A stretch of DNA of 42,801 nt from Thermoproteota archaeon (GTDB lineage: Archaea > Korarchaeota > Korarchaeia > Korarchaeales > Korarchaeaceae). The translations under genes and the position numbers were made by a program. A model generated the notes under the pieces. The model saw only the letters and a program-made list of their open reading frames with translations, had not been told where the DNA came from and did no database searches. Below, one piece after another: positions 1 to 42,801 of the stretch (within the stretch, counting starts at the first letter, position 1; the number at the start of each line of letters is the position of its first letter). The DNA is taken from positions 1 through 42,801 of the forward strand of contig JAOZFH010000048.1 of NCBI GenBank assembly GCA_027491415.1, read 5' to 3'.

Positions 1-840
1 GACGACCTCGTTGAGCTCCACAGGGCGGGTGTCAGGAGGGCCGCCCTGGAGGGGTGGAAGGTCCTGAACAACGGCGGCTCGGCCCTCGACGCGGTCGAAG
101 CCGCCGTGAAGGTCATGGAGGACGACACTACGTTTGACGCTGTCGTGGGCTCGTTCCTTAATCAGGAGGGCATGGTAGAGCTGGACGCAGCCATAATGGA
201 CGGGACGAACCTATCAGCGGGGGCCGTCGGGTCGGTCAACCGGGTGAGGCACCCCGTGAGCCTCGCCCGGGCCGTCATGGAGCACACCGAGCACGTCCTC
301 ATGATGGGCGAGGGGGCCCACAGGCTGGCCGAGAGGCTTGGCCTGGAGATGTGCGATCCCTCGTTCTTCGTCACAGAGAGGGAACTCGCCAGGTGGAGAG
401 AGGCTAAGGAGAGGGGATTCTCCCCGAGGCAGGCGTTCGCCAAGGACTCCACCGTCGGGGCGGTCGCCGTTGACTCCCAGGGGAGGTTCGCGGCGGCCCT
501 CTCCACGGGAGGCGTGCCCAACAAGCTACCCGGGAGGGTGGGCGACGTTCCCCTCATAGGGTGCGGTCTCTACGCCGACGGGCTCAAGGGGGCCGTGGCA
601 TGCACCGGCCTGGGGGAGTCCATAATCAGGGTGGTGCTCGCCAAGTCCACGGTGGACCTGCTGGGCGCCGGCCTGTCCGCCCAAGCTGCAGCCCAGGCCG
701 CCGTCGACCTACTTAGGAGGGTGGACGGGTACGGCGGGGTCATAGTTCTGGACAGGTCCGGCAGGGTGGGCTACGCGTACAACACTCCGAGGATGGCCGT
801 CGCCTACGTGAAGGACGGAGAGGTGTGGGCGGGTGTCTAG
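1..840 (+). CDS. Isoaspartyl peptidase / plant-type L-asparaginase (5' truncated by window edge)
   Basis: The frame is open from base 1, so the N-terminus lies outside the window. This Ntn-hydrolase family cleaves isoaspartyl dipeptides and asparagine after autocatalytic cleavage that exposes a Thr nucleophile. The visible chain has the family's N-terminal half (NNGGSALDAVEAAVKVMEDD and FDAVVGSFLNQEG), the cleavage and catalytic motif DSTVGAVAVD encoded near 447-476, and the substrate loop STGGVPNKLPGRVGD. The precursor would split just before the Thr of STVG into alpha and beta chains. The stop codon lies inside the next gene, which starts at GTG 833, so the two are probably co-transcribed. 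Family assignment is secure; the preferred substrate cannot be told from sequence. Confidence 0.9.
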   Translation, partial: DDLVELHRAGVRRAALEGWKVLNNGGSALDAVEAAVKVMEDDTTFDAVVGSFLNQEGMVELDAAIMDGTNLSAGAVGSVNRVRHPVSLARAVMEHTEHVLMMGEGAHRLAERLGLEMCDPSFFVTERELARWREAKERGFSPRQAFAKDSTVGAVAVDSQGRFAAALSTGGVPNKLPGRVGDVPLIGCGLYADGLKGAVACTGLGESIIRVVLAKSTVDLLGAGLSAQAAAQAAVDLLRRVDGYGGVIVLDRSGRVGYAYNTPRMAVAYVKDGEVWAGV

Positions 841-1678
841 GGCCGGCGTCCTACTGCTGTCGATCCTGCTCACAGGGTCGGCGGTCGGGGCGCTGGTCCT
901 TCTAGGCGGACGCGCCCCCTCGGCCCCCGCCCAGGGGTACGCACCACCCCCATCCAGGGGGGCCGTGTCGCCGGCCGCGGGCCCGCCGGCATCCCAGCCG
1001 GAGCAGGAGGACACGTTCTCACTGGAGTACCTGGACAGGTTCTTCGAGGAGCTGAGCAAGGACAGGTACTTGGTCGTGACGGTCAGGCAGTTCGTGGAGA
1101 GGTTCTCTGACGGGCCGATCCCCAGCGACAAGGTGGTCGTGATCCTGAGGCACGATGTGGACCACGACCCTTGGACGATGCTGAAGATAGCCGAGCTGGA
1201 GAGGAGGCACAACCTGACCTCCTCAGTCTATTTCCGGACGAGGGCGGAGTACAACGTGCTCAGCGAGAACGTGTCGGCCATCGTGAGGCTCCTCGCCAGC
1301 TGGGGGTTCGACGTGGGCCTGCACTACGAGGACCTCTACGCCGCCGGCTACAACGCGACCTTGGCCGCAGATTACTTCCGGCTCGACCTGGAGATCATGA
1401 GATCCCTGGCCCAGGTCAAGACGGTCTGCGCCCACGGGAACAAGGCGGACATGCCCTTGGGAAACTACGAGATGTGGGAGCTGGCCAACCTCACGCTGGA
1501 ACAGTTCGACCTGGAGGCGGAGTGCTACCTCACCGCCCTGCCCATCGTGAGGAGCTACGAGCATTACTACTTCGCCGACAACATGGGGAAGCCCCAGAGG
1601 TGGATCGACCAGGTGAGGAGGGCCCAGACGGGCATGGTCGTCTACGTGCTCATCCACCCGTGCTACTATCGCGGCTGA
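833..1678 (+). CDS. Secreted or membrane-anchored polysaccharide deacetylase-like (NodB/CE4 fold) protein
   Basis: 281 residues from a GTG overlapping the upstream stop by 8 bp. Residues 1-27 form a signal peptide or anchor (SRAGVLLLSILLTGSAVGAL), followed by a Pro/Ala/Gly-rich linker to about residue 60, so the catalytic part is outside the membrane. The domain has the NodB-type start RHDVDHD (paired acidic residues plus His as metal ligands), a later GLHYED and a CAHGNK segment, and ends at LIHPCYYRG with a late His. CE4 enzymes remove N- or O-acetyl groups from glycans; here an archaeal surface glycan is a guess. The overlap with an isoaspartyl peptidase gene suggests translational coupling but no obvious shared pathway. 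Confidence 0.65.
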   Translation: MSRAGVLLLSILLTGSAVGALVLLGGRAPSAPAQGYAPPPSRGAVSPAAGPPASQPEQEDTFSLEYLDRFFEELSKDRYLVVTVRQFVERFSDGPIPSDKVVVILRHDVDHDPWTMLKIAELERRHNLTSSVYFRTRAEYNVLSENVSAIVRLLASWGFDVGLHYEDLYAAGYNATLAADYFRLDLEIMRSLAQVKTVCAHGNKADMPLGNYEMWELANLTLEQFDLEAECYLTALPIVRSYEHYYFADNMGKPQRWIDQVRRAQTGMVVYVLIHPCYYRG

Positions 1679-1688
1679 CCACGGAGGT

Positions 1689-2534
1689 TCAGAGGGGCTT
1701 CTCGTAGACTAGCATTCCCCTGGTCTTGGGGTGCCTGAATCCAGCTTCCACGAGGCCTTTTAGGGTATCCTCCGAGGCCCTCACTTGCCCGTAGACTCTC
1801 TCGAGTTTGAATCTCCTGGCCTCGAGCCGCGCGAGGACTCCAAGCTCCCTGGCGGATTCCCTAGACCCCGACAGGTAGTCCAGCATGAGGAACGGCCCAC
1901 CGAACGAGTACGGCTGCCAGAGAGCAAGCCCATCGTATCTTCCCACCGCGAACGCGAACCCCTCTTCGGCGTAGAGGCGCAGGTCATCCGCAGTGAGGGT
2001 AGAGTAGGAGTACCAGTCGAACTTCAGAGGCCTCCCGTCCCTCTCCCTGGCCCACATCTCCGCGGAGCCCGCCTCCTCGGGCCCGAGGGGCCTCACTCGA
2101 TCGACCTGCCCCCTGGATAGGGGAGAGGCGCGCACCCGGACGACCCTCGCCCTCAGCCTGAACCCGAGCTTCTCGGCCAGCCTCTGGGCCGCCAGGTTCT
2201 CCACCGAGGTGGCCAACGTCGCCAGGGTCTTACCTCGAGACCTCGCGCGCCCCAGGCACTCCAGGGTGAGCTGGGCCGCGATCCCCCTCCTCCTGTACCT
2301 GGGGTGCACCCTGGCGCCTGCCAGGTAGGCCTCGCCGGCGGGCCTGTACTCGACGTACATGATCCCGACGACCCTCCCGTCGACCTCAGCCACGAGCAGG
2401 TCTCCGGAGGGGGAGGAAAGCCACTCCCTCCACACCCCCATGATGAAGTCGCCTCCACCCCAGACCTCCGCCAGCATCTCGGCCACTTGCCTCCTGTCGG
2501 ACGGGGCCGCCTCCCGGATCAGGGGCAGGGACAT
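1689..2534 (-). CDS. GNAT-family N-acetyltransferase
   Basis: 281 residues. The N-terminal ~150 residues are a GNAT acetyl-CoA domain: the beta4 strand AYLAGARVHP runs into the pyrophosphate-binding loop RYRRRGIAAQL (Q/RxxGxG/A motif), followed by the late motif NLAAQRLAEKLGFRL. The C-terminal ~130 residues (containing LKFDWYSYSTL and a hydrophobic SFGGPFLMLDYL) look like a degenerate second GNAT-like half, as in tandem GNATs. The acceptor cannot be predicted. It converges with the deacetylase gene, whose stop is 10 bp away, and diverges from the regulator at 2624. ATG start. Confidence 0.8.
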   Translation of the reverse strand: MSLPLIREAAPSDRRQVAEMLAEVWGGGDFIMGVWREWLSSPSGDLLVAEVDGRVVGIMYVEYRPAGEAYLAGARVHPRYRRRGIAAQLTLECLGRARSRGKTLATLATSVENLAAQRLAEKLGFRLRARVVRVRASPLSRGQVDRVRPLGPEEAGSAEMWARERDGRPLKFDWYSYSTLTADDLRLYAEEGFAFAVGRYDGLALWQPYSFGGPFLMLDYLSGSRESARELGVLARLEARRFKLERVYGQVRASEDTLKGLVEAGFRHPKTRGMLVYEKPL

Positions 2535-2590
2535 CCCTTTCCGGGCGCGGGGCCCGCCTAAAACCGCTCGCCGGCATAGTAACGGAAAGG

Positions 2591-2597
2591 TTTATAG
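2591..2597 (+). promoter_or_regulatory. TATA box of the Phr-like regulator gene
   Basis: AAAGGTTTATAG is centred about 29 nt before the ATG at 2624, the distance expected for an archaeal TATA box of a leaderless transcript. No Shine-Dalgarno sequence precedes the ATG. Confidence 0.6.
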
Positions 2598-2623
2598 TTC
2601 CCGAGAGAGGTTGACATCACGGA

Positions 2624-3124
2624 ATGGCGGGAGACTATGCCCTAAAGGAGCTTTTGGAGCTTATGAAGCTGCTGTCAAGCGAGACGAGGCTGAAGATACT
2701 GGAGATACTTGCCGAAGAGCCCGTGTACCTAGAGGAGCTAGCCAGGCAGATGGAGATGACTAGGCAGGCCGTGCTTAAGCACCTCGAGGCTCTGTCCCAG
2801 CTGGGCATAGTCTCCCCCCTCCGAGAGCAGAGGGGATCGAGGGGGCCTCCTAGGACGTTCTACATGCTGAACCGATCGGTTCACCTCTCCGTTCACGTGG
2901 GCAGGGGAGGAGTTCTGCTCCGCACCTCCTCCCCGGCCAGGCCGGAGAGGGTGTCGATCGAGGCCGTGAAGAGATTGATGGAGGAAGGCGAGTCTCTGGT
3001 CGAGAGAGACCCTGACGCCGCCCTGAAGCTCACGGAAGAGGCCCTATCGGAGCTCACAGACCTGGAGGCTTACATCCTGTGGCTCAGAGAGCGGGCCGCG
3101 AGACGCAAGGTTTATATATGGTAG
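2624..3124 (+). CDS. ArsR-type winged-helix regulator resembling the heat-shock repressor Phr
   Basis: 166 residues. A winged helix at residues ~8-90 (LLSSETRLKILEILAEEP, then the recognition helix region MTRQAVLKHLEALSQLGIV) is followed by the wing/linker RGSRGPPRTFYMLNRSVHLSV and a helical C-terminal part (~105-166) suited to dimerisation. This order matches Pyrococcus Phr, which is known to repress its own gene, hsp20 and an AAA+ ATPase gene. Here hsp20 and a Cdc48-type AAA+ ATPase are the next two genes downstream. The match to Phr is by organisation and my reading of the wing region, not by a search. The last codons contain the TATA box of hsp20, so the genes have separate promoters despite being 41 bp apart. 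Confidence 0.8.
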   Translation: MAGDYALKELLELMKLLSSETRLKILEILAEEPVYLEELARQMEMTRQAVLKHLEALSQLGIVSPLREQRGSRGPPRTFYMLNRSVHLSVHVGRGGVLLRTSSPARPERVSIEAVKRLMEEGESLVERDPDAALKLTEEALSELTDLEAYILWLRERAARRKVYIW

Positions 3125-3141
3125 TGTAACCATCCAGTTAC
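3111..3141 (+). promoter_or_regulatory. hsp20 promoter with inverted-repeat operator candidate
   Basis: A strong TATA box, TTTATATA at 3111-3118, is followed by a perfect inverted repeat GTAAC (3126-3130) / GTTAC (3137-3141), flanked by further partial symmetry (TAGT / ACTA). The repeat covers the expected transcription start, where a steric repressor such as Phr would bind. The link to the upstream regulator is inference. Confidence 0.55.
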
Positions 3142-3142
3142 T

Positions 3143-3169
3143 ATGGAGAACGAGGGGTCGAGGGGGTGA
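3143..3169 (+). other. Possible leaderless 8-codon mini-ORF ahead of hsp20
   Basis: An ATG 28 nt from the TATA centre opens MENEGSRG and stops at TGA 3167-3169, which overlaps the hsp20 GTG (3166) in the GTGA arrangement. It is either a translationally coupled leader or a sign of one missing G in the five-G run at 3162-3166; an extra G would fuse it in frame to hsp20. Confidence 0.3.
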
Positions 3170-3675
3170 GGGGCGTGTACTGGAGCAGGTGGTTCAGGAG
3201 GATTATGGAGGACCTCGAGAGGGAGTTTGAGAGGTTTGAGATGGAGCTCGACAGGATGTTCAGCTCCGTCGGCAGCGGGCGCGGGGAGGTCATAGGACCG
3301 TACGTCTACGGCTTCAGCGTCACCGTAGGGCCGGAGGGGGTCCCGGTGGTCAGGACCTTCGGCAACGTCCCCAAGGCTGAGGAGGGGTACAGGACGCCCT
3401 TCGTAGACGTGATACTGGACGAGAAAGCCAACCAGGTCAGGGTAATCGCCGAGCTCCCGGGCGTCAGCAAGGAGGACGTAGACGTCAACGCCACCGAGCG
3501 CAGCGTAGAGATCAGGGCCGAGAGGGGAGACAGGAAGTACAGGGCCGTCGTGGACCTGCCGGTGGAGGTGGACGTTGGCAGCGCGAAGGCCAGCTACAAC
3601 AACGGCGTGCTGGAGATAACGTTCAAGCCGAGGCGGGAGGTCAGGCCGAAGGGCACCAGGATCAAGGTTGAGTGA
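3166..3675 (+). CDS. hsp20: Small heat-shock protein Hsp20 (alpha-crystallin domain)
   Basis: 169 residues from GTG 3166, preceded by a GAGGGG Shine-Dalgarno-like stretch. The N-terminal ~85 residues are a variable arm rich in Arg/Phe/Glu (MEDLEREFERFEMELDRMF). The alpha-crystallin domain follows: FVDVILDEKANQVRVIAELPGVSKEDV, EIRAERGDRKYRAVVDLP and the dimer-loop/edge region ASYNNGVLEITF. The C-terminal tail GTRIKVE carries the I-x-V motif used for oligomer assembly. The product is an ATP-independent holdase. It sits between a Phr-like regulator and Cdc48, which supports heat control. The downstream CCCCCGAC-T6 at 3684-3696 may terminate it. Confidence 0.93.
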   Translation: MRGVYWSRWFRRIMEDLEREFERFEMELDRMFSSVGSGRGEVIGPYVYGFSVTVGPEGVPVVRTFGNVPKAEEGYRTPFVDVILDEKANQVRVIAELPGVSKEDVDVNATERSVEIRAERGDRKYRAVVDLPVEVDVGSAKASYNNGVLEITFKPRREVRPKGTRIKVE

Positions 3676-3716
3676 GCCACATCCCCCGACTTTTTTACGT
3701 TCACGGCTGGAATGAT

Positions 3717-3727
3717 TTGATGGTCAA
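3717..3727 (+). promoter_or_regulatory. Short inverted repeat upstream of cdc48
   Basis: TTGA-TGG-TCAA is a perfect 4-bp-arm palindrome in the only A/T-rich stretch between hsp20 and cdc48. It could be part of a promoter or operator; nothing further supports it. Confidence 0.25.
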
Positions 3728-3746
3728 TGGGGGTTTGGCACTTTGA

Positions 3747-6032
<2,286 letters not shown>

Positions 6033-6104
6033 GGTCGCGAGATGCGGGGCCGGGGGGCGCCCCGGCACCCAGACCTTTTTCTATCAGACCTGCGCCTTCC
6101 CCCC

Positions 6105-6641
6105 GTGCCCTCGGGTGACTTCAATCTCATAGTGACATCCCCTAGGAACATGGAGTTCGCCGCCAAGAGCGAGATCGAGGCGGCCCTCAGGGAGCTGGGA
6201 GACCCAGAGCCCAAGGCGTGGCCCAGCACAGTAAGGGGAGTCATCTTCGTAAGGACAAGCCTGACCAGGGAGGAGGTCCTCTCCGGCCTCCGTGAGATGG
6301 CCAGAGAGCGTCCGTTCAACCTCGTGAACGTGAAGAGGGTCATACCGGTGGACCTCGTGGTCGAGACCGATGTTGAGAGGATAGCAGAGGCCGCGGGAAC
6401 GCTCGCGGATCGGATCGCCGAGGGCGAGACCTACAGGGTCACGGTTGAGAAGAGGCACACCCGGCTTCACTCCATGGACGTCATCAGGGCTGTGGCGGCG
6501 AGGTTCGACAGGGAGGTTGACCTTGAGAGGCCTGACAAGGTGGTCCTGGTGGAGATCGTGGGCCCAGTTACGGCCATCTCCGTGATAAGGCCTGACGAGA
6601 TCATCTCAGTGGAGAAGGAGTGGCGGGGACCCGGTGAGTGA
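6105..6641 (+). CDS. THUMP-domain RNA-binding protein (Tan1-like)
   Basis: 178 residues from GTG 6105. A CTTTTTCTAT TATA-like sequence at 6075-6084 lies about 25 nt before it, making a leaderless start; a longer frame from 6042 would translate through the promoter. The start FNLIVTSPRNMEFAAKSEIEAALRELGDPEP and end KVVLVEIVGPVTAISVIRPDEI are characteristic of THUMP proteins, with the THUMP fold at ~70-170 (VERIAEAAGTLADRIAEGETYRVTVEKRHTRLHS). There is no methyltransferase, thiolase or other catalytic domain, so it matches stand-alone THUMP proteins such as Tan1, the partner for tRNA C12 acetylation. The exact tRNA modification is inferred. The following 227 bp (6642-6868) hold no gene I can support. 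Confidence 0.75.
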   Translation: MPSGDFNLIVTSPRNMEFAAKSEIEAALRELGDPEPKAWPSTVRGVIFVRTSLTREEVLSGLREMARERPFNLVNVKRVIPVDLVVETDVERIAEAAGTLADRIAEGETYRVTVEKRHTRLHSMDVIRAVAARFDREVDLERPDKVVLVEIVGPVTAISVIRPDEIISVEKEWRGPGE

Positions 6642-6868
6642 GGGATGTCCCTGCCCTAGAGAGAATCAGGGACCGTTCTTTTAGGCTTTGAACACCCCAC
6701 GACTCCCGGAGAGCATTTCAACGAGGAGACCGAGCCCCGCAGTCCCGCCGTCGAGGGGTTGCCCAAGGGGCCCCGCGTGGGGCAGGCGGCAAGGGGCACC
6801 GCGCGTCGGGACTCGTCCCAATCCCGGAGAAAAAGAGAGGAGTGGGAGGGGTACGCTGCCCCCGGAGG

Positions 6869-7447
6869 TCACTCAGTTCGCTCCTCCAGCTCGTCGAGCG
6901 CCTTCTTGACCATCAGCAGCTGGCGCTGCAGGATCTCCCTCTGCTTGTCCAGGATCTCGAGCTGCCTCTGGAGCACCCATCGCTGGAACTCCAGCGCCTC
7001 CCTCTGCCTCTCTAATAGGTACTTCGGCGGCCTAGGGGGCACCACGGGCGCGGGGTAGCGCGCGGGGAACTGAGGCCAAGCGGCGGCAGCCGGAGGCAGC
7101 CAAGGTCCAGCCGCGGGCGTGCCGGCGGCCGCCTCGATGGCCTCCCTCGCAGTCACCCCAGCCATCCCCGGGAGGACCCACACCCCGGACCTGGCCAGCT
7201 CCGCTGCCTCAATCGGGCTCACGAGCCCGGTTATGAGTATAAAGGCCCCAGATCCTCTGAGAACGCCCGCCAGGCGGCGGAGATCCCTCTCCCCGGGGTC
7301 TACGGGAATCACCTCGACGTCCCAGGTGGAGGGGTCCACGACGGTGATCGCCGAGGCATCCCCCAGCGAGTCCGAGACCCTCGCGTCAAGCCCGCCGGGG
7401 TCGTCCGTGGCTACCGCCACCTTCCCCAGGAGACCGACCCACACCAT
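6869..7447 (-). CDS. NifX-like (dinitrogenase Fe-Mo cofactor family fold) protein with C-terminal coiled coil
   Basis: 192 residues from ATG 7447. Residues ~5-105 follow the NifX/NafY-like RNase H-type fold: KVAVATDDPGGLDARVSDSLGDASAITVVD, a middle strand, FILITGLVSPIEAAELARSGVWVLPG and a final helix. A Pro/Ala-rich linker (~115-140) leads to a 50-residue coiled coil (EFQRWVLQRQLEILDKQREI), like DUF5320-type tails. The start was chosen over a longer frame because GGTGGTGAGG sits just before it and the upstream gene ends only 5 nt earlier. Co-translation with the Trp/Tyr-rich peptide gene is therefore likely. The family binds Fe-S or Fe-Mo clusters in nitrogenase systems, but no nif gene is visible here, so the role is open. 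Confidence 0.7.
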   Translation of the reverse strand: MVWVGLLGKVAVATDDPGGLDARVSDSLGDASAITVVDPSTWDVEVIPVDPGERDLRRLAGVLRGSGAFILITGLVSPIEAAELARSGVWVLPGMAGVTAREAIEAAAGTPAAGPWLPPAAAAWPQFPARYPAPVVPPRPPKYLLERQREALEFQRWVLQRQLEILDKQREILQRQLLMVKKALDELEERTE

Positions 7448-7452
7448 CCGCC

Positions 7453-7716
7453 TCACCACCACAGGAGGAGCCACGGGAGCGCCCAGTAGGTCCCGAGCAG
7501 GAGTCCTCCCAGGATCGGCAGCGCGGCGATCTTCCACCACCCGCCCGAGGTTGACGTGGGCCACCAGAGCCAGTACCACGGGTACCAAGAGTAGGACCAG
7601 ATCCACAGCCAGTACCACGGGTGGCTCCAGTAGAGGGTCATTAGGGGGTATAGGGAAAACATATCCAAGTACCAGTAGGGATAGACCGTTCCCAGCCAGA
7701 ACCAGGGGTTGTACAT
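7453..7716 (-). CDS. Trp/Tyr-rich small membrane protein, unrecognised
   Basis: 87 residues from ATG 7716, with 19 Trp and 11 Tyr (34% of residues). It begins MYNPWFWLGTVYPYWYLDMF and has a central W-x-W alternation (HPWYWLWIWSYSWYPWYWLW). A normal hydrophobic helix follows at ~63-87 (KIAALPILGGLLLGTYWALP) and the chain ends in WW. Only one Asp, one Lys and one His are charged or ionisable, so it should sit in the membrane. Coding is supported by a TATA box 30 nt upstream, a stop 5 nt before the downstream NifX-like gene, and an SD for that gene overlapping this stop. I know no family for it. The aromatic belt could pack against quinones, haems or tetraether lipids, which is speculation. Confidence 0.7.
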   Translation of the reverse strand: MYNPWFWLGTVYPYWYLDMFSLYPLMTLYWSHPWYWLWIWSYSWYPWYWLWWPTSTSGGWWKIAALPILGGLLLGTYWALPWLLLWW

Positions 7717-7743
7717 CTGGCCGCGCCGCCTTTGTTGAGCCCC

Positions 7744-7757
7744 GCTAATAAACTTTT
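7744..7757 (-). promoter_or_regulatory. Promoter of the Trp/Tyr-rich peptide - NifX-like operon
   Basis: Read on the minus strand, AAAAAGTTTATTAG is an A/T-rich TATA element in GC-rich DNA about 30 nt before ATG 7716. This supports translation from that ATG rather than from the longer frame starting at 7836. Confidence 0.55.
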
Positions 7758-7875
7758 TACCCGTCAAACCGCGGCCGCCATACCCGGGCCGGCGCGCCGC
7801 CCCCCAGCCCCGCCCCGCCGGAGAAGGGCCCACCAAGGGTCGGCCGCCGGCTGGCCTTCAGCTGGAGCTCGCACC

Positions 7876-8751
7876 CTATCCCTCGACAGACACCCCAGAC
7901 CGGTCGAACGTCAGCGCCAACCCCATGTGCCCGTCCCCATACGCACTCGGCATGGCCTCACGGAAGAAGGACCGCGCTCGCTCGCCGGAGCAGTGAAGCG
8001 GCGCTACGAATTCCACGCCCAGTGACCTGAACACCCTGGCGATCCCCTCGAGCCTGGCCTCGGTGGCCGATCCCAGGTGGAACCCACCCAGAACCGCGTA
8101 GAGTCTCTCATCCGCTATCTCCGCCGCCCTCTGAGCCATCAACTCGACCTTCGGGTGAGCGCATCCAGTTATCAGGACGGCGCCGAGCCCGCTCACGTTG
8201 ACGATGAGGCCCTGCTCGGCCGGGGGACCCCACATGCTGCCCGTCGTCCAGACGCCGTTTGATAGCTCGGTTGGGTCGTCCAGCTCAGTCACCTCTAGGC
8301 CGAGGGATCTGATGCTTCTCAAGACGGCCGGATCCGCCCCGCTGGGCACGTACACCAGCAGGCCCGGGGACACCCTCGCCAGGTAGGGGAGGCCGCCGAC
8401 GTGATCCCCGTGATGGTGCGAGATCACCACGAGGTCCACGTCTGACAGGTCCACGCCCAGTTCTCTGGCGTTCCGCTTTAGGACGTCCGGATCAGGGCCA
8501 GAGTCGAACAGGATCTTCACCCCGTCCGCCTCCACCAGCGCGGAGAACCCCCAGGCCGACTTTAACGCTGGCGGTCCGGGGTTGTTGTCCACGATTACCG
8601 ATACCCTGAGCTCCCTCACCGACCCCCCGGACGGCCTCGCCGGACCCGGCCGCACGGGGTTTGACCTCCCGAGGAGGGCCCAGGTCAGAGCGGCCGTCAC
8701 GAGCCCAATCAGCGCGGACGCAAGGAGCAGCCTCGCCGACCGAGGGGCCAC
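7876..8751 (-). CDS. Membrane-anchored metallo-beta-lactamase-fold hydrolase (COG1237-like)
   Basis: 291 residues. Residues ~7-29 form a signal anchor (LLLASALIGLVTAALTWALL), followed by a Pro/Gly-rich linker. The metallo-beta-lactamase domain has DSGPDPDVLKRNARELGVD, the metal motif SHHHGDHVGG near residue 112, GCAHPKVELM, GGFHLG and a C-terminal PLHCSGERA. The last motifs are typical of the COG1237 branch, often labelled dihydropterin-ribofuranosylaminobenzene phosphate synthase, though that activity is established for few members. The anchor suggests an extracytoplasmic site, which is unusual for a folate-type enzyme. A TATA box at 8772-8783 lies 26 nt upstream. It shares direction but not a promoter with malic enzyme. 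Confidence 0.85.
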   Translation of the reverse strand: MAPRSARLLLASALIGLVTAALTWALLGRSNPVRPGPARPSGGSVRELRVSVIVDNNPGPPALKSAWGFSALVEADGVKILFDSGPDPDVLKRNARELGVDLSDVDLVVISHHHGDHVGGLPYLARVSPGLLVYVPSGADPAVLRSIRSLGLEVTELDDPTELSNGVWTTGSMWGPPAEQGLIVNVSGLGAVLITGCAHPKVELMAQRAAEIADERLYAVLGGFHLGSATEARLEGIARVFRSLGVEFVAPLHCSGERARSFFREAMPSAYGDGHMGLALTFDRSGVSVEG

Positions 8752-8771
8752 GTGCCCCCCGGAGCCGCACG

Positions 8772-8783
8772 CGTATAACTTAA
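8772..8783 (-). promoter_or_regulatory. TATA box of the metallo-beta-lactamase-fold gene
   Basis: On the minus strand GTTAAGTTATAC is centred 26 nt before ATG 8751, so the message is probably leaderless. Confidence 0.5.
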
Positions 8784-8835
8784 CCGTCCCCGGCGTGAGC
8801 TTAGACCCACCCGAAAAGAAGGGGGGAGAGGGCCT

Positions 8836-10185
8836 TCATCCGTATATCTTCCCCTCTGGCGGCGTTGGAATGACCCCCGACTTCACGAGTGCGTCCATCT
8901 GCTCCCTCGCCCTCCTAATCATGAACTCGGCCCTCTCGTAGAGCTCGTCCCTGCCGTAGGTCTCCCTGGCCACTCCCTGCTCTATGGCCCTCATGGCCAC
9001 CGCGACCGCGACCCTCGGGTACACCTCCCACTCCTCCATGGTCGGGATGATGTAGTCCTCGTGGATGCCCTTCTCCTCGGCGAACTTGGCCAGCTCGAAC
9101 GCGGCAGCTGCGGCCATCTCGTCCGTGATGGTCCTTGCCTTGACGTCCAGCGCGCCCCTGAAGACGGACGGGAAGACGAGGCTGTTGTTCACTTGGTTCG
9201 GGAAGTCGCTCCTCCCGGTTGCCACGACCCTGGCGCCGGCCTCCTTGGCCTCCCACGGCCAGATCTCCGGCACCGGGTTCGCCTCCACGAACACGATCGG
9301 GTCGGGCGCCATGCTGCGGATCCACTCCTTCTTGATGACTCCTGGGCCGGGCTTCGAGGCCGCGATCACGACGTCCATGTCCCTGAGGGCCTCTGGAATT
9401 CCCCCCGTCCTCCCCTCGGCGTTGGTCTTGACGGCCCACTCATACTTCCACGGGTTCTTCTCCTTCAGCCGCTCCATGTCCGGCCTGTCCTTGTGGAGGA
9501 TACCCTTGGAGTCCACCATGACCCACCTCTTCGGGTCCCCGCCGGCGACCTCGATCACCCTGGCGCTCGCTATGTTGGCCGCCCCACACCCGATGAACGC
9601 TATCTTGGCCTCGCTGAGCTTTCTGTCCGTCAGCTTGAGGGCGTTGATCAGCCCGGCGAGGGTGGCGCCCGCGGTGCCCTGCTGGTCGTCGTGCCAGACG
9701 CAGATCTCTGTCTCCCTTCTGAGCCTCTCGAGGATGTAGAAGCACTTGGGCGAGGAGATGTCCTCCAGGTTCACGCCGCCCACGGCGGGCTCCATGGCCT
9801 TCACTATCTCGATGAACCTGTCGGGATCCTTCTCGGCTATCGGGAGCGGGAACGCGTCCACGCCGCCTAGGTACTTGAAGATGAGGGCCTTCCCCTCCAT
9901 CACGGGCATGCTGGCCTCCGGCCCTATGTCCCCCAGGCCGAGGACCCTGGTACCGTCCGTCACGACGAGGATTGTGTTCCACCTGTTGGTGTACTTGAAG
10001 CTCAGCTCCTTGTCCCTGGCGATGGCGCGGCAGACTTCGGCCACCCCAGGAGTGTACCAGACGGCGAAGTCCTTCAGCGCGAACACGGGGACCCTAGGGG
10101 CAACCTCGATCTTGCCTCCGTAGAACTTGGCGAACTTGATGGCCAACTCGTACGGCTTGTTTACCTCAGACTCCTTCTCTCCCAT
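8836..10185 (-). CDS. NAD(P)-dependent malic enzyme
   Basis: 449 residues from ATG 10185 (MGEKESEVNKPYE). A longer frame to 10266 would run through the A/T-rich promoter at 10208-10228. The malic N-domain has WYTPGVAEVCRAIARD with the catalytic Tyr, TDGTRVLGLGDIGPEASMPVMEGKA and PLPI. The catalytic and metal segments are VNLEDISSPKCF and CVWHDDQQGTA (Asp-Asp metal ligands). The NAD(P) domain shows AFIGCGAANIA and VEANPVPEIWP. There is no phosphotransacetylase extension. The reaction is oxidative decarboxylation of malate to pyruvate. It ends GKIYG, the same last three residues as the Cdc48 HbYX tail; in a malic enzyme this is probably chance. Confidence 0.95.
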   Translation of the reverse strand: MGEKESEVNKPYELAIKFAKFYGGKIEVAPRVPVFALKDFAVWYTPGVAEVCRAIARDKELSFKYTNRWNTILVVTDGTRVLGLGDIGPEASMPVMEGKALIFKYLGGVDAFPLPIAEKDPDRFIEIVKAMEPAVGGVNLEDISSPKCFYILERLRRETEICVWHDDQQGTAGATLAGLINALKLTDRKLSEAKIAFIGCGAANIASARVIEVAGGDPKRWVMVDSKGILHKDRPDMERLKEKNPWKYEWAVKTNAEGRTGGIPEALRDMDVVIAASKPGPGVIKKEWIRSMAPDPIVFVEANPVPEIWPWEAKEAGARVVATGRSDFPNQVNNSLVFPSVFRGALDVKARTITDEMAAAAAFELAKFAEEKGIHEDYIIPTMEEWEVYPRVAVAVAMRAIEQGVARETYGRDELYERAEFMIRRAREQMDALVKSGVIPTPPEGKIYG

Positions 10186-10207
10186 ACGGACCAGCCGAGC
10201 GTCGATG

Positions 10208-10228
10208 GAATAATAATGTAAAAATATT
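10208..10228 (-). promoter_or_regulatory. Promoter of malic enzyme
   Basis: The minus strand reads AATATTTTTACATTATTATT, a dense A/T tract 25-40 nt before ATG 10185 in otherwise GC-rich DNA. Confidence 0.5.
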
Positions 10229-10298
10229 TGCCCAACGTGCCCGCCCGAGACCGGCAGGTGGCGCAAACCGTTTTAGGGCGCTTGCGGAGAGGGTCTTG

Positions 10299-10490
10299 AT
10301 GCCCACAGAACGCGAGGAACGTGGAAAGGCCATCAATGTTAAGCTCGACTGCGAACAGGTGACGGCATCCCTCCTCCCAGCTATAGATCTCCCCGAGGAC
10401 GAGATCGGCAGGCTGGAGGGTCTTTTAGCCCAGGTGGAGATGGGAGAATACGAGGATCTCGAGAGCCACAGGAGGAGGCTCGGGGATTGA
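10299..10490 (+). CDS. Small putative antitoxin (RelB-like tail)
   Basis: 63 residues from ATG 10299 (GGAGAGGG at 10286-10293 as SD; a TTG at 10296 is an alternative). It is acidic, and its end VEMGEYEDLESHRRRLGD resembles the C-termini of archaeal RelB/Phd-like antitoxins that wrap around RelE toxins. The N-terminal part (INVKLDCEQVTASLLPAI) has no clear DNA-binding motif. A RelE-like gene lies 11 bp away but points the opposite way. The pairing is inferred from adjacency. Confidence 0.5.
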   Translation: MPTEREERGKAINVKLDCEQVTASLLPAIDLPEDEIGRLEGLLAQVEMGEYEDLESHRRRLGD

Positions 10491-10501
10491 CCCGGCGGAT
10501 T

Positions 10502-10759
10502 TCAAAACTCCTCGATCACGTCGAGGACCTCTATCCTCCTCTGTTCCCAGTCGACGTGGTATAGGACTCTCACGCCGCCGACATCGGCCGCGACGTATCC
10601 AAAGTGTCCCCGTATCCTCCACAGCCTCCCCTGACCCAGGGGGGTGGCGGTCTCCTCTAGGTGCTTGAGGAACTCCACAACCTTCCCCCGCGGGACCTCG
10701 TCCAACCTGGAGATCTTCTCGGCCGCGACGCGCGAGAGCCTGACCTCGTAGAGCGGCAT
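10502..10759 (-). CDS. RelE/ParE-superfamily toxin-like protein
   Basis: 85 residues from ATG 10759. The start MPLYEVRLSRVAAEKISRL, the helical middle (VVEFLKHLEETATPLGQGRLWRIRG) and the strands YVAADVGGVRVLYHVD and IEVLDVIEEF follow the RelE/ParE fold. RelE-type members cleave mRNA on the ribosome. The catalytic His/Arg/Tyr set cannot be placed confidently, so activity is uncertain. AAAAAGGTTTTGAC on the minus strand, about 31 nt upstream, could be its TATA box, so it would not share a promoter with the putative antitoxin facing it. Confidence 0.65.
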   Translation of the reverse strand: MPLYEVRLSRVAAEKISRLDEVPRGKVVEFLKHLEETATPLGQGRLWRIRGHFGYVAADVGGVRVLYHVDWEQRRIEVLDVIEEF

Positions 10760-10847
10760 CGGCAGAGAGAGGCGAAGGGAGGTCAAAACCTTTTTCAGAC
10801 CCTCGGGGCGCGGACTCGGTCAACGTTTTTCGGGTCGGCCGGGGAGG

Positions 10848-11888
10848 ATGGGGGGAGCTTTGGGGCTGCCGCTGGCGAAGCTTGTGAAGGCCAAGAAGAT
10901 ATCGTTCAGCTCACTCTCGGGTAAGGCACTGGCGATAGACGCGTTCAACGCGATCTACCAGTTCCTCGCCCTCATAAGGAGGGGCTCCGGCGTTCCCCTG
11001 ACCGACAGCCATGGGAGAGTGACGTCGCACCTTAACGGACTCCTCTTCCGGACCGTGAGGCTGATCGAGCTCGGGATAAGGCCCGTCTATGTGTTTGACG
11101 GACCTCCGCCGGACTTCAAGCGAAGGACGCTGGAGGAGAGGCGGGCCATCAAAGAGAAGGCCGAGAGGGAGTGGGTGGAGGCCCTCGCGAGGGGGGACTT
11201 CAGGACCGCGTGGGCCAAGGCCGTCCAGACCAGCAGGCTCACGCCCTCGATGGCCGACGACGCGAAGAGGTTGCTCGACCTCATGGGGGTCCCCTGGGTC
11301 CAGGCGCCCCGCGAGGGGGAGGCCCAGGCGGCGCACATGGCGGCGAGGGGGGGCGTGTGGGCCGCGGCCAGCCAGGACTACGACTCCCTGCTCTTCGGCT
11401 CTCCGAGGCTGGTCAGGAACGTCACTATAACGGGGAAGAGGTACTACAGGAAGAGACCGGGCTACTACAGACTCGAGCCGGAGCTGATAGTGCTGGAGGA
11501 TCTCCTGAGCTCGCTGGGTGTCACGCGGGAGCAGCTCGTCGACATGGCCATCCTAATGGGGACGGACTACAACGAGGGGGTCAGGGGAATCGGCCCGGTC
11601 AGGGCCCTGAAGCTCATCAGGGAGCACGGCTCCCTCGAGAGGATCATAGAGGAGACCGGGCTGAGGCCGGACCCCGACTTGGACTTGGAGGCCATCAGGA
11701 AGTTCTTCCTAAATCCGCCCGTGACGGACGACTATCGCCTCGAGCGGAGGCCCCCGGACGAGGAGGGGCTCCTGCGGTTCCTCTGCGATGAGAGGGACTT
11801 CTCCAGAAGGAGGGTGAGGTCCGCCATAGACAGGCTCAGGGCGGCGACCACCCCTGAGGGCGGGGGCTCCTTAGAGGACTTCTGGTGA
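10848..11888 (+). CDS. fen: Flap endonuclease FEN-1
   Basis: 346 residues from ATG 10848, preceded by GGGGAGG. It removes 5' flaps during Okazaki fragment maturation and repair. The N-nuclease region includes LAIDAFNAIYQF and VYVFDGPPPDFKRRTLEERR. The I-nuclease metal residues sit in APREGEAQAAHMA and AASQDYDSLLFG, and MGTDYNEGVRGIGPVRALKLI is the helix-hairpin-helix with further Asp ligands. The C-terminus reads GGSLEDFW, matching the hydrophobic half of a PCNA-binding PIP box but lacking the leading Gln, so the clamp contact may be weak. Its last 18 bp overlap the convergent MoaD-like gene. Confidence 0.95.
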   Translation: MGGALGLPLAKLVKAKKISFSSLSGKALAIDAFNAIYQFLALIRRGSGVPLTDSHGRVTSHLNGLLFRTVRLIELGIRPVYVFDGPPPDFKRRTLEERRAIKEKAEREWVEALARGDFRTAWAKAVQTSRLTPSMADDAKRLLDLMGVPWVQAPREGEAQAAHMAARGGVWAAASQDYDSLLFGSPRLVRNVTITGKRYYRKRPGYYRLEPELIVLEDLLSSLGVTREQLVDMAILMGTDYNEGVRGIGPVRALKLIREHGSLERIIEETGLRPDPDLDLEAIRKFFLNPPVTDDYRLERRPPDEEGLLRFLCDERDFSRRRVRSAIDRLRAATTPEGGGSLEDFW

Positions 11889-12140
11889 CCCTCCCCCGAC
11901 GGGCGGGAAGAGGGCGAACTCGTCCCCCTCGTTCAGCTTCTCGTGGGGCTTCGGCCACCTACCGCCCTTCATGAGGATGTAGTCCTCGTTCTCAATCCTC
12001 CTTCCAAGCTCAGGGTGCCTCCTAGAGATCTCCTCCAACATGTCGGCTACCGTGGCTCCGTCCGGGAGGTTGAGGGCCACCTCATCGCTCCCCGCAATCT
12101 CTCGGAAGGACATGTACAGTTTGACCTTCACGAGCGGCAT
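11871..12140 (-). CDS. MoaD/ThiS-family sulfur carrier with extended C-terminus
   Basis: 89 residues with the ubiquitin-like MoaD pattern: VKLYMSFREIAGSDEVALNLPDGATVADMLEEISRRHPEL and the end EKLNEGDEFALFPPVGGG. MoaD donates sulfur, through a thiocarboxylated terminal Gly-Gly, to the dithiolene of molybdopterin/tungstopterin. Here five residues (SPEVL) follow the glycines, and the gene's 3' end overlaps the FEN-1 gene by 18 bp. The tail must either be clipped or the protein is not a standard carrier. GGGGTGGTGG precedes the ATG. It is divergent from a tungsten AOR gene that needs this cofactor, which supports a role in tungstopterin synthesis. Confidence 0.85.
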   Translation of the reverse strand: MPLVKVKLYMSFREIAGSDEVALNLPDGATVADMLEEISRRHPELGRRIENEDYILMKGGRWPKPHEKLNEGDEFALFPPVGGGSPEVL

Positions 12141-12265
12141 CCCACCACCCCGTTATCCATCTGGGAATAACGCCTCTGATATTTTCTGTTAAATTCTTTT
12201 AGAGATAATCTTTTTTGAATTTTGCGTGGACGGACTCCCCAGCCCAATCGGCGGGAGGTGCTGTT
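12141..12265. promoter_or_regulatory. Divergent promoter region between the MoaD-like and AOR genes
   Basis: The 12176-12220 stretch is very A/T-rich (GATATTTTCTGTTAAATTC, then TTTTAGAG and a T6 run) and can hold TATA boxes for both directions. A GGAGGTG Shine-Dalgarno at 12254-12260 sits 5 nt before the AOR TTG, implying an AOR leader of about 40-60 nt. Confidence 0.45.
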
Positions 12266-14134
12266 TTGCCGCCCGGTGGCTATATGGGCAGGTTCGTGAG
12301 GGTCAACCTCACGGAGGGGAAGGTCCGGGTTGAGAACCTCTTCGACTACCTTCCGGAGAGCGTCCTGAGGCAGTGGATAGGGGGCAGGGGCCTGGGAGTC
12401 TACCTCATGCTGAAGGAGGTCGATCCCAAGGTAGACCCCCTCAGCCCCGAGAACAAGGCCTTCGTCATGACTGGACCCGTGACGGGCATCGAGGCGGGCC
12501 TCGAGGCCGGGAGGTGGTGCAGCGTCACCAAGTCGCCGGAGACCAACACGGTCCACGACTCCCAGTCCGGCGGGAAGTTCGGCCCCTACCTCAAGTTCGC
12601 GGGCTTCGACTTCGTGGTGCTGGAGGGCGCCTCCGAGGAGCCCGTCTACCTGTACCTAGAGAACGGGAAGGCCGAGCTGAGGGACGCGAGGGACCTGTGG
12701 GGCCGGGACACCCACGCCACCACCAGGATCCTGATGGAGAGGCACGGCAAGGACATCTCGGTCGCCACCATAGGGCCTGCCGGGGAGAACCTGGCGAAGA
12801 TAGCGTGCATCATCAACGAGGAGGGTAGGGCCGCCGGAAGGGGAGGGCACGGGGCCGTCTGGGGCAGCAAGAAGTTCAAGGCCATCGTGGCGAAGCCGGG
12901 CCTCAAGCCCCAGCCCGCGGACCCGGACAAGCTCAAGGAGGTCATAAGGGAGGCGCTCGAGAAGAAGAAGGCCAGCGGCGTCACCAACGAGGCCCTGCCA
13001 GCCTATGGGACCGCGGTCCTGGTGAACATAATCAACGAGGCTGGCATATTCCCGACCAACAACTTCCAGTACGGCCAGTTCGAGAAGGCCAAGGAGATAA
13101 GCGGAGAGACCATCGCCGAGAAGATCCTGGTGAGGAAGCAGCCGTGCTGGGGCTGCGTCATCGCGTGCGGTAGGTACACCAAGATCGGCTGGCCGCCGTT
13201 CCAGGGTGAGGGAGACGGCCCGGAGTACGAGACCGTCTGGGCACTGGGCGCCAACGTCGGCGTGGGGGACCTGGGCGCCGTCGACAAGGCAAACTTCCTC
13301 TGCAACGAGCTGGGCCTCGACACCATAAGCATGGGCAACGCAATCGCCGTGGCCATGGAGCTGTACGAGAAGGGCTACCTGCCGAAGGAGAAGCTCGAGG
13401 GGGTTGAGCTCAAGTTCGGCAACGCCGGGGCGCTGGTCGAGGCCGTCTGGCGCACCGCCTACCGCTCCGGAATAGGGGACGACCTGGCCGAGGGTGGCTA
13501 CAGGCTGGCCAAGAAGTACGGACACCCGGAGATAGCCCCCCAGGTCAGGGGACAGTGCCTGCCGGCCTACGACCCGAGGGGAGTGCAGGGGCACGCGCTC
13601 GCCTACGCCACCAGCAACAGGGGAGGCTGCCACCTGAGGGCCTACCTGATCTCGCCCGAGATCCTGGGGGTGCCCGAGAAGCTCGACCCGTACACAACCG
13701 AGGGCAAGCCCAAGTGGGTCAAGGAGTTCCAGGACGTCTTCGCCGCGCTGGACAGCATGGTTGTCTGCAAGTTCACCACCTTCGCCTACTGGGCCGACGA
13801 CCTGGCGAAGCAGCTCTCCGTCGTGACCGGCTGGGACGTCACCGCCGAGGAGTTCGCCACCATAGGGGAGAGGATCTACAACGCAGAGAGGGTGTTCAAC
13901 GTGCTCGGCTTCGGCGACGGCGAGGAGTACGACAGGCTGCCGGAGAGGTTCACCAAGACCCCGATGCCGGCCGGGCCGAGCGCGGGCCACGTGGCCAAGA
14001 TAGACGAGATGCTCCCCGAGTACTACAGGCTCAGGGGCTGGGTCAAGGGCAGGCCCACCAGGGAGACCCTCGAGCGCCTCGGCCTGAAGGAGTTCGCTGA
14101 CAGGCTCGAGTCCGAGGGACTCCTCCCGTCCTAA
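12266..14134 (+). CDS. aor: Tungsten-containing aldehyde ferredoxin oxidoreductase
   Basis: 622 residues from TTG 12266, with GGAGGTG 5 nt upstream; the frame stays open to 12215. The N-terminal domain has MGRFVRVNLTEGKV, IGGRGLGVYLM and the pterin-binding GRWCSVTKSPETNTVHDSQSGG. The [4Fe-4S] ligands are C294-x2-C297-x3-C301 and the distant C501 (VVCKFTTFA), the AOR-family pattern. AOR-type enzymes oxidise aldehydes to acids with ferredoxin as acceptor, often in peptide fermentation. Subfamily (AOR, FOR, GOR or WOR) cannot be fixed by eye. The divergent MoaD-like gene and the radical SAM gene at 25293 fit cofactor supply. CCCTTTTTATCC at 14151-14162 may be a terminator. Confidence 0.93.
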   Translation: MPPGGYMGRFVRVNLTEGKVRVENLFDYLPESVLRQWIGGRGLGVYLMLKEVDPKVDPLSPENKAFVMTGPVTGIEAGLEAGRWCSVTKSPETNTVHDSQSGGKFGPYLKFAGFDFVVLEGASEEPVYLYLENGKAELRDARDLWGRDTHATTRILMERHGKDISVATIGPAGENLAKIACIINEEGRAAGRGGHGAVWGSKKFKAIVAKPGLKPQPADPDKLKEVIREALEKKKASGVTNEALPAYGTAVLVNIINEAGIFPTNNFQYGQFEKAKEISGETIAEKILVRKQPCWGCVIACGRYTKIGWPPFQGEGDGPEYETVWALGANVGVGDLGAVDKANFLCNELGLDTISMGNAIAVAMELYEKGYLPKEKLEGVELKFGNAGALVEAVWRTAYRSGIGDDLAEGGYRLAKKYGHPEIAPQVRGQCLPAYDPRGVQGHALAYATSNRGGCHLRAYLISPEILGVPEKLDPYTTEGKPKWVKEFQDVFAALDSMVVCKFTTFAYWADDLAKQLSVVTGWDVTAEEFATIGERIYNAERVFNVLGFGDGEEYDRLPERFTKTPMPAGPSAGHVAKIDEMLPEYYRLRGWVKGRPTRETLERLGLKEFADRLESEGLLPS

Positions 14135-14218
14135 GTCTCCCCACCCCTCCTCCCTTTTTATCCGAGCCTACCACGCCCGAGACACGCGGTTAGTGGCCAG
14201 GTCGGGCTGTCCAGAAGG

Positions 14219-14227
14219 GTTTTAAAC
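14219..14227 (+). promoter_or_regulatory. TATA box of the aromatic biosynthesis operon
   Basis: GTTTTAAAC is the only A/T-rich element between the AOR gene and the aro operon. Initiation ~25-30 nt downstream would fall at 14248-14253, leaving a short leader before the GTG at 14279. Confidence 0.5.
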
Positions 14228-14252
14228 AAAGGCCCTCCTGCCCGGCCCCTCA

Positions 14253-14306
14253 GTGAGGGAGATGCCCCGCCAATATCGGTGGACTGGCGCGAGGCCGGCG
14301 TCCTGA
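14253..14306 (+). other. Possible leaderless leader ORF at the head of the aro operon
   Basis: GTG 14253 is 30 nt from the TATA centre and opens MREMPRQYRWTGARPAS, with Tyr and Trp codons, before stopping at 14306, inside the 5' end of the first operon gene. This could be coincidence; no attenuator hairpin followed by a T-run is seen. Confidence 0.2.
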
Positions 14307-15229
14307 GGAGGGTCCTGCTCAGGGCCCTGAATGGAAATCAGGCGCTGATCCTCCTTCGGGCCTCGAAGTCCCTCAACAGGTCTCTCACCTCTCTCCTGAG
14401 GGATATATCGGCTGACCACGGGGTGCCGCTGTCTACCCTGAAGCTGAACGCCAAGATCCTGCGGGAACTTGGTCTCCTGGACTACGACAGGGGTCAGAGA
14501 CCCGTCAGGCTGACTAGCGCCGGCAGGAAGGTCGTGGAGATACTCTCTCACGAGGGGGATCCGCTCACCGGGCACGTCTATTCTCTGGCCTCTAGACTCG
14601 GACCAGGCCATCTCCACTCATCTCTCACGTGCCTTCAGATCCTCAAGGCTGTGTTCTCCATCAAGAGAGACTCAGACGTCGTGGTGCTCAGCAAGGGACA
14701 CGCCGCCCCGGCCCTATACTCCATACTCCTGGAGCGAGGCTGCGTGTCCGAGGAGGACCTCAGGGGCGCGGGAGAGCCCGACTCCAGGCTGCAGGCCCAC
14801 CCGGAGGCCGGCCTCCCAGAGGTGCTGGTCTCGACCGGCTCCCTCGGTCAGGGCCTCTCCATAGCCAACGGCGTGGCCATTGCGGCCAGGATCGACGGTC
14901 TGGATAGGAGGGTCTTCGTCGTCCTGGGAGACGGCGAGCTGGACGAGGGGCAAGTCTGGGAGGCCGCGGCGACGGCCTCGGCGCACGGGCTGAGCAGCGT
15001 GGTAGCCGTGGTGGACAGGAACGGAACCCAGCTCAGCGGAAGCACGGAGGAGGTGAAGCCCAAAGAGCCCCTCAGGGCCAGGTGGGCGGCCTTCGGCTGG
15101 GAGGTGGTCGAGACGAGCGGCCCCGTGAGGTCGGCCCTGGAGGAGGCGGTGAGGAGGGCCGAGTCCTCCGGAAGGCCCGCCGTGGTCATAGTCCACACCG
15201 GGGGTGAATCCGGTGCTGGGGCCTCTTGA
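14279..15229 (+). CDS. Winged-helix domain fused to transketolase N-terminal (TPP-binding) subunit
   Basis: 316 residues from GTG 14279. Residues ~15-95 read as a winged helix (NRSLTSLLRDISADHGVPLS, LNAKILRELGLLDYDRGQRPVRLTSAGRKV), an addition to normal transketolase. From ~96 on is the N-terminal transketolase half: GPGHLHSSLTCLQILKAVF, LSKGHAAPALY, STGSLGQGLSIANGVA and the TPP motif GDGELDEGQ near residue 217 with its Asn ~30 residues later (VDRNGTQ). It pairs with the C-half encoded next (26-bp overlap) to make erythrose-4-phosphate, a precursor of DAHP. As first gene of the operon, the HTH part could give autoregulation. This is inference; it might serve only assembly. Confidence 0.85.
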   Translation: MDWREAGVLRRVLLRALNGNQALILLRASKSLNRSLTSLLRDISADHGVPLSTLKLNAKILRELGLLDYDRGQRPVRLTSAGRKVVEILSHEGDPLTGHVYSLASRLGPGHLHSSLTCLQILKAVFSIKRDSDVVVLSKGHAAPALYSILLERGCVSEEDLRGAGEPDSRLQAHPEAGLPEVLVSTGSLGQGLSIANGVAIAARIDGLDRRVFVVLGDGELDEGQVWEAAATASAHGLSSVVAVVDRNGTQLSGSTEEVKPKEPLRARWAAFGWEVVETSGPVRSALEEAVRRAESSGRPAVVIVHTGGESGAGAS

Positions 15230-16157
15230 GAGCTTCAGGGAGGGGTTCGGCGCCGCGCTGGCCGACGCCGGTGAGGCCTTCAGCGACCTGGTGGTCGTGG
15301 ATGCGGACATGTCCAACTCCACGAGGACCGTAGATTTCGCCAGGAGGTTTCCCGAGAGGTTCATACAGGTCGGGATCAGCGAGCAGGACGCCGTCTCCAC
15401 GGCGGCAGGGCTGGCGGCCGCCGGGAAGATCCCCGTCTTCGCCTCCTTCGCGATGTTCCTCCTGAGGGCTTGGGAGCAGGTCAGGAACACGGTAGCGAGG
15501 GATCGCCTAAACGTGAAGCTGGTTGGGACGCACTCGGGCTTCTCGGATCACCTGGACGGCTCCTCTCACCAGTGCCTGGAGGACCTGGCGCTGATGAGGG
15601 TCCTCCCGAACTTCACGGTGGTCGCCCCGGCGGACGTGACGTCCACCAGAGAACTCCTGTTTCAGGCCATAGAGCTCAGGGGTCCGGTCTACATGAGGAT
15701 AGGCAGGGACAACGCCCCCCGGGTGTACGGTCGAGGGGCGGGTCTGGCGCTGGGGAGGGCGGAGGTCCTCAGGGACGGGTCCGACGTCACCATCGCGGCG
15801 TGCGGGGTCGCGGTATGGCTGGCCCTGGCGGCCGCCGAGGAGCTCTCGCGCAGGGGCGTCGAGGCGAGGGTGCTCGACGTGCACACGCTGAAGCCGATGG
15901 ACGAGGGGGCCGTGCTGAAGGCAGCCTCCGAGACGTCGGGGATCGTAACCGTGGAGGAGCACAGCGTGCTAGGGGGGCTTGGGGGTGCTATCGCGGAGGT
16001 CCTGGCCGAGAGGATGCCCACCAGGGTGATCAGGATCGGCGTCCGCGACGCCTTTGGGAGGACGTCCAGGGACTACCGGAGGCTCCTCGAGATCTACGGC
16101 CTGACCCCGGAATCAGTCGTCAGGGCCGCGGAGGCGGTGGCTCATGCTCCTGACTAG
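15204..16157 (+). CDS. Transketolase C-terminal subunit
   Basis: 317 residues from GTG 15204 (an in-frame GTG at 15213 is possible). It contains the pyrimidine-binding domain ([46 protein letters not shown], including the catalytic Glu of GISEQ), [15 protein letters not shown], and the C-terminal domain ([33 protein letters not shown]). Together with the upstream N-subunit it forms a complete transketolase split in two, as is common in archaea. It overlaps both neighbours, so it is translationally coupled inside the aro operon, where it would make erythrose-4-phosphate for the next enzyme. Confidence 0.92.
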
Positions 16158-16950
16158 CAGGGAGCGCAGGGACAGGACGGTCGTCGAGGTCCGCGGGGTG
16201 AGGGTCGGGGAGGGCTTCGTGGTGATAGCCGGGCCGTGCTCCGTCGAGAGCTTGGGTCAGCTCGAGGAGGTGGCGGCGGCCGTCAAGGAGTCTGGGGCGG
16301 ACATGCTCAGGGGAGGCGCGTTCAAGCCCAGGACGTCTCCCTACTCGTTTCAGGGGCTCGGAATAGAGGGCCTCAGGCTCCTCAGGCGGGTGGGGGACGA
16401 GTACGACCTCCCCGTGGTGACCGAGGTGATGGACCCGCGGCACGTGGGGCTGATCTCAGAGTACGCCGACGTGCTCCAGGTTGGGGCCAGGAACATGCAG
16501 AACTTCCCCCTCCTGAGGGAGCTCGGTAAGGTAGACAGGCCCGTCCTGTTGAAGAGGGGGCCCTGGGCCACCCTGAGGGAGTGGCTGATGGCCGCAGAGT
16601 ACATCCTGGCGGGGGGCAACGAGAGCGTCATACTCTGCGAGAGGGGCATCAGGACCTTCGCGGACCACAGCAGGTTCACCCTTGACATCTCGGCCGTCCC
16701 GGCCCTGAGGGAGCTGACCCACCTGCCGGTGGTGGTGGACCCGTCTCACGCGGCCGGCAGGAGGAGCCTGGTTCCCCCGCTGGCCCTGGCCTCCCTCGCC
16801 GTCGGGGCCGACGGGATAATGGTGGAGGTGCACCCAAGGCCTGAGGAGGCCCTCTCGGACGGGCCTCAGAGCCTGACAGTAGACGGGTTCAGGAGTCTGA
16901 TGGAGGTGCTCTCCGATTGGAGATCGAAGATCCGATTTCGGGCAGGATAG
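16144..16950 (+). CDS. aroF: 3-deoxy-7-phosphoheptulonate (DAHP) synthase, type I-beta
   Basis: 268 residues from ATG 16144, inside the end of the transketolase gene (14-bp overlap). Motifs of the AroA-beta/KDO8P-synthase-like class are [61 protein letters not shown] and [12 protein letters not shown]. It condenses phosphoenolpyruvate with erythrose-4-phosphate, the first committed step. There is no ACT or chorismate-mutase regulatory domain, and the N-terminal extension is only ~20 residues, so feedback inhibition would need another mechanism. Confidence 0.95.
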
Positions 16951-17966
16951 TGCTGAGAAGGGGATCCCTGGCGGACCTGGCGAGGGAGATTGAGAAGCTC
17001 TCCCCTCAGGGGGCCCTCGTCTTGGCGGACAGGGGCATAGAGGACTCGTGGCTGTCTCACGTGGAGAGGGCGCTCGACGGCGCGGGGGTGGAGCACGTGG
17101 TCATGAGAATGGGGGGCGAGTCCTGCAAGAGCCTCGAATGGGCCAAGGCCGCGTGGGAGGCCATGGCGGACATGGGCCTCGGGAGGAAGTCGGCCACGGT
17201 AGGGGTCGGAGGCGGGGCGGTGTGCGACCTGGCGGGGTTCGTCGCCTCCACCTACATGAGGGGCACGCTCTTGGCGCTGGTCCCGACTACCCTCCTGGCC
17301 CAGGTCGACGCCTCCATCGGGGGCAAGAACGGAGTGAACCTGACGGGCAAGAACCTGGTTGGTACGTTCTACAGGCCAGACCTCGTCCTGATTGACCCAG
17401 ACACGCTCTCCACTCTCCCCAGGGAGGAGATGGCCAGCGGGCTAGCGGAGGTGGTGAAGTGCGGGGTGGCCTGCGATCCCCCCCTCCTCTCGCTGGTCGA
17501 GTCGGTGGGGGCCGGGCTGCTCGACCCCAGCAGGGAGGAGCTGGATCTAGTCATCCAGCGGGCTGTGGCCGCCAAGGTCTCGGTCGTCAGGCGGGACTGG
17601 AGGGACTTAGGCCCGAGGATGAGGCTCAACCTGGGTCACACGGTGGGCCACGCGATCGAGGCCGTCTCCGGCTACTCCATCAGGCACGGCCACGCCGTAG
17701 CGATAGGCCTGGTGGCGGCCTGCAGGGTGGCCGAGAGGCTGCTGGGATTCGAGCACGCCGAGAGGGTCGAGAGGCTGCTGGCCAGGCTGGGGCTCCCGAC
17801 GGGGCTCCCCCTCCCCCCGGGTGAGGTGGTGAGGGCGGCCCTCCTGGACAAGAAGTCCTGGCTGGGGAGGCTCGCGATGGTCCTGCCGGAGGACCTGGGG
17901 AGCGCGACCGTGCGGAGAGTTCCGGAGGAGGTTCTGCTAGAGGTCCTGGAGGGGATGGCCAATTGA
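16917..17966 (+). CDS. aroB: 3-dehydroquinate synthase
   Basis: 349 residues from TTG 16917 (34-bp overlap with DAHP synthase). Clear AroB motifs are [60 protein letters not shown] and the zinc-site [12 protein letters not shown]. It converts DAHP to 3-dehydroquinate with catalytic NAD+ and a divalent metal. Length is normal. Its presence shows the classical E4P/DAHP route rather than the alternative ADH/AroB' route used by many euryarchaea. Confidence 0.96.
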
Positions 17967-18625
17967 TATGCGTCTCGATCGGAGCCAAGACCGTAAGAGA
18001 GTTTCTCTCCGCCGTGGAGGCCTCCAAACCATACGCGGAGCTCTTCGAACTCAGGGCAGACCTCCTGGAGGAGTTTGAGGGTCTGGACAGGCTGTCTGAA
18101 CTGAGGGACTCCCTGGTGGTGACCGTCAGGAGGATGTCGGACGGGGGAGCCTTCTCCGGCCCCGAGGACAGGAGACTGAGGCTCCTGACCAAACTCTCGG
18201 CCGAACTCAGGCCCCTGTGCGTGGACCTAGAGATCGACGCTGGCGGGACGGAGGTCATCAGGACGCTCAGGCGGCTGGGGGTCGGGCTGATAGCCTCACA
18301 CCACGACCTCTCCCAGACCCCCGAGATAGAGGAGCTCAGGTCACTGAGGGAGAGGGCCCTCAGGCTCGAGCCCCACGCGGTCAAGCTGGTCACCACGGCG
18401 GGTGTTTGGAGGGACAACCTGACCACCCTGCGGCTCGTGGCCGAGTCCAGGGGGGTGGTCTCCTTCTGCATGGGCCGGCTCGGCCTCCCCTCCAGAGTTC
18501 TGGCTCCAATGGCGGGGGCCCCCTTCACTTACGCCTCCGCCCCCGGGTTCGGCGAGACCGCGCCGGGACAGCTGGACGCGAGGAGGCTGAAGGAGGTATG
18601 GGCGCTCCTCGGATTTGGAGGGTGA
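17963..18625 (+). CDS. aroD: 3-dehydroquinate dehydratase, type I
   Basis: 220 residues from TTG 17963, overlapping the aroB stop as TTGA. Type I features are the strand/Glu region ELFELRADLLEEF, LVVTVRRMSDGGAFSG, the catalytic His region IASHHDLSQTP and the Schiff-base lysine in AVKLVTTA, then SFCMGRLGLPSRVLAPMAGAPFTYAS. It dehydrates 3-dehydroquinate to 3-dehydroshikimate. It is not fused to aroE as it is in plants, but overlaps it by 4 bp. Confidence 0.95.
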   Translation: MICVSIGAKTVREFLSAVEASKPYAELFELRADLLEEFEGLDRLSELRDSLVVTVRRMSDGGAFSGPEDRRLRLLTKLSAELRPLCVDLEIDAGGTEVIRTLRRLGVGLIASHHDLSQTPEIEELRSLRERALRLEPHAVKLVTTAGVWRDNLTTLRLVAESRGVVSFCMGRLGLPSRVLAPMAGAPFTYASAPGFGETAPGQLDARRLKEVWALLGFGG

Positions 18626-19470
18626 ACTCGGAGACGAGGGTGTACTGCCTGATCGGGGGGAGGGCAAGCAGGTCGGCCAGCCCCTCCATGCTCAACTCGG
18701 CCTTCAGAGAGCTGGGGCTCGACTGCGTCTACGTCTCCTTCGACGTGCCCAAGGGGGAGCTGAGCGAGGCCGTTGCCGGGATCAGGGCCCTGGGGATAGA
18801 GGGGGCCAACGTCACCACCCCGCACAAGACCGAGGCGGTCAGGCTACTCGACGGCCTGTCGGCGGAGGCTGACGCGGCCCAGGCAGTAAACGTGATTAAG
18901 AACGCCTCTGGAAAGCTTAGAGGATTCAACACGGATGGGAAAGGGGCCGTCAAGGCCCTAGAGAGGGTGACCGATGTCGACGGCGGCAAGGCCGTGGTGA
19001 TCGGCGCCGGGGGAACCGGGAGGGCCATAGCCCTCGCCCTGGCCAAGCGCGCGGCGGACGTGGCCCTGGCGAACAGGAGCTTTGAGAAGGCGGAGGCCGC
19101 GGCGCGTCGGTTCGAGGAGCTGGGCGTCCGCGTCAGGCCCCTGCCTCTGAGCCCACCGGTCCTGAGGGAGGAGCTCAGGGACGCGGACATCTTGGTGAAC
19201 GCCACCACCCTCGGGTCCCCTCCCCTCGAGGACGTCAGCCCGGTGCCCTCCGGGGCGCTGAGGCCTGGGCTGACCGTACTCGACGCGGTCTACAACCCCC
19301 TCAAGACGAGGCTCCTCAGGCAGGCTGAGTCGGCGGGATGCAGGGTGGTCGACGGGGTTTGGATGCTCGTCTATCAGGCTGCAGAGGCCCTCAGGATATG
19401 GGCTGGGATCTCAGACCCTCCTCTGAGGGTCATGAGGCAGGCCGCCCTGGACTGGGTGGTGGGAGGATGA
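18622..19470 (+). CDS. aroE: Shikimate dehydrogenase
   Basis: 282 residues from GTG 18622, which overlaps the aroD TGA; an ATG at 18598 is in frame but has no room for a Shine-Dalgarno. Motifs are SASPSMLNSAF (shikimate binding), NVTTPHKTE with the catalytic Lys, FNTDGKGAV, the dinucleotide loop GAGGTGRAIALALAKR and ANRSFEKAE, where the Asn-Arg-Ser is typical of NADPH preference. It reduces 3-dehydroshikimate to shikimate. Full length, no lesions. Confidence 0.95.
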   Translation: MNSETRVYCLIGGRASRSASPSMLNSAFRELGLDCVYVSFDVPKGELSEAVAGIRALGIEGANVTTPHKTEAVRLLDGLSAEADAAQAVNVIKNASGKLRGFNTDGKGAVKALERVTDVDGGKAVVIGAGGTGRAIALALAKRAADVALANRSFEKAEAAARRFEELGVRVRPLPLSPPVLREELRDADILVNATTLGSPPLEDVSPVPSGALRPGLTVLDAVYNPLKTRLLRQAESAGCRVVDGVWMLVYQAAEALRIWAGISDPPLRVMRQAALDWVVGG

Positions 19471-20297
19471 CGGAGGGATTTGGCGAGGCCTTTGGGGCCG
19501 TTACCGTGGTCAACGCGATCCCCGCCTGGAGGGGGGCCGCGATCGGAGTGGACCTCCGCGTGGAGGTGGAGCTCAGGCTCCGCCAACCGGGTGACGTTGA
19601 GGTCCGCTCGACCGTGAGGGGGGAGAGCATGCGCCTGGGCGGGGAGCTGGTGGAGGCCCTACTGAGAATCCTCTCAGACAGGTTCGGGGTAGACGCCGGG
19701 CTGGAGGTCGAGATCAGGTCCGAGATACCGGCGGGGGTTGGGCTGAAGAGCAGCAGCGCGGTCTCAAACGCCCTGGCCGCCGCGGCGGCGGACGCCCTGG
19801 GGCTGGGGCTGGGCCCTCTGGAGGTCGTGAGGCTCGGCGTGGAGGTGTCCAGGCTGGCCGGGGTTACGGTGACAGGAGCTTTCGACGACGCCTGCGCCTC
19901 GATGCTGGGAGGGCTCTGCGTAACCGACAACAGGAGGCTCCTGCTGGTCAGGAGGATGCGCGTGGGGGGCGGCCTGCGTGCGGTGATGGGGGTCCCCCGC
20001 GAGGCCAGCGGCCCCGACATCACGAGGTTGGACTCCGTCAGGGATCACGTGGAGGCCGCCTACGGGCTGGCCCTCGAGGGTGACTGGAGGCCGGCCATGC
20101 TGCTCAACGGGGTCGCCTGCGCCTCGGCCCTCGGCTACCCTCTGGAACCTGTGAGGCTGGCCCTTCAGGCGGGGGCAGAGTCTGCTGGCCTCTCGGGCAA
20201 GGGACCAGCCGTGGCGGCCATATGCCAAGACCCAGACACCGTCGCGGAGTCCTGGGGCCGACTGGAGTACGAGGTGATCGAGGCGGGGGTGAGGTGA
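19467..20297 (+). CDS. aroK: Shikimate kinase, archaeal GHMP type
   Basis: 276 residues from ATG 19467, overlapping the aroE stop as ATGA with GGGAGG just upstream. It belongs to the GHMP kinase superfamily, as archaeal shikimate kinases do, not to the bacterial P-loop AroK family. The ATP-binding motif is PAGVGLKSSSAVSNALAAAA. Motif 3 near the C-terminus is GLSGKGPAVAAIC, and TGAFDDACASMLGG carries the catalytic Asp region. It phosphorylates shikimate at the 3-hydroxyl. Finding this form is one of the firmest archaeal markers in the window. Confidence 0.95.
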   Translation: MTEGFGEAFGAVTVVNAIPAWRGAAIGVDLRVEVELRLRQPGDVEVRSTVRGESMRLGGELVEALLRILSDRFGVDAGLEVEIRSEIPAGVGLKSSSAVSNALAAAAADALGLGLGPLEVVRLGVEVSRLAGVTVTGAFDDACASMLGGLCVTDNRRLLLVRRMRVGGGLRAVMGVPREASGPDITRLDSVRDHVEAAYGLALEGDWRPAMLLNGVACASALGYPLEPVRLALQAGAESAGLSGKGPAVAAICQDPDTVAESWGRLEYEVIEAGVR

Positions 20298-21553
20298 AGC
20301 TGGACGCGGTTATACGCCCGTCTACGCTGGACGGTCGGGTCGACGCCCCTCCATCCAAGAGCCACAGCCACAGGGCCCTGTTCATAGGGCTGCTGACGGG
20401 TGGGCTCACCAGGGTGGTCAAGCCCTCCCGGTGCACGGACGTGGTGGCCAGCCTCGGGGCAGTCAGAGCGTTCGGCGCCGGCGCGTCCGTAGATGGGACG
20501 ATAGAGAGTTCCGGCCTCCCCAGGCCGCCCAAGAGGGCGGTGAACTGCAGGAGGTCTGCCACGACGATGAGGATCGCAATGGCCGTCGCGGCCCTGGCCC
20601 CGGGGCGCACGACCCTGCTGGGCTCGGGCTCGCTGGCGAGGAGGCCCATGAGAGACGGGGTTGAGGCCCTCCGCCAGCTGGGGGTTAGAGTCAGGTCCAC
20701 CGGCGGCTTACCGCCGGTTGTGGTTGAGGGGGGACGGCCCGCGGGGGAGGCGGTCAGGGTCAGCGCCGGGACCTCGTCCCAGTTCGCGACGGGCCTCCTG
20801 CTGATTGCACCAAAGCTCGGACTGACCGTGGAGGTCGTGGGCGACGTCAAGTCCCGACCCTACCTGGAGATGACCCTAGAGATGATGAGGCGCTCCGGGA
20901 TCGAGTTCGAGAGGGAGGGGTGGAGGGTGGAGTTCCCCAGGCAGGAGTACAGGCCGGGCGTGATAGGGATCCCCGGAGACTACTCGTCGGCGGCCTTCCT
21001 GCTGGCAGCCGGGGCGCTCTGCGGCAGAGTGAGGGTCGGCGGCCTCCCGCCCCCCGGCGGTCACCCAGACGCGAGGATCCTGGAGTTCCTCAGGGAGGCT
21101 GGGGCTGAAGTCAGGGTCGGGGACGGGTGGGCCGAGGTGGAGTCGAGAGGGTCGCTGGATGGGTTCGAGGCGGACCTCAGAGACTGCCCGGACCTACTCC
21201 CCATCCTGGCCGTGGTCGGGGCGCGCGCAAGAGGCCGCACCAGGATTAGGGGAGTGGAGCACGCGAGAGTGAAGGAGAGCGACAGGATCTCGGTCATGGC
21301 CAGGGAGCTCAGGAGGGTCGGGGTCAGGGTCACAGAGAGGAGGGATGGGCTGGAGATCGAGGGGGGCGACGGGATCAGGGCCAGGACCCTGGACCCTGAG
21401 GGGGATCACAGGGTCGTGATGGCCCTCTCCGTGCTGGCCCTGGTTGCGGAGGGGCCGAGCAGGGTGCTTAACGCGAGCGTCGCGGCCGACTCCTACCCGG
21501 GCTTCTTCTCAGACCTCTTCTACCTGGGGGGCAGGTTGGAGGTGATCTCGTGA
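20294..21553 (+). CDS. aroA: 3-phosphoshikimate 1-carboxyvinyltransferase (EPSP synthase)
   Basis: 419 residues from GTG 20294, overlapping the aroK stop as GTGA. Substrate motifs are VDAPPSKSHSHRALFIGLL, GSGSLARRPMRDGVEALRQLGV (phosphoshikimate/PEP), SSQFATGLLLIAPKL, IPGDYSSAAFLLAAGA, RIRGVEHARVKESDRI and DPEGDHRVVMALSVLAL. It transfers enolpyruvate from PEP to shikimate-3-phosphate. PSKSHSHR is the classic N-terminal signature. Confidence 0.96.
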   Translation: MKLDAVIRPSTLDGRVDAPPSKSHSHRALFIGLLTGGLTRVVKPSRCTDVVASLGAVRAFGAGASVDGTIESSGLPRPPKRAVNCRRSATTMRIAMAVAALAPGRTTLLGSGSLARRPMRDGVEALRQLGVRVRSTGGLPPVVVEGGRPAGEAVRVSAGTSSQFATGLLLIAPKLGLTVEVVGDVKSRPYLEMTLEMMRRSGIEFEREGWRVEFPRQEYRPGVIGIPGDYSSAAFLLAAGALCGRVRVGGLPPPGGHPDARILEFLREAGAEVRVGDGWAEVESRGSLDGFEADLRDCPDLLPILAVVGARARGRTRIRGVEHARVKESDRISVMARELRRVGVRVTERRDGLEIEGGDGIRARTLDPEGDHRVVMALSVLALVAEGPSRVLNASVAADSYPGFFSDLFYLGGRLEVIS

Positions 21554-22656
21554 TAGGCAGGGCCTTCCGGCTGTCGCTCTTCGGGGAGAGCCACGGCAGG
21601 TGCGTCGGGGCGCTGGTCGAGGGGTGCCCTCCGGGGGTCCCGTTCGACGAGGGACTCGTCAGAGCGGATCTGGATAGGAGGCGGCCTGGATCTGCCCCCC
21701 TGGTGAGCCAAAGGTCTGAGCCAGACGAGTTCGAGGTCCTCTCAGGCGTCTACAGGGGCAGGACGACAGGCGGGCCCGTCGTCATGGTGGTGTGGAACGT
21801 GGACGTGGACTCGACTCCCTACGATTCAGTTGACAGGGTGCCGAGGCCCGGTCACGCAGACTACACGGCCAGGGTCAAGTACATGGGATTCGGAGACCCC
21901 AGGGGGGGAGGGCACCTCTCCGGGAGGATGACCGCGGGCCTGGTGATGGCGGGCTCGCTGGCGAAGATGGTGCTAGGGGTGTTGGGAGTGTCCGTCGCGG
22001 CGCACCTGGTTCAGGTCGGAGGGGTTCGCCTCGACAGGGAGGTGGAGCCCGGCGAGATCGTGAGGGCGGCCTCGAGCGGGCTGTGGTGCGCGGATCCCAG
22101 CGCAGCTCGACTGATGGAGGAGGAGATCCTGAGGGCCAGATCCGAGGGGGACAGCGTTGGAGGGATCGTTGAGGCGGTCGCCACCGGAGTGCCGGTCGGT
22201 CTCGGGGAGCCCCTTCTGGAGGGGCTGGAGGGAGAAATCGCCAGGCTGATCTTGGCGATACCCGCCGCGAAGGGGGTGGAGTTCGGGGCCGGCTTCAGGC
22301 TGGCGCCAGTGAGGGGCAGCGAGGCGAACGACCAGTTCGCCGTCTCACCCGACGGGACGCTGACCAGGCTCAGCAACAACGCCGGCGGGGTTGAGGGGGG
22401 GATAAGCAACGGCATGCCCCTGAGGCTGAGGGTCGCCTTCAAGCCGACCCCCTCCATACCGACTCCCCAGAGGAGCGTCGACCTCGAGGAGATGAGGGAG
22501 GTGGAGCTCAGGGTGACCGGGAGGCACGACCCCTGTGTGGCCGTGAGGGCCGTCCCCGCCGTGGAGGCCGCGCTGGCGGTCGCCCTGGCGGACCACGCGC
22601 TGAGGTGGTTGAGTTGGGTGGAGTGGGGGAGATCTCTGAGCTCAGGGGGAGGATAG
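21550..22656 (+). CDS. aroC: Chorismate synthase
   Basis: 368 residues from GTG 21550, overlapping the aroA stop as GTGA. Motifs are LSLFGESHGRCVGALVEGCPPG (first signature), DEFEVLSGVYRGRTTGGPV, PRPGHADYTARVKYMGFGDPRGGGHLSGR and LSNNAGGVEGGISNGMPLRLRVAFKPTPSI. It eliminates phosphate from EPSP using reduced FMN. A diverged, broken piece of another aroC lies at 37222-37337. The 3' end overlaps the next gene. Confidence 0.96.
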   Translation: MIGRAFRLSLFGESHGRCVGALVEGCPPGVPFDEGLVRADLDRRRPGSAPLVSQRSEPDEFEVLSGVYRGRTTGGPVVMVVWNVDVDSTPYDSVDRVPRPGHADYTARVKYMGFGDPRGGGHLSGRMTAGLVMAGSLAKMVLGVLGVSVAAHLVQVGGVRLDREVEPGEIVRAASSGLWCADPSAARLMEEEILRARSEGDSVGGIVEAVATGVPVGLGEPLLEGLEGEIARLILAIPAAKGVEFGAGFRLAPVRGSEANDQFAVSPDGTLTRLSNNAGGVEGGISNGMPLRLRVAFKPTPSIPTPQRSVDLEEMREVELRVTGRHDPCVAVRAVPAVEAALAVALADHALRWLSWVEWGRSLSSGGG

Positions 22657-23705
22657 ACGGGATCGACCGAGAGATCCTCAGGCTCCTGGACGAGAGGACC
22701 AGGATGGTCAGGGAGATCGGGAGGGTCAAGAAGAGGCTGGGGCTGAGCGTGAGAGACCCCGAGAGGGAGAGGTACGTGATCGAGAGGGCCGGGGAGCACG
22801 GGAGGGTGTTCGAGGCCATACTGAGGGACTCAGTGCTCTCCCAGAGGGGGAGGATTGGAGTCGTCGGCGGCCTGGGGAGGATGGGCCGCTGGATGGCCGA
22901 GAGGCTCTCCAGCATAAGGAAGGTGGCGGTTTACGACGTGAGTGCAGGCCCCCCGCCGCCAGGCTGCTTCAGGGTGGACTCGCTGGCGGAGCTGCTGGAG
23001 TGGAGCGACGTGGTGATCGTGGCCACCCCCCTGGGCAAGACGCCCGAGGTCCTGGAGGAGATAGCTGAGGACGTGCCGGAGGGAAGGCTGGTCTTCGACC
23101 TCAGCACGCTGAAGCTGAGGGTCGTGGAGGCGCTCTCCAAGTTCCCGAGGGACGTGATGGTCTGCAGCGTCCACCCGCTGTTCGGCCCGGGAGCCGAGGG
23201 GCTTGAGGGGAGGAGAGTTGCCGTGGTGCCGGTGCCGGGCAGGGAGGAGGGGGCCGCGCCGGCGGAGGAGCTGTTCAGGGAGGCCGGGGCCGTTCCGGTG
23301 AGGGTTGACCCAGAGACGCACGACAGGATGGTGGCCCTGACGATAGGCCTCGCGTACTTCGTGGGGATCTCCTTCGGCCTGACCGTGGCGCGGTGGGGCG
23401 ACGCTGAGAGGATCGCCGAGATTGCTGGCACCTCCTTCAGGTACCTGTCAACATACTCGTGCGCGCTCGCCGGGGAAGACTCGAGCTTCGTCTCGGAGCT
23501 CCTCTCCAACCCGCTCGTTCGAGAGGCTATTCAGCTCTACCTCAAGGTCTGTGAGGGGCTGACCAGGTCCAGCGGCGCTGAGGTCGACGCTCTGCTGGGG
23601 GAGTTGAGACACGCGTTTGCGGAGTTAATCGATCCAGGGGACGCCTACGCTGCGTTTTATAGGGCTCTGGACGCCCTCTCGCACATTCAAGACCTCAGCC
23701 CTTAG
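22623..23705 (+). CDS. tyrA: Chorismate mutase - prephenate dehydrogenase fusion (TyrA)
   Basis: 360 residues from GTG 22623 (an in-frame GTG at 22605 would add six residues), overlapping aroC by 34 bp. Residues ~1-75 are an AroQ-type mutase domain (LRGRIDGIDREILRLLDERTRMVREIGRVKKRLGL, PERERYVIER). The prephenate/arogenate dehydrogenase follows with the NAD loop GVVGGLGRMGRWMAERL, VIVATPLGKTPEVLEEI, VCSVHPLFGPG with its His, and the helical domain (THDRMVALTIGLAYFVGI, ETSFRYLS-like AGTSFRYLSTY). It gives the tyrosine branch. No prephenate dehydratase is seen nearby. There is no ACT domain. Last gene of the operon. Confidence 0.94.
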   Translation: MGEISELRGRIDGIDREILRLLDERTRMVREIGRVKKRLGLSVRDPERERYVIERAGEHGRVFEAILRDSVLSQRGRIGVVGGLGRMGRWMAERLSSIRKVAVYDVSAGPPPPGCFRVDSLAELLEWSDVVIVATPLGKTPEVLEEIAEDVPEGRLVFDLSTLKLRVVEALSKFPRDVMVCSVHPLFGPGAEGLEGRRVAVVPVPGREEGAAPAEELFREAGAVPVRVDPETHDRMVALTIGLAYFVGISFGLTVARWGDAERIAEIAGTSFRYLSTYSCALAGEDSSFVSELLSNPLVREAIQLYLKVCEGLTRSSGAEVDALLGELRHAFAELIDPGDAYAAFYRALDALSHIQDLSP

Positions 23706-23721
23706 ACCCCAGGGATGCTAA

Positions 23722-24276
23722 TCCTATCGGCAGGCCCCGACGGAGGAGCTCTCGAGGGAGCAGAGGAGCCCGGTGGAGAGGCTCGACGCTCTGGCTCAGC
23801 GCCAGTCTGAACTCAGGGAGGACTTCAACGCTCAGATGTCGGAGTTCAGGCAGGAGATGGCCAGGCTCAGGCAGGACATGGCGAAGGGATTCGAGAGGCA
23901 CGAGGCTGAGCTGGCGAGGCTGAGAGAGGACTTCAGCCGCATGGTGGAAGTGGTGGGGGGCCTGCAGAGGCAGCACCGCGCCCTAGAGAGGAGGCTGGAC
24001 TCCTCGATTGCAGGCCTCACGTCCGCCATGGCGAAGGGATTCGCCGAGCTGGGTAAGTTTGCCGGGATCTCCTTCGAGGAGTTCGTCCGAGTGTTCCTGT
24101 CCGAGTGGCTGAGGTCCAGCGGGTACATGCCTAGGAACGCTGAGCGCGCGCGAGCTGATCTTTGGGGGGAGGTGGGTCGATCGCCCGGCCTCGGGGACCA
24201 AATCAGAACGGCGCGCCGAAGAAGATCGCCGTCAGACAGGTTCAGGTTTATTCCCCCTGCTCTGAGCGGGGCTTAG
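23722..24276 (+). pseudogene. Remnant of a DUF3782-like coiled-coil protein
   Basis: The frame is open from 23722 but has no start codon until GTG 23773, yet protein-like sequence (PTEELSREQRSPVERLDALA) already runs through the start-less part. A long heptad coiled coil follows (QSELREDFNAQMSEFRQEMARLRQDMAKGF...), then KFAGISFEEFVRVFLSEWLRSSGYM, the usual transition into the nuclease-like domain of archaeal DUF3782 proteins. Soon after, the chain turns into Arg/Pro-rich out-of-frame text and stops. Both ends look lost, so I read it as a decayed gene. A functional short coiled-coil protein from GTG 23773 cannot be excluded. Confidence 0.6.
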
Positions 24277-24322
24277 GGAAGCCGGAGCCCCCTTTATTTT
24301 GACCCCCACTGGCGGCGCCCGG

Positions 24323-24673
24323 ATGCTCGCGCTGGCCGTGAATTACAAGGCCCCCAGGCCTTGGAGGGAGAAGGTCGCGTCCTTCGCCTCAGCCCTCGAG
24401 AGGGCCTTCGGCCCCAGGCTGGAGGCGGTCGTGGCCCTGCCGGACCCGGAGGACAGGCTCTACGACTCGAACGTCTTGGTGGTCCTGGCGGGCCCGGTGA
24501 CCCTGGAGGATCACTCTAGGGTGGCAAGCCTGACGCCGGAGGGCGTCAGCCCGCTGGTGACGTCTGGAGACGACATGGCCACCTTGGAGGCGTTCCTCCT
24601 AGCTGGTGGGAGGGAGCTGGTGCGCCCAAGGGAGGAGCGAGGTCGGGCTCGAGCTGAAGCGGACGCCGGGTGA
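24323..24673 (+). CDS. Degenerate MNT-like nucleotidyltransferase, partner of HEPN
   Basis: 116 residues from ATG 24323, ~28 nt after the TATA-like CTTTATTTT at 24292-24300; the longer frame from TTG 24299 starts inside that box. ASALERAFGPRLEAVVALPDPEDRLYDSNVLVVLAG has the helix-strand-strand layout of minimal nucleotidyltransferases, but the Gly-Ser motif is missing and the usual DSDxD reads DSNVL, so it should be inactive. The assignment leans on the HEPN gene that starts 4 bp later. Known MNT antitoxins AMPylate HEPN toxins; a dead copy could only act by binding. Confidence 0.5.
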   Translation: MLALAVNYKAPRPWREKVASFASALERAFGPRLEAVVALPDPEDRLYDSNVLVVLAGPVTLEDHSRVASLTPEGVSPLVTSGDDMATLEAFLLAGGRELVRPREERGRARAEADAG

Positions 24674-24677
24674 GTCG

Positions 24678-25070
24678 ATGGTGGATGGCGACCTCTGGGG
24701 TAAGTCCAGGCTGCTCATGGAAGAAGCCCGTCGAGACCTCGACGCCGGCTGCCCGAACAAGGCGGTGTCCGCCTCCTATTTCGCAGTGAGGATGGCGGCA
24801 GAGTCCCTCCTCCGTGGACTGAGGACGAGGAAGGATGACAAGGTTGCGAACGCGCTGAAGAGGTTGCTCGAGCCAACCTTAGGGGAGGAGAGAGCGGGGG
24901 AGATCAGGAATTCATTTCTGCGGCTGTTTAGCCTCAGAAAGGCCGCAGACCACACCCCCAGAGTCTTCTCCCTCGAAGAGGCTCGTGAGATAGTCCGAGA
25001 GGCTGAGGCCGTGCTTGTCACGCTGGAGGCGGTGAGGCGCGGGCCTCGGCGGATCGGGCCTGGCGAGTGA
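24678..25070 (+). CDS. HEPN-domain protein (toxin-like RNase of an MNT/HEPN pair)
   Basis: 130 residues from ATG 24678, 4 bp after the MNT-like stop. It is an all-helical HEPN domain: KSRLLMEEARRDLDAGCPNKAVSASYFAVRMAAESLLRG is the typical first helix pair, and LRKAADHTP carries the R-x4-H motif of HEPN RNases. C-terminal helices (SLEEAREIVREAEAVLVTLEAV) complete the fold. HEPN/MNT pairs act as toxin-antitoxin modules in thermophilic archaea. The intact R-x4-H suggests an active RNase. Confidence 0.8.
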   Translation: MVDGDLWGKSRLLMEEARRDLDAGCPNKAVSASYFAVRMAAESLLRGLRTRKDDKVANALKRLLEPTLGEERAGEIRNSFLRLFSLRKAADHTPRVFSLEEAREIVREAEAVLVTLEAVRRGPRRIGPGE

Positions 25071-25252
25071 TCCCGATGGCGGGACCCCAATCCAGACCGC
25101 CGATCCGGTTGGGGGCCTTGAGTGGGGACGTTCCACGGTCTCAAAGGCGGAGGATCTCACCACGCCCGACTGGCCCCCCGGCCCTTCGCTCGAGTGTCGA
25201 GCCGCTGCGGTGGGCTTAGGCTCCCAGAAGGCCCCTCCTCCCACCGGCGCCA

Positions 25253-25260
25253 ACTTTATC
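25253..25260 (+). promoter_or_regulatory. TATA box of the radical SAM gene
   Basis: ACTTTATC is the only A/T-rich element in 25071-25292 and lies about 36 nt before TTG 25293. The rest of that 222-bp gap shows no gene. Confidence 0.4.
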
Positions 25261-25292
25261 ACGACGTTGTAGAGGCCGGGACCCGAGGAGCG

Positions 25293-26441
25293 TTGCGCCC
25301 GATCAGGCTGCTGGGAGGAACCTACATCCCAGATGAGGAGTTCCCGAGGGAGGTCCACGTCGAGCTGACGGCCAGGTGCAACCTGAACTGCGCATTCTGT
25401 TACAGGCAGAGCTGGCCGGGCCCCTTCGAAGACATGGACATGGGCCTATTCCGAAGGCTGGTTGACGAGCTGGAGGAGCTGGGGGTCGAGATCGTCTGGC
25501 TCAGCGGGTGGGGCGAGCCCCTCTTCCACCCAAACTTCGGGGAAGCCCTGGACCTCTTGGAGGGCAGGTTCAGAATAGGCATAGTGAGCAACGGCCTTCT
25601 GCTGGGGAGGTACGCCGAGAAGATCGTGGAAGCTGGGGTCGACTGGGTGGTCTTGAGCGTGGACAGCTTTCAACGGGACCTCTACGAGGTCCTCAGGAGG
25701 GGATCCAGGCTCCAGGCCGTGGAGGAGGGGATGATCAGGCTCGACGCCCTCAGGAGGGTGGCCGGCCGCGGGGGAAAGCCGGCCATATGGGTCTCCACCA
25801 TAGTGATGAGATCCAACTACCGAGACCTCCCCGCCCACGTGGAGCGCGCCTCTAGGCTGGGCGCCAACGGGCTCCTGCTCTCCAACCTCATACCCACGAC
25901 GGAGGAGATGGCCGGCGAGGTCATCTACTTCCGGGAGGCGCCGGAGGACCTCCCGGAGGTGATGCACAGGGCGAGGATGAGGGCGATCCTCACCAACCTC
26001 AGGCTGGTCGAGCCGGAGTTCGCCTACAAGACCGAGCGGAGCTGCCCCTTCATCAACAACAGGATGCTGGTCGTCTCCTGGGACGGAGACGTTGTCCCTT
26101 GCCTCTTCGCCCTCCACGACTACTACGCTTGGATCGACGGCCGGGAGAAGCTGATCAGGAGGATATCCTTCGGGAACCTGCGGGAGCGGACCCTGAGGGA
26201 GATATGGGAGTCTCCGGAGTACGTGAGGTTCAGAGCCCTCGTCAGGCTCGCCCAGTACCCGTCCTGCAACGACTGTCAGTTCGAGGACTCGTGCGACTTC
26301 GCCGCATCAAACGAGGTGGACTGCTGGGGCAACTCGCCCTCCTGCGCCGCCTGCCCCTACTACCGCAGGGTGGTCCAGTGTCCCTACAGCGGGCTGCTCG
26401 AGACAGTCCGCCTGATAAGGGAGTATCCCGAGGCCACCTGA
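25293..26441 (+). CDS. Radical SAM/SPASM protein resembling tungsten-oxidoreductase maturases
   Basis: 382 residues from TTG 25293 (CGAGGAG just upstream); the open frame extends further but through the promoter. The radical SAM cluster is C29-x3-C33-x2-C36 in ELTARCNLNCAFCYRQSW, with WLSGWGEPLFHP as the SAM-binding GGEP-like motif. The SPASM-type C-terminus is Cys-rich: RSCPFINNRMLVVSWDGDVVPC, then CNDCQFEDSC, DCWGNSPSCAACPYY and VQCP, which would hold auxiliary Fe-S clusters. The DCWGNSPSC signature is what I associate with the radical SAM maturase found with tungsten cofactor oxidoreductases. An AOR and a MoaD-like gene are 11-13 kb away. The exact modification is unknown. Confidence 0.8.
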   Translation: MRPIRLLGGTYIPDEEFPREVHVELTARCNLNCAFCYRQSWPGPFEDMDMGLFRRLVDELEELGVEIVWLSGWGEPLFHPNFGEALDLLEGRFRIGIVSNGLLLGRYAEKIVEAGVDWVVLSVDSFQRDLYEVLRRGSRLQAVEEGMIRLDALRRVAGRGGKPAIWVSTIVMRSNYRDLPAHVERASRLGANGLLLSNLIPTTEEMAGEVIYFREAPEDLPEVMHRARMRAILTNLRLVEPEFAYKTERSCPFINNRMLVVSWDGDVVPCLFALHDYYAWIDGREKLIRRISFGNLRERTLREIWESPEYVRFRALVRLAQYPSCNDCQFEDSCDFAASNEVDCWGNSPSCAACPYYRRVVQCPYSGLLETVRLIREYPEAT

Positions 26442-26450
26442 GGCCCCGCC

Positions 26451-27866
26451 TCACCCCCGTCCCGAGGCCAGCCCCCTCAGCAGGGAGAGGACCCTCTCCC
26501 TCGCCGACCTGACCCTCTCCTCCTCGGCCCTGAGCCACCCCTCGTCTTTCTTCAACCTCTCCTCCGCCGCCCCGGCCGACCTCAAGACCTCCCGGGGGTT
26601 GGGGCCTCCCTCCACCGTCCTGGCCCGCAGGGCCCCCTCAAGGTCTGGCGGGGGGAGCCCCAGGTCAGCCGCCACCTCCCCGACCCCCCTCCCGGCGGAC
26701 AGCCCCAGGGCCACGGACCGGTGGGCCTCCCTGAACGGGACCCCCCTCAGCGCCGCCTGCTCCGCCAGGTCCTGGGCGAGGCCCTCTCCGCCCGGTCCCG
26801 CCGCGTCCCTCCTCAGGGCCTCCCTGTCCCACTCAGCCCGGGCGAGGAGGTCCGCCATGACGGCCGACGCCCTCGCCGCCTCGTCCATGATCCAGAGGGA
26901 GTGGAGGGTCAGCTCCTGTAGGTCCAAGTTGTAGCCGCTGGGGAGGCCCTTCATCACGGCCGCCATCGCCAGGAGCCTTCCAATGGCCTCCCCGGCCCTC
27001 GCCCTCACCACCTCCAGGGTGACCGGGTTGACCTTCTGGGGCATGACGCTGCTGGAGGCGGAGTGCTCGGGGGGTACCCTCAGGTACCCGAAGTTAGGCG
27101 TCGACCACACTATCAGGTCCTCCGCCACCCTGCTCAGCGAGACCAGGAGCCACGCGGCCGGAGATGAGGAGGTGAGGAGGAAGTCCCTGGACCCCGACGC
27201 GTACAGGGTGTTCCCGACCACCCCTCTGAAGCCCAGCAGGTCGGCCACCCTCCTCCTGTCTACCGGCAGGGAGGGCCCCGACGCGGCGCACGCGCCCATG
27301 GGGGAAGCGTCGACCTCCTCCAGGGCCCGGGCCATGGAGCGCCAGTGGTGGGACACCGACTCCTCAACCGCCAGTGCGTAGTGCCCGAGCGTAGTCGGCT
27401 GGGCGTGCCTCAGGTGGGTGAAGGCCGGCATCGGCCAGTCGGCGAACCTCCCCCCCATCGACGAGAGGACCTCCCTAAGCCGCGCCGCCTGCCTCAGCGC
27501 CCGGAGCACCCTGGACCTCACGGCAAGCCTGATGGCCGCCGCCACCTGGTCGTTCCTGCTCTTCCCGAATCCGATCCAGCCTGCCGCCTCCTCCCCAATC
27601 TCCCCGACAATCCAGGCCTCCAGAGACTCGTGAACGTCGTCGTACTCGCCTGACAGGATCTCCTCCCTCGCGTTCAGCGATTTGAGGAGGGCGGAGGCGC
27701 AGGAGGAGGCCGCCGACCGCGGGATCAGGCCCAGCTCGGTCAGGTGGATCAGGTGGGCCGACGCCACGAGAACCACCTCCTCGAATATTAGCGGGTCCAC
27801 CGTCCTCAGCGAGGAGGTGTACTCGGCGATCCACCCAGGCCTCTCCCCCAGCGCGGGCCTGTACAA
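26451..27866 (-). CDS. argH: Argininosuccinate lyase
   Basis: 471 residues from TTG 27866, whose first base directly abuts the argG stop. Fumarase/ASL superfamily signatures are EYDDVHESLEAWIVGEIGEEAAGWIGFGKSRNDQ, THLRHAQPTTLGHY with the catalytic His, and the flexible loop SASSSVMPQKVNPVTLEVVRARAG. It cleaves argininosuccinate to arginine and fumarate. The C-terminus is longer and more charged (KKDEGWLRAEEERVRSARER) than in many homologues. Confidence 0.95.
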   Translation of the reverse strand: MYRPALGERPGWIAEYTSSLRTVDPLIFEEVVLVASAHLIHLTELGLIPRSAASSCASALLKSLNAREEILSGEYDDVHESLEAWIVGEIGEEAAGWIGFGKSRNDQVAAAIRLAVRSRVLRALRQAARLREVLSSMGGRFADWPMPAFTHLRHAQPTTLGHYALAVEESVSHHWRSMARALEEVDASPMGACAASGPSLPVDRRRVADLLGFRGVVGNTLYASGSRDFLLTSSSPAAWLLVSLSRVAEDLIVWSTPNFGYLRVPPEHSASSSVMPQKVNPVTLEVVRARAGEAIGRLLAMAAVMKGLPSGYNLDLQELTLHSLWIMDEAARASAVMADLLARAEWDREALRRDAAGPGGEGLAQDLAEQAALRGVPFREAHRSVALGLSAGRGVGEVAADLGLPPPDLEGALRARTVEGGPNPREVLRSAGAAEERLKKDEGWLRAEEERVRSARERVLSLLRGLASGRG

Positions 27867-29057
27867 CTAGCCCCTCGCCCCCCTCGCCAGCCAGGTCGGC
27901 AGCCCCCAGGCGGATATGAACCCCCTGGCCTGCTCGTCCGTCGGGTACCAGCCCTCATCGTAGCTCGCCACCTCTAGGCTGTAGGACTGGCGCTCGGCCC
28001 TCCTCCCCACCACCGCGACTGACCCCTTGTACAGCCTGAGCCTGACCTCCCCCGAGACCGGCCTGTCCAGGCTCGCTATGAACTCCTCGAGGCTCTCCCT
28101 GAGGGGAGACGCCCAGAGCCCCTCGTAGACCAGCCTCGTCCACTCCCCGTCGGCGAGGGACTTGAACCTGAGCTCCTCCTTGGTCAGGACGAGCTTCTCT
28201 AGGTCGAGGTGCGCCTCCAGAATTGTGACCGCGGCCGGGCACTCGTAGACCTCCCTGCTCTTGAACCCCACGACTCTGCTCTCCACGTGGTCGATCCTCC
28301 CCACCCCGTGAGCCCCGGCCAGCTCGTTCAGCCTGGTAACCAGGTCCTCCGGGGCCATCTCCTCCCCGTTCAGCGACGTGGGCACCCCGCCCTCAAAGCC
28401 CAGGGTGATCTCAAGCGGCTCGTCCGGCGCCCTCTCCGGATCCACCGTCCACTCGAAGGCCTCAGGGCTCGGCCCGGTCCAGGGATCCTCCAGCTCGGAC
28501 CCCTCGACGCTCCTGCCCCAGAGGTTCTGGTCTATCGAGTACCTGCGGTGGGCCCTCGGAACCGGGATACCCCTCTCCTCGGCGTACCGCACCTCTTCCT
28601 CCCTGGTCCAGCTCCAGACCCTGACCGGCGCCAGGACCTTCAGCTCGGGCGCGAGGGCCGCCGCCGTGAGGTCGAACCTGACCTGGTCGTTCCCCTTGGC
28701 CGTGCACCCGTGGGCCACCGCGTCGGCCCCGACCTCCCTAGCCACCTCCACGAGCTTCTCCACGATGAGCGGCCTCGAGAGGGCGCTGGACAGGGGATAC
28801 TTCCCCTCGTAGAGGGCGTTGGCCCTCACGGCCGGCCAGACGAACCTCTCCACGAACTCCCTCCTGGCGTCCACGTGGACGTGCCTGGATGCCCCAGCCG
28901 CCACCGCCCTCTCCCTGAGCTCGGCCTCGTCCGCGCCCTGCCCCACGTCCACGGTTAGGGTGACGACCTCTACTCCAGCCTCGGAGAACCACTTGACGGC
29001 CACCGTGGTGTCCAGCCCGCCCGAGTACGCGAGGACGACCCTAGAAACAGACTCCAG
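27867..29057 (-). CDS. argG: Argininosuccinate synthase with no canonical start codon
   Basis: The protein is unmistakable: the P-loop pyrophosphatase motif VLAYSGGLDTTVAVKWFSEAG, TVDVGQG, YEGKYPLSSALSRPLIVEKLVEVARE, VAHGCTAKGNDQVRF, the LTKEELRFK segment and the usual C-terminal region. It ligates citrulline and aspartate using ATP. The first ATG/GTG/TTG in frame (GTG 29003) lies inside the protein after the P-loop. Upstream the frame is open only to a TGA at 29099-29097 and offers just CTG codons (29057, 29075). I set the start at CTG 29057, giving 396 residues, a normal length. A GTG at 29100 in the neighbouring frame would join by one +1 shift at TTC TAG (29046-29041) or one indel in the G-run. 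Confidence 0.9.
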   Translation of the reverse strand: MESVSRVVLAYSGGLDTTVAVKWFSEAGVEVVTLTVDVGQGADEAELRERAVAAGASRHVHVDARREFVERFVWPAVRANALYEGKYPLSSALSRPLIVEKLVEVAREVGADAVAHGCTAKGNDQVRFDLTAAALAPELKVLAPVRVWSWTREEEVRYAEERGIPVPRAHRRYSIDQNLWGRSVEGSELEDPWTGPSPEAFEWTVDPERAPDEPLEITLGFEGGVPTSLNGEEMAPEDLVTRLNELAGAHGVGRIDHVESRVVGFKSREVYECPAAVTILEAHLDLEKLVLTKEELRFKSLADGEWTRLVYEGLWASPLRESLEEFIASLDRPVSGEVRLRLYKGSVAVVGRRAERQSYSLEVASYDEGWYPTDEQARGFISAWGLPTWLARGARG

Positions 29058-29119
29058 CCCCCTCTGGGGCTTCAGGTATTCCGGTAACGCACGGTATCAC
29101 CTAGACCGCCCCTCGCGAT

Positions 29120-29132
29120 TCTTTCTATTTTA
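29120..29132 (-). promoter_or_regulatory. TATA box of argG-argH
   Basis: On the minus strand GTAAAATAGAAAG is centred ~27 nt before GTG 29100, which opens a 19-codon frame (MIPCVTGIPEAPEGAGVCF) ending at 29041 over the argG start region. Confidence 0.45.
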
Positions 29133-29199
29133 CCCTTGCCGCCGGGGCCCGTTCACGTTAAATAAGGACCCTCCGGCCAGCCCTCTCTCGGGACCCCCC

Positions 29200-29595
29200 A
29201 TGAGGATCGCCGTACCCAGCGAGGACGACGGGGGCCTCGAGTCCACCGTCAGCCCGCACTTCGGTCGAGCCAGGTTCTACACCATCGTGGATGTGGACGG
29301 GCGCGAGATACGTTCAGTGAGGGTGGTACAGACGCCCTTCCAGCAGCACGGGCCCGGGGACATTCCGAGCTTCCTCCGGGGCCTCGGGGTCGACGTGGTG
29401 CTCGCCTACGGGTTGGGGGTCAGGGCTCGGCAGTTCTTCTCCCAGATGGGGATTCGGGTGGTCACCGGCGCGATGGGGAGGGTAGGCGACGTGATCAGGG
29501 CCTACCTGGAGGGAACCCTCGTGGTGGACGAGAACTGGGAGTCCAGGCCCGGGTTCGGGGAGCACGGCCGCGGGCACGCCGGCCACGCAACCTGA
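29200..29595 (+). CDS. NifX/NafY-like (dinitrogenase Fe-Mo cofactor family) protein
   Basis: 131 residues from ATG 29200; GTTAAATAA at 29155-29163 can be its TATA box. The single-domain NifX fold is MRIAVPSEDDGGLESTVSPHFGRARFYTIVD, PSFLRGLGVDVVLAYGLGVRARQFFSQMGIRVVTGAMG and VGDVIRAYLEGTLV. The SPHFGRA motif is conserved in this family. The tail is His/Gly-rich (FGEHGRGHAGHAT) and could bind metal. Such proteins carry or insert metal clusters in nitrogenase systems and are also common in non-diazotrophic anaerobes with unknown roles. It is the second family member in this window and precedes the TauE cluster by 175 bp. Confidence 0.82.
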   Translation: MRIAVPSEDDGGLESTVSPHFGRARFYTIVDVDGREIRSVRVVQTPFQQHGPGDIPSFLRGLGVDVVLAYGLGVRARQFFSQMGIRVVTGAMGRVGDVIRAYLEGTLVVDENWESRPGFGEHGRGHAGHAT

Positions 29596-29709
29596 CCCCC
29601 CTCGTCCGGTCGGCTGAACTGGCTCTCGGCCAGTCCGCCAGCCGCATGGAGTTCCGGGAACTTCGGCGGCCGCCCGTCCCCCGAGCGAGGGGCCCCCTGG
29701 GGGGCCGCA

Positions 29710-29740
29710 GTTTCGAAGTGAAACTCCCACGCTTTTAGAT
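29710..29740 (+). promoter_or_regulatory. Operator (GTTTC-N5-GAAAC) and TATA box of tauE copy 1
   Basis: GTTTCGAAGTGAAAC (29710-29724) is a perfect inverted repeat placed just upstream of the TATA-like GCTTTTAGAT (29731-29740). The flanking TGAAACTCxCACxCTTTT is nearly identical to the sequence in front of the second tauE copy at 34129-34145. Confidence 0.6.
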
Positions 29741-29770
29741 GTTCCAAAATGGGGGGCCCTGGGGGCCGGC

Positions 29771-30571
29771 ATGGGCGCTCAAGAGGTCGTCGCGCTGCTG
29801 GTCGGGGTAGCCGCGGGCACCCTCGGCGGGCTCATCGGGACGGGCGGCTGCAGCGTGATGCTACCCATACTGGACTTCTACATGGGGCTGCCGCCGACGC
29901 TCGCGATCGGCACCACCCTCTTCGCGGTGATGTTCACAACGCTCTCCGGGGCCTACGGCCACCTCAGGATCAGGAATCTGGACCTCGGCACCACCGCGGT
30001 TATGGGCGGAGCGGGGACCGTCGGGGTGCTCATAGGGTCCTACATCTTCACCGGTATCGCTAGGACGAGGCTTAGCTTGCTCAACCTGATCTTGGGAGCC
30101 GTCTTCCTTCTGCCCGCCCTGAGGATGTTCTACGAGGGGATATCAGGACTCAGAGGTGCGTCGGTCTCAGCGAAGAGTGAGACGGAGGGGATCCCCGGGG
30201 CTGCAGCCCCGAAGGCCCTGTTTGGATTTGCGATAGGGGTGACGACCGGGCTGGTGGGCCTAGGGGGCGGGTACGCCCTCGTGCCGGGGATGATCTATCT
30301 GTTCCACGCGCCCGTCAAGCTGGCCATGGGGACGTCCCTCTCCACGATGATCCCCCTGGCGGTCGTTGGCGGACTGATCAAGCTGAGTCAGGGCTTCGTC
30401 AGGCTGGAGATAGGCCTTCCGCTGGCCGCTGGCACGGTCGTGGGGGCCCAGTTGGGAGCCAGGGCGATCAAGAGAGTCAGGCCGGCGACGCTGAAGGCGC
30501 TCTTCGGGGCGTACTTCCTGTACGTGTCCCTCAAGTACATCGCCTCTTACTTCGGCGTGAGGCTCTGGTGA
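29771..30571 (+). CDS. TauE/SafE-family membrane transporter, copy 1
   Basis: 266 residues from ATG 29771. About eight hydrophobic segments, with the two family repeats marked by AAGTLGGLIGTGGCSVMLPI and GLVGLGGGYALVPGMIYLF, separated by a ~35-residue soluble loop (residues ~121-155). TauE/SafE proteins export sulfite, sulfoacetate or related sulfur/C1 anions; the substrate cannot be told here. It is closely similar along its whole length to the product at 34180, including the identical end YFGVRLW. Its codon use is GC-rich like the genomic background, unlike copy 2. Upstream lies the shared inverted-repeat operator. Confidence 0.9.
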   Translation: MGAQEVVALLVGVAAGTLGGLIGTGGCSVMLPILDFYMGLPPTLAIGTTLFAVMFTTLSGAYGHLRIRNLDLGTTAVMGGAGTVGVLIGSYIFTGIARTRLSLLNLILGAVFLLPALRMFYEGISGLRGASVSAKSETEGIPGAAAPKALFGFAIGVTTGLVGLGGGYALVPGMIYLFHAPVKLAMGTSLSTMIPLAVVGGLIKLSQGFVRLEIGLPLAAGTVVGAQLGARAIKRVRPATLKALFGAYFLYVSLKYIASYFGVRLW

Positions 30572-30622
30572 TCTCTTGAGAACGGGCTCTCCGACTCAGG
30601 GGCTCCAGCGGCCTCTCCCTCT

Positions 30623-30650
30623 GTTTCGTTTTGAAACCAAAAGTTAGAAT
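30623..30650 (+). promoter_or_regulatory. Operator (GTTTC-N5-GAAAC) of the Lrp-like regulator gene
   Basis: GTTTCGTTTTGAAAC (30623-30637) is a perfect inverted repeat directly next to an A/T-rich promoter (AAAAGTTAGAATGATTATTA), 26-40 nt before ATG 30663. It is consistent with autoregulation. Confidence 0.6.
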
Positions 30651-30662
30651 GATTATTACCAA

Positions 30663-31247
30663 ATGAGCAGCCCCGGAGGGGCCGTGAACTCGAGAGATCT
30701 GCGGCTAGTGGCCAGGCTCAGAGAGATCGGGATCCGGCGGGGCCGGTTCTCGCTGACTGAACTGGCGAGGGTCGAGGGAGTCACTCACGTGGCGGTCGGA
30801 AAGAGGCTAAGGAGGCTGATCGCGAGGGGAGAGTACAGGCTGGTTCCCGAGGTGAATCTGAGCAAGCTGGGCTACAAGGTCGCGCTGGTCAAGGTGGAGG
30901 TCCCGGGGTACGCCGAACTCGCCAAGCTCGAGGGTCTGTACGCGAAATGCCCTCGGACCATCTGGATGATGGAGTCGATGGGCAACTACAGCCTGATCAT
31001 ACTGATGTACGCCGAGAACGACGCGGTTCTCAAGAGCATCCTGTCCAGCTGCTCTGTGAGGACGAGGCCTGAAGTCAGGAAGTCGGAGGTGGAGGTCGGT
31101 GAGATAGTCGGTGGCTTCGCTCCGATTGTCCCGCCGGTCGGGGGCGAGCTCTCAGAAGCCCCCTGCGGTGTGTACTGCGCGGAGTGTCAAAGGTATGAGA
31201 GCGGGGACTGCAAGGGGTGTCCACTGACCGAACACTACCGCCCTTAA
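30663..31247 (+). CDS. Lrp/AsnC-like regulator with DUF3795-like cysteine tail
   Basis: 194 residues. An N-terminal winged helix (FSLTELARVEGVTHVAVGKRLRRLIARGEYRLVPEVNLSKLGY) leads to an RAM/ACT-like dimer domain (VALVKVEVPGYAEL, MMESMGNYSLIILMYAEND), the Lrp/AsnC arrangement. The C-terminal ~30 residues are CGVYCAECQRYESGDCKGCP, five Cys as C-x3-C-x2-C-x7-C-x2-C, resembling the core of DUF3795 metal-binding domains. Such a tail could sense metal, redox state or persulfide. It is flanked by tauE copy 1 and a lipoate-ligase-like gene and carries the shared operator at its own promoter, so it is the best candidate for the regulator of this cluster. That link is inference. Confidence 0.78.
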   Translation: MSSPGGAVNSRDLRLVARLREIGIRRGRFSLTELARVEGVTHVAVGKRLRRLIARGEYRLVPEVNLSKLGYKVALVKVEVPGYAELAKLEGLYAKCPRTIWMMESMGNYSLIILMYAENDAVLKSILSSCSVRTRPEVRKSEVEVGEIVGGFAPIVPPVGGELSEAPCGVYCAECQRYESGDCKGCPLTEHYRP

Positions 31248-31254
31248 CCTAGTG

Positions 31255-31282
31255 GTTTCACCTTGACACTCCCCTCTTTAAT
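31255..31282 (+). promoter_or_regulatory. Operator-like repeat of the degenerate lipoate-ligase gene
   Basis: GTTTCACCTTGACAC (31255-31269) matches GTTTC-N5-GAAAC with one mismatch and is followed by CTCTTTAATG (31273-31282), the TATA element ~35 nt before ATG 31313. The spacing between repeat and TATA is like that at both tauE genes. Confidence 0.5.
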
Positions 31283-31312
31283 GGCTCTGCTGACGGCTGA
31301 GTTGGCCCACTC

Positions 31313-32314
31313 ATGAAGGTGCTAACCGCCGACTTGGGCTCTGACGGGCTGAACCTGGCCCTTGACGAAGCTCTGCTGAGGAGGCTGGGATCCTCTAGCA
31401 GGGATCCCGTCGCCAGAATATACTCCGGTGAGGGATCCCTGGTCTTGGGGGCGAGAAGCGGTCTGTCGGCAGATCAGGTGAGGGCTCTGGAGCGCTCCGG
31501 CTTGTCCGTGCTGAGGAGGGCTTCTTCGGGAGATCCCTACATGATCGCCCCTGGGTGGGTCTCTCTCACGCTCGTTACGCCCTGCTCGCCGTCCGAGACT
31601 GCGTCGAAGACTTGTGAGAAGCTGTCAAGTCTGGCCTCAGACCTGCTCTCCGCCGCCGGATACGAACTAGACTTCGAGCAGGCCACAGGATCTGCTCGGC
31701 TGAATGGCTCGCGAGTGTTCATTGGAGGATTCGCCTTCTACAGGAGCGGAGCGATGCTCCAGGGCGGCCTGTGGGTAGGTGACGCTGAGCTTAGCTTTCC
31801 CATCTTCAGAGACGCGCGGAGCCTGTCTGAAGTCCTTGGAATCGCTGTAGAGACGAAAGTCGTCTTCGAGAGAATGGTAGAGGCTGCGAGGGAGCTGGGT
31901 TGGGAAGATGGTCGCGTCGAAGATGAGGACCTGAAGCTGGCGGACCTCCTCTGGAGGAAGAAGTACTCCAGCAGGGCTTGGATCGAGAGGAGCTTAGAGC
32001 CGCTGACGCTAAAGGACCTTCTCATAGAGCTTTACGTTGCCAATCCGCCCACGTCTATATGCAAGGAGTTTGCAAAGATTCTCTCTTCAGCTATCTCAGG
32101 GCTGGAGGACAGAGTGGAGGTCAGGATATGGAGGAGGGGGATGGGCCGCCCGCCGGGCGTGCCCGTCTCGGGCGGGCTCGTGAAGGCATCAAAGGAGTCT
32201 AGGATACCCGCGATAGTGATTAACGGCGAGCTGCTCTTCTACTGCCGACCGCCCGCCGTCGGAGACGTGAGGAAGGCTATACTCAAGAGGCTCCCTAGAG
32301 AGGAAGAGGACTAG
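31313..32314 (+). CDS. Degenerate lipoate-protein ligase paralogue with thioredoxin-like C-terminus
   Basis: 333 residues. The first ~230 align by pattern with LplA: LNLALDEALLRRLG, VARIYSGEGSLVLGARSGLSADQV, VLRRASSGDPYMIAPGWVSLTLV and the WRKKYSSRAWIE element. The nucleotide-binding RRxSGGGxVxxD motif has become RRASSGDPYMI, and the catalytic Lys position (KVSGTAQ in the intact gene) reads GSRVFIGGF, so adenylation is unlikely. The last ~95 residues (VEVRIWRRG...IPAIVINGELLFYCRPPAVGDVRKAIL) look like a thioredoxin fold without CxxC but with one Cys. It converges on the intact ligase, the two stops sharing CTAG. It may bind lipoyl or persulfide carriers; that is speculation. Confidence 0.7.
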   Translation: MKVLTADLGSDGLNLALDEALLRRLGSSSRDPVARIYSGEGSLVLGARSGLSADQVRALERSGLSVLRRASSGDPYMIAPGWVSLTLVTPCSPSETASKTCEKLSSLASDLLSAAGYELDFEQATGSARLNGSRVFIGGFAFYRSGAMLQGGLWVGDAELSFPIFRDARSLSEVLGIAVETKVVFERMVEAARELGWEDGRVEDEDLKLADLLWRKKYSSRAWIERSLEPLTLKDLLIELYVANPPTSICKEFAKILSSAISGLEDRVEVRIWRRGMGRPPGVPVSGGLVKASKESRIPAIVINGELLFYCRPPAVGDVRKAILKRLPREEED

Positions 32315-33234
32315 AGCGGCCTGACCCCGCCGGATCGGGGATCGGAGGTGAGAGCATGCTCTATCGCCTCAGCCACGGCCCCGCCAGCCTCTCTAGCTTG
32401 AGGATAGTCTAGCCACTCCACTCGCCCGCCAGAGTGCACTATGGCTCCGATGGGACCCCCTCTCCCGACCAAGAGATGAACCCTAACGGATCCGTCCGAG
32501 CTAGTGCCCCAGTAGACCTCAAGCGGGCCGAGATCTCTCCTGCAGTACTTCGGCAGGAGGCTCTCGGCGAGCCTCACTTCCTCGGGAGTGAATTCTCCTT
32601 GGCGTGGCTGGAGCCCCAGGGAGAGCGCGACGCGATTCACTAGCAAAGATAGTAGCTCTGTTGGATCTACCTCTCGGCCCATCAGATCAGATACATTCGC
32701 TACAGGGGCCTTCGGCCTGGCTATGACGGCGTTCAGAGCCTCTAGATTGGTCGAGACCAGGAGCGTTCCGTGGTGGAGCAGACCCCCGTATAACATCGAT
32801 TGAGCCGTCCCCGACACTTTGAGGCCCCTAACCCAGACCCCCAAGTCGCAGAACTCGGGTTCTAAACCCATATCCCTCAAGAGGTCCGCTACTCCAGCCG
32901 AGAGCGTCCTGTACCTATCTTTAGCCTCTTCGGGAGCCGAGCGTCTGGGGACGATAACCGAGTATATGAGACAGCCTGGATCGAGATACACGGCCCCTCC
33001 ACCGCTCTCCCTCCGGACTAGGCGAATTCCCAGCTCTTCAACGGCCTGCAAGTCTACTTCTTTCAAGGTCTCGGGGTTGACGCCTATGACCACTGCCGGG
33101 CGGGCTCTCCAAGCGATTACCGTGGCCTCGGACTTACCCTCGCCCAAGAGGCGGAGAACGGCCTCTTCAAGGGCGAGCCCCCACGCAACGTCGATCGGAT
33201 TGCGGAGAATGATTGTCCTAATGCCGTCCCTCAT
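32311..33234 (-). CDS. lplA: Lipoate-protein ligase A family protein
   Basis: 307 residues from ATG 33234, overlapping the DUF5714 stop as ATGA. Catalytic motifs are LRNPIDVAWGLALEEAVLRLL, VVIGVNPETLKEV, the adenylate-binding RRESGGGAVYLDPGCLIYSVIV, the Lys motif LKVSGTAQSMLYGGLLHHGTLLV and PVANVSDLMGREV. It would activate lipoate (or octanoate) with ATP and attach it to a lysine of a carrier. The C-terminal ~70 residues (VRVHLLVGRGGPIGAIVHSG) resemble the LplB-type accessory domain. No lipoyl-domain substrate is encoded in this window. In known sulfur-oxidising sHdr systems, dedicated lipoate ligases serve lipoate-binding sulfur carriers. Confidence 0.85.
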   Translation of the reverse strand: MRDGIRTIILRNPIDVAWGLALEEAVLRLLGEGKSEATVIAWRARPAVVIGVNPETLKEVDLQAVEELGIRLVRRESGGGAVYLDPGCLIYSVIVPRRSAPEEAKDRYRTLSAGVADLLRDMGLEPEFCDLGVWVRGLKVSGTAQSMLYGGLLHHGTLLVSTNLEALNAVIARPKAPVANVSDLMGREVDPTELLSLLVNRVALSLGLQPRQGEFTPEEVRLAESLLPKYCRRDLGPLEVYWGTSSDGSVRVHLLVGRGGPIGAIVHSGGRVEWLDYPQAREAGGAVAEAIEHALTSDPRSGGVRPL

Positions 33235-33992
33235 GCCGTTCGACCTCGCGGGTGGTAAGGGCATCTCTCACCCCAGCACTCGCCGTTGCGCTCACTGAAC
33301 ATGCATGCGCCCTCGAGATCTCTTAACACCACAGGTATGCCTATTTCTTCTCTGAGTATTGGCACCGCCACCTCCAGCGAGGCGTAGACGCTGGCCTTGC
33401 AGCACCTAGGGCCCCCGAGCCCAGCAATCCTCTTGAGGGCAGAGGCGGTCGTCTCCATGGCGAGAGACCTCTCCCTGTCTGACTTGTGGGTCGCTCCGGT
33501 GATCACGCTCACGATCACGCCAGCCCCTATAGCGGCGCCACACACGCCCAGAAGGCCGCACGCCGCATAGGGTATTGGCTTGAGTCTCGCGATAGCCCTC
33601 TTGATGTGAGACAGACTCAGCTCTGCTCCAGCGTTCTTGGCGGCCGCTAGGAGCGAGGCGGCCACTACGAGGTGATGTATCGGCCCGAAGAGATCCACGG
33701 CTGGGTGAGTGAAGATCCGGTCGGCTATTAGGGATGGGTCAGCTTCACTCGACCTGCTCGCGACCTTAAGCACGATCTCCTCGCCGCTCGCCAGCCTACA
33801 CTCCTCGCAGACGTAGTGGCCGTTAATGCACACGAAGTCGGCGGGCTCCCTCTTCCCGCAGTAGTAGCACTCCCACTCGCCGCTCGCTGGCTTAAGGGGG
33901 GCTCCACATATTGGGCAGGATGCCTCCCCGCTCGTCAGCCGGCTTAGGAGATCTCCTTTGTCTTCCATCTCCACGATCGGTTCTCGATCCAT
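33231..33992 (-). CDS. DUF5714 protein with N-terminal zinc ribbon
   Basis: 253 residues from ATG 33992, the first Met after the promoter-like tract. The N-terminus is a zinc ribbon (CPICGAPLKPASGEWECYYCGK) with a second knuckle (CINGHYVCEEC). The body is the DUF5714 domain: FGPIHHLVVAASLLAAAKN, PYAACGLLGVCGAAIGAGVIVSVITGAT, GGPRCCKASVYASLEVAVPIL and the Cys-rich end CMFSERNGECWGERCPYH. Conserved Cys/His pairs suggest metal binding, but no activity is known to me. It forms a two-gene operon with lplA (ATGA overlap), which ties this uncharacterised family to lipoate chemistry here. Confidence 0.82.
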   Translation of the reverse strand: MDREPIVEMEDKGDLLSRLTSGEASCPICGAPLKPASGEWECYYCGKREPADFVCINGHYVCEECRLASGEEIVLKVASRSSEADPSLIADRIFTHPAVDLFGPIHHLVVAASLLAAAKNAGAELSLSHIKRAIARLKPIPYAACGLLGVCGAAIGAGVIVSVITGATHKSDRERSLAMETTASALKRIAGLGGPRCCKASVYASLEVAVPILREEIGIPVVLRDLEGACMFSERNGECWGERCPYHPRGRTA

Positions 33993-34103
33993 GGAAAAAG
34001 GTTTTGCAAAAAGTGGCGGCCGTCGAACTGCCTTCACAGCTTGCGCGAGCCGCCGCTTGCCGCCCCCATGGCCAGAGAGCGCCTATCAACTCCCGGAGTA
34101 GAT

Positions 34104-34148
34104 GTTTCAATATGTAACCATTTCAACATGAAACTCTCACACTTTTTA
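34104..34148 (+). promoter_or_regulatory. Tandem operator and TATA box between the DUF5714-lplA operon and tauE copy 2
   Basis: Two copies of the repeat in tandem, GTTTCAATATGTAAC (34104-34118, one mismatch) and ATTTCAACATGAAAC (34120-34134), 16 bp apart. They are followed by the TATA-like CTTTTTAAC (34142-34150). They lie in the 187-bp divergent region, so they could control both directions. On the minus side, ACTTTTTGCAAAACC at ~34001-34015 is a candidate TATA region. Confidence 0.6.
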
Positions 34149-34179
34149 ACAGACGTGTAGAGCTAACTAGGTGATCTCA

Positions 34180-34980
34180 ATGGAGCTCCTGTACGTCTTA
34201 GCGCTGCTAGTGGGTCTAGCTGCTGGTACTCTTGGAGGACTCATTGGCACTGGAGGCTGCAGCGTGATGCTCCCCATACTTCACTTCTACATGGGCCTCT
34301 CGTCCCCACTAGCAGTTGGCACCACGCTCTTCGCGGTCATATTCACGACGCTCTCCGGAGCCTACGGACACCTCAAGATCCGGAACCTAGACGCAAAGGC
34401 AACGGCCGTGATGGGTGGCGCCGGGACCCTGGGGGTCTTGTTGGGCTCGTACCTCTTCACCAAGATAACGCGCTCCCAGGTCGCTCTGCTCGATCTAATC
34501 CTCGGCTTAGTGTTCATCCTACCCTCCATAAGGATGCTCTATGAGGGCCTCAAGGGCATGCGCGGAGTTCCAGCCAAGGGCGAGAGCCAGCTTGACCACA
34601 TACCAGGGAGTTCCACGGCCAAGGCTGCCTTTGGTTTCGTCGTTGGGATAGCGACCGGCTTGGTCGGCCTGGGGGGAGGCTACGCGCTGGTTCCCGGCAT
34701 GATATACCTGTTCAACGCTCCCGTGAAGCTGACGATGGGCACCTCCCTCTCAACAATGATACCCCTCGCTGTCGTCGGCGGCTTGATCAAGCTCAAGCAG
34801 GGCTTCGTCGAAATGAGCGTGGGCGTTCCCCTAGCGATAGGGACGGTGATAGGAGCCCAGATGGGGGCCAGGGCCATCAAGAGGTTCAGGCCAGCCACGC
34901 TTAAGGCGATATTCGGGCTGTACTTCCTCTACGTGTCGCTGAAGTACGTAGCCGCCTACTTCGGAGTGAGGCTCTGGTAG
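34180..34980 (+). CDS. TauE/SafE-family membrane transporter, copy 2
   Basis: 266 residues from ATG 34180, which has AGGTGAT 6 nt upstream; GTG 34171 is an alternative leaderless start. About eight hydrophobic segments with the same repeat motifs as copy 1 (AAGTLGGLIGTGGCSVMLPI, GLVGLGGGYALVPGMIYLF) and the same end YFGVRLW. The central loop (KGMRGVPAKGESQLDHIPGSS) differs most. Codon use is less GC-biased than in copy 1, suggesting a different history. Both copies carry the GTTTC-type operator, so they may respond to the same signal. Confidence 0.9.
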   Translation: MELLYVLALLVGLAAGTLGGLIGTGGCSVMLPILHFYMGLSSPLAVGTTLFAVIFTTLSGAYGHLKIRNLDAKATAVMGGAGTLGVLLGSYLFTKITRSQVALLDLILGLVFILPSIRMLYEGLKGMRGVPAKGESQLDHIPGSSTAKAAFGFVVGIATGLVGLGGGYALVPGMIYLFNAPVKLTMGTSLSTMIPLAVVGGLIKLKQGFVEMSVGVPLAIGTVIGAQMGARAIKRFRPATLKAIFGLYFLYVSLKYVAAYFGVRLW

Positions 34981-34995
34981 CTCGCGCCTATCCTC

Positions 34996-35367
34996 TTACA
35001 GGATTGCTATGGCGTCGATCTCAACCAATGCTCCCTTGGGGAGCGATCCGAAAGCGATTGACCTGGCTGGAGGATCGCTGGGGAAGTACTTAGTGTAGAC
35101 CTCGTTAAACTTGCTGAACAGCTCGGGCTTGGCCAGAAAGGCCGTCACCTTGACCACGCTCTCCAGCGAGGAGCCCGCAGCCTCAAGGATAGACCTTAGG
35201 TTCTCTAAAGCCCTCTCCGTTTGGGCTGCTATGCCTTCTTTAAGCTCTCCCGACTTGGGGTCAATCCCGAGCTGCCCAGAGACGAAGACAAATCCTCCGG
35301 CCACGATAGCCTGAGAGTACGGCCCAATAGGCTTCGGAGCCTTCTCAGTCGTGACGACCCTGGCCAA
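34996..35367 (-). CDS. ridA: RidA family enamine/imine deaminase
   Basis: 123 residues from TTG 35367, preceded by GGGTGGAG 4 nt away; AATATAGG at ~35404-35411 can be the TATA box. Family motifs are PIGPYSQAIVAGGFVFVSGQLGIDP, AALENLRSILEAAG-like ALENLRSILEAAGSSLESVVKVTAFLA, and the active-site Arg region PPARSIAFGSLPKGALVEIDAIA. RidA hydrolyses reactive enamines/imines formed by PLP enzymes such as threonine dehydratase. Normal length; converges with tauE copy 2. Confidence 0.94.
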   Translation of the reverse strand: MARVVTTEKAPKPIGPYSQAIVAGGFVFVSGQLGIDPKSGELKEGIAAQTERALENLRSILEAAGSSLESVVKVTAFLAKPELFSKFNEVYTKYFPSDPPARSIAFGSLPKGALVEIDAIAIL

Positions 35368-35553
35368 GAATCTCCACCCTCTGCCAGACGTTTAGAGGTC
35401 ACCTATATTCTTCCTTGTGCTGAGCGTCTCCCAGTAGATCAGAGGATCAGCAACTCGGGGATGGCTCCATACAGCATCCGACAATAATCCAGCGCCCTGG
35501 GGCGGGAGAGGTCAACTGAAGTTATTTGGTAAGAGGGGGCCGCGCACCCCACG

Positions 35554-36000
35554 ATGGAGCTGCTATCCCTAAACGCCTGCTCTCGCCTGTTGCGGGAGAA
35601 GAGGAGGCTGCTGATCTATGGAAAGTGTCTCGAGGTTGAGAGGCCAGGCCTCGTGGAGGGTCTGTCTGAGGGCAGGGTCGCAGTCTGGGCATGCCCGGAG
35701 AGAGACCACATCAACGTGATAGCGCTGAAGGTGGTCTCGATCATAGCCCGAGTAGACTTGGAGGAGGTGACTGTTGTGACTGTGGATGGGAGCCCCCACT
35801 GCGTCCAGCTGCACCACGCCGTGGAAGAGGCTATCAAGGTCACAAAAAGTGAAGACCTAAGCGTGAAGCACCTTGTGTGCCACGGAGACAAGCTCATTGA
35901 AGTCTCACCTCGTGCGGTTAAAGTGGCGAGGTACCTGAGCAAGGTGAAGAGTCTGCTGAGGTTAGAGGAAGAACGCAGGAGTTCTCTCGAGCGAGAGTAG
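35554..36000 (+). CDS. Conserved unknown protein with Cys/His motifs
   Basis: 148 residues. I recognise no named family. It has an N-terminal CSRLLREKRRLLIYGKCLEVE, a central CPERDHINVIALKVVSIIARVDLEEVTVVTVDGSPHCVQLHHAVEEA with alpha/beta alternation, then HLVCHGDKLIEVSPRAVKVARYLSKV. Cys and His are clustered (CPE, PHC, LHH, VCH), hinting at metal or Fe-S binding. That it is a real conserved family is shown within the window: a broken second copy of its C-terminal half lies at 37340-37537 with the same VQLHHA-EEA-KVT, RHLV and RAVK-ARYLSKV blocks. It follows the TauE/lipoate cluster but has no GTTTC operator. Confidence 0.75.
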   Translation: MELLSLNACSRLLREKRRLLIYGKCLEVERPGLVEGLSEGRVAVWACPERDHINVIALKVVSIIARVDLEEVTVVTVDGSPHCVQLHHAVEEAIKVTKSEDLSVKHLVCHGDKLIEVSPRAVKVARYLSKVKSLLRLEEERRSSLERE

Positions 36001-36158
36001 GAACGTGCGAGGGGCTTTCTACCCTCTTGGGATCAATGCCCGACTGACGGATACGGACACGATCCCCAAGTTGACACACTCCACGACTTCGCAACGTGTC
36101 TGAGAGCCGCCTCAGAGAGGCTAGAGAGGCCACAGGCGATAGAGGGGTCAATCTGACT

Positions 36159-36941
36159 TCAGTCCAGGAGGAGGCTGACGCAGGCCCACCACGTGAGGAA
36201 CGTCGTCAGGTAGCCGGCGATGGCTCTGTTGTCAAGCGGATCCCTCGATGTGGATGCGAAGGCGGCCCCGAGTCCAAAGAAGATCGCGGGAATGACGCCC
36301 AGGATCGAGCGCGGCCAGCTGAAGCTCACCCAGCTGCACGGCATCAGGGACATCGTGAGGAAGCCCAAGACGAAGGCTGCTAGGGGCCTGCCCTTGATCA
36401 CGCTGAACTGGGGGGCCAGGGACGCCACCGCGGGGAAGACGGGGAGCAGGGTGACCAGCTCGTAGGCCACGTCCAGGGGCTGGGGGAGGGAGGGGGATCC
36501 CCCCGGCGGGGCAGGCAGCAGGATGTCGAGCGTCCAGATCAAGGTGAAGCCCAGGGTCAGGGCGACTAGGAGGACGATCAGCCTCCACAGGTTCCTCAGC
36601 TCCCTGGGGCTGAGGGACTTGGCCAGCAGCCTGTCCTGCAGGAGCTGGAGGGCCGCTCCGAGCAGGGTCCAGAAGAGCGCTGACGACGGCACGTAGACGT
36701 AGGGAACCCTGAGGGCTGTGGGGAGGGGGCGGCTCAGGCGCCTCACCGAGAGTTCGTAGATCCAGTCCCCCAGCAGGACCCCGGGGATGTTTGCCGGGAT
36801 TATTGAGCAGACAGGGGTGCCCGACCACCAGACGCTCCAGGGGCCGACGACGAGTCCATAGAGCAGGAAGGCCAGGAGGATCCTCCGCCCCAACGCGCCC
36901 CGCGACGAGGCGCCGTCGGAAGTATTAAGCCTTCTCTCCAA
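36159..36941 (-). CDS. Multispan membrane protein, unrecognised
   Basis: About 260 residues with roughly six hydrophobic segments (ILLAFLLYGLVVGPWSVWW, PSSALFWTLLGAALQLL, LWRLIVLLVALTLGFTLIW, VTLLPVFPAVASL, SILGVIPAIFFGLGAAFA, GYLTTFLTWWACVSLLL). No cofactor or catalytic motif is visible. The start is uncertain: TTG 36941 gives the longest frame, but CTTAATAC at 36916-36930 may be the TATA box, in which case TTG 36893 (MGRRILLAFLLYG) is the start. GC content returns to the high background here after the less GC-rich block before it. Confidence 0.65.
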   Translation of the reverse strand: MERRLNTSDGASSRGALGRRILLAFLLYGLVVGPWSVWWSGTPVCSIIPANIPGVLLGDWIYELSVRRLSRPLPTALRVPYVYVPSSALFWTLLGAALQLLQDRLLAKSLSPRELRNLWRLIVLLVALTLGFTLIWTLDILLPAPPGGSPSLPQPLDVAYELVTLLPVFPAVASLAPQFSVIKGRPLAAFVLGFLTMSLMPCSWVSFSWPRSILGVIPAIFFGLGAAFASTSRDPLDNRAIAGYLTTFLTWWACVSLLLD

Positions 36942-36966
36942 TTCGACCTAACTCAATTTTTTATTC

Positions 36967-36983
36967 AAAAAAAAAAAAAAAAA
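36967..36983 (+). repeat. 17-nt adenine homopolymer
   Basis: Seventeen consecutive A between the membrane-protein promoter and the graveyard region, in a GC-rich genome. Read on the minus strand it is a T17 run that could terminate transcription of the remnant at 37012-37209. Confidence 0.9.
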
Positions 36984-37011
36984 GGAGGGGAGAGAACCTC
37001 CATTACGGAGT

Positions 37012-37209
37012 TCAAGGCACGTAGACGAAAGTCGCCCTCCCGTCATTGAACCAGGTGTGCCCGTGGCCTCCTATCCACTCTTATCTGTAGTCTTCATGAT
37101 TGTAGAAGGAGCAGCAGTCCCCGAATACCATGAGTACCTTTGCACGGGCTGGCTCGGCAAAGTCTCGCTCCGAATGCTCGGCTCCTCCCTCATTGGAGGG
37201 TAAGAAGAC
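37012..37209 (-). pseudogene. Minus-strand gene remnant with an in-frame stop
   Basis: One continuous minus-strand frame reads ...PSNEGGAEHSERDFAEPARA, then KVLMVFGDCCSFYNHEDYR, a TAA at 37083-37081, then EWIGGHGHTWFNDGRATFVYVP and a TGA at 37014-37012. The text on both sides of the TAA is protein-like (charged, then aromatic with His/Cys), so a single nonsense mutation in a formerly longer gene is the simplest reading. No start codon with a promoter is seen, and upstream the frame runs into the aroC fragment. I do not recognise the family; the DCC and HGHTW motifs suggest a metal enzyme. Confidence 0.5.
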
Positions 37210-37221
37210 GCCCCTCAGCCC

Positions 37222-37337
37222 GGGCTGGAGGGGGAGATCGCCAGGCTGATATTGGCGATACTCGGTGCGAAGGGGTGGAGTTCGGAGCTGGCTTCAGGCT
37301 GGCATTCCTGCGGGGCGCAGGCAAGGCAAACGATCGG
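37222..37337 (+). pseudogene. Fragment of a second, diverged chorismate synthase gene
   Basis: The DNA follows aroC 22230-22340 closely. LEGEIARLILAILGAKG is read in one frame and EFGAGFRLAFLRGAGKANDRRF in the next, against LEGEIARLILAIPAAKG and EFGAGFRLAPVRGSEANDQF in the intact gene. The frame changes because one G is missing in the run corresponding to GAAGGGGGTGG. About 38 codons survive; nothing on either side is aroC. Confidence 0.8.
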
Positions 37338-37339
37338 CG

Positions 37340-37537
37340 GTTCAGCTCCACCACGCGGCCGAAGAGGCCGCTAAGGTCACCTGCTTCGGCGAGGAGAGGG
37401 TGAGGCACCTCGTGGTTCACTCGGGGCGGCTCGTGTCTGTCTCTCCAAGGCCAAGGGCCGTCAAGGCCGCCAGATACCTCTCTAAGGTTCAGGGGCTCCT
37501 CCAGCAGATTGAGAGTAATTCACAGGCCCAGACGTGA
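37340..37537 (+). pseudogene. 3' fragment of a paralogue of the 148-residue gene
   Basis: Directly after the aroC piece the frame reads VQLHHAAEEAAKVT, RHLVVHSGRLVSVSP and RAVKAARYLSKVQGLLQQIE before a stop, parallel to the C-terminal half of the protein at 35554-36000. Two extra residues interrupt SPRAVK (SPRPRAVK). The 5' half is gone, replaced by the aroC fragment, so this is a recombination chimera of two broken genes. Confidence 0.75.
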
Positions 37538-37563
37538 GTAGAACTCGGAGCAGACCGCTCAAC

Positions 37564-37875
37564 CTACCCGGCCTCGCGGCGCTCCCGAATGTACTTGACT
37601 ACATGGTAGGAGAGAAAGCCCCAGGTCGCGAAGTAGGCGATCAGCCCGACGGGGTTCAGCTCCAAGGCATCCTCTAGGTGCAGGTGGGCCGTGTGTATGT
37701 ATGCCCTGGTCGACCCACACAGCGGGCAAGGCTTCCCGGTCAGCTGCCTGTAAGGGCAGTTGAACCAGGGGAACGGAAGCTCCTCCTGACCCGGACTCAT
37801 GGGGACCAGTGTGGCGAAGGCCAGCAATCCGGCGGACAGCAGTATGAGCCACTTCCTCTGTCTCCAGGGGGACAT
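37564..37875 (-). CDS. DUF2752 membrane protein
   Basis: 103 residues from ATG 37875. Transmembrane segments at ~10-27 (LILLSAGLLAFATLVPM) and ~75-95 (VGLIAYFATWGFLSYHVV) flank the DUF2752 signature FNCPYRQLTGKPCPLCGSTRAYIHTAHLHLEDALELNPVGL with the CPxCGSTRA cysteines. The family is small, widespread and without known function; the CxxC could be redox-active or bind metal. Confidence 0.85.
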   Translation of the reverse strand: MSPWRQRKWLILLSAGLLAFATLVPMSPGQEELPFPWFNCPYRQLTGKPCPLCGSTRAYIHTAHLHLEDALELNPVGLIAYFATWGFLSYHVVKYIRERREAG

Positions 37876-37939
37876 CCGCCCTTCCGCCAGCCTGAAACGA
37901 TGGACAATAAAAAGAGGGGAAGGAGCGAGGACTCGACGC

Positions 37940-38863
37940 CTAGAAGGCGACCTGAGCCTCGGCGGGCCTCCTGGCCATGTATAGCAGGGTCAGCAGAACG
38001 CTGAAGAACCCACCAACGGCCGCCGACAGTATGAAGCCGATGTAGGGGATGATGCTGACTATCGCCTCGGCGATGAAGGCCACCACCACGACTACGAGGA
38101 CCTCGATGAAGTTCTCCTTGACGACGTTGTAGCTGGCCTTCAGGGCGTCGACTGGCCCGTAGTCGTCGATGACGACGGCCTGCAGGGTCAGCGCCAGGAG
38201 GATGGCCGCCACCAACCCTGGAAGGACGCACAGCATAATGCCGATGCCTATTATGATGCCCACCAGTATCGAGGCGATGATGATCGGCACGGCCTTGGAC
38301 ATGGCCTCGTTGAACGAGCTGCCCAGGTCGACGGTCCTACCCTTGACTCCCTGTTCAACCATCGCGATGAGCCACCCGTTGAAGATCTGCTGGATTATCA
38401 TCACGAATATCATGCCGATCATGGTCAGGCCCAGGAACCCGTACATGGAGGCGGGCATCTCAGGAGTGTAGCCGGGGCCTGGGGCCATTGGTCTTGGGGC
38501 GCCAAATCTTCCCAGCCCGCCAAGGCCCATCATTCCCATGGCGGAGATCCCGATGCCGGCCATGATTATGGCGCCCAGGATGCCGGCCAGGATCGGCGGC
38601 ACCAGCACCACAGGGTTGGCCTTGACGAAGTCCAGGGCCCTGTTGAAGAGGTCTCCAAGGCCCTCTCCTCTCACCCTGGGCGCGGCGGGAGCGGCAGGGG
38701 CGGCAGCCGGAGCCTCGACCTCAACCCACCCAGATCTGACCCTCTCGAGCTCGGCTTCGTACTTCGCCTTCAGCTCCCTGTAAGTCTCCTCGCTTATCCT
38801 GCCCTCCATGAGGGCCTCTTCGAGCTTCCTAATCTTCTCCCTAATGGCGTCTTCCGTGGACAT
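37940..38863 (-). CDS. SHOCT-like plus multispan membrane protein
   Basis: 307 residues from ATG 38863, 6 nt after a GGAGGGA Shine-Dalgarno (a TTG at 38878 is an alternative). Residues ~4-45 form a SHOCT-like helical pair (IREKIRKLEEALMEGRISEETYRELKAKYEAEL), then an Ala/Pro linker, then five or six membrane segments (LVPPILAGILGAIIMAGIG, FLGLTMIGMIFVMIIQ, VPIIIASILVGIIIGIGIMLCVLPGLVAAILLAL, IEVLVVVVVAFIAEAIVSI, FILSAAVGGFFSVLLTLLYM). It resembles DUF4013/DUF975-like integral proteins. The TATA box AGTTTTAATA lies at 38889-38898 on this strand. Function unknown. Confidence 0.75.
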   Translation of the reverse strand: MSTEDAIREKIRKLEEALMEGRISEETYRELKAKYEAELERVRSGWVEVEAPAAAPAAPAAPRVRGEGLGDLFNRALDFVKANPVVLVPPILAGILGAIIMAGIGISAMGMMGLGGLGRFGAPRPMAPGPGYTPEMPASMYGFLGLTMIGMIFVMIIQQIFNGWLIAMVEQGVKGRTVDLGSSFNEAMSKAVPIIIASILVGIIIGIGIMLCVLPGLVAAILLALTLQAVVIDDYGPVDALKASYNVVKENFIEVLVVVVVAFIAEAIVSIIPYIGFILSAAVGGFFSVLLTLLYMARRPAEAQVAF

Positions 38864-38888
38864 TATGAATCCCTCCAAGTCTTGACAG

Positions 38889-38939
38889 TATTAAAACTGA
38901 GGAGGGCTCCGCGCCCTCGGGCCCGCCGAGATTTATTTT
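38889..38939. promoter_or_regulatory. Divergent promoters for the SHOCT-like and 131-residue membrane proteins
   Basis: AGTTTTAATA on the minus strand (38889-38898) is ~28 nt from ATG 38863. ATTTATTTT on the plus strand (38931-38939) is ~33 nt from ATG 38968. Both are isolated A/T islands. Confidence 0.5.
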
Positions 38940-38967
38940 CGGTCGGGGTGGATATTCCCGAACGCTC

Positions 38968-39363
38968 ATGCCGCTGGCTTATCACCTCTCATTCTTCGAC
39001 GAGCAGAACTACACGCTCCTCTCCCTGGTGATCGGGGTCGTGCTAGGTATACTTCCCGGGCTTGGCCCGGCCGGCCCACTGGCCAGCGGGTTCTTGTACG
39101 CCTACTTCACCTGGTGGTTCGGTCGAGCCCCGCGGGACCCGGTGGAGGGAGCCAAGAGGGGGGCCGTAATGGGCGCCGTGGTCGGCGCGACGGTCAGCCT
39201 CCTGTCGTTCCTCTTGGTCGGGTGGGGGTTGGCAGTCTACGCAGTTCACCCAGGACTCTGGTTCCTCTCCGGCCTCGCCCTGGTATTTGGGCTGATCTCT
39301 GGGGCCATTGTCGGGGCGATCCTCGGGGGCATGGGCGGATTTCTGGCGCCTTACATCGACTGA
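38968..39363 (+). CDS. Small Gly/Ala-rich membrane protein
   Basis: 131 residues with four hydrophobic segments: LLSLVIGVVLGILPGLGPAGPLASGFLYAYFTWW, GAVMGAVVGATVSLLSFLLVGWGLAVYAV, LWFLSGLALVFGLISGAIVGAILGGMGGFLAP. The AxxG/GxxxG pattern resembles DUF5518-type archaeal membrane proteins, but I cannot assign it firmly. It diverges from the SHOCT-like gene and may share its regulation. The following 186 bp (39364-39549) contain no gene I can support. Confidence 0.65.
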   Translation: MPLAYHLSFFDEQNYTLLSLVIGVVLGILPGLGPAGPLASGFLYAYFTWWFGRAPRDPVEGAKRGAVMGAVVGATVSLLSFLLVGWGLAVYAVHPGLWFLSGLALVFGLISGAIVGAILGGMGGFLAPYID

Positions 39364-39512
39364 AGACTCAGAGGTAACGACCACTTATTAGTGCACAGGA
39401 GCCCGTGAATCGGGGGATGAGCCGAACTACCCGGGACTGAAGCGTGATGTGAGCTGCATCGTGGCGACCCCACTCGCACGAGTCCACGGGGCGGTCGAGG
39501 CAGGACGCCAGA

Positions 39513-39521
39513 GATTTATCC
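39513..39521 (+). promoter_or_regulatory. TATA box of the NIF3-like gene
   Basis: GATTTATCC is an A/T island ~33 nt before ATG 39550. Confidence 0.45.
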
Positions 39522-39549
39522 AACCCGCGCCAGGCCGCTCGGTGTCCGC

Positions 39550-40371
39550 ATGAACACGGAGGACATCATGGCGCTCGCCCTCAAGCTGGCCGGTTTCGAC
39601 GAGGTGCCCCCGGACTCTCAGATCTACGTCCCTAAGGAGGATGTGAAGAGGGTGCTGTTCGGCATAGACGTGGGGGTTCCAGGGCTCCTGCTGGCCAAGC
39701 AGCTCGGATGCGACCTAGCGATATCCCACCACCCAGAGGGAGGGAGCGCCGCGGTCAGGGGCCACGAGGTCTTCCTTAGGCACGTGGAGATCATGAAGGC
39801 CGCCGGCGTGCCAGAGGACGTGGCCAGGGAGGCCGTCAGGGAGAAGTTCGAGGCGCTCAGGCTCGTGGATCACAAGAGCAACTACGACCTGGCTCCATCC
39901 GTGGCCAGGCTCTTGGGGATTGGGTACATGAACATCCACTGTCCTTTGGACGAGGTAGGCCGGAGGATAATGCAGGAGGTCGTCGATGGGGTCATGGCCA
40001 CCGGAAGGCCCACTGTGCGCGACCTGATGGACGCCCTCTCCCAGCTAAGGGAGTTCGAGCTCGCCGAGACCCCCATATTCCTCGCGGTGGGGGACGAGAC
40101 GGCGAGGGTCGGGAAGGCGGTGGTGGCCCACGGCGCGTTCACGAACGGCGGCCACCGCGTGGCGAGGGCGTACTTCGAGCACGGCGTCGACACCGTGATC
40201 TACATCCACTTGGAGCCTGGCGACCTCAGGGCCCTAAGGGAGTCCGGCGTGAGAGGGAACCTGATAGTCACAGGTCACATAGCCTCCGACTCGGTGGGGA
40301 TAAACCCCCTCATAGACGAGCTGGAGTCCAGGGGGATCGAGGTCATCACGTACGGCGGGATCGTCAGGTAG
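39550..40371 (+). CDS. NIF3/DUF34-like dinuclear metal protein
   Basis: 273 residues. NIF3-family marks are LFGIDVGVPGLLLAKQLGCDLAISHHPEGG (first metal His), VDHKSNYDLAPSVARLLGIGYMNIHCPLDEV, FLAVGDETARVGKAVVAHGAFTNGGH and the C-terminal VTGHIASDSVGINPLIDELESRGIEV (last metal ligands). The family forms toroidal oligomers binding two metals; proposed roles include GTP cyclohydrolase I-like activity or metal insertion, and none is settled. Its last 8 bp overlap the convergent Nudix gene. Confidence 0.85.
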   Translation: MNTEDIMALALKLAGFDEVPPDSQIYVPKEDVKRVLFGIDVGVPGLLLAKQLGCDLAISHHPEGGSAAVRGHEVFLRHVEIMKAAGVPEDVAREAVREKFEALRLVDHKSNYDLAPSVARLLGIGYMNIHCPLDEVGRRIMQEVVDGVMATGRPTVRDLMDALSQLREFELAETPIFLAVGDETARVGKAVVAHGAFTNGGHRVARAYFEHGVDTVIYIHLEPGDLRALRESGVRGNLIVTGHIASDSVGINPLIDELESRGIEVITYGGIVR

Positions 40372-40906
40372 GCTGCCAGCCGGGCCTGCCACGTCTGAGT
40401 TGGGAGAGGAGGGGAAGGGCACGGTCGAGGATCCGCTTCGTCAGGCCCCATATCACCCTCCCACGCCACGCGTAGGCCTCGACGGTCCTCCCCTTCACCT
40501 CAGCCATCCCCTTGGACTCGTTCAACTCTGCGAGGGGTACCCAGAATGCCTCCTCCACCTCCTCGCCGGGGACGACCTTCGGAACCTCAGGGGGCGTGAA
40601 GGCGAACGCCCACACCAGCATCTCGGGATCCGCGTGAGACCTGAAGGGGCCGAGAGTAATCACCGGTCTCAGCCCTGAGAGGTCAACTCCGGTCTCCTCT
40701 GCACACTCCCTGATGGCCGTGTCCAACAGACTTGGGTCAGAGCCCCTCTTTCTCCCTCCCGGAAGAGCCACGTCTCCAGACCAGGGATCGCCCCCCATCT
40801 TGGCCCTTCTGACGAGGAGGACGGACGGAGATCCGCGTACCTCGGCGATTACAATGGCCACCGCAGCCTCTTTAGGCATGCGCCGGAGGTAGGGGGGCCC
40901 ACTCAT
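40364..40906 (-). CDS. Nudix hydrolase, CoA pyrophosphatase type (NudL-like)
   Basis: 180 residues from ATG 40906 (ATG 40879 is an alternative). The Nudix box is LPGGRKRGSDPSLLDTAIRECAEETGV, i.e. the GxxxxxExxxxxxxREUxEExGU pattern with Asp in place of the first Glu. Before it stands VLLVRRAKMGGDPWSGDVALPGG, like the CoA-specific UPF0035 motif of NudL. After it come the Nudix beta-strands and EAFWVPLAEL. NudL-type enzymes cut CoA to phosphopantetheine and ADP. Substrate inferred from the upstream motif. Confidence 0.88.
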   Translation of the reverse strand: MSGPPYLRRMPKEAAVAIVIAEVRGSPSVLLVRRAKMGGDPWSGDVALPGGRKRGSDPSLLDTAIRECAEETGVDLSGLRPVITLGPFRSHADPEMLVWAFAFTPPEVPKVVPGEEVEEAFWVPLAELNESKGMAEVKGRTVEAYAWRGRVIWGLTKRILDRALPLLSQLRRGRPGWQPT

Positions 40907-41013
40907 TAGTCGATCGGATGGACGCCCCCAATCAGAGTTATTCCGGGCCTGCTCTCAGGACCCGACAGGCGGGGGCCTGAGTGAAGGGCAACTGCGGCGG
41001 CCAACGCTATCGC

Positions 41014-41029
41014 AGGCAACCGGTTGCCT
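41014..41029. repeat. 16-bp perfect palindrome
   Basis: AGGCAACCGGTTGCCT is identical to its reverse complement. It lies in a non-coding region far from any start codon; it could be a protein-binding site. Confidence 0.8.
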
Positions 41030-41173
41030 TTACACCCACTTCAGGGGGCGGGTGCGTATCCAGCTGGAGGGTCTGGAGCGCTCAAGAGTTGAAGGAGCGC
41101 CTGCACTGCGAACGCTAAAGGAGATTCCCTAGACGCCCAGAGGATGGAACTCAAAAAACAGACCCACTCAGAG

Positions 41174-41245
41174 ATTTCTTGGGGGCGATGCGACGAGGGA
41201 TCAACGGGATGAAGGGCGATGTCTTCGCCGAGTCACGACCGCCCC
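41174..41245 (+). repeat. Repeat copy A, flanking the UPF0175/DUF3368 pair
   Basis: ATTTC, then GGGATCAACGGG, then CTTCGCCGAGTCACGACCGCC line up in order and spacing with copy B at 42191-42261. Copy A lacks the CTGA and TGATGA boxes seen in copy B, so it looks like the degenerate member. Confidence 0.65.
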
Positions 41246-41299
41246 TCCTCTCGGATCCACTCACCGTCAGGTCGGAGTCGGCCGGAGGTTGTCGTTCCC

Positions 41300-41312
41300 A
41301 AAAGTTATAAAT
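41300..41312 (+). promoter_or_regulatory. TATA box of the UPF0175/DUF3368 operon
   Basis: AAAGTTATAAATC is centred 26-27 nt before GTG 41333, implying a leaderless transcript. Confidence 0.55.
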
Positions 41313-41332
41313 CAACACACCCGCGAGCGCGC

Positions 41333-41650
41333 GTGCCCCTGAGGCAGGTGGCCACCAGGGTCGAAGAGGACACCCTGAAGGATCTGGAGGAGATGGAGAG
41401 GGAGGAGAAGCTCGACAGGGCAACGGCCCTTCGCAAGCTGATTTCGATGGGCCTGAGGCAGTGGAAGCTTCAGAGGGCCATTAGACTCTACTCGGATGGG
41501 AGGGTCTCTGCTTGGAAGGCCGCGGAGATGGCCAATCTGACCCTCTACGAGTTCCTAGACGAGCTGAGGGTGAGGCGGATCCCCGCCCAATACACCTTGG
41601 AGGACTTGGAGGAGGATCTCGGGTGGCGGTCTCAAACTCGACCCCGCTGA
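41333..41650 (+). CDS. UPF0175-family antitoxin
   Basis: 105 residues from GTG 41333, placed by the TATA box 26 nt upstream; the frame is open further 5' but through the promoter. ATRVEEDTLKDLEEMEREEKLDRATALRKLISMGLRQWK is a ribbon-helix-helix-like N-terminus, and DGRVSAWKAAEMANLTLYEFLDELRVRRIPAQYTLEDLEEDL is the UPF0175 signature with its own helix-turn-helix. Such proteins pair with PIN-like DUF3368 toxins, as here (28-bp overlap), and probably repress the operon. Confidence 0.9.
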   Translation: MPLRQVATRVEEDTLKDLEEMEREEKLDRATALRKLISMGLRQWKLQRAIRLYSDGRVSAWKAAEMANLTLYEFLDELRVRRIPAQYTLEDLEEDLGWRSQTRPR

Positions 41651-42144
41651 TATACCTGGTCAGGCTCGGGAAGCTCGACCTCGCGGTGAGGTTGTTCGGC
41701 CGGATTCTGATTCCGGAGGCCGTGTACCGCGAGGTGGTGGTGAGGGGCGAAGAGACAGGCCATCCGGAGGCTCAAGCCGTAAGAGCGCTGATCGAGGCTG
41801 GCGGGGTGGCGGTCGAGCGAGCCGAACCGATCTCGGTTCCCTCCGCCGGAGAGAACATTCACCCGGGGGAGGCGGAGGCCATCTCTCTAGCGCTGGATAA
41901 GGGGCTTCCGCTCCTAGCGGACGACAGACCGGCATACCTCGTGGCCAGGGCGGTGGGAGTTAGGGTCGTGCGGACGGTGAGGCTCCTGCTTGATCTGCTG
42001 GAAGCTGGCCTAATCGACCTCTCCCAGTTTAGGACAAACCTCGGGAACCTTAGCCGAGCGGGTTTCTGGCTCACGGCCGACGTTTACGATCGAGCGCTCA
42101 GGGAGGCCGAGCGGATCAGCCGGGGGACTGGCGGGGGAGGTTAG
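41623..42144 (+). CDS. DUF3368-family PIN-like toxin
   Basis: 173 residues from GTG 41623, overlapping the antitoxin. It begins VAVSNSTPLIYLVRLGKLDL. PIN domains start with an Asp at this strand, and DUF3368 has the related xNSSPLI/DxSPLI form; here Asn replaces the Asp. Later acidic positions are IPEAVYREVVVRGEE, HPGEAEAISLALDKGLPLLADDRPA (E and DD) and VRVVRTVRLLLDLLEAGLI. PIN-type toxins are metal-dependent RNases. The acidic set apart from the first residue is present, so activity is plausible but not certain. Confidence 0.88.
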   Translation: MAVSNSTPLIYLVRLGKLDLAVRLFGRILIPEAVYREVVVRGEETGHPEAQAVRALIEAGGVAVERAEPISVPSAGENIHPGEAEAISLALDKGLPLLADDRPAYLVARAVGVRVVRTVRLLLDLLEAGLIDLSQFRTNLGNLSRAGFWLTADVYDRALREAERISRGTGGGG

Positions 42145-42190
42145 GGCCGAGGGGTACCCCCACAAGATAAGGAAAAATAGTCAGGCCACC

Positions 42191-42261
42191 ATTTCAGCTG
42201 GGCGGGATGAGGAGGGATCAACCGGCTGATCTCTGATGACTTTGCCGAGTCCCGACCGCCC
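42191..42261 (+). repeat. Repeat copy B, flanking the UPF0175/DUF3368 pair
   Basis: ATTTC, GGGATCAACCGG and CTTTGCCGAGTCCCGACCGCCC align with copy A at 41174-41245. Copies A and B lie in the same orientation 1.0 kb apart and enclose exactly the toxin-antitoxin operon. Confidence 0.65.
42200..42261 (+). ncRNA. Candidate C/D-box sRNA (repeat copy B)
   Basis: A terminal stem GGGCGG (42200-42205) / CCGCCC (42256-42261) closes a C-like box GGATGA (42205-42210), a D' box CTGA (42226-42229), a perfect C' TGATGA (42234-42239) only four bases on, and a D-like CCGA (42252-42255). The C'-D spacer is 12 nt, the archaeal norm; the C-D' spacer is 15. GGAAAAATAG ~22-30 nt upstream could be its TATA box. 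The non-consensus C and D boxes keep this tentative. Confidence 0.35.
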
Positions 42262-42273
42262 TCACAATATAAG

Positions 42274-42286
42274 GCCCTTTATAAGG
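42274..42286 (+). repeat. Short palindrome CCCTTTATAAGGG
   Basis: A perfect inverted repeat with a three-base centre in the A/T-rich patch after repeat copy B; it contains a TATA-like core and could be an operator-promoter. Confidence 0.4.
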
Positions 42287-42306
42287 GCTGGGTCCAGAGT
42301 GGACAC

Positions 42307-42336
42307 GAATACCTTTCCCCTCGCGGGGAAGTATTC
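42307..42336. repeat. Strong hairpin
   Basis: GAATAC-ct-TTCCCC-tcgc-GGGGAA-GTATTC: twelve base pairs interrupted by a two-base bulge with a four-base loop. No T-run follows on the plus strand, so it is not a typical terminator. Confidence 0.7.
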
Positions 42337-42339
42337 CGT

Positions 42340-42440
42340 CGGGGTCCATACCCATACCTCCGGGGTCCATACTCCCCACCTCACGCCTGGGGAGGCGGGG
42401 CTACTGGGGGGCCAGCGCCTCCCCGGGTATGGGGACCCCC
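42340..42440. repeat. Cluster of direct and inverted repeats
   Basis: CGGGGTCCATAC occurs at 42340-42351 and 42361-42372 (21-bp period). A partial inverse (GGGTATGGGGACCCC) lies around 42425-42439. GGGGAGGCG (42389-42397) pairs with CGCCTCCCC (42416-42424). The right part overlaps the 3' end of the minus-strand gene that ends at 42401. Confidence 0.65.
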
Positions 42441-42664
42441 TCACCTTTTCCCAGTCTCCTTCTGCGATAGTTTGCAATGATCTCCTCGCGCTCCTCGTCG
42501 GGGAGGAGGCGCCAGGCCTCTATGAGGAGTGAGATCACGTCGGACCAGAACGCAGTCTTGCCCACGGCCTCTGTTATCTCGCTCCTTATGCGGGAGAGGT
42601 CAATGAAGACATGTCTCTTGATGGAAATGCTCTCAAACTCCTTCTGCATGCTCCGAGTCCTCAT
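42401..42664 (-). CDS. Small ribbon-helix-helix-like protein, possible orphan antitoxin
   Basis: 87 residues from ATG 42664 (ATG 42649 also possible, after CGGAG). ESISIKRHVFIDLSRIRSEITEAVGKTAFWSDVISLLIEAWRLLPDEEREEIIANYRRRR has one short strand followed by helices, as in archaeal VapB/RHH-type DNA-binding antitoxins. CATTTATATGAAA on this strand (42695-42707) is a clear TATA element. No toxin partner is visible downstream; the 3' end runs into the repeat cluster. Confidence 0.6.
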   Translation of the reverse strand: MRTRSMQKEFESISIKRHVFIDLSRIRSEITEAVGKTAFWSDVISLLIEAWRLLPDEEREEIIANYRRRRLGKGEGVPIPGEALAPQ

Positions 42665-42694
42665 GAGGGGGTCCCCGCGGAAATTTTAGGAATT

Positions 42695-42707
42695 TCATAT
42701 AAATGCT
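42695..42707 (-). promoter_or_regulatory. TATA box of the ribbon-helix-helix-like gene
   Basis: CATTTATATGAAA on the minus strand, ~38 nt before ATG 42664. The remaining bases to the window end (42708-42801) show no gene. Confidence 0.5.
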
Positions 42708-42801
42708 ACGGCGTGCCAGCGCTCACTCGACCTATTCGCTCTTAGGTCGGAGGGAGTCTGAAGAGGCTTGGATTAAAATCAGAGCGATCCCAGCGGCGCA
42801 C

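Follow-up and report, generated by a model that had tools for sequence, protein, structure and literature searches.

CopR of Pyrococcus furiosus is an Lrp/AsnC-type copper regulator with a C-terminal sensor domain, and its operator, TTNNCAWWWTGNNAA, immediately precedes the BRE (PMC7830388). The archaeal Lrp activators Ptr2, LysM, and Ss-LrpB have a dimer site just upstream of the BRE, according to the available part of PMC2995911. The locus described here resembles CopR in combining an Lrp-type DNA-binding part with a predicted C-terminal metal/thiol sensor region, and in having a CA...TG-containing semi-palindrome of 15 bp that immediately precedes the BRE, an often divergent transporter gene, and few targets. 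Its palindrome, GTTWC-N5-GWAAC, equals TTNNCAWWWTGNNAA in length, core, and position, but the outer bases are G/C instead of T/A and the core A/T is not kept at all sites. The partner is a TauE/TSUP transporter, or a DGC protein, in contrast to the CopA ATPase of CopR, and the tail reads CGx2Cx2C-x7-Cx2C, whereas TRASH is the CopR feature. Pfam scans gave no TRASH match in the regulator and the Cys pattern of the tail differs, and CopR/TRASH membership was rejected on these grounds; the resemblance of the tail to DUF3795 (E 0.03-0.06, below cut-off) is suggestive at most. The locus shares a site just upstream of the BRE, a constrained position, and local targets with Ptr2, LysM, and Ss-LrpB as described in the available part of PMC2995911, which reports no Cys tail for them; their targets are different. 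The sulfane-sulfur repressors BigR, SoxR, and sHdrR likewise place a cysteine-based sensor (predicted here) over sulfur-handling genes including transporters, but they are bacterial ArsR-family proteins with a two-Cys switch and other operators.

We consider it highly probable that the Lrp-type regulator encoded at 30663-31247 uses GTTWC-N5-GWAAC as its operator, and that both form a self-regulated tauE switch, CopR-like but with a different sensor tail. An archaeal regulator family would thereby gain a concrete predicted DNA operator together with a probable physiological target, and experiments on ligand and regulon become direct. The features of the cluster, which lies in a window of 42,801 nt (the whole stretch of DNA analyzed), are listed in Table 1.

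Table 1. Genes and candidate operator sites of the tauE cluster (positions in the window).
Feature	Position	Strand	Characteristics
Operator 1	29710..29724	.	GTTTCGAAGTGAAAC; 61 bp before tauE1 start; 7 bp before TATA-like CTTTTAGA (29732-29739)
tauE1	29771..30571	+	TSUP transporter; PF01925, E 5.7e-44; half motifs GTGGC-SVMLP / GLGGG-YALVP
Operator 2	30623..30637	.	GTTTCGTTTTGAAAC; 40 bp before regulator start; abuts TATA-like stretch
Lrp/AsnC-type regulator	30663..31247	+	C-terminal five-Cys tail APCGVYCAECQRYESGDCKGCP
Operator 3, imperfect	31255..31269	.	GTTTCACCTTGACAC; one mismatch; 58 bp before lplA2; 6 bp before CTTTAATG (31276-31283)
lplA2	31313..32314	+	Lipoate-ligase fold without RRxSGGG and catalytic-Lys motifs; thioredoxin-like C-terminal domain (PPTxxC)
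lplA1	32311..33264	-	Lipoate/octanoate-protein ligase; RRxSGGGAVY and K-SGxAQ intact
DUF5714 protein	33231..34037	-	PF18978; Zn-ribbon-like Cys pairs, HH, CGxxGxCGA, CC dyad
Operator 4a, hybrid	34104..34118	.	GTTTCAATATGTAAC; exact match to GTTWC-N5-GWAAC
Operator 4b	34120..34134	.	ATTTCAACATGAAAC; one mismatch; 51 bp before tauE2 start; 7 bp before CTTTTTAA (34142-34149)
tauE2	34171..34980	+	PF01925, E 4.4e-43; 75% identical to tauE1

The gene calls of the initial annotation are correct, with two TauE, two LplA-B_cat, and one DUF5714 protein all above the Pfam cut-offs. Its palindrome positions hold as well: operators 1 and 2 match GTTTC-N5-GAAAC exactly and operators 3, 4a, and 4b with one mismatch, and the context TGAAACTCxCACxCTTTT is indeed common to both tauE promoters. 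For the 4a site (GTTTC...GTAAC), a hybrid form under a consensus that takes either T or A at position 4 is a more fitting interpretation than damage to the motif. The window contains five sites against 0.44 expected, and none of 100 shuffles reached five. A scan of the 1.78-Mb genome returned no exact GTTTC-N5-GAAAC beyond the two cluster sites (29710 and 30623), and exactly three GTTWC-N5-GWAAC sites, all of them inside the 5-kb cluster. With one mismatch allowed, 24 sites were found (reversed control: 10), five of which fall in 5.3 kb of the cluster (Poisson P about 5e-9). By all three scans, the palindrome is thus not common at unrelated promoters. At the tauE genes it lies just upstream of the TATA box.

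The TauE/TSUP family is involved in the transport of sulfite/sulfonate or other sulfur anions. Both copies encoded here are full-length two-repeat membrane proteins of this family (TSUP/TauE-SafE), with a conserved cysteine in the first half-motif. The regulator as a single sequence matched Lrp models only weakly, but its family profile matches PDB LrpA (1i1g) with an E-value of 5e-19 over residues 5-123, and the orthologues at L060 and L062 have an HTH_AsnC-type domain above the cut-off. It therefore belongs to the Lrp/AsnC proteins, with an AsnC-type winged HTH and a RAM domain. Its tail pattern, PCGx2Cx2CxRYx4CxGCP with five Cys, is present in 29 of the 30 fetched relatives. The family (Lrp fold plus five-Cys tail) occurs in 43 of 247 sampled archaeal genomes, and no published description of it was found in the literature searched.

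The tauE/Lrp loci of relatives carry the palindrome too. In three genomes of other genera (G015, G018, and G003) the operator in the tauE or tauE/Lrp promoter is the sole exact site, and it is one of four exact sites in G007 and one of eight in G002. The regulator gene adjoins tauE, often divergently, in genera g1, g2, g3, and g5 and in families f2 and f5, while in the distant archaeal family f42 the operator stands beside the regulator gene with tauE not adjacent. The operator is thus specific, sits at a promoter position, and is linked to the regulator across genera and between distant families. Of 26 loci, 6 have an exact operator no more than 90 bp from the regulator gene (0.01 in dinucleotide shuffles) and 10 have one with at most one mismatch (0.24 in shuffles), and tauE promoters bear it in 9 of 13 cases in regulator-containing genomes versus 0 of 6 in genomes without the regulator (Fisher p = 0.011), although both the locus counts and the Fisher test overstate certainty, as related genomes are not phylogenetically independent. 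The 26-locus count leaves out the exact operator of the second G002 copy (L128), the start of which was set too far upstream. At the G010 and G021 promoters a match appears only if two mismatches are allowed; G035 has tauE and the regulator with no operator at tauE, and the regulator-flanking scan found none at the f3 and f10 copies. Loci without an operator (three or more mismatches) mostly have the recognition helix HPSVKERL, HTSVRERL, or TSMGAKKRL, versus the HVAV/HTAI type elsewhere; no simple code between recognition helix and T/A at position 4 holds. The same-genus genome G001 was rejected as independent evidence of conservation because its sites fall in a segment (25244-31126) that is 98% identical between it and the present genome.

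We propose that the regulator binds as a dimer to the 15-bp palindrome that immediately precedes the BRE/TATA of tauE1, tauE2, and the regulator gene. At tauE it would most likely recruit TBP/TFB, as Ptr2, LysM, and CopR do in archaea, and it would limit its own synthesis; in divergent loci the operator overlaps the regulator start, so that repression is equally possible there. A soft metal ion or reactive sulfur species is probably sensed by the conserved C-terminal five-Cys cluster. Given this tail and a TSUP output with a conserved cysteine, the unit probably serves to export a sulfur anion or thiol-reactive compound, or to tune its level. Here tauE is duplicated, with tauE2 sharing its intergenic region with the separate DUF5714-LplA1 gene pair, and this pair together with LplA2 (imperfect site) may have been drawn into the regulon. 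Of the initial annotation, the locally regulated unit is retained, in which the Lrp-like protein probably binds the sites and tauE would be the target, given the cluster-confined motif and its recurrence in relatives.

Two things have to be separated, the conserved tauE switch and a recurring, unexplained DUF5714/lipoate-ligase module. LplA1 is of the active type (RRESGGGAVY, K-VSGTAQ); LplA2 is a degenerate ligase with RRASSGDPY and no catalytic Lys. DUF5714 scores 173 bits against a Pfam gathering score of 26.2. Despite a good model (pLDDT 86), it has no PDB fold match with an E-value below 2.7, and thus no function is transferable; no mention of it was found in the literature searched. It also matches the metal-binding double selenoprotein MbdU (NCBIfam NF045648) over residues 37-264 (E 9e-47), but at 160 of the 600 bits of that cut-off. 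The motif CU listed for MbdU (PMC13188914) is comparable to the CC dyad of the DUF5714 protein, the gene of which has no in-frame UGA.

It is quite possible that DUF5714, LplA1, and LplA2 attach lipoate or octanoate to the glycine-cleavage H protein, with DUF5714 and the thioredoxin-like pseudo-ligase as redox or metal accessories, and that their proximity to the tauE switch is coincidental; this is compatible with the switch itself. The complete ligase motifs of LplA1 are consistent with such a role, as are the GcvH-type protein of genomes G000 and G246, with gcvP genes nearby, and the recurrence of the module (DUF5714, active-type ligase, and thioredoxin-bearing degenerate ligase) in Jordarchaeia and two f34 genomes with neither tauE nor the regulator adjacent. 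On the other hand, known ligases do not need the conserved DUF5714 and thioredoxin-like parts, the imperfect operator at lplA2 has conserved spacing, and no GCV_H was found in G378 (83% complete).

We regard it as unlikely that the three proteins form an undescribed lipoyl-/thiol-based sulfur-relay module, here under the Cys-tailed Lrp switch with a duplicated cysteine-pore TauE. Its link to sulfur is one Jordarchaeia locus, where DsrE/DsrE/DsrH-like genes precede DUF5714-LplA2-LplA1. This is the sole sulfur clue for DUF5714, and the only locus returned by one DUF5714 scan of genome contigs.

The initial annotation went further and joined DUF5714, both ligases, and TauE in one co-regulated sulfur/lipoate-persulfide unit akin to sHdr-LbpA, which we find decidedly improbable. 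The genes are physically clustered, and sites lie before lplA2 and between tauE2 and DUF5714; the Jordarchaeia locus, the PPTxxC domain of LplA2 (a separate gene in G378), and the MbdU motif, which is consistent with a redox role for the CC dyad, are in its favor. However, the only points of contact between module and operator here are the intergenic region shared with tauE2 and a single imperfect site; some 126-142 bp separate the operators from the likely DUF5714 start, and a TATA-like stretch is much closer to that start. Upstream of the DUF5714-ligase genes at L016 and L123 the best operator-like match has three mismatches. G001 keeps tauE, the regulator, and LplA1, which follows a Rid gene and has no operator site, but lacks DUF5714 and LplA2. 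Local regulation of tauE by the Lrp-like protein thus survives from that claim, while the ligases and DUF5714 are not supported as core members. The sHdr link is not supported either. The sHdr-LbpA system has a dedicated lipoate ligase, which the ligase near sulfur-carrier-like genes in Jordarchaeia recalls, but DUF5714 and a thioredoxin-fused pseudo-ligase are not described as its parts in the available text of PMC6067878 and PMC10332631. In the present genome (96% complete) we found no match to a DsrE-type sulfurtransferase (PF02635) or LipA and no LbpA gene linked to hdr-like genes; the single GCV_H lies near gcvPA on contig C51, with CCG proteins on contigs C12, C22, and C43. Membership was rejected because of the missing DsrE and the single GcvH near gcvP.

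As to the tauE switch itself, the palindrome might be bound by another regulator, with the Lrp-like gene as a further target. G011 fits this idea, in that it gave no match to this Lrp family although it has the tauE subfamily, with a palindrome of two mismatches at the promoter; we nevertheless judge it very improbable, as the operator accompanies the regulator gene in f42 without adjacent tauE, its presence tracks the recognition helix, and its 15-bp form with CA...TG is of the archaeal Lrp/CopR type. A chance or general promoter element, for which the AT-rich flanks and nothing further speak, is effectively refuted by the genome scan (no further exact site, all three GTTWC-N5-GWAAC sites in the cluster) and the shuffle controls. 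Nine of the ten background sites inspected fall within ORFs by a mechanical gene call.

The inverted repeat that the initial annotation placed in this cluster is present at all of its positions, and the observation is statistically strong. The two exact copies of GTTTC-N5-GAAAC in the cluster are the only ones in the whole 1.78-Mb genome. When one mismatch is allowed, the genome contains 24 sites, five of them within the 5.3-kb cluster (Poisson P ~5e-9), and nine out of ten inspected background sites fall within ORFs (mechanical gene call). The generalized form GTTWC-N5-GWAAC (T or A as fourth base) occurs exactly three times genome-wide, each time within the cluster. Because this form allows either base, the site at 34104, one mismatch away from GTTTC-N5-GAAAC, represents a normal variant, a hybrid of two half-site forms.

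Coordinates of the operators, genes and segments discussed in the text
Feature	Sequence	Coordinates	Strand
Operators, exact (starts)	window	29710; 30623	
Operators, other (starts)	window	31255; 34104; 34120	
tauE1	window	29771-30571	+
Regulator	window	30663-31247	+
LplA2	window	31313-32314	+
LplA1	window	32311-33264	-
DUF5714 protein	window	33231-34037	-
tauE2	window	34171-34980	+
148-aa protein	window	35554-36000	
Second copy of 148-aa protein, possibly degenerate	window	37265-37537	
Segment shared with G001	window	25244-31126	
Jordarchaeia cluster	L016	8254-12778	
Thioredoxin-like protein	L123 (G378)	7367-7654	
Regulator family member	L073 (G008)	2089-2604	
Regulator family member	L075 (G007)	2112-2525	
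Relative of 148-aa protein	L064 (G017)	10007-10309	

The regulator is an Lrp/AsnC protein (family profile against LrpA, E 5e-19) whose family, which a profile search detected in 43 of the 247 archaeal genomes sampled, has a conserved tail, PCGx2Cx2CxRYx4CxGCP, in 29 out of 30 fetched members. Within 90 bp upstream of the regulator genes, the operator is found exactly at 6 of 26 loci (0.01 in shuffles) and within one mismatch at 10 (0.24 in shuffles); this count omits a second regulator copy in genome G002, a seventh exact case. Regulator genes of family f42 carry the operators GTTTCAGGAGGAAAC, GTTTCTCGTCGTAAC and GTTACCCTTTGTAAC upstream without tauE as a neighbor, and regulators lacking the operator mostly have a different recognition helix. 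The operator therefore in all likelihood belongs to this regulator family, which is predicted to bind it. The f42 operators lie at loci L084, L086 and L087, which share with L083 and L088 a fixed neighborhood of acetyltransferase-like, thymidylate-synthase-like and elongation-factor-2-like genes (named by eye).

tauE is the recurrent partner of the regulator gene, which adjoins it, mostly divergently, in genera g1, g2, g3 and g5 and families f2 and f5. The tauE promoters follow a single geometry, with the operator centered roughly 50-60 bp ahead of the start codon and ending a few bases ahead of a TATA-like element. In three genomes (G015, G018, G003) the sole exact operator is the one at the tauE promoter. 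In G003 and G007 the regulator lies elsewhere, adjoining a DGC-domain gene, and the operator is still kept at tauE. With at most one mismatch, the operator occurs at 9 of 13 tauE promoters in genomes with the regulator versus none of six in genomes without it (p 0.011, indicative only, as the genomes are related). The proposed regulon holds for tauE and the regulator; its extension to the lipoate ligases and DUF5714 is only partly supported. A Cys in the first half motif (GxGGC) is common to the close tauE homologues, whereas most of the more distant paralogues have GxGGG.

In G008 and G007, a regulator family member is divergent from a DGC-domain gene (PF08859, putative zinc-binding); the G008 DGC-like protein opens with a TauE-like N-terminal stretch, representing a fusion or an assembly join. 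The 148-aa protein belongs to no Pfam family; G017 has a relative of it at 54%, encoded next to another TauE paralogue, and its second copy in the window may be degenerate.

Archaeal Lrp-type sensor-regulators of transporters are a known kind, of which this regulator is a variant. It has the layout of CopR, the copper regulator of Pyrococcus furiosus, but a different tail, from which we infer a CopR-like mode of action; identity with CopR was rejected as TRASH was not found. The Cys tail would serve as sensor, with a soft metal or reactive sulfur as putative ligand; the compound carried by TauE is likewise inferred. Archaeal Lrp-type dimers bound just upstream of the BRE act as activators (Ptr2, LysM, Ss-LrpB; PMC2995911). 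The regulator would activate the transporter gene, activation being somewhat likelier than repression, and limit its own gene.

DUF5714, LplA1 and LplA2 recur together in other genomes, as DsrH-like, DsrE, DsrE, DUF5714, LplA2, LplA1 in Jordarchaeia, DUF5714-LplA-Trx-like in G378 and DUF5714-LplA2/LplA1 in G246. These loci have no adjacent tauE or regulator, and upstream of DUF5714 in L016 and L123 no operator match is better than three mismatches. About 126-142 bp separate the window's operators from the probable start of DUF5714, and a TATA-like stretch is far closer to that start. The same-genus relative G001 lacks DUF5714 and LplA2. On these grounds, the module is separate from the tauE switch. 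Its capture into the regulon in this genome is possible, if unproven, and a new lipoyl/thiol sulfur-relay module under the regulator's switch is improbable. An sHdr-type sulfur-oxidation role is unsupported in this organism, since its only GcvH-type protein lies near a gcvPA gene, LipA has no match (in a search that left out LipS1/LipS2), DsrE is absent and the hdr-like genes lack a linked LbpA.

LplA1 retains the ligase motifs; LplA2 has the ligase fold without them and ends in a thioredoxin-like domain with PPTxxC, whose counterpart in G378 is a free-standing 95-aa protein whose gene adjoins those of DUF5714 and a lipoate ligase. DUF5714 contains invariant Cys pairs and an invariant CC dyad (C212-C213), and a fold search gave no match to known folds. 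For the selenoprotein MbdU, a relative, the motif given is CU (PMC13188914), a hint that the dyad is redox-active. The best lead for DUF5714 function is the Jordarchaeia cluster, in which LplA2 is Trx-fused and an ArsR gene lies upstream on the other strand.

The segment shared with G001 (L049) is 98% identical, the match breaking off at 31126, within the regulator gene's 3' portion; other matching parts of the window mostly show 72-90% identity. The segment has the appearance of having been exchanged recently between these species.
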